Part shown: positions 1 to 64,000 of the stretch, one piece after another
Layout of the letters: each line of letters opens with the position of its first letter
Numbering within the stretch: the first letter of the stretch is position 1
Assembly: GCA_008704415.1 (NCBI GenBank)
Contig: VXIS01000025.1
Location: forward strand, 206,937-270,936
DNA length: 64,000 nucleotides
Reading direction: 5' to 3'
DNA from: Sphaerosporella brunnea
Lineage: Eukaryota; Ascomycota; Pezizomycetes; Pezizales; Pyronemataceae
The notes under the pieces: generated by a model
The model's database searches: none
The model's input: only the letters and a program-made list of their open reading frames with translations
Told to the model about the DNA's origin: nothing
Program-made: the position numbers and the translations under genes

Positions 1-920
1 CGGTGGTCACCGCAAGGAACCAGAAGGCGTGTGTGCGTACTAGCTGGAGCGGGATTTGGCCCGGGGTGGTGAGGTGGTGGGTGTCACGGGTCAAGGTGAC
101 GATCAACCCCCACACGAGGCAGATGGAGGCCCAGCCGGCGAAGCGGTGGGACATCTCGAAGTAGTTGTGGTAGTACTGGCGGACAACGGGGTAGGCCGAG
201 GCGCAGATCAGGAAAAGAAGGCAGACGACGAGCCAGCAGAGGACGAGAGTTGTGCGAGAGATCTGGTGGATGAGAGTTTAGCATCCGGCTCACCAAAGGG
301 GGGGAGGGGAACATACCACTCCGTCTCCAGACATATATGTGCGAGTGATGACACCGGTCATCCACAACAGCCAGACCAATGAGAACACTCCGCATCCACT
401 GTGAATCCCTCCAAAGTTGTAGATCTTGGCGCAATACTGGCGGACTCCTAGTGGCCAGCTCTTGGGAATGGAGGACAGGGTGCGGAACAGAAAGTTGACG
501 ATATGGTCATTTCGTATCAGAACCGAGGCCGTAAGATTTCCCAAGGCTGCTCCTGCCAATCGATCTATCCTAGCTGTGCCCGTAACCGCAAACGTGATGG
601 CAACCGTGAGATTGACCAGAAATACCACGGTGAATAGACGGCGGTACATAGACATGATTCGGAACCGGATATTTCTGAAGATGGAACCATGGTTCTTTTC
701 CGCTAGCTCGTGAGAGGCAAACGCTGTCCAGTCTGGTTGCTTCTCGATATCGGATATGAAGATGTCACGGGCTACTCGGAAGTTCTGGGCGTCTGAGATA
801 TGAGCGGGTGGTGGAAGGGTGAGGGTGTCGGGGCTGGTATGTTGTGGAGGCTCGCTGGAGCTCTTCCATGCCTTTTCGCTGACTTCGATTTCGGAGGGCT
901 TACGGCTCGAGGGCGGTGGG
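1..920 (-). CDS. TmpA-like integral membrane protein (3' end cut by window edge)
   Basis: I read two exons on the minus strand, 317-920 and 1-262, joined across a 54-nt intron (263-316, GTATGT...CACCAG, phase 0). The protein has several membrane-spanning segments and carries the signature RLAGAALGNLTASVLIRN, then KIYNFGGIHSGCGV, and after the intron HNYFEMSHRFAGW. These are hallmarks of fungal TmpA-like proteins, whose core also occurs fused to adenylate-forming reductases. TmpA of Aspergillus nidulans is a plasma-membrane protein linked to conidiation signalling; that role here is inference. The frame stays open upstream to about 931 without an ATG; a CAG acceptor at 921-922 suggests another 5' exon that I could not define. 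The C-terminus lies beyond position 1. Confidence 0.72.
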
Positions 921-3648
921 CTGTCTCTTGGTCAATAATTTGTCAATGGTCAACGCCGGGAGCCAGGCATACCCAACAACAGTGCTGCACGAACTGTTCC
1001 CTCGACGGATCAATCCCGGTCCCTGGTGCTCCGGGAAGCGCTCCTTCACCACCGTCATCGAACAAGAAGGCGTAGACATAGTCGGAAGGTTTTTGGAATG
1101 CAGGATTTGGAATGCTTCGAATTTGGAATCCAGGCAACCGGAAAAAGGTATTTGATATAAGTCTCCTTTGTGGAATCCGCTTCACGGTGTGATCTGGCCC
1201 TCGGAAACATGGCTGGCTGGCCATATTTATCTCGGCCGCGCTCCGCGTGATGCAATACCATTCTCCGGGGACCCGAGCCTGAGTTGTGAGTTTTGTTTGC
1301 CTCCCATGGTTGTGCCTCCGGGGAGACAACTTCGCTCTGTAATGTTCATCTGCGATTACTTCTCCCCGGGATATCTGGGGCTGGTATGACTGCGCGGGTT
1401 GGACTCCGAGGATGTGGTTGGCTGGCCTTTTCTTTCTCCGGGGGTAAAAGCGGTGTTGGACGTAAGCCACCACAGTGCGGGCGCCCCCAGGGCCCGTGTC
1501 GTCACAGTGAATGAGTTCGCATGGGAGCCGTGGACCCTGAGTGGCCATTGTGGGATGAAAGGTTATGCAGCTTTGATTCAACATTCACAAATTAGACCAT
1601 CCGGATATATTAACTGAGCCCGAAATAGAAGCCAGGCAAACTCCGCTATGGTCTGGTTGAGCAAGCCATAACATCGTTTTGACGCCTTCAAAGGGTCAAA
1701 GGTAGTCGCCGCCTCCGCTGGCAGCCGGAGACACCCTATTGTCACCTGCGTCATGTTCAGCATCATAGCGTACATCATAGCCCACGGATGATCTACGGAT
1801 TATCCATGTGGCGATGAAGCTCGGGCCACCGTCCGTCGTCTGCAGTGACCACGGGCCAAGCGAGTTTGCTCAGCCCTATGATAAGCACGCGGATGAGGAG
1901 ATCAAGCCAAACTCGAAAGGGCTGTTGCAACCAGCATTCTAGATGAGAAGCGTGGATCTCATCATTCTATGCGCTCAACTTTTTTTGGGATAGCATTCGT
2001 CGAGAGCAAAAGGCGAGTGAGCGATATGAGGCCATATAGCTCCCTGGATAGAGTATGGTCGCAGACCTCCAGTTGGGCCCTTTCTGGGATGACGGCAAGT
2101 TCTAGGTTATTAGCATCCCGCTCATCTGGTACGGCAGCTAATTGCAGATCCGCGGCACCTCTCTCTCGGTAATCGGCGGAATCACACATACACACATACC
2201 TGGTTTTCCCACGATGTTGCACAGACACATCTTATCTACTGGCCGGGGTTGGATACCGCTCCCCGCCGCAGCGGCGGAGAGCCAATTGTTTTAGCTTGGC
2301 AGACGCAGCGCCCCGTTTTTGCGATTGCAGTTCTCTCCCTGTTCCTCCGAACAGTCGGGATGGCAGTAAAACCTGGGAAGTTTCGTCGAACACTTTTCTG
2401 TTCTCCAAATGCCGCCGTCACCCTCCAGGAATCCGAAACATTTGCTTTTTTTTTTTTCAGCGAGAAAACCCCGACTATTCAAACCAATGCACGACGACGA
2501 TCCAGGAATCGGGAAAACCGAAGCTCGAAGGGAAAGGCTTAAAATAGCCCCCCATCGGCCGGCGGGTGTCCCTGCATTAGACGCGCCGAAACCTTCTCTA
2601 GCGACGGGTGGGGTGCATGCCGAACGGTTGCGTTCTAGAACATCGGACTGTGACGTTGCGGTGTGGACGTTGGGCTTTGGAGTGAACTCGAGCGATCCGG
2701 CATTCGAGATTCCCTCCCCGCGCCGATGCTTCAGCATTTCAGCATTTCAGCATTTTGCTGGTTTGCGCTGATCGAAACGGCAAGGCGTTCCGTTGCATGG
2801 CATTTGCACAGGACTCGCCTCAAACTGCCCTTCACTCTCGCCGGAACGTCACGATCCGGCGCTGCGCAGCAGAGCGGTGGTCGTGTAGCTGGGCTGCTGG
2901 GCCACTCGCGCGATGCGACGGGAACATGACGAATAGGCCGGACCCGCCCCGTGACGCCCGAATCGAAGGGGTAATGGGAATTCCAGTCGCTTCAGAAGGG
3001 GCAGGAGAAACGCCGCCAGCCAGCACGCATGACGAGCAATCCGGGGAACCGGATGAGCCGAAGCAGCAGTACCTGGCAGATCTGCAGGCTGTGCGGTAAA
3101 TTGGGTTGGTTTCTATTCGGCGCATCGTCTGGGGTCGGCAGCTGGGTGGATATGCCGCTTGCGGGCGACGGATATCAACGGTGCTGCAAGATGCACCATA
3201 GGCGCTGTCGATGCAGAGCATCTAGACTCACACAGCTCAGTGTCTCTGAGATGGCTAGCTTTGCGACTTTTTTTTTTTCTTACACACCACGAGCTGGGAC
3301 CGGAAGCCAGCTTTACAGGCTCGAGCTCGCTCTTGCCTCAAAAGCCTCAAACGCTGTGCCGCACTCGCTTTCCGACTCCGAAGCGGCCCACGCTAGATAA
3401 GGTCCTCAAATTTGTCGCGACTCCCACCACCCACCACAGCGAGTGCTGCCACTGCCCCCCCCCCCCCATACCATTCCCGCTGCGTCTTCACCTCCCTCCC
3501 TCCCGCAGACTGTCCAGCATCCCTCTAGATCTCTCCTGCCCCCCCCACCCCACTCTCACCCCCCACCCCCCCCCCCCCAACACGAGGATTGTGTATCGGT
3601 TTGAAGTGCTTTGCCACACGATAAGCTATTTCTCCGAGACACACAACC
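921..3648. other. intergenic, no supported gene
   Basis: Open frames here are short, overlap on both strands and resemble no family I know. It may hold the missing 5' exon of the TmpA-like gene (just right of 921) and the promoter of the asparaginase gene. Two C-rich tracts (about 3456-3468 and 3537-3580) and a T-rich run near 3270 lie in the last 400 bases. A CAGCATTT octamer is repeated in tandem around 2731-2757. Confidence 0.6.
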
Positions 3649-5797
3649 ATGTCACCACCTGCCGAATTCTACAATGGCTTCCACAGCAACATCACGACGG
3701 CGACCCCGTCGCCAACAGCTTCGCAATACAATTTGGCCCTCCAGGATGACTCGGTGGCCGTAGATGGATTCCCCGAGAGTCGGGTTTTGATCATCATGAC
3801 TGGTTGGTAGACTGCGCTGATTTCACACGCAGCTGCTGATGCCGGCTAGGAGGAACAATCTGCATGCGGAGGAGCGAGAATGGCTATGTTCCTGTGCGTG
3901 GTGGTGGTCCAGGAAAGATTGGTTGCGACCCGGTATGCTGACGTCTTTCAGGCGAAAGGCTTTATGGACGCCTGCCTCAAGCCCCGGCCTTCTTTCAACG
4001 ACAGCTCTCCGATGAAGCAAGTCCCTGTCATCCAAGAGGATGGGAGTGTCTTCATGACCAACACTTTGAGTATGCGGTACATTGTATTGCTTGTTTGCTC
4101 GGATAGCTGACATGTCAGGGACGCCGCCTTCCAAGCACTCGAGACGCATCCGCTATGCAAACCTGGAGTTCAATCCCCTGCTTGATAGTTCCAGCATCAA
4201 TGCGAAGGGTTGGGCGAAAATCGCGAAAGCCATTGAGCGTATTTGCTGTGCTATTCCGACCTTGCCTTGCTTGAGCTGATTGAGCTTTAGGAAACTATCA
4301 GCTGTTTGATTCCTTCGTAATCCTGCACGGAACGGACAGTCTCGCATACACGAGTTCGGCGCTGAGCTTCATGATTAATAATCTTGGAAAGCCTGTGATC
4401 TTGACTGGTTCTCAAGCGCCCATGACCGAACTTCACAGCGATGCCACCGACAACCTCCTCGGCAGTCTAATCATTGCTGGTCACTACATGATACCCGAAG
4501 TGTGCCTGTTCTTCAACCACAAGCTCTTCCGTGGCAACCGAGCGACGAAGAGCAACGCGCATGACTTTGCTGCCTTCACATCCCCAAATCACCCGCCATT
4601 GGCGAAGGTTGGTATATCAACCAGTGTGAATTGGCCTGTTGTTCAACGGCCATCTCGGATATCTCCTTTCAGTATCCAGATCGATTTGAACACAAGTCAT
4701 GTCGCCTGTTTGCGGATTTTTCCCGGTATCCTACCGCAGATGGTGCGGGGTGTGCTTCAGCTTCCTGGGCTTAAGGGTTTGATTCTGGAAACCTTTGGAT
4801 CTGGTAATGCACCTGAAGATGGGGAGCTCATTGATGTTCTGAGGGAGGGTATCCAGCAAGGAATTGTGATTGTCAACGTTACGCAGTGTGAGTGCATTTG
4901 CAAGTATTTTGAGAGCAGACAGACTTAACAATGAATATAGGTCAGGTTGGAACTGTCAGTCCTCTTTACGCCACTGCCACGGCGCTTGCCAAAGCCGGCA
5001 TTGTTTTTGGTCTAGACATGACCACTGAAGGTAAGCAAGCCCTTACATTCATTCCATCACGATATATATCGATGTACTAACACCTACAAGCCGCTCTCAC
5101 GAAGCTCTCATGCCTTTTGGCGAACCCAAACCTTTCCGTGTCCGAGATCAGGCGCTTGATGTCTAAGTCGCTCAAAGGCGAGCTGACAGAAGACTCCGAA
5201 ATGCATTTTTCCCATCCCTTCTCGGACTTGCCGCCGGTACTCTCGGCACTCAGCGCGTTGGGCTACGCAATTCAGGATCAGAACCTTCAAGATATTCACA
5301 TCATTTTGAAGGAGTCGAATCAGTTCTTGCTCAACCAGTTTGACTACTCTGGAAATACTCCTTTGGTGAGTGAAGACGGATAGACATTTCCTACATTCTT
5401 GATTCCGTTCAATTCCATCCCTACTTTCCTTATGCTATCCCTCACCTCCATGACTGTTTCACCCCGCCCCGATTTCCCTCCTATTTCCTACTCATATCGA
5501 CCCGTGTGACGGTGACATACTAACATTCTTCAGCACCTTGCTGCCATCTCTCCCAACCTCGAGATCCTCCGCGACTTCCTCAGCCAAGGAGCTTCCGTGC
5601 ACCTTAGGAACCGAGACGGCCGCACTCCCCTCTTCCTTGCCGCCGACTCCGGAAGACTAGACAACGTGGTGCTGCTCGCGGAATCAGGCGCCCATCTCCA
5701 CGCGGAGGAGAAGGAAATGGCCGCCGTCCTCAAGAAGCGCGCGGCCGAGGCGGGCGATAAGTTTAAGCAGGAGGCTTGGAGGATCGCGGGTGCTTAG
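3649..5797 (+). CDS. L-asparaginase (type I-like) with C-terminal ankyrin region
   Basis: Hydrolyses L-asparagine to aspartate and ammonia. I join eight exons: 3649-3802, 3850-3893, 3952-4069, 4119-4238, 4291-4887, 4941-5030, 5091-5365 and 5534-5797, giving 553 residues with every junction in frame. The first catalytic-threonine motif MTGGTIC is rebuilt across intron 1; the second is HGTDS, followed by LTGSQAPM. Further family marks are FNPLLDSS, FTSPNHPPLAKVG and VGTVSPLY. The last 120 residues hold ankyrin-like repeats (GNTPLHLAA, DGRTPLFLAADSGR), the layout of cytosolic ASPG/60-kDa lysophospholipase-type asparaginases. No signal peptide is visible, so a cytosolic enzyme is likely. The start is the first ATG in frame and has AACC before it. 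A shorter 19-nt second intron would also restore the frame but breaks family alignment. Confidence 0.93.
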
Positions 5798-5923
5798 GAG
5801 AGGCGTGGGAAGTAATGGGAACAAGGATACCGGCATGTTTGGTTAGCGTTGCTTTTTGTTCTTTGTCTATGTTTTGTTTTTCATGAAGATAGAATTAATA
5901 GATGGATGGATATCTGGCGTCTA

Positions 5924-6582
5924 CTATAAGACTGCCGTCTGCAACCCCCATTCAATTCCACCAATGATATCAAGCCTCTGCGGTAACCCTCCCCCCCAAC
6001 AACTAACTACATGCACCATCTCCACGCCCTCCACACTCTCTCTAAACATCCTCCTAGCCCCCTGTCTAACCTCTGGGTCCAACCCCGCCTTCCACTCCTC
6101 ATGCGCAACCTTACTGTCCCACCCGATCGTAAACCGATATTCGACCGTCTAACCCCTGGCCATGGTAACTCCAGCGCCGCCGCCCGCAGCCTCGAGAGCT
6201 GCGACTTCCAAGCACAGCGATCAGTAGCGGGCGTAAAGCGTACAGTAAGGAGCTCCAGCACGGGTGCGGAAGGCGGCGGCGGCGGCGTGAACGGCGCATG
6301 CACCAAGCTCGAGACGACAGCGAAGGCGGAGATCTGTGTGGTGAATGGCTCATAGAAAGTGCTTTTTGAGAGCGCTTCGTGCGCGCCGAGGCTTTCATAT
6401 GGCAGCAGCGGTGGAGCCTCGGTTTGGAACCCCTCAGGTTGCGGCCTGGAGCCTGCCCCCCCCCCCCCCCGGGGGCGCGTTTTGAAGGCGCACAGTTGTT
6501 GCTGCAGTGTCTGGACTCTTTTGGAGAGCGGATATTTGCAGGTGTTGGCTTCACACTGGCTGAAACTGCGATTGTATATCAA
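5924..6582 (-). CDS. possible small two-exon gene, function unknown
   Basis: A minus-strand frame 6244-6582 can be joined in phase 0 to 5924-6148 across a 95-nt intron (GTACGC...GGTTAG), giving about 187 residues. The C-terminal exon reads as credible globular protein (YRFTIGWDSKVAHEEWKAG; EGVEMVHVVS), loosely like a dimeric alpha/beta-barrel domain. There is no ATG in the first exon: the frame opens at a TTG, so the true start is in an unseen exon or the model is wrong. The first exon crosses a run of about 16 C, which makes sequencing error or slippage possible. It ends 127 bases from the asparaginase stop, converging with it. Confidence 0.33.
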
Positions 6583-6731
6583 GGGATAACTATATAGTTA
6601 TGTCCGCTGAGGTATATATTGAATTGACCACGAGATGCATGAAGCTGAAGCTATATCTAATATATCCCGGTGAAATGACGTAACACACCTCACTCACACA
6701 CACACACATGACGAGAACTCCGAATCCTCCA

Positions 6732-8252
6732 TCACTGCAAACCCTGAACCAGCCGAACCCCGCCAAACCCGACAGCACTCAACTCATCGAGCACAAACTT
6801 CAACGCCCTGCGCAGCGTCTTTTTTCCACTTCCGCACGCCGCACTTTCCAGATGCTGCAGCAGGCTACTCAACGATGCGAATTGCTTCTCCGGGTTCCCG
6901 CCTCCGAGGATCGTCGGGCAGTGGTAGATCTTGGCGTCGTGCACCGTGCTGCGAAAGTGCTGTGTGAGCGCGAGCGCGTTTATGAAGGGGCCGCGGGAGG
7001 GCGGGCAGCGTGGGCAGTATAGCGCCCCGCGCGCCAGAGGGGCTAGCTCGTTGCTGGTGACATCCGTCGGCGTTGGGAAACCCATCGATGAGGTCGGAGT
7101 GAAGCAGACTCCGCCCGTGGAGTCGCCGTCGACGCTTCCGTCGGCTTCCTCGTCGATAAAACCGCCGCCCGAAGGGAGACCGGAACCGATAATTACGCCG
7201 GCGGTGTCGGCCGCCATTACCGTCATGACTACCATCTCTTTGCTTGCCCCGCCAGGACAGCTGCCGGATTCTAAGTGCATGGTCAATGCCGATAGCGAGG
7301 CGAATCCGGTGCGTGGACAGGATGGACAGGACAGCGGTTCTGCTACCAGCGACTTGTGAACGGAGGACTCCATGTGCTGGTGCATCGCCTCGCTAGACAC
7401 GAATGTACGATCGCACGATTTGCACTGGGGCGGCTCCTCTACTTGGAGAACGCTCGCACACACATGCTCCGCCAATGCCCGGCCGTTTGAAAATTCTACG
7501 TCGCAGGCCAGGCAAAGGAATTCGTCAACATGATTGGGAGAGTCCGCCAGATGTGCTTCTAGTGCCTGCTCGTGGATGAAATACCGTTTGCACGGATCGC
7601 AATATGCGTGCTCGGCTTCGCAGTGCGCCTTGACAGAGCGTGAGCCTAAGAAATACATATGGCAGGACCTGATGGGACATTTTTCCACTGTCAAGTGAAC
7701 TGAGGCGGTGGAGAGGTGCGCTTCCAGCGCGGATTCCGAGACGAAGTAGCGGTTACACGGTTCGCACCACTCATGCTCGGCTCTGTTGTGCTGGTTTAAT
7801 TCATTCTCGCTGCTGAACTTGGCTGTGCAGCTACCGAATTGACATCTTTTGACGTGAGCGGAATGGTTTTCTCGGTGATTTTTCAGCGCCGAGGCGTCGA
7901 CGAAGTACTTGTTGCATTCGGGGCAGTGAGAGTGAGCCAAAATGCGGTGGTTGAAAAGCTGATCTGTGCCTCGAGGGAACTTTTCGAAGCAAGATCGGAA
8001 GCCACAGTATTCGATATGTATGGAGTTGGTCGAGAGGTGGGCCTGCAGGGCGGCGGTGGATACAAAGACACGCTCGCAGGGCTCGCAGGCTGGGTGAGCT
8101 TCGTCTTGGTGAGCGATCAGCTCTGCAGTTGTGGAGAACAAGACCGCGCAATATTGGCAATACACGTGATTTAGGGCGATAGTGTGTTGATTGAGTGCGG
8201 CGACAGAGTAGAAGCGGCGGTTACTGGTGCAAACGCGGCAGGTGAAAGGCAT
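6732..8252 (-). CDS. multi C2H2 zinc-finger protein
   Basis: A single uninterrupted exon of 506 residues. The open frame runs further upstream, but the ATG at 8252 begins MPFTCRVC directly at the first finger and is the natural start. About ten to twelve zinc-finger units follow one another; most alternate between two types, one with CxxC spacing (CEPCERVFVSTAALQAH, CDPCKRYFIHEQALEAH) and one with Cx4C spacing (CGFRSCFEKF, CQFGSCTAKF, CPIRSCHMYF). Histidine spacing is long (Hx5-7H). Residues 330-420 are a low-complexity linker before two last fingers. Such tandem arrays bind nucleic acid or protein in the nucleus; no target can be named. Fungal proteins of this kind are usually annotated only as C2H2 domain-containing. 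Confidence 0.85.
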   Translation of the reverse strand: MPFTCRVCTSNRRFYSVAALNQHTIALNHVYCQYCAVLFSTTAELIAHQDEAHPACEPCERVFVSTAALQAHLSTNSIHIEYCGFRSCFEKFPRGTDQLFNHRILAHSHCPECNKYFVDASALKNHRENHSAHVKRCQFGSCTAKFSSENELNQHNRAEHEWCEPCNRYFVSESALEAHLSTASVHLTVEKCPIRSCHMYFLGSRSVKAHCEAEHAYCDPCKRYFIHEQALEAHLADSPNHVDEFLCLACDVEFSNGRALAEHVCASVLQVEEPPQCKSCDRTFVSSEAMHQHMESSVHKSLVAEPLSCPSCPRTGFASLSALTMHLESGSCPGGASKEMVVMTVMAADTAGVIIGSGLPSGGGFIDEEADGSVDGDSTGGVCFTPTSSMGFPTPTDVTSNELAPLARGALYCPRCPPSRGPFINALALTQHFRSTVHDAKIYHCPTILGGGNPEKQFASLSSLLQHLESAACGSGKKTLRRALKFVLDELSAVGFGGVRLVQGLQ

Positions 8253-9592
8253 GGCTGCGGTGATGATGATGATGCGTTCTAGACCACTGGACAGAAGGAA
8301 AGAGGGAAAGAAATGGAGAGGTACCCCGCAGAGGTTTATAAGTGGTCTGCGATCAACAGAGTTGCCGGCGTAAACCTTTTGCTCCCTCCAGCTTTCCACA
8401 GCCACCCAGCAAACATGCCAGCACTTGCTGCATGGTTCCACGCCGCCTCAAAGAATGTGTTGAGCACCATGCGATGTTCCGTAATATACCAGGGATTGAC
8501 GGATTGCGCTCGCGGATTCTGCAGGCGGCGGCGCAATCTCTGCGTGTGTGGGGAGGTTTCTAAAGGTAGATACTTCCCGTATAGCTAGCTTAGCTAGCTA
8601 GCTCTGACAGCTTGAAGCTCCAGAAGCTCTCCGCTCCTGCTCGCAATCACGGGCAAGACGCAAATGCACTGCACATTCCAGCACTGTGGAGTTTCCTGCA
8701 TGAAAGAGGCGCAAGGGGGCGGGGCAGAGCGGTTACGTCGATATCGACAGCGATATCTTCAGCAGTCGTCTGCTGCCTAGCTCGATCAAGTACCTAAGCG
8801 CTTAGTAACCAAATTTAGGTGCACTGCCCATCACTCGGTCGTCGGGATGTTCCGCGCCGAAAGCAGCTGCACGCGTTCCGTGGCCTTTGCCATCGCCAAC
8901 GTGCTGTTCCCTTTTTTAATCTGTAGCTGCGAATACCGTGTCATCATCACCTCGTTCTTTCTGCTTTCTTTCTCCTACTCGAGAGTACCTACTATACCTG
9001 CGTCGGCTTTCTATGCTCGAAGGTTGTCTGATGACTTCTCCTCGTGAGTCAAGGTAGCCGGCAATCAGTCATTCTTCGAAATAAAAAGGCAAAGGCCAGC
9101 CCGCATCTTCGACAGCTACCCCGACAACCACCGAATCCCCCTCCACCACAGCAAGCATGTCTGCTTAACTTCCGCACCCGCTTTTTCGCTCAGCTCATTA
9201 CCACTCGACGGTAACGAACGAACAGCCTTTCTACTTGAACGGCAGCTTCGCTTTCAGCTTGCACACCACAATCATCACGCCAATCCATAAACCCATCCAT
9301 AACAAAAATGTTTCATCTACACTGCGAGACAAACAACCCGACCGCATTGCTACATCTGCTATTATTGCTTGCTGCATTGATATCCACACCAAATCCACTT
9401 CTACTCCGAGTCTCCGCTTGAACCCGCGGTTTATTGAGAAAGCGCAGAGACGCGGCGGAATTTGACCTACGTGCGTGGTGTCTCCTCTTATGGGAATAAT
9501 CGGTGATGTCTGATTACGCGGTAGAACACAGTGCTGTCAGATTCAATCTATACCACATTTCCTAGATCAAACTTCGAGGCGCCACCGTAAAC
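8253..9592. other. intergenic, divergent promoter region
   Basis: Separates the minus-strand zinc-finger gene from the plus-strand GTPase gene, so it should carry both promoters. Around 8581-8604 there is a cluster of overlapping GCTAGC palindromes. Downstream of 9090 the sequence is C/A-rich and pyrimidine-rich like a fungal 5' leader. No coding frame is convincing. Confidence 0.6.
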
Positions 9593-12315
9593 ATGTCCTC
9601 CATCTTTACCTACAATCCTTCCCCGCCGAAGCCAGCCTCTCCATGGGCGCACTCTCCCTCGACCACTCCAGCTCCTCCTCCGGATGACCCGGAGCAAGTG
9701 ATGACCGATGTCCCGGGCCACCTTAAGTCTTCCTCGCGCAGCCGCGCCGGATTGATTGTCCACAGCGCTGAGCGCGGGGAGGTGATGAATGAGGACGGCG
9801 ATACAGTGCACGGTTTGGCCGCGGAGCCGCAAATCGGGCCGACTGAATACAAGCTCTCTCTCGTGCGCGGCGGGAAGAGTGAGGGACGGCTAGAGCAATT
9901 GACTACCCAGCTACTATGGCGGCTGCAACAGAGCACTTCGTAGGGAGCCCTCCAACTTGAGCCACAAAAATCTGTTCTAATTGTGTCAGATACCATGGAA
10001 CTAGTCTTGCATCGAAAAGCCCGGAGGCTATCAGCTCCCTGCTGCAGGAGTCCAAGGGTGCGCTCTACGAGATTGGTATTGCGGATGATGGCACGTTCAT
10101 TGGGCTTGAAGAAGAGGAGCTGGAGGCATCTCTAGACGTACTACGCTCAATGGCCGAGAAACTGGGCGCCAGCGTCACAGTCACCCGGAAGGTATTTGTC
10201 AAGACCGTCGAACAGCGCGATGTCGACAATGCGAGATCAAAGTTGGCGGAGCACCTGGTTGCACGCGCTCGTGGAAAGGCCAAGAACGGACGAGGAAAAC
10301 ATCTGAAGGATGTGCCCGATTCGGCGGATTACGAGATTGATCCGGCCGATGAGGAGAAGTTCCATATCCCAAAACTCGGTGCGAAGCTGTGGGTGGCAGA
10401 GGCACTCATCAAGCCGTATGATGGGACTAATGGGTCCACGGCAGCCTTCAATGAGAATGGTGGCGTGCACATTATCGAGGCCAATCCAACCCAGCAACTA
10501 AGAATATCCCTCACTGGGCCGACTACCTGTGGAAAGAGTACGCTTCTGGGTACTCTGACTACCGGAGACTTAGATAACGGCCGTGGTAAAAGCAGACTTT
10601 CTCTACTCCGCCACCGACATGAGTTGGTTTCTGGCGTTACATCTTCTGTAGCTTGGGAAATCATTGGTTACAAACCAGAAGCTTCCCCCCAGTCAATAGA
10701 CGAAGCAGATGATTGCGGTTTCTTTGGTACTGGCGAGCCAGAGGAAGAGGCTGAGGAGCCTACAGCTAGAGTCGTTAATTACGCCACCGGCAATATCTCC
10801 TCATGGACCGATATACATTCCGCGGCAGAGGGCGGCAGGATCGTCTTCATGTCGGACTCTGCCGGACAGCTCAAGTACCGCCGAACAACAGTTCGTTCTC
10901 TAGTCGGGTGGGCACCTCACTATGCTGCTCTTCTGATTCCAGCAAATGATACCGAAACCGAGGATGGCCCTGCTGGACTCAGCGAGGCCAGCAGAGTCCA
11001 TATGGAGCTGTGCATTAAACTTGGTCTACCGCTGATAGTAGTCTTCACCAAGATGGATATCGCATCTAAACCCGGGCTTAGAGCAGTGCTTATCGGTGTT
11101 CTGAGCATACTCAAAGCGAGTGGGAAGAAGCCGCTCATGCTTCAAAACTCGGGAAAGATCAAGGAGACGTGCATGGCTATCGCGGCCGAACCGGAGGCTG
11201 CAGTACCGATCGTCTTCACCAGCTCTGTTAAAGGCGACGGTATAAACCTCGTCCACGACCTCCTCATGAACCTTCCCATGCCTGCGCTTCCAGTGTCGCC
11301 AAGTGCAGTGCACCCGCTTCCTCACACCAGCATTACGGGCGTCGAAAATGGTATCGACGACATTGAAATCGTGGGCTCTGGTGGCGATATCGAAATCCGC
11401 TGTCTCGATTCCGACGCAGAGGACGACTCTGATGACCAGTTGACAACACTATTCCACGTTGAAGAAGTGTACGGTATGAAGCCGTCAGGTATCGAGGCCA
11501 ACAGCGGTGGCAGTGTAATCTCCGGCCACGTACGATATGGCAAAGTATCTATCGGCGATAAACTCACAGTTGGCCCATTCTATGCCGGATCTGACATTGG
11601 CCACCGGTCTCGCAGCGCCACTCCTACGCCGACAAACGGGACACCACTGCTTTCTGTTTCCGCCGCGAGCTATAGAGGCATGCTGAGCCGCTCACCCGAG
11701 AGCGGTGACGAAAGCCCCGGGCAACGCTCCCCGCATAGAGAAAGAAACTGCTACGAAGAGGAGGCAGAGTGGCGGCTCGTTCGCGTAGTATCCGTCCGTC
11801 GTTTGCGGCTGCCGGTGACTACACTGTTCGCCGGCGAAGCAGGTACCATCGGCATCGTCCCCATTGACGAGGAAAACGAGGACGAAACTCCGCCGCCTGC
11901 TCCCACGTCGGGGTCTCAGCCTATTGATATCCGCCGTCCCAAAGCCGTCTCGTTCGAGCTTGACCCGCCTGAAGAGTTGAGACTCAAGAAGGGACTCGTG
12001 ATTGTGAATCGTGGCGGGTGGATGAAAGCGTACACCGGATTCTCGGCTATCACTCGTGATCCGAACGCGGCAAGAGGCCTGGTCGTTGGTGCTGATGTGA
12101 TCATATATGTCGCTTCTGTACGCACGGTCGCACGTATTGTAACTGTAGAACCGGCGGTGAAGGACGAGGGGACGAGATTCGTCTGTGAGTTTTTGGGAGT
12201 CGAGTGGGTTGAGCTGGGCGCTAAGGTGCTGGTTATGAAGAATCGCCCGATGGGCGGTGGCATGGAGGTTTTTGTGGGGAAGGTGGAGGGGAGGTTGAGG
12301 GTGTTGGGGGGCTGA
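9593..12315 (+). CDS. GTPBP1/GTPBP2-type translational GTPase
   Basis: Two exons, 9593-9939 and 9990-12315, are joined across a 50-nt intron (GTAGGG...GTCAG), giving about 890 residues. The G1 loop is GPTTCGKST near residue 292, followed by GDLDNGRGKSRLSLLRHRHE and SGVTSSVAWEIIGY, a block diagnostic of the GTPBP1/2 family. G3 reads DSAGQLKY and G4 FTKMD. Acidic and serine-rich linkers (around 390 and 620) separate the G domain from two beta-barrel-like domains. Relatives act in mRNA turnover and ribosome rescue in the cytoplasm. Odd point: the family's usual DLAGH has Gln in place of His here. The start is the first ATG in frame with C-rich leader upstream; the N-terminal 100 residues are Pro/Ser-rich and not conserved. 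Confidence 0.88.
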
Positions 12316-12690
12316 GTTGTTCAGTTGAGGATCAAATGTTTTTTGTTTTTATTTTTGTTTTTGCTTTGTTTTTTAGTTTCATTCGGCCGCTTGCATAAGG
12401 TAAAAAATAATAGAATCCTCCTGGCCATTGCGTGCCGTTTTTCCAAGGTTTGGGCTGGCTACATATGGGCACGCATTCACATAACATCACTCGATTCCGA
12501 GCAGAGTACGATGTATGTGAATGAGTTGGAGCAACCGAGTTGAAGCGCAATTGCAATTGCCGAATATCACGATTGTCGAGAGTGAAAGGCATAGATATTG
12601 AACAAAATTTAGTCGCATTCGCATTCGCGTGTGTGCAACCAACCACAGACGCGTTCACCACCACTCCTCGCGTCTTCCACGCACATCATC
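12316..12690. other. short intergenic stretch
   Basis: Holds the T-rich 3' flank of the GTPase gene (a tract of TTTTTG/TTTTTA repeats at 12338-12376) and the promoter and leader of the next plus-strand gene. No gene seen. Confidence 0.6.
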
Positions 12691-13751
12691 ATGGCCACGC
12701 CCACCCCACAGTCCGTCCGTAGCCGGCTATGGGGGCTCACAAACCTCTCCCACAGCACTCTTCACGACGTGCGCCCTCTCAACGAGCCGCCGTCCGCCGC
12801 ACTCATCGATCCCGAGCTCAAAAAAGCCAAAACCGAGCTTCGGCGGCTCCTGGTCGACGAAGAGATGGCAATCGCGACAGTGCGCACCCGTCTCCCCTCC
12901 ATTTTTTCCCTCGCTAACTGCTGCAGCTGCAAACCCAACTCGCAGACCTCCCCGCCGACCCCCAGCGCCGCCTCCGCGCAGAAATTGCGGCGAACCGTGA
13001 AACCTTCAACACCCCCGGCTACTACCCGCCGCCCGCGTCGCCGCTGAACAAGATCATCGCGTACCGCTACGTTCTTTCCGCGATAACGGCGTATGCTGAG
13101 CTGATCCCCATTTCCCGGCGGGAGGTTGAGGATATGCAGAAGGAGCTTGCGGCGGCGAAGGCTACGTTGAATGAGCAGGAGGCGCTGAAAGCCGTGCTCG
13201 AGAAGCGGGTGGCGGAGCTGAAGAATCCAGAGGCGATTTTAGTGGGCGCTGATGATAGTGTTGTTGGTATGAAGATGAGGTCAAAGAGGCTGAGGACAAA
13301 AACTGGCCGCACGATTAAGGCGCTGCATACGTTTTTTGAGAGGCATCTTGTTACCGCTCTGGCGATGGAGGAGCTTGGTGGCCCGATCGTTGGCTTGGGA
13401 AGGGAGGCGGTCGATGGGAAGAAGTTGCTGCGGAAGGCAAAGGGGCAGATGACGATTGAGGAGGCGTTTCGGGCGGGGAGGAAGAAGGAGCGGGAAAGAG
13501 AGAGGGAGAGGCGGGCGAGGAATGATGAGGAAGAGGAGGAGGAAGATGAGGAGGAAGATGAAGTGGTTGGTGAGCTGGAGTCGTTGCTGGAGGATCTTAT
13601 GGAGAAGAGTCTGGAGGCGGACCCGTATGTCGCCCTCAAGCGGGAAAGCGCCGTGGCTAGATTTTTGGTGCGGGCAAAGGTCGCGGAATTTCATCCGCGC
13701 GATGCAAAGCGTCTCAAGCTTCTTAACTTTGCTGGGACATTCGAAGACTAA
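12691..13751 (+). CDS. coiled-coil protein, possibly kinetochore CENP-K
   Basis: Two exons, 12691-12879 and 12927-13751, are joined by a 47-nt phase-0 intron, giving 337 residues. The N-terminal half is charged and heptad-like (residues 40-65 and 110-170), then comes RTIKALHTFFERHL and LAMEELGGPIVG. The stretch EELGGPIVG together with the coiled coil and an acidic tail resembles fungal CENP-K (Mcm22/Sim4-complex) proteins as I remember them; I could not check this. Residues 255-285 are a run of Lys/Arg/Glu followed by a purely acidic EEEEEEDEEEDE tract. If CENP-K, it would act in the inner kinetochore. Alternative: an unrelated nuclear coiled-coil protein. Confidence 0.8.
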
Positions 13752-14375
13752 CCATTGACGTTTTTTTTTCTTATTCTTTCGGCGTTTTCCTCTATATTTC
13801 TAATCTACACCGCTTCCACTGCGATCTGAATAACATGCTGGATTAACTCGGTCGTAAACTCGCACCAGCACTCTCGACCTCTGGAGGCGAATTAACCACT
13901 GGTAATACTTCTGAGCAAGGAGAACGTTGGCAGCTTCGGGCTTCTTTTAGTAAATTCAAGGCCTGGAATTCTTTGAGATGTACAGGTTCATTTGTTGGGG
14001 GTTTTACATGATGGCGGGCTCGGTGCTGTGTGTTCTGGCGCGCTCATCGGAGAGCGAGTGATCACTCATGCTCTCCTGCCATTGTAGTCTGACTACGATG
14101 AAAAGTATTTTTCTCCGACAATTAATGGTGATGTAGGAAGTGTTTTCTGTATGTAAACGATCGCTTTGACACTGAACGGCCATTGTTACATGTTTGTTCC
14201 ACCAAGATTACTCACTCACGTGTGATCACTCGAGGAGCGCCTGTTTGTTCCAGCCAAACGGGGTTTAAAGCTATCAATCTTACTACCTCATCCCCCTTCA
14301 TTGTCTTTTCCTGCTCGCTCACTTGTACACTACAACTCGCTCACTTGTACACTACAACAACCTCTCCTCTGCAAA
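13752..14375. other. intergenic with duplicated leader segment
   Basis: No gene seen. A 22-bp segment beginning CTCGCTCACTTGTACAC is duplicated in tandem at about 14315-14358, immediately before the ATG of the next gene, so it would lie in its 5' leader or promoter. Confidence 0.6.
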
Positions 14376-16035
14376 ATGTCCAACATTCTTCCAGAAGCTA
14401 GCTGGCTGTCACCTGGCAGCAAAGCCGCCTACAGATCTATCCGGCCCAGCCTCTTGGAAGATCCGGTCACTCCTGTTCGTCGCAATAACCATCCATCTTC
14501 CAACAACTATCACTCTGGACTCGATCCTAATGGTTCCATCGGCCCCGAGCGTAAAGGATGTGATGCTTTCTACGGAGGTGAAGATGGGAGCTCTGGGAGG
14601 GGAACCCTGGAGGCCTTAGCTGCGTACAGCTTCAAAGAGTTTCCCCCGAACGAGCTGGAGTCTGCTGAGGTTGAAGATGACTCAGTCCCGAAGACCGTCA
14701 CACTCCCGCGCGCCCAGTTCTTGGATCTTTGTCTTAGGGCGCATCTCCTTGACTCATTCCATCCAGAAATCTACTCGCAGGACCTGTTGCAGGGGCGCCC
14801 TTCCCGATATGCGAAGGAAGGTCCAGATCCAGAGGAATCTCCTGCTCCAAAGGATATTCAGGACTCAAACATTTGTGAGAACCTCTAGATTTCCCTTGTC
14901 CCAGCACCGCTGAACATTCGTTGCAGCTGTGATTCGTGGTCGTAACACGATTTCACACGATCCTCCGGAGCCAATGGAGCAGCATGGAAACAACCAAAAA
15001 CACCCGCCCGCTGTCGACCGTACTGTGATAATCGCGCCACTTCCGTTAGAGCTGAAGATCCGCGACTTCATCCACTCCATAATCGCGCCGGGAGGCTTGC
15101 GTCACATTCATTTTGCGCCGCTCCCCGGCGTTGACTTCCAGGTTGGCTGCATCACTTTCATGAGCGCCAAGGGTGCCGAAGCCTATCTCAAGTACACTCA
15201 GGAGCACGGCTTCTTCTTGTCGATGCGCGCTGAGGGCGAGCATCACGATATGGACGACACCAGCGGAGAGACGCGCACGGTCATTATGCAGAGTTTGAAT
15301 GATGGAAGGGGCGGGGTCAAAAAGGTTACCTTGGTCAAGAAACACCTTGACCGTGTGAGGGTCCGCATGTGGGGGAAACACTTTGATGGTACTCCGTTGG
15401 ACGTGTTTCACAACTTGCATCTCGCCTACGAGCATACTCTCCTGGTGTGGTTCAGGCTCGACGATACCTGGTTCTGCAAGGACCTTGAAGGCGAAATCCT
15501 CCGTAACGGTGCTACTCGTCAGTTGAAGGTCCTGGGACATGTGGACGACGTCCTTGAAGAGCTCGAGATGATACGTTTTTCTCCCCTGGAGTATTCTGGT
15601 GGCGGTGTGGTAAGACACCCTCCCTTTACACACCTTTTCGAACGCCCCTCACAAGACCTGCAGAGTTTGGAATTCGTCAATTACTTCACGGGTGTCCGTG
15701 GGGGAAAAGACTGCATGAAGCTCTCGGATCAGCGGAGCGCGGTGATGCTTCGCTTCTTTAGCCTTCACCATGCCATCATGGCGAAGCGCTACTTTGACAT
15801 GAGGAAGGGCTACGAGTCCCGTTCTTTCTATGTCCGCGACTACGCCGATCGTGAGGTCGAAACTCTCAAGTGGCACACCTACCCCAAGGTTGGTGAGTCG
15901 GGTGAAGCAAAGCGTGAACTCCTGCGTCAGATAGATCCGGATTTCGGTTTCGAGACTCCGCAGCGTCGTGGAAACTCTGACGAGTACGGCCTCGAGCAGG
16001 AAGAAGGCGTTTCGGAGGGCGGTTTCGATTCTTAG
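14376..16035 (+). CDS. uncharacterised fungal protein, 535 residues
   Basis: Exons 14376-14874 and 14927-16035 are joined across a 52-nt intron (GTGAGA...TTGCAG); the junction codon is TCT and the frame is open throughout. The first 165 residues are Ser/Pro-rich and acidic. From about residue 200 the sequence TVIIAPLPLELKIRDFIHS with later VGCITFMSAKGAEAYLKY reads like an RRM-type beta-alpha-beta fold, and a second such unit may lie at 390-460 (LEFVNYFTGVRG; SAVMLRFFSLHHAIMAKRYF). That assignment is inference from pattern only. No signal peptide or membrane segment is seen. The duplicated 22-bp segment lies just upstream of the start. I do not recognise the protein beyond this. Confidence 0.82.
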
Positions 16036-18104
16036 AAGAGGGGGGAAACAAATACAACATCATCGCTTCAACGAGGAACAATGTGGGGGGATGACATTTG
16101 GAGGAAGGGCTCAACGGGGCATAACGTATTGGGTTTGCTTGCTGGTGATTGTGTAGTGTAAGGGGCCCTAGGCACAACCGTTTTGCTGATTTTTTTTTTT
16201 TTTTGTTTTCTTTAGAGCTCCTTTATACCGGTTCTCAAGGAGGTTTGATTTGCGTATATGAATCACCTCCCCCCCCCTCTCTCCTGAAGCGTAAGCCAAA
16301 ACATGCGAGACGATTCATTCCCTCTATGTGCAACTGCCAGTGCGTACAGAAGGGCGGCTCCATTCGTCTCACGGCACATTAGTAGTAGTTTGTATTTTGG
16401 TATTCTGGAATTCGATATGGGAATCGTCATTTTATCAATGTGATATTTGTATTCCGGGAGGGAGGGGATGGCGCACATGTCGGTCTCTACTATATATATA
16501 TATCAATTCGGTTGCCATCTCTGGCTGCGGATTCGAGAAGAGAAGTTGGAGTTAGAGGGAATTGCTTTGTGTTTGTGATGTTGCGGGGGGGTGCACTTTG
16601 TCCGGCATCCAACTTGCTTGCTGCCTTGGTCTTTTGTTTCGTCGTGGATGTACATAATACTTCTGAGTACAAACGCACACAGCAAGCAAAAAGGAAAAAA
16701 AGTCTGGATGGGATTGAGCCAGCAAGCAAAGCAAAGCAAAGCAAAGCAAACAAGGCGATGCGAACCAAATCCATCAGCTGCCCCGCACAACAAAAACAAA
16801 AACAAAAACAAAACAGAAAACAAAATTTCCTATCCCCCCCCCCGCCCACCCGGATCTTTGCTGAGTAGTAGAGTAGTAGAACACATCTCGACACCACGCC
16901 GCAGCCAGCCAGCCTAGCCTTCAAGAAGCACGCTTACTCTCTACTCTGCTGCCACCACTTTGTTGGTCTCACAGTTAGCCGAGTGACTTTCCGTGACGGC
17001 ACGATGTAGGTATATCCCGCCCGCCCACCACAGAAAATTGTTGATACGAGACCTGTCAGGAAGTAGCCACATCCACACACACACACACACACACGCACAA
17101 AGCCGATCGCGAGAGGTTGGGCTTCTTCGAAGTATGAGCGCTATGTTGTGTTTGCGTTTTGGTTGGTGAGGGGCCGCTGTTGTTGGCCAAAGGGGGGAAA
17201 AAATATTTCTGTAAATTGAGTGAGTGAGTACTTAGTCACCATCATCCAGCCGCACTATATTTGGCACACGATAAGCAAGAAAGCGCGAGGGCATCTATCC
17301 AGTCAGCTTCACAAACGGGAAAAAAAACACATGACACATAAACACCGCATAAGTGAGGAGGGCAATTCACGAGCATTCTCTAGCAAGGGGAAAGAACAAA
17401 CCCCTCCCCCCCCCCCCCAAGCGACGAACGCTCCGACGGGTGTGAAGGCATTTATATATGTCGCTCGGCGGTTCGCCCGAGGACAAACGGTCGGGAAAAT
17501 CGTGCGGATCTCTATCATGTCAGCCACAACACACACACACACACACACACGCATACACACACGCAACTCCCACTCCTGAAGCTAAATAATTCCGATTCCC
17601 CGACGCAGCAAAAACTACCAAAACAAAAAAACAAAACGGAAACGAACAAGAAATAGAATAGGTATACCTGCCCACCACGTTGTGCCATCTCCCCACTACC
17701 CTACCGACACCGTTAGTAGGTAGAGTATAAATACACCAAAAAAATGTAAAAAAAAAAAAAAAAACAAACTCCACCGTTCGCCGTCCCAACCGCATCAACA
17801 AAAAGCAGGAGCAAGCAAAATATGCACATTTAGGGGGGGGGGGGGGTAGTAGTAGGAGGTGCGGAAGAATATGTACTCGTACGAAAAACGCCGCAGTTAC
17901 TGTGCGCCAGATAGTGGTGGTATCCCCTGTGCATAAAGCAGATGCTTGCCAGTAGTTGGTGAATGCGAGCCGAGCGAAAGGGTTCCAAAGGCATAACTCC
18001 ATCCGGCCGAACAAAAGAAACAAAAAATGCTCAAGAACGCCGTAATAATGCTGTTGAAATTTGTTATTGGAGATACTTTGGAAGGAGGGAGGGGAGAGAA
18101 CTAC
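16036..18104. other. intergenic, rich in simple repeats
   Basis: No credible gene. Simple repeats dominate: CAAAG pentamers at about 16724-16752, CAAAAA hexamers at about 16791-16816, two (CA)n tracts at about 17073-17094 and 17525-17551, a C run near 17405-17418 and a G run near 17834-17847. Long antisense open frames here (up to 167 codons) are products of these repeats. Confidence 0.65.
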
Positions 18105-18749
18105 CTATCCCCGAACCTGAACCATCATCGCAAGCATGGCTTTGATCTCTGCAAAGCCTTGTTGAGTTTCTTGACGGATATTGTGCATCTCTGACCGCAA
18201 GGTTTCGATCTCTCCTCTGAGGCCGCCAATATCGGCCTTCAGCTCGTTCCTCACGTTGCCAATATCCTGCTTCAGCTCGTTCCTCACGTCGCCAATATCC
18301 TGCTTCAGCTCGTTCCTCACGTCGCCAATATCCTGCTTCAGCTCGTTCCTCACGGCGACAACGCCGTTCGTGACCTCAGCCATATCGGATCCGATGGCCT
18401 CCATGTCCTGCGCGATGGCGCGAATGCTTTCCCGAGCCTCGTGCTGGTTCTCGGTGAAAAACGAGAACTGGCGACGCATGCTATCGCTTTCGTCGGAGAG
18501 GCGCGAAAGCCCGGAATGCAAACGTTCAACGCCACCCGAAAGCTTTCCCACGCCTTCCGAAAGCTCGAAGACATGGTGCGCGAGCATGCGCATGTTCTGC
18601 ACAGGGTTGTACGCTTCGTAGTCCGACAGGAAGTGGGAGCGTCGCAGCATGTATTGTTGCATTTGCAGGTGGTCCCGAGGAGGCAAAGGCTCCGTCGGGA
18701 CCTCGCTGTAAGGCGAGGACTCTGAAGGACTGTTGCTACGTTCGCTCAT
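18105..18749 (-). CDS. coiled-coil protein with 11-residue repeats
   Basis: One exon of 214 residues; ATG at 18749. Residues 1-30 are Ser/Pro-rich, the rest is almost wholly helical and charged. Residues 130-180 hold four copies of an 11-residue unit of the form VRNELKQDIGD (last copy VRNELKADIGG), an undecad coiled-coil period rather than a heptad. At DNA level the copies are nearly identical 33-bp units, so the tract is a minisatellite. No signal peptide, membrane segment or catalytic motif. A structural or scaffold role is the most that can be inferred. Confidence 0.78.
   Translation of the reverse strand: MSERSNSPSESSPYSEVPTEPLPPRDHLQMQQYMLRRSHFLSDYEAYNPVQNMRMLAHHVFELSEGVGKLSGGVERLHSGLSRLSDESDSMRRQFSFFTENQHEARESIRAIAQDMEAIGSDMAEVTNGVVAVRNELKQDIGDVRNELKQDIGDVRNELKQDIGNVRNELKADIGGLRGEIETLRSEMHNIRQETQQGFAEIKAMLAMMVQVRG
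18238..18354 (-). repeat. 33-bp coding minisatellite
   Basis: Three and a half near-identical 33-bp units on the minus strand encode VRNELKQDIGD. Copies differ at one or two bases (for example GTTGCC against GTCGCC), which indicates recent duplication, and the length of 33 keeps the frame. Confidence 0.85.
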
Positions 18750-20705
18750 GTCGAGTGGGATGCTGTGAAGATGTGTCGAGGCAGGAGTTGGAGTGGGGGG
18801 AACTGATGGTAGGGGTCAGATCGGAGACGGCGGGGAACACACATCGTGAGTTGACGGACCTGTTGATCTGAACCGTTGAAAGAGTTTGTTTATTTTATTT
18901 TTATTTTTTATTTTTTTTACTTGTTAAATTATTTGTTTGTTGATAGAAGTACTTATATACGTATTCGAGTTTTGAAGATCTGTGTTGTCGAGTTGTCGCG
19001 GAGTTAAGCGCTCATATACGGTTGGGGAGATTCATCTTGACGGTCTGGTGAGAGAGAAGAGAAGGGGAGAAGAGGTGGAGTGAGATCGGGGGCCCAGGCG
19101 GTTTAAACTACAGTTGCCACAACAGCCATGTATGTTGCCGCAGGATATGGCTAGTCCGGAAATGGAAGCCTGGCTTGCGCACCCGAGCTTCCCCGGCAAC
19201 AGCGATTGGCCAGAAAGACGGGGTCGATGGTTTGATTGGCCAACGTACAAATGTACGCATGCATGCAGTTTCGGGAGTGCAGGAAGCGCAGGAGGGCACT
19301 TCAGCAGGGATGCCCATGCAGCAGTGCAGCGGCATGGTACCGTACCACCATGCGACCGGCCAGCCTAGGGCGCTTCTGTAGATTTATGTGACGTGGAAAT
19401 GTCTTACTAGATCGAGCTACACCCACGCCACTCACCTCCGCTTCACAACTTCGCCCCCCGAGGATGACTCCAGCAAATTTTTCATCTCGCGGCCTGTCAA
19501 GCGATAAGTAAGGCCACTCTGAAGGCAACAGTCCAGCGTGCTAGGAGCATTTAACGATTATGCGAAAAGCCTTCGACTTTCATGCAGCGAGGGTGGGACA
19601 TTCCGGCCTCACATGGTTTTAACACCAGATGACCGGGATCGCAGCTTGTTGAGGGGAAAAAACCAGGTGTGGCTTGACGAGGCCTGACCGAAAAAATCCG
19701 GGATTTGAGTTAACTAGGGAAAGGTGGGGGTGGATAAGTGTTCCGCTTGACGCTGCTGACCCAGTTTCAGGGTGTTTTAAACGGCGATCCCTACATCGAT
19801 TTCTCGGCTTGTGCCACAGTGTGCATGCGCACCGCCACACACGCTTCCGAGTGAGATATCATGTCAGAATGGCCTCTTGATATGAACACGGCATGGCATC
19901 ATGCCCGCCGAACACCAGATTCGTGATGCAAAATCCCTCCGTCCTCAAGGTTTTATCTGATCGTTAATGTATGCTATTTCATAGCCGCTGGATGGCTAGT
20001 TTTCTGGGCGTCGAAACCTGCCGGGCTGCGCGCAAATTCTACAGCAACTAGGAACTCGGTTATTTCAACCTGTAGATAGTGGACGACTTCCTGTGGTTGT
20101 TTGGAAGGGTCAAGGAAGCAGCAAATATAGAGATACCGGCTTCCTGTGACGCTCGATAGAACACCTACAACGAGCCGGGCGGCACGACGGTAGGCGACCA
20201 AATTAGGTAGTGCCTTTTTTTCTACTTTCTATCAGACGTCGATAGCGAAGCTGCATAAGAGCGTCTTTCTATCGAGTGAAAATACTCGAATAGAATCACA
20301 GGAAGTTGTCCACTTGTAGCGCCTGGTGACCGCATTAAACCCGTGTTCAAGCCGGGACTGTTGCTTTCACAACCTCACAAACGCGGCATCCTCACTGGGG
20401 AGCTTTCAACTGACAAATCGGTGGGAGCCACACGAGCTTCCGATAAAGTAAGTCAATATCATAGTCTATCACTCGGGTTTCTACGGTTTTATTCCCCCCT
20501 CCTTCCCCCCTGCAGTCGAGGTACGGGCAAACGTAAAGTCTGCCTTGGGCACCAACACAATAGCCCGTCCGTGGGAAGAGCTGGAAACTTTCAACTCTGA
20601 CTGTGGCCGCTATCTGTTGAGTCGGATTGGAGCATACATATACATACCCAAGACCAGAGCGCCAAACCCGAACCGCAGCTTCTACACCGCGACTTCCCCC
20701 CCCCC
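18750..20705. other. intergenic, no gene seen
   Basis: Begins with the promoter of the minus-strand coiled-coil gene, including a T/A-rich block (18890-18935). The remainder has only short overlapping frames. The last five bases (20706-20710, AATTC) are the left target-site copy of the copia element. Confidence 0.6.
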
Positions 20706-20710
20706 AATTC

Positions 20711-20922
20711 TGTTGACAGCAAGTTTCGTACGCAGCGGACACTAAGAGATGGGTGAAGAGATTATATTAAAGGTTAGGTGCTAGTGACGCCGTCACTGCA
20801 CCTTAGGTGCAGAAGCGGCTCACTAGCCTATACTCTAATCTAACTACATCCCTGACAGAGTTTATACTCGGTTACGCCATAGAGGGTAGAGTGATGCCTA
20901 CGGCGTCACTCTACACTCAACA
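20711..20922 (-). repeat. 3' LTR of copia element
   Basis: 212 bp, bounded by TGTTGA...TCAACA. Four substitutions relative to the partner LTR. Contains the perfect 17-nt palindrome CTGCACCTTAGGTGCAG near its centre. Confidence 0.96.
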
Positions 20923-20932
20923 CTCCCCCTAT
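20923..20932 (-). other. polypurine tract
   Basis: On the minus strand ATAGGGGGAG directly abuts the 3' LTR, the place where plus-strand DNA synthesis is primed in LTR elements. Confidence 0.8.
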
Positions 20933-21017
20933 CCGAGCATAAACTATGCCCCCGTTTCCTCTGTAAATCACCAATCCGTATCTATATCCTCCGTCGCGGT
21001 GCGCTGCGTCCACGTGA

Positions 21018-23699
21018 TCAACATCGTTTCTCATCTGTGAGGCCAATCTCCTTGACGAAAGCTGCGTGCTTGACTGATCCTAGCGGCTTTGTCAAACCAT
21101 CCGCCAACTGCTCTTTGCTTGTCACGTGTTCCAGCATCAGATCGTTGCTTTCGATGTGGTCACGTATGGCATGATATCGGATTCGTAGGTGTCTTGTTGC
21201 GTTCGGAAATCCGTTTCGGAGAGCGTTTTCACCGGCTGTGTTGTCACCTCGTAGGGTAATCGTCTGGCTGGCGTTTCCTCTGCCGATCTCGTGAGCGACG
21301 TCTCGAAGCCAGCTTGCTTGTCTATAGGCACTGTCCATGCCGATGAGTTCCGCCTCCATGGTGCTATGGGCTACCAATCCTTGCTTTTTCGTCTTCCAGA
21401 TGATCAGCGCCCCATTCAAGAATATCAGCCATCCAGACGTAGATCGTGCTCCATCCTGATCTCCAGCATGATCGGCGTCGGAATACGCGATGATTCCGTC
21501 TTGGCGATACTGTTGTCTGAGAAGCGCCAGCTCGAAATTGCGAGTTCCGTTGAGGTATCGCAGGAGGTGCTTGACAGCTCCCCAATGCTCGATCGACGGA
21601 TCGCTAGCATATCGTCCAAGGATCCCAGCAGCGTATGCGATATCTGGCCTGCTTCCGAGAGCTGCGTAGAGCAAACTTCCAATTGCCTGTCGGTAGAGGC
21701 CTTGATCACAAGCCTCTTCTTCGTCTTTTCGCGTGTGAGGCTTCCAGTTGCTCTGCATCGGGAGCAGCTTCCTTGCGCTGTTTTCCATCCCAAACCTGGC
21801 TAGGACCTTCGTTACGTAGGCCTCCTGCGATATCCATATTTGACGCTTCTCGCGGTCTCGGCGAATCACCAATCCGACATAGGTAAAGGTCGGTTCCGTC
21901 ACCACTCCCCCTTTTGCCTGGAATCGTCTCCGAAATTCCTGGCAAAGTAACTCTAGCTGGTGATTCGGTGCCGTGATTAGGATGTCGTCGACATATAGGT
22001 TGAGTATAACGTCGTCGCTGTAGTAAAGTCCTGGGGCCGACACAGACGCTCTCAGGTGCAGCTGGTTAACAATAAACTGGCTAACGTCGTTAAACCAGCA
22101 TCTCCCGCTCTGCTTCAAGCCCGGGACTGACTTCTGGAGTAAGACGACTGGTCGTTCCCTTGTCAATGGATCGTCTACCCACTTTGCTTTGGGAAGCTTC
22201 AGATACACCTCCTCTTTCAGCGTGGCTCCCAGGTATGCCGTAGGGACGTCCAATACAGCCACTTCCAGGTCCTGTGTGGCCGTAAAACTCAATGTCATGC
22301 GTATGCTTTCGGCGTCGACAACCGGAGACGTGATTTCATCGTATTCGTCAGGGGTCTGTAGGAAACCTCGTGCTACCAGTCGCACTTTGTACTTTTCAAT
22401 GGTTCCATCGGGCCTCTCCTTCACTATCATCACCCATTTCGCGTCAACGACGCGTTTCCCAGGGGGTGCGGTGTCCACGTATGTATAGACGTCATGTGAT
22501 TTCAGCGATTTCTGCTCTGAATCCAACGCGGACATCCACTCGCCCGCATCCGGGGCTGCCAGAGCCTCATCGTAGCTTTTCGGTCCTTGTGTTGCCAGGA
22601 GGACGTCGTCGTAGATCGTTCGAATCTCCTCGTTGTTGTCTGGCTGCTGCTGAATTCGTCGAGCATCGCCGCGCGTCCGTCCCAAATGGAGCTTGACCAA
22701 ATGGCCATTTACCTCGACTTCTTTCATTAGTCGCGCGTTTCGGGCTGATTTTGCTTCAGGTGCGGGAGATGCAATCCATTCTCCCGGGATCTGATTTGCT
22801 TCTTGGCCGCCTTCGTCGTTGTCGTGGTTAGCATGTCGTCTGGCCACAGGCGTGGCTGGTAGCTCCAACTGCTGCTGCAGATCTGGTTGTCTCCTCGCGT
22901 GTTGCTGCTGCAGCTCAGGTTGTCTCGACGCGTGTTGCTGCTGCGGCTCTGGCTGTCTCATCGCTTGTTGCAGATCCAGTTGTTCCTCGCCGTAGTCGTC
23001 AGACTCGTTGTTTACCATAATGGACGGGGTCATCGTCGGTCGTATGGTGTTGAGGTCTTTGTATAGTGTCTTTTCGTCGAATTTCACATCACGTGACTTC
23101 ACAATCTTCTTTCCCTCAACGTCGTATAGTCGGTAGTGGCCATCTGATCCTTCGTAGCCCAACATGATGCATTTTCTCGCTCGGTCTGATAGCTTGTGAT
23201 CCCTGACTTCGGCCGGTATTTGGGCATATGCTAAGCATCCGACTGTCCGTAGGTGGCCGACATCTGGCCTCTTACCAAATTTCATCTCGTAAGGGGTTCG
23301 AATCTGGCCATCTTTGCTCGTTAGGGCCGCATGTGGAACTCGATTTCGGATATAGCTTGCGGTTGATGCCACTTCTGGCCAAAACGCGTGTGGGAGCTCA
23401 GCATGCTTTATCATTGCACGTGTTGGGTCCAGGATCCCACGGTTTGTCCGCTCGGCGATGCCATTGCTCTGATGGCTGTAAGGAGGTGTGATCTCGTGGC
23501 GGATTCTCTTTGATGCGAGGAATTCGCCCATAGCGCGACTGTTGAATTCTCCGCCACCGTCCGTCCGAATAGCCTTGACTGGGCATTCCTGCGCTTGGCA
23601 GTATTCCTGTAGTGATCCAAGCGCGTCCGACTTCTTGCGCAGAAAATAGACTTCGCTCCATCGCGTGTGGTCATCCGTGACTACCAACATATACATCAT
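21018..23699 (-). CDS. copia Pol: integrase core, reverse transcriptase, RNase H
   Basis: An 893-codon frame. Residues 1-150 carry the integrase core: VVTDDHTRW, IRTDGGGEF and GIAERTNR supply the D, D and E. A Gln-rich linker of short tandem repeats (QQQHARRQPE type) lies at about 245-285. The reverse transcriptase follows with KARLVARGF-like KVRLVARGF, AYLGATLKEEVYLKLP and the catalytic LYVDDILIT. RNase H ends the protein with YSDADHAGD and KKQGLVAHSTMEAELIG. The frame is entered by a one-base shift near 23730 relative to the preceding frame, so the product as sequenced lacks a continuous link to the protease. Confidence 0.94.
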   Translation of the reverse strand: MMYMLVVTDDHTRWSEVYFLRKKSDALGSLQEYCQAQECPVKAIRTDGGGEFNSRAMGEFLASKRIRHEITPPYSHQSNGIAERTNRGILDPTRAMIKHAELPHAFWPEVASTASYIRNRVPHAALTSKDGQIRTPYEMKFGKRPDVGHLRTVGCLAYAQIPAEVRDHKLSDRARKCIMLGYEGSDGHYRLYDVEGKKIVKSRDVKFDEKTLYKDLNTIRPTMTPSIMVNNESDDYGEEQLDLQQAMRQPEPQQQHASRQPELQQQHARRQPDLQQQLELPATPVARRHANHDNDEGGQEANQIPGEWIASPAPEAKSARNARLMKEVEVNGHLVKLHLGRTRGDARRIQQQPDNNEEIRTIYDDVLLATQGPKSYDEALAAPDAGEWMSALDSEQKSLKSHDVYTYVDTAPPGKRVVDAKWVMIVKERPDGTIEKYKVRLVARGFLQTPDEYDEITSPVVDAESIRMTLSFTATQDLEVAVLDVPTAYLGATLKEEVYLKLPKAKWVDDPLTRERPVVLLQKSVPGLKQSGRCWFNDVSQFIVNQLHLRASVSAPGLYYSDDVILNLYVDDILITAPNHQLELLCQEFRRRFQAKGGVVTEPTFTYVGLVIRRDREKRQIWISQEAYVTKVLARFGMENSARKLLPMQSNWKPHTRKDEEEACDQGLYRQAIGSLLYAALGSRPDIAYAAGILGRYASDPSIEHWGAVKHLLRYLNGTRNFELALLRQQYRQDGIIAYSDADHAGDQDGARSTSGWLIFLNGALIIWKTKKQGLVAHSTMEAELIGMDSAYRQASWLRDVAHEIGRGNASQTITLRGDNTAGENALRNGFPNATRHLRIRYHAIRDHIESNDLMLEHVTSKEQLADGLTKPLGSVKHAAFVKEIGLTDEKRC

Positions 23700-24069
23700 G
23701 CCCGCATGTGATGCGGTCCGAAAAGGGCCGACCTAGATCGGCATGCACCAACTCTCCTTCCCTTGCTTTTCTCTTCAAGCTTTGCGGATCGGCTTTATAC
23801 GGTGTTTTTGTCATCTTTCCGCGCATGCAGCCATCGCAGATGCATTCGGCGTGGTGCCTTGTGTCTGTAACGTCGATTCCGGCTATGGCTCCTGAGCGGA
23901 CCGCCTTCGTGACGGCTGCGACTGCTAGGTGTCCGAGCCGGTTATGCCATTTCATTGCTGCTTCTTCTCGTCCCGACGTATAGACAGCGTTAATCAGTGT
24001 ATCGTGCGTCTCTGGATCTTCTGCGATGATGCAAAAAGGTCTTGTGGCGTATAGCCCCGTGAGCAACAA
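23671..24069 (-). pseudogene. copia Pol segment: GAG-pre-integrase zinc domain, frame-shifted
   Basis: Encodes the integrase zinc-binding region: WHNRLGHL then HAECICDGCMRGK. It is out of frame with the protease segment (break near 24060) and with the integrase core (one extra base near 23730, within the GTCGGCCC of the minus strand). The encoded sequence is otherwise well kept, so these look like single recent indels. Confidence 0.85.
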
Positions 24070-24481
24070 CAGCGCCTGTCGCTTTCTCTGTGATCGTAAC
24101 TGGGTGGCCGGGTAGCGAGTTGTAGTCCACCTTATACCCAGCTAGCAGCAGCTGGTATACGCTCAGCAAGTTGTTGGAGCCACATTCGGGGACATACAGG
24201 ACTCTTCTGAGGATGACTCGTGCAGGTGGAAGGTTGCTTCGCGGGAAGAGCAGTGCAATGTCGCCGATTCCTTTCGCGTCAACTGACGCGTCATTTGCGA
24301 ATCGGACCTTATGCTCCCCCTTTCGAAAGGCACGGTAGTTGACCCACCTCTGGTCTAATCCGGTGACGTGATTGGTAGCGCCTGAATCGGTAACCCATAT
24401 TCTCTCTTTTCCGTGCGGTTTGGCAGTCATCCTTCCGAAAGTGTCTTCATTGTCGGTTGCATCACTTGTCAACAGCAACAT
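23990..24481 (-). CDS. copia protease segment
   Basis: Carries the aspartic protease motif WVTDSGATNHVT and the family's LYVPECGSNNLLSV. Its first ATG overlaps the last codons of Gag: the two frames share a 13-base ATG...TGA overlap, the ATG lying one base back from the Gag frame. It runs into the next frame break after about 140 codons. Confidence 0.85.
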   Translation of the reverse strand: MLLLTSDATDNEDTFGRMTAKPHGKERIWVTDSGATNHVTGLDQRWVNYRAFRKGEHKVRFANDASVDAKGIGDIALLFPRSNLPPARVILRRVLYVPECGSNNLLSVYQLLLAGYKVDYNSLPGHPVTITEKATGAVVAHGAIRHKTFLHHRRRSRDARYTD

Positions 24482-25524
24482 CTCGGTTCAATTCCAACCT
24501 TGTCTTCGCCGGGTGGTGTAGCCGCGTATCCCCAGTTCTCTGTTGCATCCGTGAAGTCTGGCAATGGTTGATATTCGGATACCATCAGCAGGAAGTCAGT
24601 GTTCCTCACCGTCTTGGCCTCCGACGTTCTGGCCTCGGGCGTCTCCCCCTTTCGGTTCTTGGCGGGTTCGCGGTTCTCGTCCTCGTCTTGCGGTGGCTCC
24701 GTACAATTTCGTCTGATGTGGCCTTTCTTTCCACAGTTCCAGCATATAGGTCCGTATCCCCTTGTCCATTCTCCACGTGGGGTTTTCTTCTTCTCTTCTT
24801 TCGCGTACATAGCCGCATCTGCAGCGGTAGTAGCCTTCTTCGCAGGCATATATCGGTCGCATACTTCCATTCGCTGCAGGATCTTGGCAAGTCCGCAGTC
24901 TCCTTTTTCAATCATGTCCATCATTTCGGACCGAAACATTCCCCACTGCGGCTCGTCTGGCAGTCCGTTTCGCACAATCGTTGCCAACAGCTTATCATCC
25001 ATTGCTGTCCCGGCTGCCTTGCATAAGGCGACGTTGGCCAGTAAGCTGCTTTGGTATTCAGCGTGACTGCTGAAGTTCGCTCTCTTCGTCTCAAATAGCG
25101 CCGTCAACCCCGCCATCGGGTCTTGTTTTGCGGCCTGATCTTTATACGCGTCGGCCAACGCGTCCCACAACGCCTTAGGATCCTCCAATGCGTCGTCTTC
25201 TTCGTATATCATCAGTATGGAGCTGTGTAGGGTTGCGAGAATCAGCGCTTGCGCTCGCTGCGAATCTCCCCTGAATCTCGCGAGATCGGCGACATATCGA
25301 TACCAGTAGTTTAAGTACGTAGGATCGCTGCACTTCGGATCGTCGTCGTCGGTTGTCGTTGAAGTAATCGTTGATCCCTGCGGCACCACAGGTGGTTTCG
25401 GTTTCTTTCGCTCTCCGTTGATTAGGTCGTACAGTCCTGCTCCTTTCATATGGCGCTTCATCGCCTTCACCCACACAGGGTAGTTGTCTCCTTGGAGTAG
25501 CGGCACTTCCGTCTGTGTCGCCAT
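24469..25524 (-). CDS. copia Gag
   Basis: 351 residues, ATG at 25524. Begins with the copia Gag pattern (LLQGDNYPVWVKAMKRH), contains a helical capsid-like region to about 230, and a single CCHC zinc knuckle CWNCGKKGHIRRNC near residue 265. The frame stops at TGA after CCC, where the protease frame starts. Confidence 0.93.
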   Translation of the reverse strand: MATQTEVPLLQGDNYPVWVKAMKRHMKGAGLYDLINGERKKPKPPVVPQGSTITSTTTDDDDPKCSDPTYLNYWYRYVADLARFRGDSQRAQALILATLHSSILMIYEEDDALEDPKALWDALADAYKDQAAKQDPMAGLTALFETKRANFSSHAEYQSSLLANVALCKAAGTAMDDKLLATIVRNGLPDEPQWGMFRSEMMDMIEKGDCGLAKILQRMEVCDRYMPAKKATTAADAAMYAKEEKKKTPRGEWTRGYGPICWNCGKKGHIRRNCTEPPQDEDENREPAKNRKGETPEARTSEAKTVRNTDFLLMVSEYQPLPDFTDATENWGYAATPPGEDKVGIEPRCCC

Positions 25525-25599
25525 CGCTCCTTCTTCGGTTTCAAGCTTCTCTCGTCGTGTCTTCAGCGTCGACGTCTTCGTTAAGCTTCAGTCGTGTTT

Positions 25600-25795
25600 T
25601 CTCTCGCCCACGGCTTCAGGCAATCTGGAGTGGTTGTCGTTTGTCTCGCCTACAACCTCAGGCAATCGGGGTAGTTGTCGTTTCTCTCGCCTACAACTTC
25701 AGGCAATCGGGGTAGTTGTCGTTTCTCTCGCCTACAACTTCAGGCAATCGGGGTAGTTGTCGTTTCTCTCGCCTACAACTTCAGGCAATCGGTGT
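25600..25795 (-). repeat. 41-bp tandem repeats in copia leader
   Basis: Between the primer site and the Gag ATG, about four and a half units of 41 bp follow one another; the plus-strand unit starts CAGGCAATCGGGGTAGTTGT. The inner copies are identical and the outer ones diverged, as in an expanding minisatellite. It lies in the untranslated leader where packaging signals are expected. Confidence 0.9.
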
Positions 25796-25917
25796 AAGCT
25801 TCCTGTCGCGTTGCTCCGCACGCGGCTTCTCCAAGCTTATTCAGTCGTTCTCGGTTTCGACCTTTTATACCGGTTCTCTTCGTAGACGCAGTTGACTCTT
25901 ATCGGTGTCGTGGCGAA

Positions 25918-25929
25918 GGGCTCATAACC
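25918..25929 (-). other. primer-binding site (internal half of initiator tRNA-Met)
   Basis: Directly next to the 5' LTR the minus strand reads GGTTATGAGCCC, complementary to the CAU anticodon stem-loop (GGGCUCAUAACC) of initiator tRNA-Met. Drosophila copia uses the same half-tRNA priming from an internal site. Confidence 0.82.
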
Positions 25930-26141
25930 TGTTGACAGCAAGTTTCGTACGCAGCGGACACTAAGAGATGGGTGAAGAGATTGTATTGAAGGTAAGGTGC
26001 TAGTGACGCCGTTACTGCACCTTAGGTGCAGAAGCGGCTCACTAGCCTATACTCTAATCTAACTACATCCCTGACAGAGTTTATACTCGGTTACGCCATA
26101 GAGGGTAGAGTGATGCCTACGGCGTCACTCTACACTCAACA
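25930..26141 (-). repeat. 5' LTR of copia element
   Basis: 212 bp, partner of 20711-20922. On the minus strand it starts TGTTGAGTG and ends GCTGTCAACA. It should hold the element's promoter; no TATA box is obvious. Confidence 0.96.
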
Positions 26142-26146
26142 AATTC

Positions 26147-26702
26147 TGCCACAGTGGGTTAACGTTTTGGAGAACACCGGTATCAGCCGCCGAAATTTGA
26201 AATATCACAACGTGGAAAGCCATGTCCACGGGACCCCGTCATTTTCTACGGGTAGTGTGTGCTAGCCTTATATCACCCCTTTCTTTCCGACCGACACCAA
26301 TAAGCAGTAGTCCAGCGTTCAAACCAGATCCGAACCAGACTTCTTCGTTACGTCTCACTCGACCTTGGGGAAATAAAAGGTTAGTTCTTATCACGTCTAC
26401 ACCAACACCTACGTCCAAGGACAACCCGCGCACATGCAACTCTTGCTCACTGTTGAATAATGGGTGCTAGTGATGAGTATTGGTGTAATGAGGATGAGGG
26501 GGTAATGAGTAGAAATGGGGTGTGTGGTCCCTAACTTGAATGAATGATAGCGTTATGAGTTCCAGCAGTGAAGCAATAAATATTCTACCTTGATCACTAA
26601 CAAATCCCTACTCATACACTTCCACTTTCCCTTTTAACTTAAAACCCTTCAGAATTTCTACTAGATAAGGGGGAAAAAAAAAACAAAGCAAACAAACAAC
26701 CC
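26147..26702. other. intergenic
   Basis: No gene seen. The sequence immediately right of the retrotransposon continues the host sequence that was split by the insertion. The last 40 bases are A-rich leader-like sequence (AAAAAAAAACAAAGC) ahead of the next ATG. Confidence 0.55.
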
Positions 26703-27225
26703 ATGAGTCCCAAGCAGAACAAGCGGAAAGCCGACAGGAAGTTTGTGGTAACCCCCACACTGGCTGGCTTGGGCAGCCGCTCTCTGCTGGCTCGCCACAT
26801 GGAGGGATTTGGCCGCTATGGTGCTCCCGTCCCGGCTTCCCCCTTTCCGGCCTGCACTGTTGACGAAGCCGCTCATGTGGACCGTGTTCTCTGCGGTGTC
26901 GGGACCTTTGCTACCCTTGCGGAGGCAGATTCCGCTGCGGTCCAAGAGCTCGGGCCCCGGCAAAACCACCTCCAGCACGCCGAGAACAAAGCCATGGACG
27001 GCTGTCTGACAGTTGGTGCCAAAGCCCCAAGAAGGTCTACGTTGTCCGTGTCCGTGTCGTTACTGTGCCGGTGGATCAGCCGATGAGAGACGTCTGAGTG
27101 GTTACTACGGGAAGTGGGGCCTGGTTGGGACGTACCGCTCCCAGGCCGCGGCGGAGAAGAAGGTTGCCATGGCTAGGAGTGCCGGAGGGACCGTTACCGT
27201 CCCGAAGAAGGGTCTTCGCGCCTAG
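26703..27225 (+). CDS. uncertain small gene, possibly spliced or frame-shifted
   Basis: A frame of 127 codons starts at ATG 26703 (MSPKQNKRKADRKF) after an A-rich leader. Downstream the sequence looks coding in a different frame to 27225, ending GKWGLVGTYRSQAAAEKKV and VPKKGLRA before a stop. A third frame around 27040-27090 also reads smoothly (KKVYVVRVRVVTVPVDQP). The pattern suggests one gene whose exons I could not join, or a gene broken by indels. No family recognised. Confidence 0.28.
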
Positions 27226-28693
27226 GAGTATCGAGGTTTTCCTTCGCCTTTTTTTTCTTCCAGGGTGGTGGGGACGGGGGCTTTTCTTTTTCCTTTTTTT
27301 CTTCTTTTTTTCCTTCCGGGAGTTGGGGGGCGTGGTATTTCCTTTCTTTTCCGAAATTGGCTCGGGGTTGTTGGTGGAGGATGGCTGGTTGCGGTGGTAA
27401 AAAGAGGAGAAGATGCTGCGTTGTGGTGTGGATGGTGGTGATGCTAATGACACATCTTTCGAGTTCGTGGCGTGAAGTAACCGGGTACTCTCACCCTGGA
27501 CCGAGAAGCTTTGAGGGCTGCCTGCGTGAGGGAAGAGCGGGAGGGGGTTCGCTGTTTACTTCCGTTTGGCAAGAATACCTGGCGGTTTCCTTGGGCGCCT
27601 GGAGGAGCGCAGACTAGTAATACCATAGGCCATCCCCTCATGCTGCCCATGGCGAGGCCCTTAGTCAGCCGTCCAATTCTGGGCTTTCCCCGGTGCGTAG
27701 ACTGGCAAGTGCAGACCTGGCCAACGGGGCATTGCTGAATCGTGAGACTTCCGCCGTTTTCAGCCAGGTCGCACAACAACGGTTTCCCGGAAGCACTGGA
27801 TAGCTGCGGCTGCTCAGTCTCATTGCGTTGCGTGGATGCAGCAGAATGCATTTCCGTCGCCCGAGCGTTTTGCTTCCGGTGACGCTTTCGAAATGAGCGA
27901 GTGACTGCTTGTGAAGCACATGCCTGCGGGGAGCCAAGCGCTGCAGACAGGGCATGCTTCTTGGGGAACAACCACATCGAAGGTGCCTTTTTGCGGTCGC
28001 GGTATAGTGGCTGGCTGGCTGCTTGGCTCTCTACCAAAGACTCGCTCCTTTGGAACGCATCGACATTTGCTTGCAGGCCGCGTTTTTACCCACCATCTCC
28101 TCCGGCCGCAATCGAGGGGCTTCCATTCAACCCACACAAGCAGCACCGGGCTGTTCTTGGAGTGGAGACGTTGCATCGCTGCGGGCATCCGGGAATCGAG
28201 TTTTCTGCACCATTTGCAGCCCTGTTCTCCGCCCGCCGCAGCTCGCCCGCTGGCCAATAAACGCAGCCAATCCGTCCGAAGCAGACGCCCCCGAGTGGCG
28301 GCGGACATCCTCACATCCTCGGTCTGCTGACTTCCGTCAGAACCACTAGACGTCTGCGAAGCAGCGCGGCGTGGCCGTGGTGCGCGGTGCCTGCATCGTT
28401 CCGTCACCAGCCTGTGGCATTCCGTCTCAACCTTTGCTCGTCACACAACCACCCCATACCACCACCACATCTCCACCTTGCACAGCAACTGCCAATTAAC
28501 CCACATACCCCCTCACCTGGTTTTGCTGTTCTTTTCTCGCTACCGCAACCGCCGTTGTTGCTGCGCAGAAAGCGGTATCGGTGGTCTCTTCTGTCTCAGC
28601 AGCGTTCTCGGCGGACTGCAACTCCGCCAATATTAGTACTTTACCGGCACCTGAACTCAACTCTTCATACCCGCCTCTCATACCGCAGCCAAA
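27226..28693. other. intergenic, no supported gene
   Basis: T-rich tract after 27240, then mixed sequence with overlapping frames on both strands (up to 197 codons on the minus strand) that show no family features. The last 300 bases are C/T-rich with few G, like a fungal promoter and leader for the membrane-protein gene at 28694. Confidence 0.55.
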
Positions 28694-29582
28694 ATGGTCA
28701 GCTTTGGCCGTCCTGCTCCTGCCGTAGATCTTCCCCGCCCCAATGGTGCTCCGACACCACCGCGCCGCACCGCCAGCACCTCCGTCGAGACTGCTTCTCT
28801 CACCTGCAAAACCCCCGAAGACCTGATCATCCCACCGCCTTTTAAGCGGTTCTGCCTCTACGGTTTCGGTGCGCAGGTGGCTCTCGACATCATCGCGATC
28901 TTGATTGTATACCTGCTGAAAGGCGCTTTCTTGTCTGTTTCTCTCTGCTCTTCACATCACCACTCTTGGCTAACACCGCAGCTCTAGCACCATCCCGGTC
29001 GCCTGTGTCTGCCTCGCCCTCGATGGCAGCATGCTGATCTGGACCTACCGTGCTACCCCGAGGCCGATTGATGTTCTCATGAAGAACGCACTCAGTGGCG
29101 TGGCATGGTTCATGCTGGCAGTGATCAACGGCGCCATCATTGCCGATGCCAAGGGTCCCTACTGCTTTGCCGTCGCGCTTCTAACCTTCATCGTCAACGC
29201 CGTCTTCTGGATCTGGACCGTCTGGTGGGGACTGAACGATCGTGGCCCCAGAAGCATGTACCCGCACAACTCCTCCTCCCATCCCGGAGCCGGCGGGAAG
29301 CGCTGCGCGAATTGTCGTGCTGGAAAGGGAGGAAGGGGAATACACGCGCCGGGACATGCGCATTGCCCTGGAAGGGAAATCCCGCTGAGGTCGTTTCGGC
29401 GCGCTGAGGAAGGCGTGGGCGCGAAGCAGCTGCCGGAACTGTCGCTATCGAGAAGGGATTCGTTGGGCGTTAGTATGGCCCGGCACTCGAGCTTTGCGAG
29501 TAGCTGCTTTTCGGAAGGAGACATGGGTACGGCTAGCGAGCAGGATAATAGGGCAGAGAGTGGTGCTGTGAGTCCGGTTTAG
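28694..29582 (+). CDS. small multi-pass membrane protein, uncharacterised
   Basis: Exons 28694-28932 and 28982-29582 are joined across a 49-nt intron (GTCTGT...ACCGCAG; junction codon TTC), 279 residues. Four hydrophobic segments are seen: LYGFGAQVALDIIAILIVYL, PVACVCLALDGSMLIWTY, NALSGVAWFMLAVINGAII and FAVALLTFIVNAVFWIWTVW, a four-TM layout like MARVEL-type fungal proteins. The N-terminal 55 residues are Pro/Thr-rich and the C-terminal 100 residues are a Ser-rich tail, both probably cytosolic. Function not known; an eisosome-like or cortical role would be guesswork. Confidence 0.8.
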
Positions 29583-30461
29583 GGAATGGAGCTGCAGGAG
29601 TGGAGGGCGCTTTGCAAGGAGGTTTGTGCGCGACAGAAGTAGGGTGAAGGATATATTGTTGCTTTTCGGACTTTCTCGTGTACTATATTTTGCGTCCTTT
29701 GCTTTTGCTTTTCGGGGGGGGGGGGGGGTGAATTGTTGTCTTTGCTGCGCGGGGAGGTTTAGATACCGTTTCATACTCGTGAGTGGATTGCTGTGGGGCT
29801 GGAGCTTTGAATGTACTGCAAATGGAATGGGATGGACTACCTACTATGTAAGGGAAAAGATGCTTGTGTTCTATCTAGGGACCACGGTCAGATGCTCTTT
29901 GCGCTCAGAAGTTTATAGTGCCGTATTTTTTGGAGCGAAAGGCTGGCTTTTCGGTAGGGCGCACCCTCCATAAGCAAAAAAAAAAACCTTACAACCTACT
30001 GACCTTCCAGTGCCTGGAAATCAAAAAAAAAAAACCTATTATCCTTTTTACCTTCCCTCAGTTTGCTGAGATCAGCCGGCACCTCATGATTACCGAGCAG
30101 ATCTAAGTAACTAGGTCGAAAGTGCTATATGACTTCTCATCTCGAGCTCTTATCTTGCATGAATCCCCCGACAGATGGCCCGTTTGTGCACACCTTCCTT
30201 TACCTTTACCTTTGGTAGACGCCCCGTTCCGGAAATGCTTTGGGTTTGAGCTCGAGGAGGAGGAGCAGGAGGGCTGGTGTCGGACGAGTGACACACATGA
30301 TTCTCTCCCGGCTTTTTTGCGCCGCACGGAACCGCTTAAACCAAGATGATGGCTTATCAAGTACAGGCACCATCTTGGAAATCGCGAAAGCCGGGGGCAT
30401 CTTAACATTTTTTACAAACTTGATTTCCACACAAAACAATCCCCAAACCTCACCCCTTTAA
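29583..30461. other. intergenic
   Basis: Between two converging genes. Contains a G run at about 29717-29730 and two A runs near 29978 and 30023. No gene seen. Confidence 0.6.
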
Positions 30462-31675
30462 CTACTCCGCATCCAACGGCGCCACCTCAGGCATCTCATC
30501 AACCTGAATCCCGCCCCGCTTCTCCTTCGCCGAATCCCAAAACGGCAATTCCCACCCCCCCTCGCTCTCAGGGGTACTCAACCACAGCCTCAAAAGATGC
30601 CGCCGCTTCGCCGGCGGGGGATGGTCCGTATACGCGGTTCTGGCATGGAAAACGTGGTTATTGCTAACCCACTGCAGATCGCCGACGTCCAGGACCATAT
30701 GCAGCGACTCCTCGACGCAGGTCTCCTCGAGGACCTTCATCGCCTCTTCCTGGGCGGGGGTGAGGGGCGGGACCAAGCCCTGCTCGACGAACCTCGTCAC
30801 GCTCCTGACGAAGTACGGGTCCCACTTGCTGATGACTCTCCCGCGATAGCAGTAGAAGACCGCGGCGCGGAGATACGGCGCCTGGCCTCGCGACACCTCG
30901 CCCTTGCGGTCGAAGTGCCAGATCGGCTGGCTGAGCGTTTCGAGGACCGCCGGGTGGCGTCGCCGCAGCACGTTGTAGACGCGGTGCGACGACGCGATGT
31001 CGCTTTCCCCGCCGGACAGCGCGCGCGAGAGACACAGCAGCCCGACGACGTCGCTGTCGTCGCTGTGGAAATACTGCCGCGCGTTGGTGCGGTAGATGCG
31101 CACCCTGTCGATGGCGCTGCTGTCTTCGAAAAGGTCTTTGACGTGGCCCAGGACGTGGCCGTGCGCGTTTTGCGAGAGGAAGTGGCTGCCACAGAGCGAG
31201 CTTCAGCGGCAAGGCAAGAGAGGAGAGGGGGGGGGGGGACAAACCCAACATAAGTGCCCAAGCCCATATACGCCACGGCACTCCTCTCGACGCCCCACTC
31301 CTCGACGGGGAGCCCCTTGAACAACGCAAACCCCTTCCCGTCGACCAAGTCCTCTCTCGTCCGCTCCAGCAGGATCCGCACGGTAGGCAGCGGGAAGCTC
31401 TCCCGCGTGATCTCCACCAGCGGCCGGCCGCTCGCCACGTACGCCTCCGTGGCCGCTTCTATCTCGGCGACCTGCTCCGGCGTCCAAACGTGCACCCATT
31501 TCTCCGGGTGCTCGACGTAGTCGCGCCGCTCCCACACCGTGCGGCCCGTGATCTCCGCGGGGAATTGCGTCCACGGCAGCAGCTGCGAGAACAGCGGCGA
31601 GTGCTGGCCTGATGTCAACTCCTTTTTGTGCGCGGGGGGAGGAGAGGCGCTGAGGGCGGACGGCGGCGGCGACAT
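30462..31675 (-). CDS. TauD/TfdA-family Fe(II)/2-oxoglutarate dioxygenase
   Basis: Exons 31245-31675 and 30462-31185 are joined across a 59-nt intron that contains a long C run, giving 384 residues; the junction restores GLGTYVG followed by HFLSQNAHGHVLGHV. The iron-binding triad is visible: H184-S-D186 in RQYFHSDDSD and the distal His in VFHARTAY near 324; Arg of RRHLLRLW should bind 2-oxoglutarate. Family enzymes hydroxylate small substrates such as taurine, chlorophenoxy acids or secondary metabolites; the substrate here is unknown. ATG at 31675 is chosen because the longer open frame upstream has no conserved sequence. No targeting signal. Confidence 0.9.
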
Positions 31676-32218
31676 GATGGATGGATGGATGTGGATGTTT
31701 TGTGGCGGAGGAAGAAGCAAGCAGCACGGCGCCGGATTTAAATTAGAAGCCAACCCCGCAATCGCATCATCGATGCCGGATTCCATCTCATCCCATCCCG
31801 TTATGGACCATTCGGAGGAATGGGCATGGCGCAATCGCCGCGGAGTATGATACAAGCTCAGTGCCTGCACCACCGCCACATCGCCACGCAATCCACAAGC
31901 GACGGAAACTAAATGCAAAGCGAATACCCGGCCCCGCGAAATCTACTCTGCTGTAGCCGAAGATTTTCCCAGGACCCAAAGACGGGAATTCAGCGAGAAG
32001 TTGCAGCGCCAAGAATCGAGTGCTGGAGCGTGAACAAACAAGGAGGTCGTGATATTATCCGCGCGCGAAATGTCGTGATCGCTTTTCGGCAAAGCAATCA
32101 CATGTTCTGCGAATTCCAAAAAACCAACTCCAAAAGCTTTCAAACAACGCTCGATTAGCAAATACAAAAAAAAAAATCCGCCACATATGTATCGATGCTC
32201 TCCCGCTTGGGTATCTTT
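31676..32218. other. intergenic
   Basis: Promoter side of the dioxygenase gene and 3' side of GUP1. A GATGGATGGATG short tandem tract is next to the dioxygenase ATG. No gene seen. Confidence 0.6.
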
Positions 32219-34327
32219 CTAACACTTCAACACAACACCCTGTCTCTTCTCCGACTCTCTGACCTCAAACATAACCTGCACGCCTACAAACAGGCTCATG
32301 ACCGCCATGATGAAGAACGCCAATCCATGGTAAGATCCAAACATATCTGTGCATTATTAGCCCCTCGTTACACTAAAACGCCTATTGTCTCCCTAGACAT
32401 ACCTTTAAACATCGTCTGCAGCCCCTCCAGCCCAATTGCGAAGCCCACCAGATTCGCCGACATCATCATGAGCACGTTGGCCACACCGCCAGCAGCACAA
32501 AGATGTCTCCAAGAAGTTTCTCCATACGCGTCCTTGCGGAAAACCTTCCGTGCCACGATCTCGGGCACCACAAACAAGACGACCAGCCAGCCCCACGCCA
32601 ACAGCTTCAATGACAAGTCATGCCAAAATGCAACAAAGGTGAAGACCGCAACCATGTTAAGGATGGGTCTTCTGGCGCCGCCGATCGGGATGTAAATGTA
32701 CCGCACGGTCCAGCGGTTGAAGGAGCGGTGCCAGGCACGCCAGAAGGCGAGGGCGCTGAAATTGTTGCTCATGCAGCGTAGCATGTTTTCGGTCGGATCG
32801 ACGCCATCGATCAGGGACCAGAGACGGAAGAAACGCCATGGAATGAGCAGCTTGAGCCAGATTATGTGCAGGTTGAAGTAGCCAATCATGGCGAGTTGGC
32901 CGGGAGTGTCGCCTTCCCAGCTGCCCCGTGAGGCGGTCTTGGAGATCGCAACGACGTAGATAAAGTGCAGGACTAGCTCCATGCTCAGGATGGCCAAGAG
33001 GAGGCGGATGCCGTAGAGGATTGTGCGGCGGGTGTTCAGGGTGGGAGTTGAGAATTTTTGCTGTTTTCTTGGTCAGCGGAACGACGGGCCGGGGCGACGG
33101 GGGAGAAAACCTGGTGGATAAAGTCGTTGAACGTGATTATCGGGCCCGCAAGGTACAGCGGAGTGTACAAGATGTACGCGAAATAGTTCAGAAGACTGTA
33201 ATCCTCTATCTTAGCCGGCGTATCTATCCTGTCACGCTCGCTGATGTTCCACGGGTCGGCATGTTTTTTCTTTTGAAGGATCAGCCGTTCTTCCTCCTCT
33301 GTTGTTGCTGCGCCCTCCACGTCGCGCGCAGCTTCCGCTCCCATGTGACCTACCTCGATTACGCTCCCGGCTTCTGATTCTCCTTCTTCCAGACGCACAG
33401 CCGCCCAGTAATGGTCCATGTTGTAGGAGATCAATCGGAGGACCGTGATGTTGAAGGACACTTCCCAGCGATTGAGAAGGCCCCCGCCCATGAAGTGGTC
33501 CATCCAGTAGCCGACTCCCTCGCCCTCGCCGGCGATCAGGAACGGAAGGATATCGCGGAAACGGTAGCCTCGGAAGTACTCATTAGCGAAGAGGATTCCG
33601 ACGTTGAACGTCCACGTCAAAATCGGCACGAGAACCGACGACGGGTGGAAAAATGAGATCGAAAAGTTGATCAGAAGGATGAACAGGATCTTGATGATGC
33701 TGAGGGAGTGCAATGCGGTCAGGAAAATCACGGCGAAGAGGATATCAAAGAGCTTGCGGCGGGTCAGATTGTGGTTCGCCAGGTAGGAGGAGTTGTGCGG
33801 CGGCGTCGGGCAGAGGCGAGTGTAGACTAGGTTGTAGAACCGGCGAAGCATAAAGTGCAGCACGAGCACGGAGAAGAGGATGGGTATGTTGTTCCGGAAA
33901 CTCGCATACTGCTGGTCTGAGTTGTCGACTCGTCTCCCGAGTATCCAGCCTGGCGATAGCAGCTTCTCATACTTGGGGAAATTCGGGTGCGATTCTGAAT
34001 GTCCACCGCAAGGGTCAGAAAAGCGGCGACATTCGAGCGGCGCAGAAACACACCTTTGCTGACATCGAAAGCGGTCTTGAACATCAGCGGCACGATGGTC
34101 ACCACCACGAAATAGTAGAAAAAGAACTCTGGCGTCTTCCATTTCGACGGGGCGGCCTCTTCGCGCGCCTTCCGGCTCGCCGGGCTTTCGCTGGCGGACG
34201 AAGGACCAGCTAGTGAGGGCAGGGGGCGGTTCTTGGGCGGAGACGACGAGCGCGTGGTGTTCGCGGTGATGCGGTAGTCCAGCGTGTCCAGCGAGTAGAC
34301 GGAGCGGAAGAAAGAGAGCAGGGCCAT
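32219..34327 (-). CDS. GUP1: GUP1-type MBOAT membrane O-acyltransferase
   Basis: Four exons: 34054-34327, 33111-33994, 32403-33060 and 32219-32346, with introns of 59, 50 and 56 nt; all junctions are in frame. Around ten hydrophobic segments are seen. The MBOAT core shows [20 protein letters not shown] and the catalytic His of [12 protein letters not shown]; upstream are YNMDHYWA and [15 protein letters not shown], both typical of Gup1. In yeast Gup1 remodels GPI-anchor lipids in the ER and affects sterol and membrane order. The N-terminal [17 protein letters not shown] is also family-like, which fixes the ATG at 34327. The Ser/Glu-rich loop around 275-320 is not conserved. Confidence 0.93.
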
Positions 34328-35032
34328 CGCGCTACGGCGGCAGCGAGGAGAGAGCGAACAGCAAAGAAGCACGGGTTCAAGCGAGCGAAGTGAGCGAGCG
34401 AACTCAGCTGCGGGGGGGGGGGGATTTGGGGGGGGATTGGAAAGGAGACGGGGGGCATGCACCCCCCGGCTGGTGAATGCGGCTCTGCGAAACGGAAGAT
34501 TGAAGATTGGAGATTGGCTCCTTCACCTGAAGAATTATACTCTGCTCGAAATAACGAGCAGGTATATCTATGCATCTTCTTGCGGCCGTCGATTCTTTGT
34601 CGATTGAGCTGTTTGTGTCCACAGAGTATGTACCGGAGTACATGTACTAGTACATACAGACAAGCACATACATTTCCACTTCCATTCCGCCCGGCTGGCG
34701 GAATGCAGATCAATATATCGCTGGATAGACTCAGAAAAATGCTCAAATAGAGATCGCATACTTTAGATATACTATCAGTTATCGATCAACACCTTCTTTT
34801 CGCCCTCACGCTTCCTCCCTGCGCGTGCGCGTACATACCCGGGAAAAGCCGTCCATTCCGAAACGCGTCAGCAGCGCATTCCCCAGCCCCGACGCGTTTC
34901 CTCACAACACCGCCACCCCACCCCCCCCTAGCCCAACTCGATCGCCGCTGGGTTGCTTCCATTCATCCCAAATCCGGCCGCCCCCGCCGCCCCGCCGCCC
35001 CGCCGCCCCGCCGCCCCCGCCGCCCTCGAGCC
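34328..35032. other. intergenic, divergent promoters
   Basis: Lies between the divergent GUP1 and zinc-finger genes. Contains a G run at about 34411-34423 and a GCC-rich block at 34979-35025 just before the zinc-finger ATG. No gene seen. Confidence 0.6.
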
Positions 35033-36948
35033 ATGTCTTCGTTCAACCCGCCGACCGCCCCGCGGAGCATGCAGCCCGACCCGAACCCCACGCGACCCAA
35101 CCAAGCCGATCCAAACGATAAAGAGAGGCCACCTTTGCCGCATAGACCGCGCCCCAGTGTTGGCAGCACGAGCGGCGGTTTGCAACATGGGGGGTCTCAG
35201 TTCGGAGAGCAATCGGCGATCGTTCGCGGCGGGAATGGCCCCCGATCCAACGCCGGTGGCTCAGCGTCGAGTTCGCGTCCAGCGAAACCCAAAAAGCACC
35301 CATGGAACACATGCCGCTGGAACGATTGCCTGCAGGTGTTTGGTCCCCCACAGTTCGGGAACCCCAAGGAGGGCATGCAAGCTTTCAAGGCAAGCCCTCC
35401 CTCCTTCACTTATTCCCTCTCCTATATCTATCCCCTCTCCCGTGGTATATGGAATGCAACTGAAAATGTCCCAGGATCACCTTGTGATGCACCTCACAGT
35501 GTTCCGTGGAAACAGCCACCCGCCTCGCTGCTGCTGGGCGAAGTGCGGAATTCCAATCTCGAGCCATGCAATGCTGGTTGCTCATGTTTCCAGCCACATC
35601 GGCGGCGCTCAGATCAAGATTCCAATGCAGTTCTGCCGATGGCAAGGCTGTGATTTCGCTACTTCTGCTACACCTGGTTCACATAATGTGCACGCAGAGC
35701 TAGCTGTATTGCCCCTTTCAGCTCAACCAACCTACCTCCTTACAGCTGTACTGACAATTGTCTTTAGGCCCACGCGGTGTCCTCGCACATCAATCGCCGG
35801 ACTAATGCTGACTTTGCCTCGTTCTCTTGCGAGTGGGATGGGTGCGGTAACATCTTCATGTCTGGGCGCCTGCTGGCCGACCACCTATCAATATCGCACG
35901 CTGGGTTTTCGGGAATGCGGATCTGTTTCTGTGGCTCGATTGTAGGCAAGGGGAAACTCCGTGGCCACGAGTTGGTCGGTTTGGCCACCGCCCTCCCTCT
36001 AATGTCTGCTAACACAAAAGCCAGTCTTGCCCGGTATTTAAGAATAAGGATGCTTCCTTCACGAGCAGCCCCTTATCTCGGAAGCGCTCACCGTCTCCCA
36101 CCGTCACCGGAGAATCCCCGCGCAAACTCCAAGACCGCAAAGAATGTCCAGCGCCCGCAGTCATGATAGAATCAGATTCGGAAGCGCCAGAGGACGAGGA
36201 AGCAGAGGGGGAGAAGGAGCCCTCAGCGAAGAAGCTGCCGCAAAACCCTATCCTGCGTAACCTCGAGCTTACGCGGCTAGATGCTGCAAGAAGGGAAGCG
36301 GAGCAGAAACAGAAGTATACGCGAATGCGTGACCAGAAACGGTTGGAACGCATCAAGGCGAGGATGCAAGAGGATGAAAATAAGCCGGCGGCTGGCAATA
36401 AGAACGGTACACCCAAACCCGAGCCTGAGCCTGAGCCCGTGTTGGAGCCTAATCTCCAGCCCGTGACCGAGCCAGAACCCGCTGTTCCTCTGCCTGATGC
36501 TGCCTCGAACTTGTCCAACCCCGTTGAACCCGTCGACCCTGAATTCGACCCTGAGGTCGACCCAAACACTCACCCTCCCACTGCCGACCCCGATCCCGTC
36601 GATCCGCAAGCTCCCCTCCGAGTCAGCGCCTTCGAAAACCACCCAGATCACCCCTCGATCGTGCGTGTGTACGCGTTCGCGCAAAGCCTTTGCCGTCTGG
36701 CGAACGGACTCATCGAAGCCGTGGACAACCTACCGGAAGGGCCTCTGCTAGAATTTGCAGACCGAGTACAGAATGATTGGGCCGTGGACCGCATGACGGA
36801 CTGGGTCTATGGTGTACTTGCGGAAAATGGCAGGGAGAGCTATATGAGATGGGTCAGAGTGGGAGAGAATGGGGGGTGGAACGAATCGGGTGTTGATCGG
36901 GTGGAGCAGGAGGAGGGGGTGGAAGTTGATGGAAATGGGAAGCAGTAG
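35033..36948 (+). CDS. C2H2-like zinc-finger protein with GC-AG intron
   Basis: Exons 35033-35389, 35475-35687, 35768-35974 and 36025-36948 give 566 residues with all junctions in phase 0. Intron 1 uses the non-canonical donor GCAAGC. The middle carries spaced Cys/His units: CRWNDCLQVF, CCWAKCGIPISSHAML, CRWQGCDFATSA, CEWDGCGNIF then DHLSISH, and a last CFCGSIVGKGKLRGHE. The C-terminal part has Lys/Arg-rich helix (KQKYTRMRDQKRLERIK), a long Pro/Glu repeat region (EPEPEP type) and an acidic end. Fingers of the Cx4C type suggest a nuclear DNA-binding protein; targets unknown. The start follows a GCC-rich leader. Confidence 0.82.
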
Positions 36949-37741
36949 GCTTTTTCTTCTTTTTTTTCCCCCCATTTTCCTGGCGGTGGATGGTTTTGTG
37001 ATGATCGTGGGGAATTTACGATGATGATGGGCCGGCTTTGATAGAAGGCTATTTTTACCCTACATGTTTACCGCTACGAATGGGTACGGCGCATCATAGA
37101 TTGCTTTTTTTTTTACCTCTCTAGTTATGGTTTTCTTTTAGCTACTGGGTGCTTGTTCTAGTTTGTTTTTGCTTGGGATCGGCGCATTGTATGTATTAGG
37201 ACTGTTTGAAATTTAAAGGTGAGAAATCCGCAGATAGGAAAATGCCACTTCCCACGGGGATATATCTGGTGCAGAATTTGGTCAACCATAAATACTTCCC
37301 ATGCATAGCCATGGCGAGTTTCGAGTTTGAGAAGATGCCAAGTGGAAGAGCTCAATTCGATCCCTCAGGGCGTAACAGCATCTTTCTCCATGTAGATTGG
37401 AGGCATCGTGGGAATAGCAGCATTTTGCAGGTGACAATTCATGACGCCTAGAGTAAAGTCCCTGACCACTTGATCAGTAGATAGTGGATGATGAGATAAG
37501 ATAAGAGATATGCCTAAAGCGGTAAGGTTCATATATCGAGTGATGACCAGTGAGCGGCCAGGCGCCAGGAGAGCTGGCGGTCGCGGGACCTTACCGCTTT
37601 AGGTATATCTCTTATCTTATCTCATCATCCACTATCTACTGATATCCACTAGTGTAACACCGCCTTTTTTTTGACACCACAGTCTACCCACCACACATCG
37701 AACACCGGCAACAACGACACTCACCACCTGCCTGCGCCTCG
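36949..37741. other. intergenic holding a hairpin element
   Basis: T-rich 3' flank of the zinc-finger gene, then a 171-bp inverted-repeat element (listed separately) whose right end is 98 bp from the helicase ATG. Nothing else seen. Confidence 0.65.
37473..37643. mobile_element. MITE-like 171-bp hairpin element
   Basis: Two 56-bp arms, 37473-37528 and 37588-37643, are inverted repeats with one mismatch, around a 59-bp loop. The arm starts ATCAGTAGATAGTGGATGAT and contains repeated GATAAGATAAGAGAT. Long terminal inverted repeats with no coding capacity fit a MITE. I found no clear target-site duplication next to the arms, so a fold-back of other origin is possible. It sits in the promoter region of the DEAH helicase gene and brings several GATA motifs there. 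Confidence 0.75.
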
Positions 37742-40704
37742 ATGCCTCCCTTCGCCGACGGTCTTACTAAGGCCTCTCCCAAAGGCGGTAACGTCTTCAG
37801 TCTCTCCAGCAAGAAAAAGCGCGCGTCGGAGAAGGAAAAGCCTAAGCCGCTGAAGGGGATTCTGAAAAAACCCGCACAGCAGCCGCCACAAAACTCTCCT
37901 TCTGCTGAAGAAGCCAAACCGCTCTCGAACCGCGAACGTAAACGGCAAGAAAGGGCGAAAGCATGGGCCGCGAAAATTGCGGAGCGGGAAGCTGCCGAAG
38001 CTGCTGCTTCCCCGAAAAAGGCTGCTGGTGAACAGATGACCGATATCGAGTTTCTGCAGCGGAAGCGTGCGCGCCAGGAGGCTGGATCTGGCGGAGGAAA
38101 CGCGAATCAGAAGAAGAGGCGGAAGGAGGAATCGTTTCCGCTGCTCGATGGCGCTCCTGCGCCGCGGGTTTTCTCGCCGAATTCGACGTCTGCTACGGAA
38201 TCGAATGATCCTGGTGTCAATCCCATGTTTTTGAACAAGGGGAAGGAGAAGGGAGCTACTGGTAACCCCGGAGCATCTCAGAACTCGCGGGCTGACTCGG
38301 CGCGCGCTGCTATGCCGCCGCCGCCTAAGCCGGTGGGGCCGCCGCAGGTTCACTCGGCGCAATTGAGGCGGCATGCGTTGGAGCTCGAGAAATCGCGTCA
38401 GAAACTCCCTATATATCCCCATGCGGACACGTTACGTCAGTGTTTGCGTGATCGCCACGTTCTCGTGATGATGGGAGAGACTGGTTCCGGGAAGAGTACG
38501 CAAATTGGACAGTTTCTCGTTGATGAACCGTGGCGGGCTGGGAGGTGTATTGCGATCACGCAGCCTCGAAAAGTTGCGGCTGTGAACCTGGCCAGACGTG
38601 TGGCGGCAGAGATGGGAGTCAGGCTGGGGGAGGAGGTTGGATATAATGTTCGATTCGATAACAGGAGCTCTGACAAGACAATTATCAAGTTCTTGACGGA
38701 TGGTATGCTGCTGCAGGAGATGTTGGCGGATCCGAAGTTGAAACGGTACTCGTGCGTGGTCGTCGATGAGGCCCACGAGAGGACTGTCGGTACAGATTTG
38801 GTGATGGGATTCTTGAGGAAACTGGTATATGGAGAGCGAAGAGGGAGCTTAAAGGTCGTCATCATGAGTGCTACTATGGAGGTGAAGACAATGGCGAGAT
38901 TCTTCGAGGAGAACAGAGGTGAGGGAGTCATAATCCCCGGATTGATGCCTGAGGCCTCCAAGGAGGAGTCGACGCCAGAAGCCAAGGAGGAGGAGTCGAC
39001 GCCAGAATTCAAGGAGGAGTCCGTGGGATCCGAAACCAGGCCCACCCCCCCAGAAACCGACAAGAAGGCCAAAAGGAAAAAGAAGAAGAAGAAGAAGAAC
39101 AAGGGCGGTATTGATACCATGAAGCTGATCCGGTCTCCATCACCCATTCCGGAACGCATCAAGACCCCTGAACCCACCTCCGCCGCCGGCTTCGAAGCTG
39201 AGCGCTCAGGTGGTAAGATGTTCTTTCCATACTTCGGAACCGTTGCTTTGTTAATTGTACCCGGAAGGCAATATCCCGTTGAAAGTTTACATGCCGCAGC
39301 ACCAGTGCAGGATTACATCGACATCTCGTTCAGAACTGTCTTCCAGATCCACTGCACTCACCCTATGCCAGGTGATATTTTGGTGTTCCTGACTGGCCAG
39401 GACGAAATCGAGAACCTCAAGAAGACAATTCTGGAGCATGCGGCGGCCCTGACTAAAGAGATGCCCCAGGTTTGTTGCACCCTCCCCATTATTCTACTGT
39501 ACTAATCCGTCACCAGATGCACGTCCTTCCTCTATACGCCGCACTCCCCTTCGCTCAGCAAAACAAAGTCTTCCTCCCCGCGCCGCAGAAAAACATGCGT
39601 AAAGTAATTCTTTGCACCAATATCGCCGAGACGTCCGTCACAGTCCCCGGCGTGCGCTACGTCGTCGACTGCGGCAAAGCAAAGCTGAAGCAATTCCGGC
39701 CCAAGCTGGGTCTCGAATCACTGCTTGTCACACCAATCTCACAATCCTCAGCGCTTCAACGCCGCGGTCGTGCTGGCCGTGAAGGCCCTGGAAAATGCTG
39801 GCACCTGTACACGGAAGATGCCTTCAACGAGCTGGCCCAGGTTACAAAGCCCGAGATCCTCCGCACCGATGTCAGCAACGCCATTCTGATCCTCAAAGCG
39901 CGCGGCCACGACGACGTCGTAAACTTCGACTACCTCTCCCCGCCCAAACTCGAGTCGCTGCAAAAGGCGTTGGAACAGCTGTACTCTCTCGGCGCGCTGG
40001 GCAACGACGGCAAAATCACTCCCCTCGGCAAAAAAATGGCAAAGCTCCCCCTAGCACCACCATTGGCTCGCGTCCTCCTTGCTGCCGCTGACAAGGACAT
40101 GAACTGTCTGCCGGAGGTGGTAGACGTCGTTGCAGCCCTGAGCGTTGATAATCTCTTGCCGCCCCCACCCTCCGAGGAACTCCGCGAGCAGATGGAAGAG
40201 GCAAGACAGCGATTCCGCCGTGCGGAGGGAGACCACATCATGCTCCTCGAGCTTGTCCGCAGCTTCGACTCTAGCGGTGAGAAACTCAAGGGCTGGTGCG
40301 AAGCACACTTCGTCTCTCACTATGCTATGAAAACATTCATAGACATCCGCGCACAGTTGCGCACCTACTGCTCCTCGTTGCTCTCCTCTACCACTTGGGA
40401 CTCCGCAGCCGCGGAAACAATCTCGCCTGACCTCGCGGAGCGCGTGCTGAAGGCGTTCCTTAAGGGCTTTTTCCACCAGACTGCCCGTGCGGGCCCTGAG
40501 GGACGCCTCGGTGAGTATCTTACCGTCCTGGGGCACCAGAACGTTAACGTCCATCCTGCGAGCATACTTTTTGGGAAGAGAAAAGAGGCGATTGTTTACC
40601 ATGAGTACGTGTTTACTACGAAGCCGTTTGCGAGATGGTGCTCGGCGGTGCAGCTGGATTGGGTCGCTGAGGCGAGTCCGGGGTGGGTTAAGGGCGAGGT
40701 TTAA
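37742..40704 (+). CDS. DEAH-box RNA helicase, DHX33/Dhr2 type
   Basis: Exons 37742-39469 and 39517-40704 (47-nt phase-0 intron) give 971 residues. A basic, low-complexity N-terminus of 220 residues precedes the core: GETGSGKST (I), TQPRKVAA (Ia), DEAH (II), MSATM (III), FLTGQDEIE, TNIAETSVT (V) and QRRGRAGREGPGK (VI), then winged-helix, ratchet and OB-fold regions (DHIMLLELVRSF; HPASILFGKRKEAIVYHE). FLTDGMLLQEML and the overall layout fit DHX33/Dhr2, a nucleolar helicase for 18S rRNA processing. Odd point: about 115 extra residues, rich in Glu, Lys and Pro with a KKAKRKKKKKKKNK tract, sit between motifs III and IV. The start follows a 98-bp gap from the hairpin element. Confidence 0.93.
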
Positions 40705-43577
40705 GAGGGGGGAACAAAGGGTCTACACCTCTTGCTGCCGTTACTGGGGAGGTATATAACAATGGAATAGATACTTAAGTACATAAGCATGTATCTTGAC
40801 TTTTACATAACTACTTCATAAGTACTACATAGAGAACTTTCCCGTGAGTCGTTTTTTTTACATATTTCTATGCGGCGGTAATAAAACCCGATTTTCGACT
40901 CCCTCCTCACATGTGTGCTCCCGCTTAAACTGCGCCGGGCGGGAGCCCTTCTGTATGTAATAGAGGGGGCACGAACGGCGACATGGCAACGACTCACGAA
41001 CTTTCTGGCGAAGTAGGTAAGCATATGGCTAAAAACTTTCGTCAATGGAGTATGTAAGAGTTCATTGTACATACCTATGCCAGTAGATACAGAAGGGGCC
41101 CACACACATGCCCAAGATTCGAAGTGACTTACCCCTCGCCTTTCAGCTGGAGTCGGCGACTGAGGTTTGCTGTTCCCTGTGAGCAAATTGGCCGCCAGTC
41201 TCTTCGCGCCTAGGCAGGGTATTTTTGGTAAGCATGACCTTCCGTTGTATTCTAGACTTGGGCCTAACCGCGGTGATCACGATTAGATAAATTTGCACTC
41301 GATATATAGCCGCTCCTGAATGCGGGGGGGTTCATTAAGGAGAAGGGAGGGGTCACAGGGCGGCCGGCCTCTGTAACTCGAGCTTACCTATATGAACGTC
41401 GGATTTTAATTCGGATCCAAAACACCAGCAAGCACGGCGTTAGCGGCATTGGATCGTCCAGAAGGGGCCTAGGACGACTACTCCCAGGTTAAACAGGCCC
41501 AGGGGCCGAATCCTCTCGTCGTCATTCACCCCGCTTCGCTATACATGGCATTCGCACTTTGGTCGCCATACTAGGCGCGCATGGGTACCGAAGATTTCAC
41601 GGTAGCGTGATCCGTCTTTCCTCCGGAACATCTCGTTCAACTATTGAGTACTCCATTACGATAACAGGCTCACTCGCAATAGCGGACCCGACAACACAAA
41701 ATACCTATGCAAACAAACACACTAAAAATCAAGAAACTAGGCTGCTAAATTGGGCTAAACTCAGACATTCCCCTCCCCCCCCCTCTTCCACGTTGAAAAC
41801 CCGCAACCCGCAACGGGGGGGGGGGGGGCTCGTTGGACAGCTTGGGCGGAAGACCCACGACACAATGGTCAGCTGTTCGGTGTGAGGCACCCGGTCTATC
41901 AAATTACCTTCAGGCCACTTCCGTGTTGTTTATTCGCAGTTTTTCATTGTCCAGGCTTATCGCCGCCGTTGCACCGATTGCGTCCTGCTTTTTCAAAGGA
42001 CTACTTGCTTCGTAAATATCATGTGTTGGTTGTGGTGCGGGGCTGGACTACAGGCGCGGCGTCTCTCGCTCGCCAATCCCTCTATGGGCCTACAACCAGT
42101 CCACGTTCCGCTTCAGGTATTATAGTGAGCAGGGATCCAAAACTGTGGGCTTTCCCGTGGCCATCGAATGGAAGAGTTTGACACTTACCTCCAAAGACAT
42201 TGGTTCATATTTCCTCCTGCAATGCCGCTGTAAACGGCGACGGTCAACACGTTGGGGGTTTCATATTCGGTGACGATGCCCAGTAACGCCTGCATGACAG
42301 CAGGCTCCGCGGGGACTGGGAATTGTGAGGCGCGTCACGGAGTATCCATACTGTAGCCCGTATCACAGGAAAGAGCAGGAAAAGGCTCAATTTACAAAGG
42401 TCAAAGTATCGATATATATATCTCTCAGTCTAAGTTTCTCACCTCTCGTTTAAACGAAGAGGTGCTCAGCTATTTCCGTCACAACTCTAACCTCTGATCT
42501 CGTGTTATCACCCGTACACCTGCCTGAAGACCCAGGCCAGTTGCTCGGATGGTTCCACCCCGATGTCATCGTTATCCCAACGGAGGCACAGAACTCTGCC
42601 CTTTCTTTAAGCCATTTGCCGCACAGGATAGGGTCCGGCGATAGCCTTGTTGAGCTTTCCCTCCAGTTCTTTCAACGAGGAGAGGTATTCAATCGGGTCT
42701 TCAAACGGAAGCCTGACGCTGGAGACGGGCTAGGTCTATGTTGAATGGATCGGTGGAGCACGGTGGTTTTCGTGGCCGTGTAGCAGCGGCAATGCGTTGT
42801 TCACGATGTGGTGGAATGCGTGCTCGCGTAACGGTGTAGGACCAGGAGGAATGGTTAATGGAGGGGCGTCTTAGAGGGGATGAGTCTGTTTTCGCTCATG
42901 CCCAGGGCAGATTTCAGAGCCCCCTATAGTACAATCAGTACCGCAGCGGCCATGCAGTGGCTAAGATTTATTTCCAAAGCTGTTGTTTGTTGAAGCGAGC
43001 TGAATGCATGTTGTGGGAAGAGGTACTTAGTACGTAACAGTTGATCGCTCGGAACCGGCGGGCGGATAAGTTGCATGAGGTGCGCAGTTCGCACCCCGCT
43101 CTGTTCTGCTTCGCTTTTCAGAAGGAAATGGTGGTGGCGGTGGTGGATGGCTCTGCGAATCCAACTCCAGCTGCGGGAGTTGGTGGCCGTGTGACCGCGA
43201 TCTCATGCGGTAATTTGTCGCCATCATCGATATCGGGTCGGGTCGGGCGGGTCGGGTACTCGTGGGCAAGCTTCTTCATTTGCGTCTCCAAGATTGTCAT
43301 CTTCTCCTGGCAACTCTTCCGGGGGGGTCGAATCCCAATTTTGTGATCAGTAGGCGTGTGGCAGGCGGCCGCCGTAGTGGCTGCCCATCTTCAACTTCGC
43401 GCTTCACTGAGGATCACTCTGTGCCTAGTCACCCAGGAACGGAAACGATTTGCACTCGCACCACCGGTTACAGGTCGGACGTGCAACTGGGAAAGGCGAG
43501 GGGGCGGCGGGCTTCTGCTGCAGGATCCGTGAGGAAGAAGGCGCTTTGGCCGGCGGGGTGCGGTTCTCTTGGTTTTG

Positions 43578-43617
43578 GCGAGCGGAAATCGGGGCCTCGT
43601 CCCCGATTTCCGCTCGC
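43578..43617. repeat. perfect 17-bp hairpin beside a tRNA A-box-like motif
   Basis: Arms GCGAGCGGAAATCGGGG and its exact reverse complement are separated by six bases. On the minus strand the hairpin is preceded by CGGCTTAGCTGGTTAGAC (43618-43636), which matches the tRNA D-arm/A-box pattern. I found no matching B-box downstream, so this is not a tRNA gene. Confidence 0.7.
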
Positions 43618-45350
43618 AAGTCTAACCAGCTAAGCCGAGTACACGCTTCAGGCGCCTCCACGAATATATGTGTACTAAGGACCTGTTTGGCCGCGTAGGG
43701 GAACAGGAACTGGGAAAGTACTAGACAGGTACGTACATCCTTCCCAAGACCGGCGGTCTAGCCGCTGTGTACTCCCGTCGAAATTGGCTTTCGACCACAA
43801 TGTTCTCGACAATTAGCCAGCTAGGCTGGCTGCATCGGCTTGATCAAACAGCCCGGCTGGCTGCGGGCTGCAAAAATGTATGATACTCAAGGGGATTGAA
43901 CATAAATTTACTCGCATACATCGGTAATGAACCTCCCGTGAAGCTTATACGGCCGACTAGAGGCCTCGTTCGTTGACCTACGATGTCGACTTCAAGCTGG
44001 AGTCTGCTTCATTTAATATCACTCGGGACTGATCCGCGATAACCGCAGTTCCTCCTAGGAGTAGCGGTACCCTGGTAGCGCAGATATGGTCAGTAGAATA
44101 CGATTGGGCCCCTGAGTCGTCCCCGACAACTAGGGGTCGATTGTTACGCTTCGATTACCTACGTTTCGGTTGCGAAACCTAAGTGATGGTGAAGTTTCAC
44201 TCTTTATTACCGCGGGGGTAAAACTCTATGGCTCGCAGCTGCACAACACTGGCACCTGGATAAAAGAGAGAAAGAGTTCTCGCCGCGCGCAAAAAAGTGG
44301 TCAAGAAAAGGGCCATTCGCGTCGTGCGACTCTTGAAAGTGGGATAATAGACGCTGGCCATGGTGTATATAGCCCCTCTTCTCCGATAAACATGGTAACG
44401 CTTTGATGGGCGACAGAGCTGGCCTTCAGTTTTTCCGCATTGGAGCGTGAGACGCAGTAAAAGTGACGATGAGCTGTATCATGAAATTACACCTGGAAAA
44501 AAAGCGGCTTGGGCGTTGCGGCAACTCTGCGAAGCTGCGTGCTGCCGGAGCACATGCCCGTTGTGGGTTCTCCAGGTTAACGGATGAGGACGGACTACAG
44601 CTTGAAGCGGTCCACATTTTTGGACTTTCCACAGGATCCAACAAGATGTTTTGGGGAAGTAGGGGAGATACGGAGACGATTGTGTCGTAGTTAAATAAAC
44701 CTTCCAATGGGCTTTAGATGTACATTGCAGCGCATCGCCGCTACGATAGTCTCCAATACACCTTGAGCCGACCAAAGGGTCTCTCATTTATAACGGTCAA
44801 ACCATGGTATCCAATACCTGTGCCTTTACAAAGGCCAAATATCAAGCTCCCAGATATACGATCAAATGAGCCCCCCCCCCCCGATACTTTGAGCATGGAG
44901 ACACAGTTCTCCTAATAACTCACGACAAAGACCGACGGCCATTACCTTCTGTGGCTGCGCGGCGCGCTCGCAAGGATAGCGTTTGTCTTCGCCGGTGGGG
45001 AGGAAATTGAGATGATGTACACCGACCATTATCCTCCGCCGTGGGAAGGTATCCAGATTATGAGTTGATTGTGCAACGACGACGATAGGTTACATGCATC
45101 GGATGTGTCCGTGTTCGACTTGTGCGATGCTAGTAACTATCCAGGCTACTACGGAGGAGCCACCGTTGTAGGTTCGGTAGACGACGAGTACACTTATGTC
45201 CCCCGCACCGATGCCACCAGCAAGGCAAACTATGGGTTTGGCCGGAGGCTTTGATCGACGATTGCGGGTAGCGCAAAAGCGTGGTGGGTAGACTGCTGCA
45301 CAAAGAATGGAGCCCAGCCCAATTGTTGGAAGACTTCCGCCGGATGCGGT

Positions 45351-45746
45351 GTGCTCGATTCCAAGCCGCCTGGTATCGCCGAAGTCTCGCTTTTCGATCT
45401 CTTGAAGAAGGAGTTTCCCCCAGAAAACGGTCAGCAGTCCGCAAAAGCTGAGCTGAAGCAGAACTCGACGAAGGACCATGCTCGGCCTTTCGCTAGTTTC
45501 AAGTCGAAGGCGAAATCCTTGGTTGCTCGAGCAGGTTATTCGTGTTGGATGTTATAGGCAGAGGAAATCCGTAATGCAGTCGGGCCCGCGGTATTGCGTT
45601 GGACTGTAAAGCTGTATGCGGAGGAGTCTATGTTCTGGGAGGAATTGAAATTCCGGGTGAATGTCTTCATGAAGGGCTTCATGGCGTCTCCGAACGAGTT
45701 TGTAATGTGCGGAGAACGACACCGATACGCCTGGACCAAGCCATAG
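45351..45746 (+). pseudogene. eroded gene fragment, family unknown
   Basis: Two segments read like real protein. The first, in frame to about 45540, includes SKPPGIAEVSLFDLLKKEF. The second, 45558-45746, is 62 codons without an ATG and ends in a stop: RWTVKLYAEESMFWEEL, KFRVNVFMKGFMASPNEF and GERHRYAWTKP. The gap between them has the form GTTATT...TTATAG but is only about 23 nt, too short for an intron, so the gene is broken or mis-joined. I do not recognise the family. Confidence 0.3.
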
Positions 45747-47218
45747 GCTGGAGGAGTCGGCTGCAGCTACCGGTAGCTGGACGGATGATATGTGGCTGTG
45801 GCTATAATGCACCGGCTACTCGTGGGGTATGGGTAGTAGAAATTGGGTTTGCTCAATTACAACCAGCAATGCATGCTAGTATTGAGTAACCTCATCTTTG
45901 ATTCAATGACTATAAGTGATTCAACTCAAACTGAATAGTAGGGCGAGTGAGCCCATATACTCGACGACACTCTAATGTTGCTTGTGTGAATCCTGACACC
46001 TGTCTATGAGCAGCGCTAGCCACCACTCGTCAGTAGCCAGCCATTAGAGTGTATGATGTGATGTAACAAGCGAACACCCGTGTGGCCCACCGTCACTGAG
46101 CAGCACATGCAGCGCTTTTCTGCTCGCTCCTGATTGAGCGCTCCACCAATTACTTCCTGACATCGATTGCCATCATGAGCTCTCTTTGACTCCTCAGTTA
46201 TGGAACACTTCCTTGAAGCGCTATTCTACTGCCACTATGCTCTCCCTCCGGATATTCGGCCCTCCGGTCGAGGAGTGCTGCTTCTTATGCCAATCGAACA
46301 CCTGTGGCGACAATTGAACACGCCTAGTGTTTCTAGCCGATTGGTTAACTTCAAAGGTGCAATACCGCAGGGCGGCTGGAAGTTACCGTCGGCTGGCCGC
46401 ATTGCAAATCGCCATAGCCGCCGCAGGCGCCTGTTCGGATGACTGCCCACCAACCTTATCGGCGATCGCTGCGTGGGGAACCCGGAGGTGGTGCGATGCA
46501 GGTCGTCAGTTCCCGCAAAGCCTTCGATCGTCGGCATCTTCAACTCTCGCGATGGCTATGATCATCGTTTCCTCAGGCCGACCGGCATCGCCGGACGCAT
46601 CTGCGCAGGAATTATTTTGCACATATTTAGGTGAGGAGCTTGTCTCACTGGCACTTTCCGCTGCACTTAGTCCGCCGTTACAGCATCCCGCTTTCGCGTT
46701 TGGTATCGCCCCAAGGGTGTTGAACCTTGTTTAGCACGGATCGCAACAAAAATGGCACGCGGATTTTTTGGAAGTGTGGTGTGAAGTTTGTGGGGGTTTG
46801 CTTGGTCTGGGAGGGGTGGTCGGCATTGGTTCTTCTAGATATCGCTGAAGCCTTGCCGGGTCCCCTAAGTACTAGTAATACTGGAAGCGCTCTATTGGAG
46901 TCGAATAGAACAATTAACTATCCGCTGAATTGAAAGTTTCGACATGACTTTGGTGCTCTATTGGTAATCGTGGAGGAGTCGGTGTTCAGCTAGGGTCATG
47001 GCAAAGACGGATCGGCCATCGTTGCACTTAAGCGAGCTCGCTTAATTGTGAAGGTGCAGACGTCCAGCCTTATTGAGATTATCGCAGGCGTAAACTGCTG
47101 CGGCTAGTCCGAACCAAAGTAAGGAAAGACATGAGCAAGCAAGTAGGAACTTCGGGGCCCGATCGCGAGGGAGCGGGTCTGCATGCGTCTCCATCATCTC
47201 CTGCCAGTTCCCCCAGTA

Positions 47219-47263
47219 ACGTACGTCAGGTAGATGCGAGTCGTCAGGGATTAGCGAGACGCC
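47219..47263 (+). repeat. left terminal inverted repeat of pogo element
   Basis: 45 bp, begins ACGTACGTCAGG, preceded by the TA target copy. Mirrors 49425-49469. Confidence 0.95.
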
Positions 47264-47345
47264 GGGTAAATGCCCGTGAACCCCACCATATCCCCGCTAT
47301 CCTTTGCGACAACGTCGTCGGAAGCACCCAAAACCACCCCAAAAA

Positions 47346-49262
47346 ATGCCACATATCAAGGACCGAACCTTTCAACTCAATATTGATCGCGAGGAGCGCT
47401 TCCAGAGAGCTCTAAAAGCACTGAAGGATGGTGTTTTCACCTCTATCGGGGAGGCGGCTACCGCATTCAACCTTCCTAAGTCTAGCCTCGGACATCGTCG
47501 CAATGGCCGGCAAACGAGGCAGAAAGCGCACGAGGGTGATCAAATACTCTCTCCTGCTGCAGAAAAGACAGTTGTGAAGTGGATACTCAAGTTAGACGAC
47601 TGTGGTTTTCCACCTCGTTTAGACCGTTTGTGGCAGATGGTGGAGAAGCTAGCGGTGCAGGAGCGAGCGGCCCTCAAAGCCCGCTACGAAGCCGAAGGGC
47701 GGAAAAACATAGTTCACGATACCATCGGCAAGAACTGGATCACACAGTTTCTCAACCGCCACCCAGTTTTAGCTGCGAAACTAGCCCGAAGGATAGATCG
47801 TCAGCGAGTCTTCGCCAGCAACGCTACGACCATCGCCGACCACTTCAGAAAGCTCGGCAAGATCATTCAGAAGGAGCGATTCCGTCCGCATCAGATTAGC
47901 AACGTTGACGAGAAGGGTATCATCCTTGGTTATTCTTCGAAGTCAAAAGTGATCACCCAGCGTGGGAAGAAAACACCTTACGTAAGGCAGCATGGACAGC
48001 GCGAGCTAGTGACGCTAGTCGAAGCAGTCTCGGCAAATGGCTATGTCTTTCCGACTTTCCTGATTACCAAAGGCACTGTGCATACCTACGGGCAATTTGG
48101 AAATATCAAAAAGGAGGATGCAGAAGTACGTTTTGGCAAGTCTCCGAAGGGTTGGACCGATGATGAGCTTGGGTTCCACTGGCTTAAGGACATCTACCAC
48201 CCCTACAGCCTTAAGCGCATCCAGCCCGGCGAGAAAAGGCTATTAATCCTCGACGGTCATGGTTCCCATATCACTTTAGAGTTCAGCGACTTCTGCGATG
48301 CCCATGACATCATTCTGTATTGTTTGCCGGCCCACACGACTCATCTGCTGCAACCGCTGGACGTGGGTCTCTTCTCCCCCCTGCAACAATATTACGGAAA
48401 ATTTGTGGAGGACTACTACCTCGCCACCAACGTTGGGATTAGTCATGCGCAGTTTCTCCCCATCTACAAGAAGGCACGAGAAGCAGCGTACACGCGGGAG
48501 AATATAGAAAGCGGTTTTAGAGAGACTGGAATCGTGCCCTTCAACCCCCGCCTCCTTTTGGACGGTCCAAACCTTCGCCGAACCAAAGCTTCCACCCTTG
48601 CCCCCACCGAGCCGGACCTTTTACTGGATAAGACTCCACAGACGAGGTGCCAGCTACGTCGCCGAGCTGTATACTCCATGGAGTGGATCAAAACAGCGAC
48701 GTATGGGCAGCTTTGTAAACATGTCCTGCGACTCAACAACGAGCTCGTTTCTGAAAAGGTTCAGAACGAAATCCTCACCAACGATATGCAGCATTTGAGG
48801 AACCCGTCGAAGCTCGCGAAGAACACCAAGAAAGACAAGCGAGTCATCAGCAAAGCGAGGGTTATCACTGGTGCCCAGGCCATGGAGGGTAAGAAGGCGC
48901 TGGACGAGAAGAAATCTATGTCTCGCCGCCGCCGCAAGACTCAACCCGCTGCCCCTGCTGCCCCCAATGCCCCGGATGCTCTCCCAGCAGTTCCTGCAAC
49001 CCCTCGACAAACTAAAGTCTGCTTTGTATCCCCTGTGTTGCCAGTAGAGACCCCTCGCTGCCCAGTCAACCGCAGCCGTCAAAAAGCCACTCCTCCACCA
49101 GACGACTGGTCTGACTCCAGCTCTGATGAAGAGACACCGGTGACCCCCCTAGGTCTGACGCGACCCCCGCGACCCCCCGTAGTCCTCAACACTCCTCTCG
49201 CTCCAAATAGACGGCTCCCTGATAGACCGTTAGCAGTGAACCTCAGAAGCAGGAAGAAGTGA
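47346..49262 (+). CDS. pogo-type transposase (DDD)
   Basis: 638 residues without introns or breaks. The ATG at 47346 is preferred over the first start of the open frame at 47304 because MPHIKDRTFQLNIDREE begins the conserved region. The N-terminus holds a psq-type helix-turn-helix (SIGEAATAFNLPKSSLGHR, about 33-55), then a CENP-B-like HTH (about 80-150, with WITQFLNRHP). The DDE_1 catalytic core shows D188 (SNVDEKGIILG), D303 (LLILDGHGSHIT) and D339 (LLQPLDVGLFSPLQ), i.e. DD35D spacing. The C-terminus (about 470-638) is basic and Pro-rich with RRRRK, a possible nuclear signal. The gene lies within matching 45-bp inverted repeats, so it can be presumed to serve its own element. Confidence 0.94.
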   Translation: MPHIKDRTFQLNIDREERFQRALKALKDGVFTSIGEAATAFNLPKSSLGHRRNGRQTRQKAHEGDQILSPAAEKTVVKWILKLDDCGFPPRLDRLWQMVEKLAVQERAALKARYEAEGRKNIVHDTIGKNWITQFLNRHPVLAAKLARRIDRQRVFASNATTIADHFRKLGKIIQKERFRPHQISNVDEKGIILGYSSKSKVITQRGKKTPYVRQHGQRELVTLVEAVSANGYVFPTFLITKGTVHTYGQFGNIKKEDAEVRFGKSPKGWTDDELGFHWLKDIYHPYSLKRIQPGEKRLLILDGHGSHITLEFSDFCDAHDIILYCLPAHTTHLLQPLDVGLFSPLQQYYGKFVEDYYLATNVGISHAQFLPIYKKAREAAYTRENIESGFRETGIVPFNPRLLLDGPNLRRTKASTLAPTEPDLLLDKTPQTRCQLRRRAVYSMEWIKTATYGQLCKHVLRLNNELVSEKVQNEILTNDMQHLRNPSKLAKNTKKDKRVISKARVITGAQAMEGKKALDEKKSMSRRRRKTQPAAPAAPNAPDALPAVPATPRQTKVCFVSPVLPVETPRCPVNRSRQKATPPPDDWSDSSSDEETPVTPLGLTRPPRPPVVLNTPLAPNRRLPDRPLAVNLRSRKK

Positions 49263-49424
49263 CTAAGGTGAGCATCACATTGAGATCTGTGTGCTTTCTG
49301 CTGACCGTGCTCGCAAGGATGATGCGCCGGTTCTTTCTCTATCATTTGCGTGTTTCGGATTGTCTGTATGTAGTGTGGTTGTCGAAATATGAATTTATTT
49401 TTTTGTGGTGTCGTCGGGTCGTGA

Positions 49425-49469
49425 GGCGTCTCGCTAATCCCTGACGACTCGCTTCTACCTGATGTACGT
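49425..49469 (-). repeat. right terminal inverted repeat of pogo element
   Basis: Reverse complement of the left repeat with two mismatches (ACGTACATCAGG and AGAAGCGAG), followed by TA. Confidence 0.95.
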
Positions 49470-50028
49470 TACTCGTATTCTGTGCCCCTGCTAATGAAGA
49501 CGTTCGCACGCACTCCCCGTCCGCAGGCAACCTGGGCGTGCCCGGCCTCTTTCTCCTCCTCCCCGTCCCACCACGGGAGGCGTAGGCGTGTCCAGCAGTG
49601 GTTGAACCAGATCTGCCGTGACCCTCGGCCCCATATGCTGGAGTGGTAAGTGTGTGGGAGGCGCCTTCGCTGGTTGCGGGTGGCCCAGCACGCTTTCGTT
49701 TCGGTAAGTGCGACGGTGCAACTCTTGTGAGCCGTCTCCAGCGATAACAGATACTGCTCGAAGAGGTGCAGCCATCCCACACACAGCTGTGGCATCTATT
49801 TCGTGTGAGGGATGAAGAGTTCGCGATAGAGGGGTTGGGCGCCGCTTGGTGGTTGTGGGATGTGCCGTGTTCATCTACTGCAGCCTTGGAGATTTCGGTG
49901 ATATATAGTATTAGCAGTAGGAGTAGGGAGCGTGGTGATCGAATGTTGTCGGAGACAAGTAGCGAGGAAGCGATGGATGGCGCGGTCCGTCTGATGAGCG
50001 AGCATCATCACGATGATGGAAGAGAAAC

Positions 50029-50255
50029 AAAAAAAAAACATCAACACAGCGAATGACAAAAGTTATACCTCCCTTCCGATCTCGGCTGGCTCGGCTCCGA
50101 TCTCGGGAGGGTATAACCCCAAGCTTGCCAGGCTTGTTTCCCCAGGGGAGGTAGCGTCAACTTCACCGTCAGCAGCCAGCCGATGTGAGAATCGAACCCT
50201 CCACGCTCAGGTGCACTTGGCACGGCCAATACCAACTACACCATGAGACACTAGG
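50029..50255 (-). mobile_element. possible tRNA-derived SINE
   Basis: Read on the minus strand, the unit begins with a tRNA-like head: an A-box-like TGGTGTAGTTGGTA (about 50230-50243) and a B-box GGTTCGATTCTC (about 50188-50199) some 40 nt later. A body of about 150 bp without coding capacity follows, and the unit ends in a run of ten T (50029-50038). The head cannot form a proper acceptor stem, so it is not a functional tRNA. Head, body and homopolymer tail is the SINE layout; no second copy is present in the window and no target duplication could be fixed. Confidence 0.5.
50064..50116. repeat. imperfect inverted repeat inside the SINE-like body
   Basis: GTTATACCTCCC on the left pairs with GGGAGGGTATAAC on the right with a one-base bulge. 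Between the arms the 11-mer TCCGATCTCGG occurs twice in direct orientation. This could fold into a stable RNA stem. Confidence 0.65.
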
Positions 50256-51602
50256 TTAAATCATTGAACCTGGAACTTGATGGTAAAGACGTTGGCACCT
50301 GGCTTGGCTGTTTTCACACACTCGGAGCGGGACCATCAACCACCCCTCCACCTCTCTCCGCGGTCCGGTTGTCATCTGCAAGACATCACAAGTATGGCGC
50401 GCACCGCATCATCAGCTCCCGACACTTAAAAAGTCCTTTTGACCTGCGCCCGACGCAACACAGCCGTCCCCAATGCACCTCACAACCTCGCCAACACGCC
50501 ATATCCAGTTCGGACCCAGAGTTTACCCCTCGGACTGGTATGCAGGCCTTTGCTTCTCTCGGACGCAAAGAGAAGATGCATTTCACCTGGCCTCAAACAT
50601 ATGCACCTCTTGGACCCACCAAGTAACGTCGTCTGGCGTGATTCGGTCTCGCAGTGCAGCCAGTGTTTTTCCATGCTATCTGAGCCAACTCTCCTCTGTC
50701 GCCCTCATTTCTACAAGGCCGCACTACACACTACTCATTCTCTAGAGTTAAGAATGGCAAGCTCCAAGCCAAGCCGGACCACAAGGAGCGGATACCTAGG
50801 TGAATCCCCCGTTCTTGGCTGGTCTGGTCCATGTTTATAATGCCCTCCCTACTCGCATCCAAAGATCTCTCTGCGAGCACGGTGTCTGGCACGGGGGGGG
50901 GGCATATGTCTAGTTAGCACGTTCTATCGAGAAACCACCAAGTCAGAATATGGCAATCCCACGCTCCTGTCGATGCTCCATCCGCAGCAGCGTTGAAATC
51001 CTGGTGGCACAGCTGTGTGATGCACAATTCACACCCGCCCCATGCAAGAAAGCGTTTATCTCATATAACCCCAGCCATAGTTGCACTACCCTCATGAATC
51101 AGAAGCCTCTTGGACACAATGCATAGAAGTCCCAGCTTCTCCCACCACCCTAAAGCCAGCTTGATACATGCGGCCAGCAACCCCTTCCAACGTTAACGCA
51201 CGTGTTGAAACGCCTCCCTAACCTTTACAAAGCAGTGCCAAACCCCGATATCTTTGGATACGACACTGGGAGAACTCAATGTACTTGCGTTTCTGCTCAA
51301 GTGCTTGCTTACCCCAAAGACTCTCACGAGGGTGCTGAACCCGATGTTTCACGGCATCGTAGCGGTTGAGTAACATAGGAGCTCGGTTATGAGGTAGGAT
51401 AGCACATTTTGCCAAGCCAAGCCCACGTGGTAGCTGTGAGTGCCAAACCATGCCTAGAGTACAATCGAATGCCGAGTCATGAATCATGACCGAGTGATCA
51501 GGAACCGCTCAGTAACTGAAAAGGCATGGCACTCGCAATCCCGTTGATTCCATCTCAATCGCGGGTATCCACAAAAACCGAAACCGAACCGAAATACACT
51601 CC

Positions 51603-53144
51603 CTAATGCAGACTAACTCTAAACACCAAGAACTGGTTCAACAAATTCCCGCCGGACGCATCCTTGTAGCTATCGCGTCCAAAATTGAACCATCCATCCT
51701 GAGTGATAAAGTCATTATCCGAGCTAGCAATCAGCCAGAACTCCCGCTTCTTTCCCGCGACGGGCACGAGCGCCAATCCCTCCCACTTCTCATTCATCAG
51801 CTGATCGCTGTCGACCGCACCACCATTGAGCAGGCCAAACTTGGCCAACTCTGTGGGCACGTTGAAGTCTAAGAACTGGCAGTACTCTGCCGGCGTGACC
51901 GAGGGGTCCAAGACCCCCGCAGGCGCGAACGAGGACGTGAAGTCGTCGAATTTTCCGAGTATGTCTGTGGCCGAGTTGATCGAGAAGACGTCGGCGTGGC
52001 GATAGACGGACTGGGTCCGGTCGCCCAGCCGGCCAAAGCCATCGCGGGAGAGAGACAGGAATCTCCCCGAGCCCAAAGCGTGGATTTCGCTGCTGGCCGC
52101 GGTTCGAGGTTTTGCGGTGGGCTTTTTGGTGGGGTCTTGGAACTGCGGCAACGGAACCGTCCACTCTCCGACCCACCTCTTCGAGTCGAGAGAGTATTTC
52201 AGCAGTGTGGTGTACCGGTTGGTGCTCTTATCCTCCCCGCCGTTGTTGATGCTTCCGGACTGGAGCATGGTGTACAGCGCGTGTTCTTTGGCCACATAAG
52301 TAAGCCCTTCGAAGCCTTGGTTGTTGGCCCTTCCGCTGGTAGGATTCGCGGGCTGCGGTATCTGCGAGGGGTCGTAGATAGGCGGGTTGTTGGAGGCGAA
52401 GTTTACCTTGCCGTCTCTGATGGGCAGAAGGGAGTTAGGCGGTGCTACTGCGTGCAGCATACGCCCCGACGACGAGAAGTGGTAGAGATACGGCCCGTAT
52501 TCGTCGCTGATCCAGAAAGTGCCGTCGGAAGCGACGACGAGTCCTTCCGGGTCGAGCGAGCCGCGCTTGCCGCCGGGTCCTGCGCCGCCAAAGCCGTCGC
52601 CGGGGAAGCTCGCAGCCGGGATGCAGAGGTCGCCGGGGTAGCAAAGGGTGCCGGTTGGGTCTAGACCCGAGACAGGGACCCCCGCGGGGTCGGTAAGCAG
52701 GATGCTAGTTTCGTAAGAGAGCGCAAAGTTTGGCGGGGAGGGGTAGGCGGCGGCGGGGGTGAATGTCACTGAGTAGCGGTGGACGCGGGGTTGGTAGGCG
52801 GTTGTTCCGTTGGTATTCCTATTCCATCCATGAGCTTCTGTAGATTGAGGACACGACGAGGGGACTTACCAGCCACGGTCCGGGAGAGCGTAGAGCGTAG
52901 CTTTGTAGGAGTCCCTGACCGCCTTCCAGTTGCTTACTGCAATGGACGAGCCCGTGCTCACCGTATCGCCGAATTTGTCTCGGAAGCTGGCCGGCAGGAA
53001 GCCGTAGCCTTCGAGGCCCCGGTAGGAGTAGGTGTGGCCGTCGCAGGTGGTCCGATTCACCACCGGCCCGGAGCCATCGTACTTGTGGAGCGGCCCTGCA
53101 AGGACGGCGGAAACGAGTGTGAGTAACGAAATGAACGAGAGCAT
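51603..53144 (-). CDS. secreted phytase-like esterase-domain protein
   Basis: Exons 52870-53144 and 51603-52818 (51-nt intron GTAAGT...GAATAG) give 496 residues. The ATG at 53144 begins the signal peptide MLSFISLLTLVSAVLAGPL; a TTG three codons upstream is not needed. The body matches the esterase-like domain of phytase family (PF13449): SLDPEGLVVASDGTFWISDEYGPYLYHF near 190 is its hallmark, followed by NNQGFEGLTY and NEKWEGLALVP. Such proteins are predicted beta-propellers; in fungi they are extracellular and their substrate is usually unproven. The splice acceptor GAATAG was chosen over an earlier CTACAG because only it keeps the frame. Confidence 0.9.
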
Positions 53145-54206
53145 TTTGCACAAGCCGCGGAAAGAATTCGCGAGACATGGGAGGGAGTGCTGGTAATTTA
53201 TATAATGTACTCGTCTGTATACCCTTCCACTCGTGGTGATTATCGCCTGTCAGCAAGTCGCAACGGCGCTCCCAGCTGCTGTATCCCAGCGGCTGAATGC
53301 AGGAACAAGAACGTCGTGGTTCTATTTACCGGCCAATAAAATTGCCGGCACAAAGAGCGTGTGTATGTATCCAGTTTGCTAAGCAGGTTGATCGCGTGCT
53401 TGGCGCATCTAGGCGGGAAGGTGAGGTGAGCTTCATGATTCACGCGGTTAAACGTGGGGGATCTCGGAGATTTCGTTTGCTGCAGGATGCCGGGAGGACT
53501 TACCTTCGGGCAATCTGGAGATGCGCACGGCTAGATGGAGATAGTGAATCACCTACAGCTGTCATATCGACCCGCAAGCTGTAGGCAGATATTCTTCTCA
53601 CAATGCTCAACCACATGCTTGCCCCAGAGCAACCCAAACCGCTAGCGTCTTTCGCTTAGCTGCCAGGAACAGGACGGCCACAAGCGAAGCAGCCGAAGGG
53701 CAGGGCATCAACTTTGGCCATCAAAGCTTCCTTCTTCTCCAACAACCACCGCCCACCGCCGTCCCACCAATTTCATTTGCCTCTTTTCTCCCATCCCCGC
53801 CCCCCCCCCCCCCCTTCCCCTCTCTGCTGGAGTTTTCTCGAAACGTCCCGCCAGGGTCAAATCAACGACTCCGCTGGCTGCTGGCCATCCGCTTAACACC
53901 GACAACCACCGCTGCGCCTCCACATGCTGTGTCGTTTTTGTGTCTGAAGCACCAACTCTTCGGTTGGTAACTCCTCCATCCCAGATCATCTATACCCTCC
54001 TTGCTTTCCCTCCTTGCTTTCACAATACTTCATCTCCACGGCCTACCTTTTCTCGCGCAGCTGGTCTCGGCGGCTGTTGCACGTGCGCTCACCGATACCA
54101 TAATCGCTTGTCTTCTACAAGCACGAGTTCGACGCAATTTACTGACGCAGATATTGCTTAGTCACGGATTGTAGCGAAACTTGCAGTGTGCATTGTCGCA
54201 TACGCA
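53145..54206. other. intergenic, promoter of the SDR relic
   Basis: Contains the promoter of the phytase-like gene, a run of about 16 C at 53799-53815, and C/T-rich sequence from 53710 to 54130 typical of a fungal promoter. It leads into the ATG at 54207 and may be the former promoter of an SDR gene. Confidence 0.55.
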
Positions 54207-54740
54207 ATGACGGCGATGCACCTCCAACTCAAGAACGAGTCCTGTATTCCTGGTAGGTTCCAGAATTACTTGGGCAGCTGTTTCCATTCTTGCACGCAAA
54301 ACTAACATCTGTGCAGATTGACACAGTCTCGTGAGCCATTGCCTTTCATCGGGCTACACAGCGAGGTCGAACTTCTATAACAGAGTTCAAGCCCTACCGG
54401 TCTCCTCCAAGAACAACCGGCAAAACACTTCAGCGGCCGCAGCCAGAAAATGTCTTTCGTCGGCACAAATCTTGGCAGTTTTCTTGGATTCGGAGTTTGT
54501 TCTTTCCGAACATAAACAGCCTCGCAGAAGGCGTTTCTCGGTCCGTGGGTTCTTCCGAGCTGTTTGCACGGGGAAAAGGGCGTCGGCAAGGGTCCCTTTT
54601 CATCCTCGATGTCATCGAGGAGCACGGTGATGAAGCTGTCGCCAAGCTCTCCCCAGTTTGGAGTCCTGGTCGTTTTCCGTCCAGTCGACATCAGCAGCCA
54701 CACTAGCGATCAAGATGCTGTTGATAACAGCCTAACAGAC
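54207..54740 (+). pseudogene. SDR relic, copy A
   Basis: Starts MTAMHLQLKNESCIPG, resembling the first strand of an SDR, then a 63-nt intron (54254-54316) with CTAAC branch site and GTGCAG. After a stretch without similarity comes NSLAEGVS, the structured repeat, then ILDVIEEHGDEAVAKLS and, one frame over, FGVLVVFRPVDISSHTSDQD, the second beta strand region of an SDR. Confidence 0.6.
54539..54600 (+). repeat. structured repeat, copy 1
   Basis: Starts CGGTCCGTGGG, has short inner hairpin GTTC-TTCC-GAGC, then TTTGCACGGGG, then AAAAGGG and CCCTTTT around a 14-nt loop. Inner segment 13 nt; loop of the class with TCGGCAAGG. Confidence 0.85.
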
Positions 54741-54749
54741 GGCGTTCCT

Positions 54750-54772
54750 CGGTCCGTGAGCTCTTCCGAGCT
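54750..54772 (+). repeat. structured repeat, truncated copy
   Basis: Only the first third is present (CGGTCCGTGAG then CTCTTCCGAGCTG), after which the sequence passes straight into SDR coding sequence. It resembles copy 1 most and is preceded by the same NSL-(A/T)-(E/D)-GV context. Confidence 0.65.
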
Positions 54773-54940
54773 GTCGCCAAGCTCTCTGCCAAGTTCGGCA
54801 TCATCGCGTTCTACTATCAAGTCGACGTTCGGAACTTGAGGCGTACACAGGATGTCGCGTCGATGTCATCGTGAAGCAGTTTGGTCTTCCGTCGGAATCA
54901 ACAAAAAAAGCACCAGCTGTTGGCCTCAAGCTTTCAATAT

Positions 54941-55009
54941 CGGTCCGTGGGTTCAATGTAAAGAGAACTGTTTGCACGGGGAAAAGGGCGTCGGAAAGGG
55001 TCCCTTTTT
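54941..55009 (+). repeat. structured repeat, copy 2
   Basis: Same order of parts as copy 1 with the longer 19-nt inner segment: GTTCAAT-GTAA-AGAGAAC, in which two base pairs are lost. Loop of the TCGGAAAGG class; ends in five T. Confidence 0.85.
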
Positions 55010-55097
55010 ATTTTGCATGATTGGGATTATATTCCATCGACTTATGGGCGGCCCCGTTAACAAAGATGCCAAGAATCTTTTACCCACCTGGACAAGT

Positions 55098-55300
55098 TAA
55101 CCCTCGACAGCAAGATCGCTCCTGCGGTCTGGTAAGCTCAAATCCTCAACATTCTCAAAACCCAAAGCTAACGATGTTCTTTCTTTCAGGTAATGCCCGG
55201 AGTTAGGCAGCAACATCGCGGAGGCTTTGTGCGATGTCAACCTCAAGGCCTTCGTCATTTTCGACGTCCTCATGGAGAACTCACGCCAATCTTGGTTTCC
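55098..55300 (+). pseudogene. SDR relic, copy C (N-terminal Rossmann region)
   Basis: KLTLDSKIAPAVW leads to an intron of 58 nt (55132-55189, GTAAGC...GCTAAC...TTTCAG). The next exon gives GNARS, then after a one-base shift LGSNIAEALCDVNLKAFVIF, i.e. the glycine-rich NAD-binding turn and following helix and strand. Intron position matches that in copy A. Confidence 0.7.
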
Positions 55301-55346
55301 ATGAAGTCGATCTATCAGCACGAGCAAGTCCTCGATCTTACCATTT

Positions 55347-55415
55347 CGGTCCGTGGGTTCTCTGAAAAGAGAACTGTTTGCACGGGGAAAAGGGCGTCGG
55401 AAAGGGTCCCTTTTT
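55347..55415 (+). repeat. structured repeat, copy 3
   Basis: Inner hairpin is perfect: GTTCTCT-GAAA-AGAGAAC with a GNRA tetraloop. Loop of the TCGGAAAGG class; ends in five T. Confidence 0.87.
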
Positions 55416-55575
55416 ATTTTCAGTCCTCAAGGAGCTGAGCGTGGTGACAAATCTGTCACCCAGCTAGCTCTTTGCCGACTTCAGCATCCTTGTCGTTTTC
55501 CATCAAGTCGATGTTCGCAACCACATGAGCGTTCAGGATGCCGTTGATGCAACAATCAAGCAGTTTGATCACAGT
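55416..55575 (+). pseudogene. SDR relic, copy D
   Basis: Directly after repeat copy 3, AERGDKSVTQLA aligns with EEHGDEAVAKLS of copy A; after a frame change follows DFSILVVFHQVDVRNHMSVQ and AVDATIKQFDHSDI, typical SDR sequence around the acidic NAD-site residue and the next helix. The repeat stands at the same place relative to the SDR sequence as in copy A. Confidence 0.68.
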
Positions 55576-55694
55576 GACATAAGATCGGTGGCTCAATGAT
55601 CTTGATCGCTTCTATGCACGAGAGTGTACGTCGGTCCCAGCAGCAGTGTGACAAGGCCGGAATACTGTCGTTGCGTGTCCACTCTTCCCAAGAT

Positions 55695-55755
55695 CGGTCC
55701 GTGGGTTCTACTGAACTGTTTGCACGGGGAAAAGGGCGTGTGTTCGGTCCCTTTT
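55695..55755 (+). repeat. structured repeat, copy 4
   Basis: Short 13-nt inner segment with hairpin GTTC-TACT-GAAC. Outer stem and AAAAGGG/CCCTTTT stem kept; loop of the TGTGTTCG class. Confidence 0.85.
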
Positions 55756-55789
55756 CATTTACTCTCTACTTCGGGAGATATTTTTCGGA

Positions 55790-55985
55790 GGTGTAGGCTG
55801 CCTGAAAATGTGGCCATCCTCCGTGTTCCTGACGCCAGCACCTACATGACTGGTTCGGACATCATCATCGACGTGTGTTGTCACCAGTTCCGGGTATTGC
55901 TATCAGTGCTAATCTTTTCTAGGGAGAAATACTCGGCATTGGGAGCCATTGTGTGCTCGACTTCACCGTTCTCGGTCCGTGGGTT
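55790..55985 (+). pseudogene. SDR relic, copy E (C-terminal region)
   Basis: PDASTYMTGSDIIID matches the conserved SDR C-terminus. It is followed by a 50-nt intron-like segment (55873-55922, GTGTGT...GTGCTAAT...TTCTAG) and GEKYSALG where SDRs have a GGY motif. Confidence 0.68.
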
Positions 55986-56040
55986 CTCTGCAAAGGGAAC
56001 CGTTTGCACGGGGAAAAGGGCGCGTGTCTGGTCCCTTTTT
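55973..56040 (+). repeat. structured repeat, copy 5
   Basis: Inner hairpin GTTCTCT-GCAA-AGGGAAC, again with a GNRA loop and one G-T pair. Loop class CGTGTCTG; ends in five T. Confidence 0.87.
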
Positions 56041-56183
56041 ATTTACTCATCCATGGCTCTACACCGCTTCCATCCATGAGCAGTCATATCGTCAACTGGC
56101 CCCAGCAGCAGTCTACAAGGAGATGCATGTTAGGCCTCAACCATGGGCGTTCGCGATCATCGGGTGTTTCAGCTTTTCATAGT

Positions 56184-56251
56184 CGGTCCGTGGGCTCACT
56201 GCAAAGCGAGCTGTTTGCACGGGGAAAAGGGCGTGTGTTTGGTCCCTTTTT
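56184..56251 (+). repeat. structured repeat, copy 6
   Basis: Inner hairpin GCTCACT-GCAA-AGCGAGC; relative to copies 3 and 5 the second pair changes from T-A to C-G on both sides. Loop class TGTGTTTG; ends in five T. Confidence 0.87.
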
Positions 56252-56284
56252 GATTCGAGAATACCCGCTTTTTGGAGGTGTGGA

Positions 56285-56400
56285 CGAGCTGAACAACTGA
56301 TTGCCTCCTACTCGGATGTCCTGGCTTGTGCGTGTTGTCCCCAATTTTGGATATTTCCACTTGTGCTAACCGATTCCAGGCAGGCTACACCGCCTGGTAA
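56285..56400 (+). pseudogene. SDR relic, copy G (C-terminal end)
   Basis: SYSDVLA, then a 52-nt intron-like segment (56328-56379, GTGCGT...GTGCTAACC...CCAG) and AGYTAW followed by TAA, close to the usual SDR ending. The intron occupies the same place as in copy E. Confidence 0.62.
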
Positions 56401-58121
56401 TCGTGAAATTCTGGGCGTTCGAAGTTATTGGCCCGCACATCAAGTCATAATTTGGGCCCGGACCAGACCCCACCCTCAGGAAACACACAGGAAGTCAAAA
56501 CGATCCTCAAACCTGTCGGTTGACTGGAGGGATTACAGACATGAGTAGATCGTGGCGCATCGGACAGAAGATGCCCCCTGGTGTACGCGAAAACTTGGAA
56601 AGCATCAGAACCTTCGGGAGAAATTGATGGACTGGGTCGCAGGCTTTGACGGCTGATGCTAGCTAGAGGATGATCGTCGCGAGGTCTACCCTTGCGAAGG
56701 CTTTGCGCAAGAAGTGTGGTTTTGCATCGAAGAAAAAGGGCACCGTCGTCAACTTGAAAGCAACATACGTTGCAGAAAGTGTTTTCTAGTTCTTCGGAGG
56801 GTTCTTCAAGGTGGCCTCAGCTCAGTATTGCTAGTAGCCAGCCCCCGTCGGGCGGCAATTGGGCTGGTTGGGCTACAGAAAAAAGACGGATGGGCTGTGT
56901 GGGCTGCAGCCATTGACGGGCGGGCTCGCTGGCAGGTTTGACGCTGCTGAATACAAATAGAACAATTTCAATCGATGTACAGACCTTAAATCTCTTTGCT
57001 CCGTAGAGGTAGATACTATGTGATGTGAGCGGCCTCTTTTTTGATCCCCGTCCGTCAGTAGGGTCGGCAGTGACTGGTTCCATCAGAAGCCTAACCTATT
57101 GCCGCCAGTGTTGTCAATAACCATCCCTATATAACAGTCGCAGCCTTAGCGGCTCCCTTAAGAAGCCAACCGAAGGGATTAACAATGGGTGACTTCTGTG
57201 AGACTTTAGAACGGGTTTGGAACATGTAATTGAGAAGCAGAATCTGGAAAATCTCAATTATCCAGGCAGCGCACCACATCATCATGCAGAAGCTGCGTTC
57301 CAAAAGGGTGATTCAGTTCAGCATTTGGAACGTTAGAACCTAAAATTTTGCACCCAATGAAGCGCAGCCAAGCTGCTGAGGCAACGAGTGATTTTCAGTG
57401 AAGTAACCACCCCCCATCCTTCATGCTTTCCCGTTTCTCCACAGATAATTCTCGACCCTACATAACTTAGCAGGCGTGGGGGTGTTTTTTTTTTTGGAAA
57501 ATGGTTATGCAATAGTTATGTGGCTATGTTTGCCAATTCTAAGCTGAGCCAATAGGCCAGAACGGTATCATGTAATGCAACTTTGGTATCGAGAGCTTAT
57601 ATGCCCTGCTTTTCTCCGCATCCACGCCGCGGCGGACACCATCCCCGCCAGGCGCTAACCGTCATCATCGTCGAGTCGTGCACCCGCTTGTCGCCTCGCC
57701 TCAACCCCCCGAAAACTGAGGCGAGATGCAGCATGAAAAAGTAACCGGGAAATGTGGTGGCGATGCCGAAGCTCGTGACAGATATATGACTGATTGGTTG
57801 CAAAAAAACTCAACACCATTGCTGCCACGGCGCCCCTGCTAGGTAAGGTATATATCTGCCGGCTGGGCGGGCTATTGACAACACTGGTCCAGCAGCAGCA
57901 GCAGTTCACTGGCATATGCGTTGCTGAATAACCGCTTGCACTGGAGGGGTCTGGGGTCGAGCTGCTGGCTGGTGAGATTCGCCCTGGTCCGTTGTTTTTA
58001 TGTAGGTATGTAGCCCGCCACGCGGCCTTTTTGGGCAATGGACAATGAGGAACACCGCGCTGCAAGCTATACTAATATCCCGGTCTGTCTTATGCGATAA
58101 AATCCCCCCCCCATATATCGC
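56401..58121. other. intergenic
   Basis: No supported gene. A T run lies near 57486-57495. The right end is the 3' flank of the amidohydrolase gene. Confidence 0.6.
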
Positions 58122-59971
58122 TCATGCGAGCTCAAAACTGATTCCTGCAGAAGCCTCTCCCTCAGTCCTCCCAAACACCCTCTTGCCCCTGATCCACGTC
58201 TCCCTGACCAAGCCCTCCTCCTCCCTCAACCACTCCCAGCCACTCTTCGGGTCCTCCACCACTCTCCTGTCGAGGACTATCCAATCCGCCCATTTGCCTT
58301 TCTCCACGGCGCCGGCTTCGTCGCTGGCACCGCCGGCAAAGGCAACGCCTCGCGTGAAGCCGCTCAGCGCCTCCCACACGGTTAGCCGCTGCTCCTCAAA
58401 GAACCCGTTTCCGCCGCCCACCCAGCGGCCAGTCGCCGGATCCCTCCTGGTGACAGCGGCGTAAACGCCCCGCAGCGCGGGCGGGGGTTCAACCGGGAAA
58501 TCGCTTCCCAGGACCACTGGCACGCCTGCTTGCAGGAGCGACTTCATCCTGTACGCGCTTTCTGCCAGCCGCTGCTTTCCGAGCCGCGCCTCGGCGATGA
58601 ATTGGTCGCTCGTGGCGTGCGTCGGCTGTATGCTCGCCACGATCCCTAGGGCTGGCAACTTGCGCTGGTCTTCGGGTGCGATTATTTGCGCGTGTTCTAG
58701 CCGGAACGCGGGGGAGGGCACGTTTTTGGGTCGCGCGGAAGCGATCGCAGAGATCGCGGCACGGTTCGCCGCGTCCCCGATCGCGTGGATGTTGACCTGG
58801 TACCCGGCTGCTGACCATTGTGCTGTTAGCTGCGTGAGCAGCGAGGGAGCGAGCAGCATTGTTCCGTTGGTGGAGGGCTTGTCGGAGTATGGAGCGAGAA
58901 GGGCTGCGCCCCAGGAGCCGAGGGCGCCATCTATCACCCGCACCAGTCAGTATCTTGTTTAAGGATCCGACGTAGATAGTTACCGGCAAACAGCTTCACG
59001 GAGCGGACAATCAGCATTCCGTCCTCGCGCTCGACCTTTTTGGCTTCCTCCGGACAGAAGGAATTGCGGATGCGGCACTCGACCATGGCGTAGATGCGCA
59101 GCTGCAGCTCCCCCGTCTCTGCCATTTCTTCATATAGCTCCCGGTCTTCTTGCACCACGCCTGCATCGTGGATGCCGACCATCCCGTACGAGTGCAGCTT
59201 CCGCTGCGCGTTCAGCACGAAGGATTTTTTCTGCGCCTTCGTCGGCGGCGGGAGAAACGGCAAGATCAGGTCTATGGCGTTGTCGCAGAATACGCCAGCG
59301 GAAGGAATCGTGCCGCCCTCCGGCGGCGCCGGAATTTGCGGTCCCAGCAAGGAGAGAACGGGGGGAGAAACCCAGATGCAGTGGAAATCGATGCGGTGGA
59401 GAAGGATGTACAGGTCCGCCGGGAGATCTTTTGCTGATGGCAGCAGCCCGTGCGGGAGATGCGATTGGTCCCAGCCCATGCCGATGATCCAGCTCTGCCT
59501 GCTTCCAGCGCCGGGATGCAGCTGGCGATACGCGCCAATCAAAGCGTGTATCTCTAACTCCCCCACCTGCTCAGCGAAAAGCGATTGTCTGGGGGAAAGT
59601 TAACTACCCGTGAAACCCCGCGCATCGTGAAGCTGAACGCTCGCCAGCATCTCGCCGTACTGCAGCAGGTGCGCATGCCCGTCCCACAAACCGGGAAGCG
59701 CGTGGCCCGTGAGGTCTATATTCCACCCTTCCTGCTTTTCCTTGCGCCGCAGCTCTTCTTCGTTCGCCGAAAATACTGAGCTGAATCTCCCGTCCCGCGT
59801 CAGGCGCAGACAGCCAGGCGCGTATACGCTGTTGGAGGCGCTTAGCGTTGCGATAGAGCCGTAGCAGTGCACGTCCCCCTGCGGGCGGAATGCGAGTGGA
59901 AGCTCATGGAGGTGGCGGACTAGCAGTGCGGAGATGAGGAGAGAGAGGAAGAGAAGCGCGTGCTGGAGCAT
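58122..59971 (-). CDS. Amidohydro_3-family metal-dependent hydrolase, membrane-anchored or secreted
   Basis: Exons 59608-59971, 58984-59553 and 58122-58930 (introns 54 and 53 nt) give 580 residues, all junctions in frame. ATG at 59971 opens a hydrophobic segment (MLQHALLFLSLLISALLV), a signal peptide or anchor. Metal-site motifs of the amidohydrolase superfamily follow: DGHAHL (residue 100 region), VKLFADGALGSWGAAL, VNIHAIGDAANR, RLEHAQI and LGSDFPVE, the set found in Amidohydro_3 (PF07969, YtcJ-like) proteins. They hydrolyse C-N bonds of amides or formamides; the substrate here is unknown. A GGTTGGTTGGTT tract lies directly upstream of the ATG. Confidence 0.92.
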
Positions 59972-60609
59972 TGATGGTTGGTTGGTTGGTGGTGGTGGTT
60001 GTTGTTTGGGCTGGTGGCTGGCGCGGTGGGTAAATAGTCCAGGTCCAGCACACACTACCCTAGTAGCGCCGGCGGAAGCGGGTGCAGGGATCGTGCCGAT
60101 CGTCGTCGATCGTCCCAAGTTGGAATCGCGCGTAGCTGGGATGGTGGCAGCGTCACTGAGCCGCAGAGGCAAAGTCACTAAGCCACGTCCCGCACTCGCG
60201 AGAAAACGTGGCATCTCGGGCCCACATATTTGCGAGAATGAGATATTTGGCAGGGCTCAGCAGCTGTGGGATTTTCGGAGTACAGTTGGGGACGCCTTAA
60301 ACCTGAGTGAAAAATACCGCGACTTCGATCCAAGATGGCTACACAACAACACATTAAATTTGAAAAAGAAGCACGTACGGTGATAGAGAGGATGGGAGAG
60401 GTGCTTGTTACAGGCTTTGATTAATTTATAAGGGCGTTGTTGATTTTCCATCTAATTAAAAGTAAAAATAGGTTTTGGTAAGGGAGGGTTAAAATGTCCA
60501 CGCTACTTAGTACGTTAATTATCTTCATTAGGTCATAATTAGTATGACTAATAGGCGCTGATATCTGAATTAGGAAGTATTATATTACATAAATTACTTA
60601 AGAAAAGTC
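59972..60609. other. intergenic, ending in an AT-rich stretch
   Basis: Promoter side of the amidohydrolase gene, then from about 60415 to 60609 a strongly AT-rich stretch (many AATTA and TTAAT) unlike the flanks. The AT-rich part abuts the 3' end of the transposase gene and may belong to that transposon. No inverted terminal repeat was recognised. Confidence 0.55.
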
Positions 60610-63023
60610 CTACCATTTTGTTTTATCCTGTACCTGTCGATGACCTTTATATACACGGTTTTTAAATTCCTGCGTACCATAAATTAAGCCCAACGCGTAA
60701 GCCTCCAATGTCCTCATGCTGCGGTGATAAAAACGGTTGATTGACTGCATCGAAACGGAGTGCAGTGCTTCGGGGAGTACTCGACGTAAACTCTCAATAC
60801 TGTACTCACAATTTTCCCTTGCGTACCACTTTGCCGCACACCAGAACTGCTCAATAAAGTTTAATTCGCAGTGAAATTTTGGATAAAAAATCACCTCCTG
60901 GTGTGCGGCTTCAAGCTGCTCCTGCAGCCATCCTTTTTGTTCTTTAAAATCTCGTTGAGCAGCCATGACAGACTTAGCACAGCACTGCCCCTCTTCCGCA
61001 GGCAAGCAACCAAGGCGACCATGTGTTGTAGGGCATTCGAGTAGAAATTTAGAACCAAACGGATTACGTCCACTGCACGGCCACAGCCCACGCTCTTTCA
61101 AGACAACTTTAAGACCCTTTGCCTTGCCCGCTAGCAACCGATCTTTGTAGTTATCAGGATATACCATGGCTTGCGGCAGACCTCGATTGTAATCAAAGCC
61201 TTCCCTCATCTGAGGTTGTTTACCGCCGGGAGCAAGCTACATTCGGGAAGCTACAAGAGCTTTCGGGTGATAGGAGTTGTGGTTGGTGGCATTATCAAAA
61301 GCCCAAAATCCGTGACATCCGGGGAAAGCATAGCGGAGGATTGGCAGTGCAGACTGAATTGTATGCTCAACCATTTTGTCACCGGTCCAATAATTGTTCT
61401 TCCCATACTCCAAGTATTCCACAGCTTCGCGTACCGGGTTTCCATCAGAGTCCACCCTCCACATAGGATTACGGAGCAATTCAGCGTCTGAGACGGTGTC
61501 AGGAACTTTAAGGATTCCCCCCGGTGTAAGGAATGCGGAAACCATTATCCCCTTCCCTTTTGTCTTGGGACGCAATGGTTGTTTACCATTTTCCATCCAC
61601 ACCTTTCGCTTGCCATCGTTCGCATTGAATGTTGACTCATCGTGGGTAATCAACACAAGTGGGGTTTCTCCTTCCCGAAGATCTTTGAGAAAATTAGTTT
61701 CGTGCACACAAAACTACTGAGCAGGTTCGAGAAAGACATACTTGGGGGTAGCTGCCAGGTTCCATCTTCATTAAAAACAACTAGTCTCCGCTCGATATCT
61801 TTCCACCGGAGAATAAACACATCGTTCCGGTAGGAGACAACATCCGCCCTTTCATGGCCATCAATATAAACCCCTTTTCGCACTTGGCCATATTTAAACC
61901 CTAGCTTCTCCAACCATCGAGGTGCGGTTTTAGCTCTGATCCTAGTGTTCTTGGGGAACGCAGCAGGTGAAGCAATGGATGGAGTGATGGACCGGGCGGT
62001 AGATGAAGCAGACTCTGCAGCCTCCAAACACCCTTCAACAGCAGCACCCGCTCGCTTGGAGCCTAGGTATTCACCTACTACCTTCGCTAGCTTAAAGGCA
62101 GTAATATCTAGTAGGGCTACTGTCAGCAACCATCGAGTCTGAGTACAGCCAGCGAAAGAGTCACCTTCTCCTGTTCCTGCCAGCCACTCCCGTACAGCTA
62201 ATTGGACACCTTCATCGTTGAACCAGGACTGAGTTTTTGTAAAGCAGCCCTGCCTGCCTTCTTCAATCTTGCCTTCATTGATCCACTGTCGCTCCCAGGT
62301 AACCACCTTACGTGCAAAGTACAGGCCCCGTCCAAAGCATCTGGCAACAGTATAAGATAGCTCCTCACGAGTCTCTCCTAGCTGCTTACTGTCTTGCAGT
62401 TTTAGGAAAGCCAATACTGCACGATGTCGAGTTAAGTTCTGCGTGATAAGATCCGTCTTTGCAGAAGCAAGCTTTTTTTCCAGCCTTCTCATGGCCTCAT
62501 GGCGCTTATTGTGCAGCATTTGCTCACGAGAAATCCGCGGTCGAGGAGGTTCAGTCTTGTCAGCAACATCCGCATGTTTGACCAGAAAGCCCTTATCCAA
62601 AGGGCGACAATCCATGGCGGCCTCATTGAGTTGTTGGGCCTCATCACGCTTTCGCTTCTTTTGCTTCTTGCTCAGGTCCAAGCCTCGCTGGTATTTAAAG
62701 TGGGTAGATTGAAATGCCTCGGCGCGACCTTTTTTGGCACTTTCCATCATCACAGCGAAAGCATTCTGGTTTTCTTCCTCATCCTCCTCCGCTTCACTGA
62801 TTTCACAATCATCTTCTTCTTCCTCGCTGTCTTCTACACCATTCCAATGTACAGCTGCCGGGATTGGTGTGTCCGGTTCCCATGGAATCACCTCCTGTAG
62901 CTCCAACACAGCCTCCTTATCCATTTCATCTTGTGAAGGGTCGGTCTGGGCTTTGCTGCACTTTGCTACTGACAGCGCGCGTGCTTTTTTGAGCTGCCGG
63001 TACCGCTTGTTACCAAAAGGCAT
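60610..63023 (-). pseudogene. D-D-E transposase gene with intron and one nonsense codon
   Basis: ATG at 63023; exon 61742-63023, a 59-nt intron (61683-61741, GTATGT...ACTAAT...CAAAG), then exon 60610-61682, 784 codons in all. The first 200 residues are acidic then basic. The region LGFKYGQVRKGVYIDGHERADVV and WMENGKQPLRPKTKGKGIMV are family marks of a transposase group widespread in fungi. Catalytic residues are D442 (LITHDEST), D557 (AFDNATNH) and E705 (CELNFIEQFWCAAKW), an IS630-like D-D-E set. Codon 576 is TAG (61237-61239), while reading continues in the same frame with LAPGGKQPQMREGF, so a single nonsense change separates the second D from the E. Without readthrough the product is inactive. 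Confidence 0.85.
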
Positions 63024-64000
63024 TGGGCGGCGGAGCGACTGGACGGCGGGCTGATGAAGCTGCTACCGTTGAAAAGAGCTCGATGAGACGATTCCAATGA
63101 ATCAAAAATCGTGGCAAACGGGCAAAAACTCGTGGAGATAGCGGGGGTGTTTGTTGAACTGTAGCTATGGGGTCCGGGCCCGAGCCGAATACCTATCGCT
63201 ACTCTGAATCAGTCTTTGCGCAGGCCCACAAGGCGGAGTGAAAGCAATACCGAGATGGATTTGAACACAGACTTGGAGATTCGGCAACTGAAACTTGGAG
63301 ATGCGGCGACTGAAACTTGGAGATGCGGCAACTGAATTGGTTGCTTTGGTTGCTGCTCCTGCCAATGCGACGCGACCGCGACCCGAGAACAGCGCCTCCG
63401 GAGAACAGCGCCTCCTAACATAATGTAAAACCACTAGGTTCACTAAACCGCGTACAAGGAAGATAGGCCAAACAGTAATCCTTTTCTAAGGAAAAGACAC
63501 TTGTTGGGCGAAGAGCTTTCAGATACGGGATCGGTAAAGATTCGCTGATGGTACGAGTATATTCGTACCGAAGGGAAAATAGAATAAAGATTTCGAAACG
63601 AATATAGATTGTGTAAACGACAATATTGTTAAGGCTGAACCTCACAATATCCTAACGATGATGTCTGCTAACTCTGATGGTCCCTCAACTCGAGGGAAAT
63701 CTCGCGGGTTATATCCTGACGGATTCGCCTTTGAGCCTCAAAGTTGATTTCCAATCCTCGGACGAACAATTGCCCCGATTGCCACGTAAGGGTACCGAGC
63801 TTCTTTGACTAGCCAGGGATTATAGATAACCCCCACTCCAACTCGGACACTCTTCTGCAGCTATGGCGTGATTGAACGCGTAAGCTTTGATGCCTAGAAT
63901 GCCCTATTGAAGTGCCGCAGTAGCTATGACGTGATGACCAATTACCGAAGTGACTTTGGTACTTATCAAGTCTTGTCACAGGTGCTCCCCTCATATACCC
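63024..64000. other. intergenic with short tandem repeats
   Basis: Three 22-bp units (63270-63335, starting ACTTGGAGATGCGGC) and two 16-bp units (63385-63415, GAGAACAGCGCCTCC) are followed by mixed sequence with no supported gene. Part of it may be the 5' end of the transposon. Confidence 0.55.
63270..63335. repeat. 22-bp tandem repeat, three units
   Basis: Units share GGAGATGCGGCRACTGAAAC with one or two differences. They lie about 250 bp upstream of the transposase ATG; subterminal repeats of this kind are common transposase-binding sites, but that is inference. Confidence 0.75.

Follow-up and report, generated by a model that had tools for sequence, protein, structure and literature searches.

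A structured repeat in arrays of rearranged gene pieces of the fungus Sphaerosporella brunnea, a candidate transcript-embedded RNA domain

Structured units and gene pieces in the window

The window, the whole 64-kb stretch of Sphaerosporella brunnea DNA analysed here, contains six full copies and one truncated copy of a structured unit, all on the plus strand within 54539-56251. The full units are 61 to 69 nt long and run from CGGTCCGTGGG to GTCCC, followed in all six by four to five T, so that the number, strand, lengths, span and ends given in the preliminary description of this DNA agree with the window sequence. With up to three mismatches permitted, the 18-nt core TTTGCACGGGGAAAAGGG matches the window six times, each time exactly; 0.07 matches are expected, and none of 100 shuffles reached six. 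Repeat families D1, D2, D4 and D6 in the repeat listing of the window correspond to the units. The spacers include pieces of a short-chain dehydrogenase (SDR) gene that are 72-96% identical (blastn) to an intact paralogue at C367 (L032, reverse strand; Pfam PF13561 and PF00106), in scrambled order and with repeats. The features of this region, all on the plus strand, are as follows; bit scores are those of the covariance model R1 described below, and percentages are blastn identities to the C367 locus, given in locus coordinates.

54539..54600, +, structured unit 1, 62 nt, R1 68.0 bits
54600..54725, +, SDR piece, C367 1145-1272, 78%
About 54749..54774, +, truncated unit 2, 3' part missing, deletion read by eye
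54770..54886, +, SDR piece, C367 1180-1294, 72%
54941..55009, +, structured unit 3, 69 nt, R1 77.3 bits
55079..55280, +, SDR piece, C367 966-1170, 75% over 208 columns, spans the position of parental intron 1
55347..55415, +, structured unit 4, 69 nt, R1 80.3 bits, fold z -3.03
55423..55570, +, SDR piece, C367 1156-1294, 79%
55586..55616, +, short SDR piece, C367 1509-1539, 87%, weak match (E 1.6e-4)
55695..55755, +, structured unit 5, 61 nt, R1 81.2 bits
55829..55924, +, SDR piece, C367 1802-1898, 80%
55973..56040, +, structured unit 6, 68 nt, R1 86.5 bits
56073..56113, +, SDR piece, C367 1534-1574, 85%
56184..56251, +, structured unit 7 (the last), 68 nt, R1 83.6 bits
56272..56298, +, short SDR piece, C367 1757-1783, 96% over 27 nt (E 3.6e-6)
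56374..56409, +, short SDR piece, C367 1891-1926, 83%, weak match (E 1.6e-4)
56849..57003, +, dispersed repeat that recurs behind two other SDR arrays (C203, C268), and that may not belong to the element

Unit 2 apparently lost its 3' part when the sequence separating two GCTGT repeats was deleted; the first repeat belongs to the unit, the second to the gene piece that follows. In the C367 gene, exon 1 ends at 1020 and exon 2 begins at 1079, so that the piece at 55079-55280 covers the position of the first parental intron, which indicates that the source of the copying was DNA or unspliced RNA. Substitutions at the three codon positions amount to 13.2, 10.8 and 26.0% in 15 hand-picked SDR pieces, compared with 12.6, 10.4 and 38.9% and 17.4, 11.8 and 41.8% in two open-frame SDR paralogues (a third paralogue in the comparison contributed 167 aligned nt only); the smaller third-position excess in the pieces suggests relaxed constraint. 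Gaps are mostly non-triplet in the pieces (41 of 46) and likewise in the two paralogues (17 of 20 and 19 of 20).

Copies across the genome and their common fold

The S. brunnea assembly searched comprises 50.57 Mb in 640 contigs. Strain Sb_GMNB300 of this ectomycorrhizal member of the Pyronemataceae is described in PMC6908789 with a genome of 51.6 Mb in 872 contigs and with deposited stranded poly(A) RNA-seq. Across the assembly, the core has 152 matches with at most two mismatches, 47 forward and 105 reverse (positions are given for 100 of the 152), compared with 0 and 0 for the reversed-pattern control; a gapped exact pattern occurs at 87 places. Most copies lie in one-strand arrays. An alignment of 101 copies chosen by the presence of both conserved ends (A1) served as the basis of R1. 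Run on 241 kb of sequence from 33 sources, almost all of which had been selected for their core matches, R1 produced 153 matches at E of 0.1 or less. Unless stated otherwise, the analyses below use the 124 R1 matches with E of 1e-8 or less (A2; 32 sources, 56.3-93.6 bits).

Outside this genome, the exact 19-mer was found in three stretches of the bacterial genomes scanned, about the number that we estimate for chance, with a best model score of 17.9 bits, and the viral contigs scanned had no match, although both scans may leave out records close to the genome of the window. Protein searches returned one match for an array ORF and 12 for P0001, itself included, all in S. brunnea, which speaks weakly for absence from other species. 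Among the papers listed in literature searches, no title or displayed abstract describes such arrays, and papers containing pieces of the unit sequence deal, judged by their titles, with unrelated subjects.

The 124 copies share a sense-strand fold of about 70 bases: helix P1 (UCCGUG with CACGGG), a hairpin of variable length starting with GGG (P2), an unpaired GUUUG that is exact in 110 copies, and, directly after it, helix P3 of about eight pairs, whose 3' side is formed by the CCCTTTT strand. The P3 loop is 12 nt long in 116 copies, starts with CGUG in 87 and ends with GGU in 114. The three pairings named in the preliminary description are all present in this fold, and covariation in the 101 aligned copies backs those corresponding to P2 and P3, whereas P1 hardly varies, so that covariation speaks neither for nor against it.

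In A1, 95.8% of 2016 helix cells are paired, compared with 30-62% when the partners are slid; this control is biased toward the structure because A1 was picked by both conserved ends and the structure was drawn from A1. Cells changed on both sides number 109, compared with 29.4 after shuffling (reached in 0 of 500 shuffles) and at most 33 in the slid controls. Two of the five covariation measures were not above the shuffles: both-side-changed pairs (43 of 500) and further pair types (273 of 500). The covariation is concentrated in P2 and in one pair of P3, where C-G is replaced with A-U in 21 sequences. Across the 124 units, 437 of 492 cells of P2 pairs 3-6 are paired, compared with 366 in shuffles (maximum 384 in 1000), and 354 of 372 cells of P3 pairs 4-6, compared with 319 (maximum 330). 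Among 2104 helix cells, mostly Watson-Crick, G-U combinations outnumber A-C (91 versus 34), as expected if the strand of the unit folds and not its complement. Covariation would also be expected for folded single-stranded DNA.

Eight single copies have fold z values from -0.98 to -3.50, and the mean over the 124 units is -1.49, with 62 units below -1.5 (mononucleotide shuffles). The flanking 36-nt windows average from -0.75 to 0.52 by family against the same kind of shuffles; for the windows adjoining the unit, the mean is -0.75 for eight SET upstream windows and from -0.37 to 0.08 for the others. The fold is thus confined to the unit, and its flanks are close to shuffled sequence. Conserved hairpins adjoining the units, seen by eye in some arrays, were accordingly discarded, as the flank windows fold about like shuffles. 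P2 changes in length by single nucleotides, so that no reading frame is kept, and the unit as coding sequence was rejected for this reason.

Host gene families, orientation and reshuffling

The core is found in arrays derived from three or more unrelated gene families: SDR, SET-like and coiled-coil (MGN). SDR pieces are present in the arrays at C25, C203 and C268. The array at C110 contains ten pieces of the C478 gene (nine under a stricter count) and none on the minus strand; we take this gene to be SET-like from recognised sequence words, an identity that Pfam did not confirm. MGN pieces make up the largest set of arrays, with 40 genome matches among the matches listed, arrays included, and in the protein search MGN-like proteins were found in S. 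brunnea alone. The array at C2 has pieces in common with C434 and is interrupted by an insert that is presumably a piece of a retroelement.

Orientation was counted for parental pieces lying no more than 300 nt from any of 29 arrays, which together comprise 118 units; the queries were the SDR gene, the C478 stretch and, for MGN, the gene parts of two copies. All 70 non-overlapping pieces (37 MGN, 24 SDR and 9 SET, from 22 of the 29 arrays, the other seven being without any piece) lie on the strand of the units, and each array holds pieces of one parental gene among the three parents tested. Because the 70 pieces derive from three gene families and the arrays are not independent, this orientation may reflect only three events, and the count of 70 overstates the strength of the sense rule. 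A search with whole parental loci gave minus-strand matches in some array loci, mostly outside the arrays or in an adjoining array of opposite orientation; one of these, a 43-nt match to L061 flank sequence outside the gene, sits immediately after the L011 array.

The examined paralogues lack the unit. No unit match was found at E of 1 or less in 11 SDR-related loci, nor in five MGN paralogue loci, the six matches of that search all falling in the array locus L056; with filters off, seven loci including C478 gave no unit match above 8.8 bits (the stretches examined at C367, C478 and the five MGN loci span about 3 kb each). At L022, the first unit is joined to apparent 5' untranslated sequence of its host gene family, and a gene copy at L023 that is close to full length has two units upstream of it. 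The deposited gene models conflict in our reading: a unit seems to be spliced out in P0009, whereas P0001 and P0012 keep units as exon.

Conservation was compared in the 156 of 7626 unit pairs (73 units) whose downstream flanks can be aligned over 100 nt or more. Mean identity in these pairs is 80.5% for the downstream flank, 92.2% for the unit core and 85.7% for P2. In the 155 pairs with a flank below 97%, the core averages 92.2% versus 80.4% for the downstream flank, and is above it in 150; the core also exceeds the upstream flank in 145 of 152 pairs. Flank identities were taken from local alignments and are, if anything, overestimates. Core identity is 90.6-94.6% within gene families and 85.9-92.7% between them (up to 30 units per family). 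Gene conversion alone could produce a higher conservation of the core.

Among 92 MGN-type units, similarity of the left flank correlates with that of P2 (r=0.34) and similarity of the right flank with that of the 3' half of the unit (r=0.41), whereas the left and right flanks correlate only weakly with each other (r=0.08, a value still reached in only 3 of 500 permutations); one of the 124 units, with a short flank, was left out of these correlations. The left and right flanks have thus largely changed partners, an outcome that crossing-over or conversion within the near-identical part of the unit would produce.

A candidate cis-acting RNA domain and competing readings

The reading that we favor, tentatively and at close to an even chance, is that the unit acts in cis as an RNA domain, carried by the sense strand of host gene copies that have been rearranged and in part duplicated, and is not a free-standing small-RNA gene. 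A transcript-embedded domain requires the fewest additions to accommodate the one-strand fold, the sense placement, the absence from the examined paralogues and the stronger conservation of the unit. Its function, transcription, recognition and benefit are inferred. If the unit is such a domain, the arrays would be transcribed as long RNAs, and a protein, or RNA itself, would recognise the near-invariant unpaired parts; a leader or processing signal would agree with the positions of the units in L022 and L023. The adjoining gene pieces would be duplicated and reshuffled by unequal recombination or gene conversion in the near-identical 3' part of the unit, and recombination at the identical core would account for the scrambled, repeated segments of a single gene in each array.

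The leading alternative is an intron-derived or introner-like element, in which the unit with some flank is, or was, a multiplied spliceosomal intron and the T run its polypyrimidine tract. It ranks first among the rivals since it likewise predicts the sense orientation seen in 70 of 70 pieces, but we consider it unlikely. Stable structure and the absence of units from paralogues fit an intron, as does the P0009 gene model, which, set against L020, appears to remove a unit by splicing from GTCCGT directly after CG. Acceptor-like text such as TTTTTATTTTCAG follows some copies, and a GTATGT-type donor-like motif lies within 45 nt downstream of 42 of the 93 MGN-type units, but of none of the 29 SDR/SET units. 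GTCCGT itself, which would have to be the donor, is weak against the fungal consensus, and removal of the unit would leave the parental gene order unrestored. The defining signals of an intron were looked for and are absent: the branch-point motif CTRAC occurs in 0 and CTNAC in 1 of the 124 units, and there is no common acceptor, the first AG after CCC lying at a median of 19 nt, compared with 15 nt in the control (n=123). The unit as a complete intron was rejected because both the branch motif and the common AG are missing. We regard as improbable an independent small-RNA gene of about 65-80 nt, arrayed and with a promoter of its own, which would agree with the self-contained fold, the conservation and the high copy number of the unit and with the T runs present in most copies. 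The preliminary description was borne out in seeing a plus-strand structured element with the stems that it named, but its comparison of the T run with a small-RNA end or a Pol III terminator is not supported. Four or more T in a row follow CCC within the unit in 88 of 124 copies (92 if a few more bases are included), leaving the run short in 36 by the first count; A box and B box are each found in 0 of 124 units (three B-box matches occur within the unit plus 100 nt), and the 60 nt upstream show no excess of TATA-like motifs (4 of 124 versus 3 of 124 in a control stretch). With an inconstant T run and no Pol III boxes, a Pol III small-RNA gene is not supported; none of 20 array loci gave a tRNA with ARAGORN, and the sense placement of the units between gene pieces is more in keeping with an element embedded in transcripts than with a free-standing gene. 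A processed RNA of 60-70 nt may nonetheless be made. Rfam had no match at gathering score in the window and ten array loci; at E up to 10, searches of a 2-kb and a 171-nt stretch returned chance-level matches alone, and none to the covariance models of the small self-cleaving ribozyme families.

Two further readings are rated lower still. It is very unlikely that the unit is a recombination or mobility site acting as single-stranded DNA, in the manner of HUH hairpins or the attC sites of integrons, the gene pieces being its cassettes. The uniform orientation of the arrays, a fold that is specific to one strand and has unpaired bases and a terminal hairpin of variable form, and the flank exchange across the unit would all fit such a site, but target-site duplications give no signal (at least four matching bases in 18 cases versus 21.0 after shuffling, n=123), each array has a single parental gene among the three tested and not diverse cassettes, and homologous recombination of the ordinary kind in the identical core is enough. 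Least probable, in our view, is a functionless repeat, that is, a chance hairpin spread by decaying gene duplicates and homogenised by gene conversion. The gene pieces are indeed diverged and scrambled, and cores are most alike within families, but P2 and P3 stay paired through compensatory changes although their sequence differs between copies, something that conversion by itself would leave unexplained, and the same core recurs in unrelated gene families. A T immediately precedes 97 of 123 units, and the conserved element may therefore begin one base earlier.

Integron attC arrays resemble the present ones in their oriented, strand-specific folded sites, which have unpaired bases and end in a hairpin that varies; unlike attC arrays, the present ones have one parental gene per array and a eukaryotic host, and are not known to have an integrase. 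Rickettsia palindromic elements are short structured repeats dispersed within bacterial genes. The present repeat is likewise short, structured and located in genes, but it is arrayed, in sense orientation in all counted cases, in a fungal nuclear genome, and does not keep the reading frame. Introner-like elements and sister stwintrons of fungi (PMC9024468) resemble it in their many near-identical structured copies within genes of a narrow taxon; sense orientation in genes, which is typical of them, is found here as well. They differ in that the present unit lacks a branch-point motif and a common acceptor, and in that it lies in arrays of scrambled gene pieces, whereas introner-like elements are clean insertions into intact genes. 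The fungal noncoding RNA candidates of Li and Breaker (PMC5640933) are similarly conserved RNA motifs of fungal genomes, some of them regulatory; none suggests the present unit, judged by the motif names in the outline of that paper, and its main text mentions neither tandem, copies or pseudogene nor Pezizomycetes.

A more speculative possibility, which we consider doubtful and place between the small-RNA gene and the single-stranded DNA site, is a self-spreading RNA that would insert at the RNA level into sense nuclear transcripts in a reverse-splicing-like reaction and return to the genome, with expansion of the host gene copy, driven by the identical core, into oriented arrays of units and gene segments. 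If true, it would be a dispersing RNA distinct from classical introns, SINEs and DNA transposons.

Under the favored reading of a cis-acting domain, the unit, if active in transcripts, would represent a numerous, covarying RNA motif in a nuclear fungal genome. The natural variants among the 118 arrayed copies in the loci examined would then show which unpaired bases matter. The arrays are also relevant to the spread of structured elements into genes and to the origin of tandem arrays of gene fragments.

Unit arrays and the coiled-coil gene family

The coiled-coil gene family (MGN...), pieces of which lie between the units of the coiled-coil-type arrays, comprises loci L057-L061 and further genome matches, and S. 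brunnea was the sole source of matches to it in the protein collection searched. In several of these arrays, the 5'-most unit is a distinct subtype, with an AAAAGGG-like/CCCTTTT helix P3 and a loop containing CGTCG (arrays in L011, L014, L018 and L026, with a weaker example in L022); several window units are similar to this subtype.

Loci L010, L011, L013, L014, L017, L019, L020, L022 and L025 carry a degenerate minisatellite whose core is CCGAGTGATCAACCCCGTCC in either orientation; it lies a few kb or less from coiled-coil-type arrays, on either side of them.

At three loci, paired unit arrays diverge from a common centre, as their sequence arrangement would appear if they had a common bidirectional start:
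L024 4692-5600, divergent unit-array pair
L016 3147-3599, divergent unit-array pair
L022 3805-9337, divergent unit-array pair

Dispersed repeats and transposon-like ORFs in the window

Window 56845-57010 is a dispersed repeat with a sharp start at about TAGTAGCCAGCC and 36 genome matches, its own copy included. Of the four SDR arrays (those with short-chain dehydrogenase pieces), three have this repeat downstream. The copy on contig C357 (L068) lies immediately 3' of an apparent stop codon.

Another repeat is shared with the C2 array, which is interrupted by what looks like a retroelement piece. The window copy is among at least ten with 92-94% identity to a stretch within that array (40 of 913 candidates scored; ten copies among the matches listed). 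The ORF labels below are presumed from motifs recognised rather than from a search:
21018-25587, minus, ORF(s), presumably Copia-type retroelement-like
25930-26141 (C168:232866-233077), copy of the ~212 nt repeat
47280-49262, plus, ORF(s), which we take to be pogo-type transposase-like
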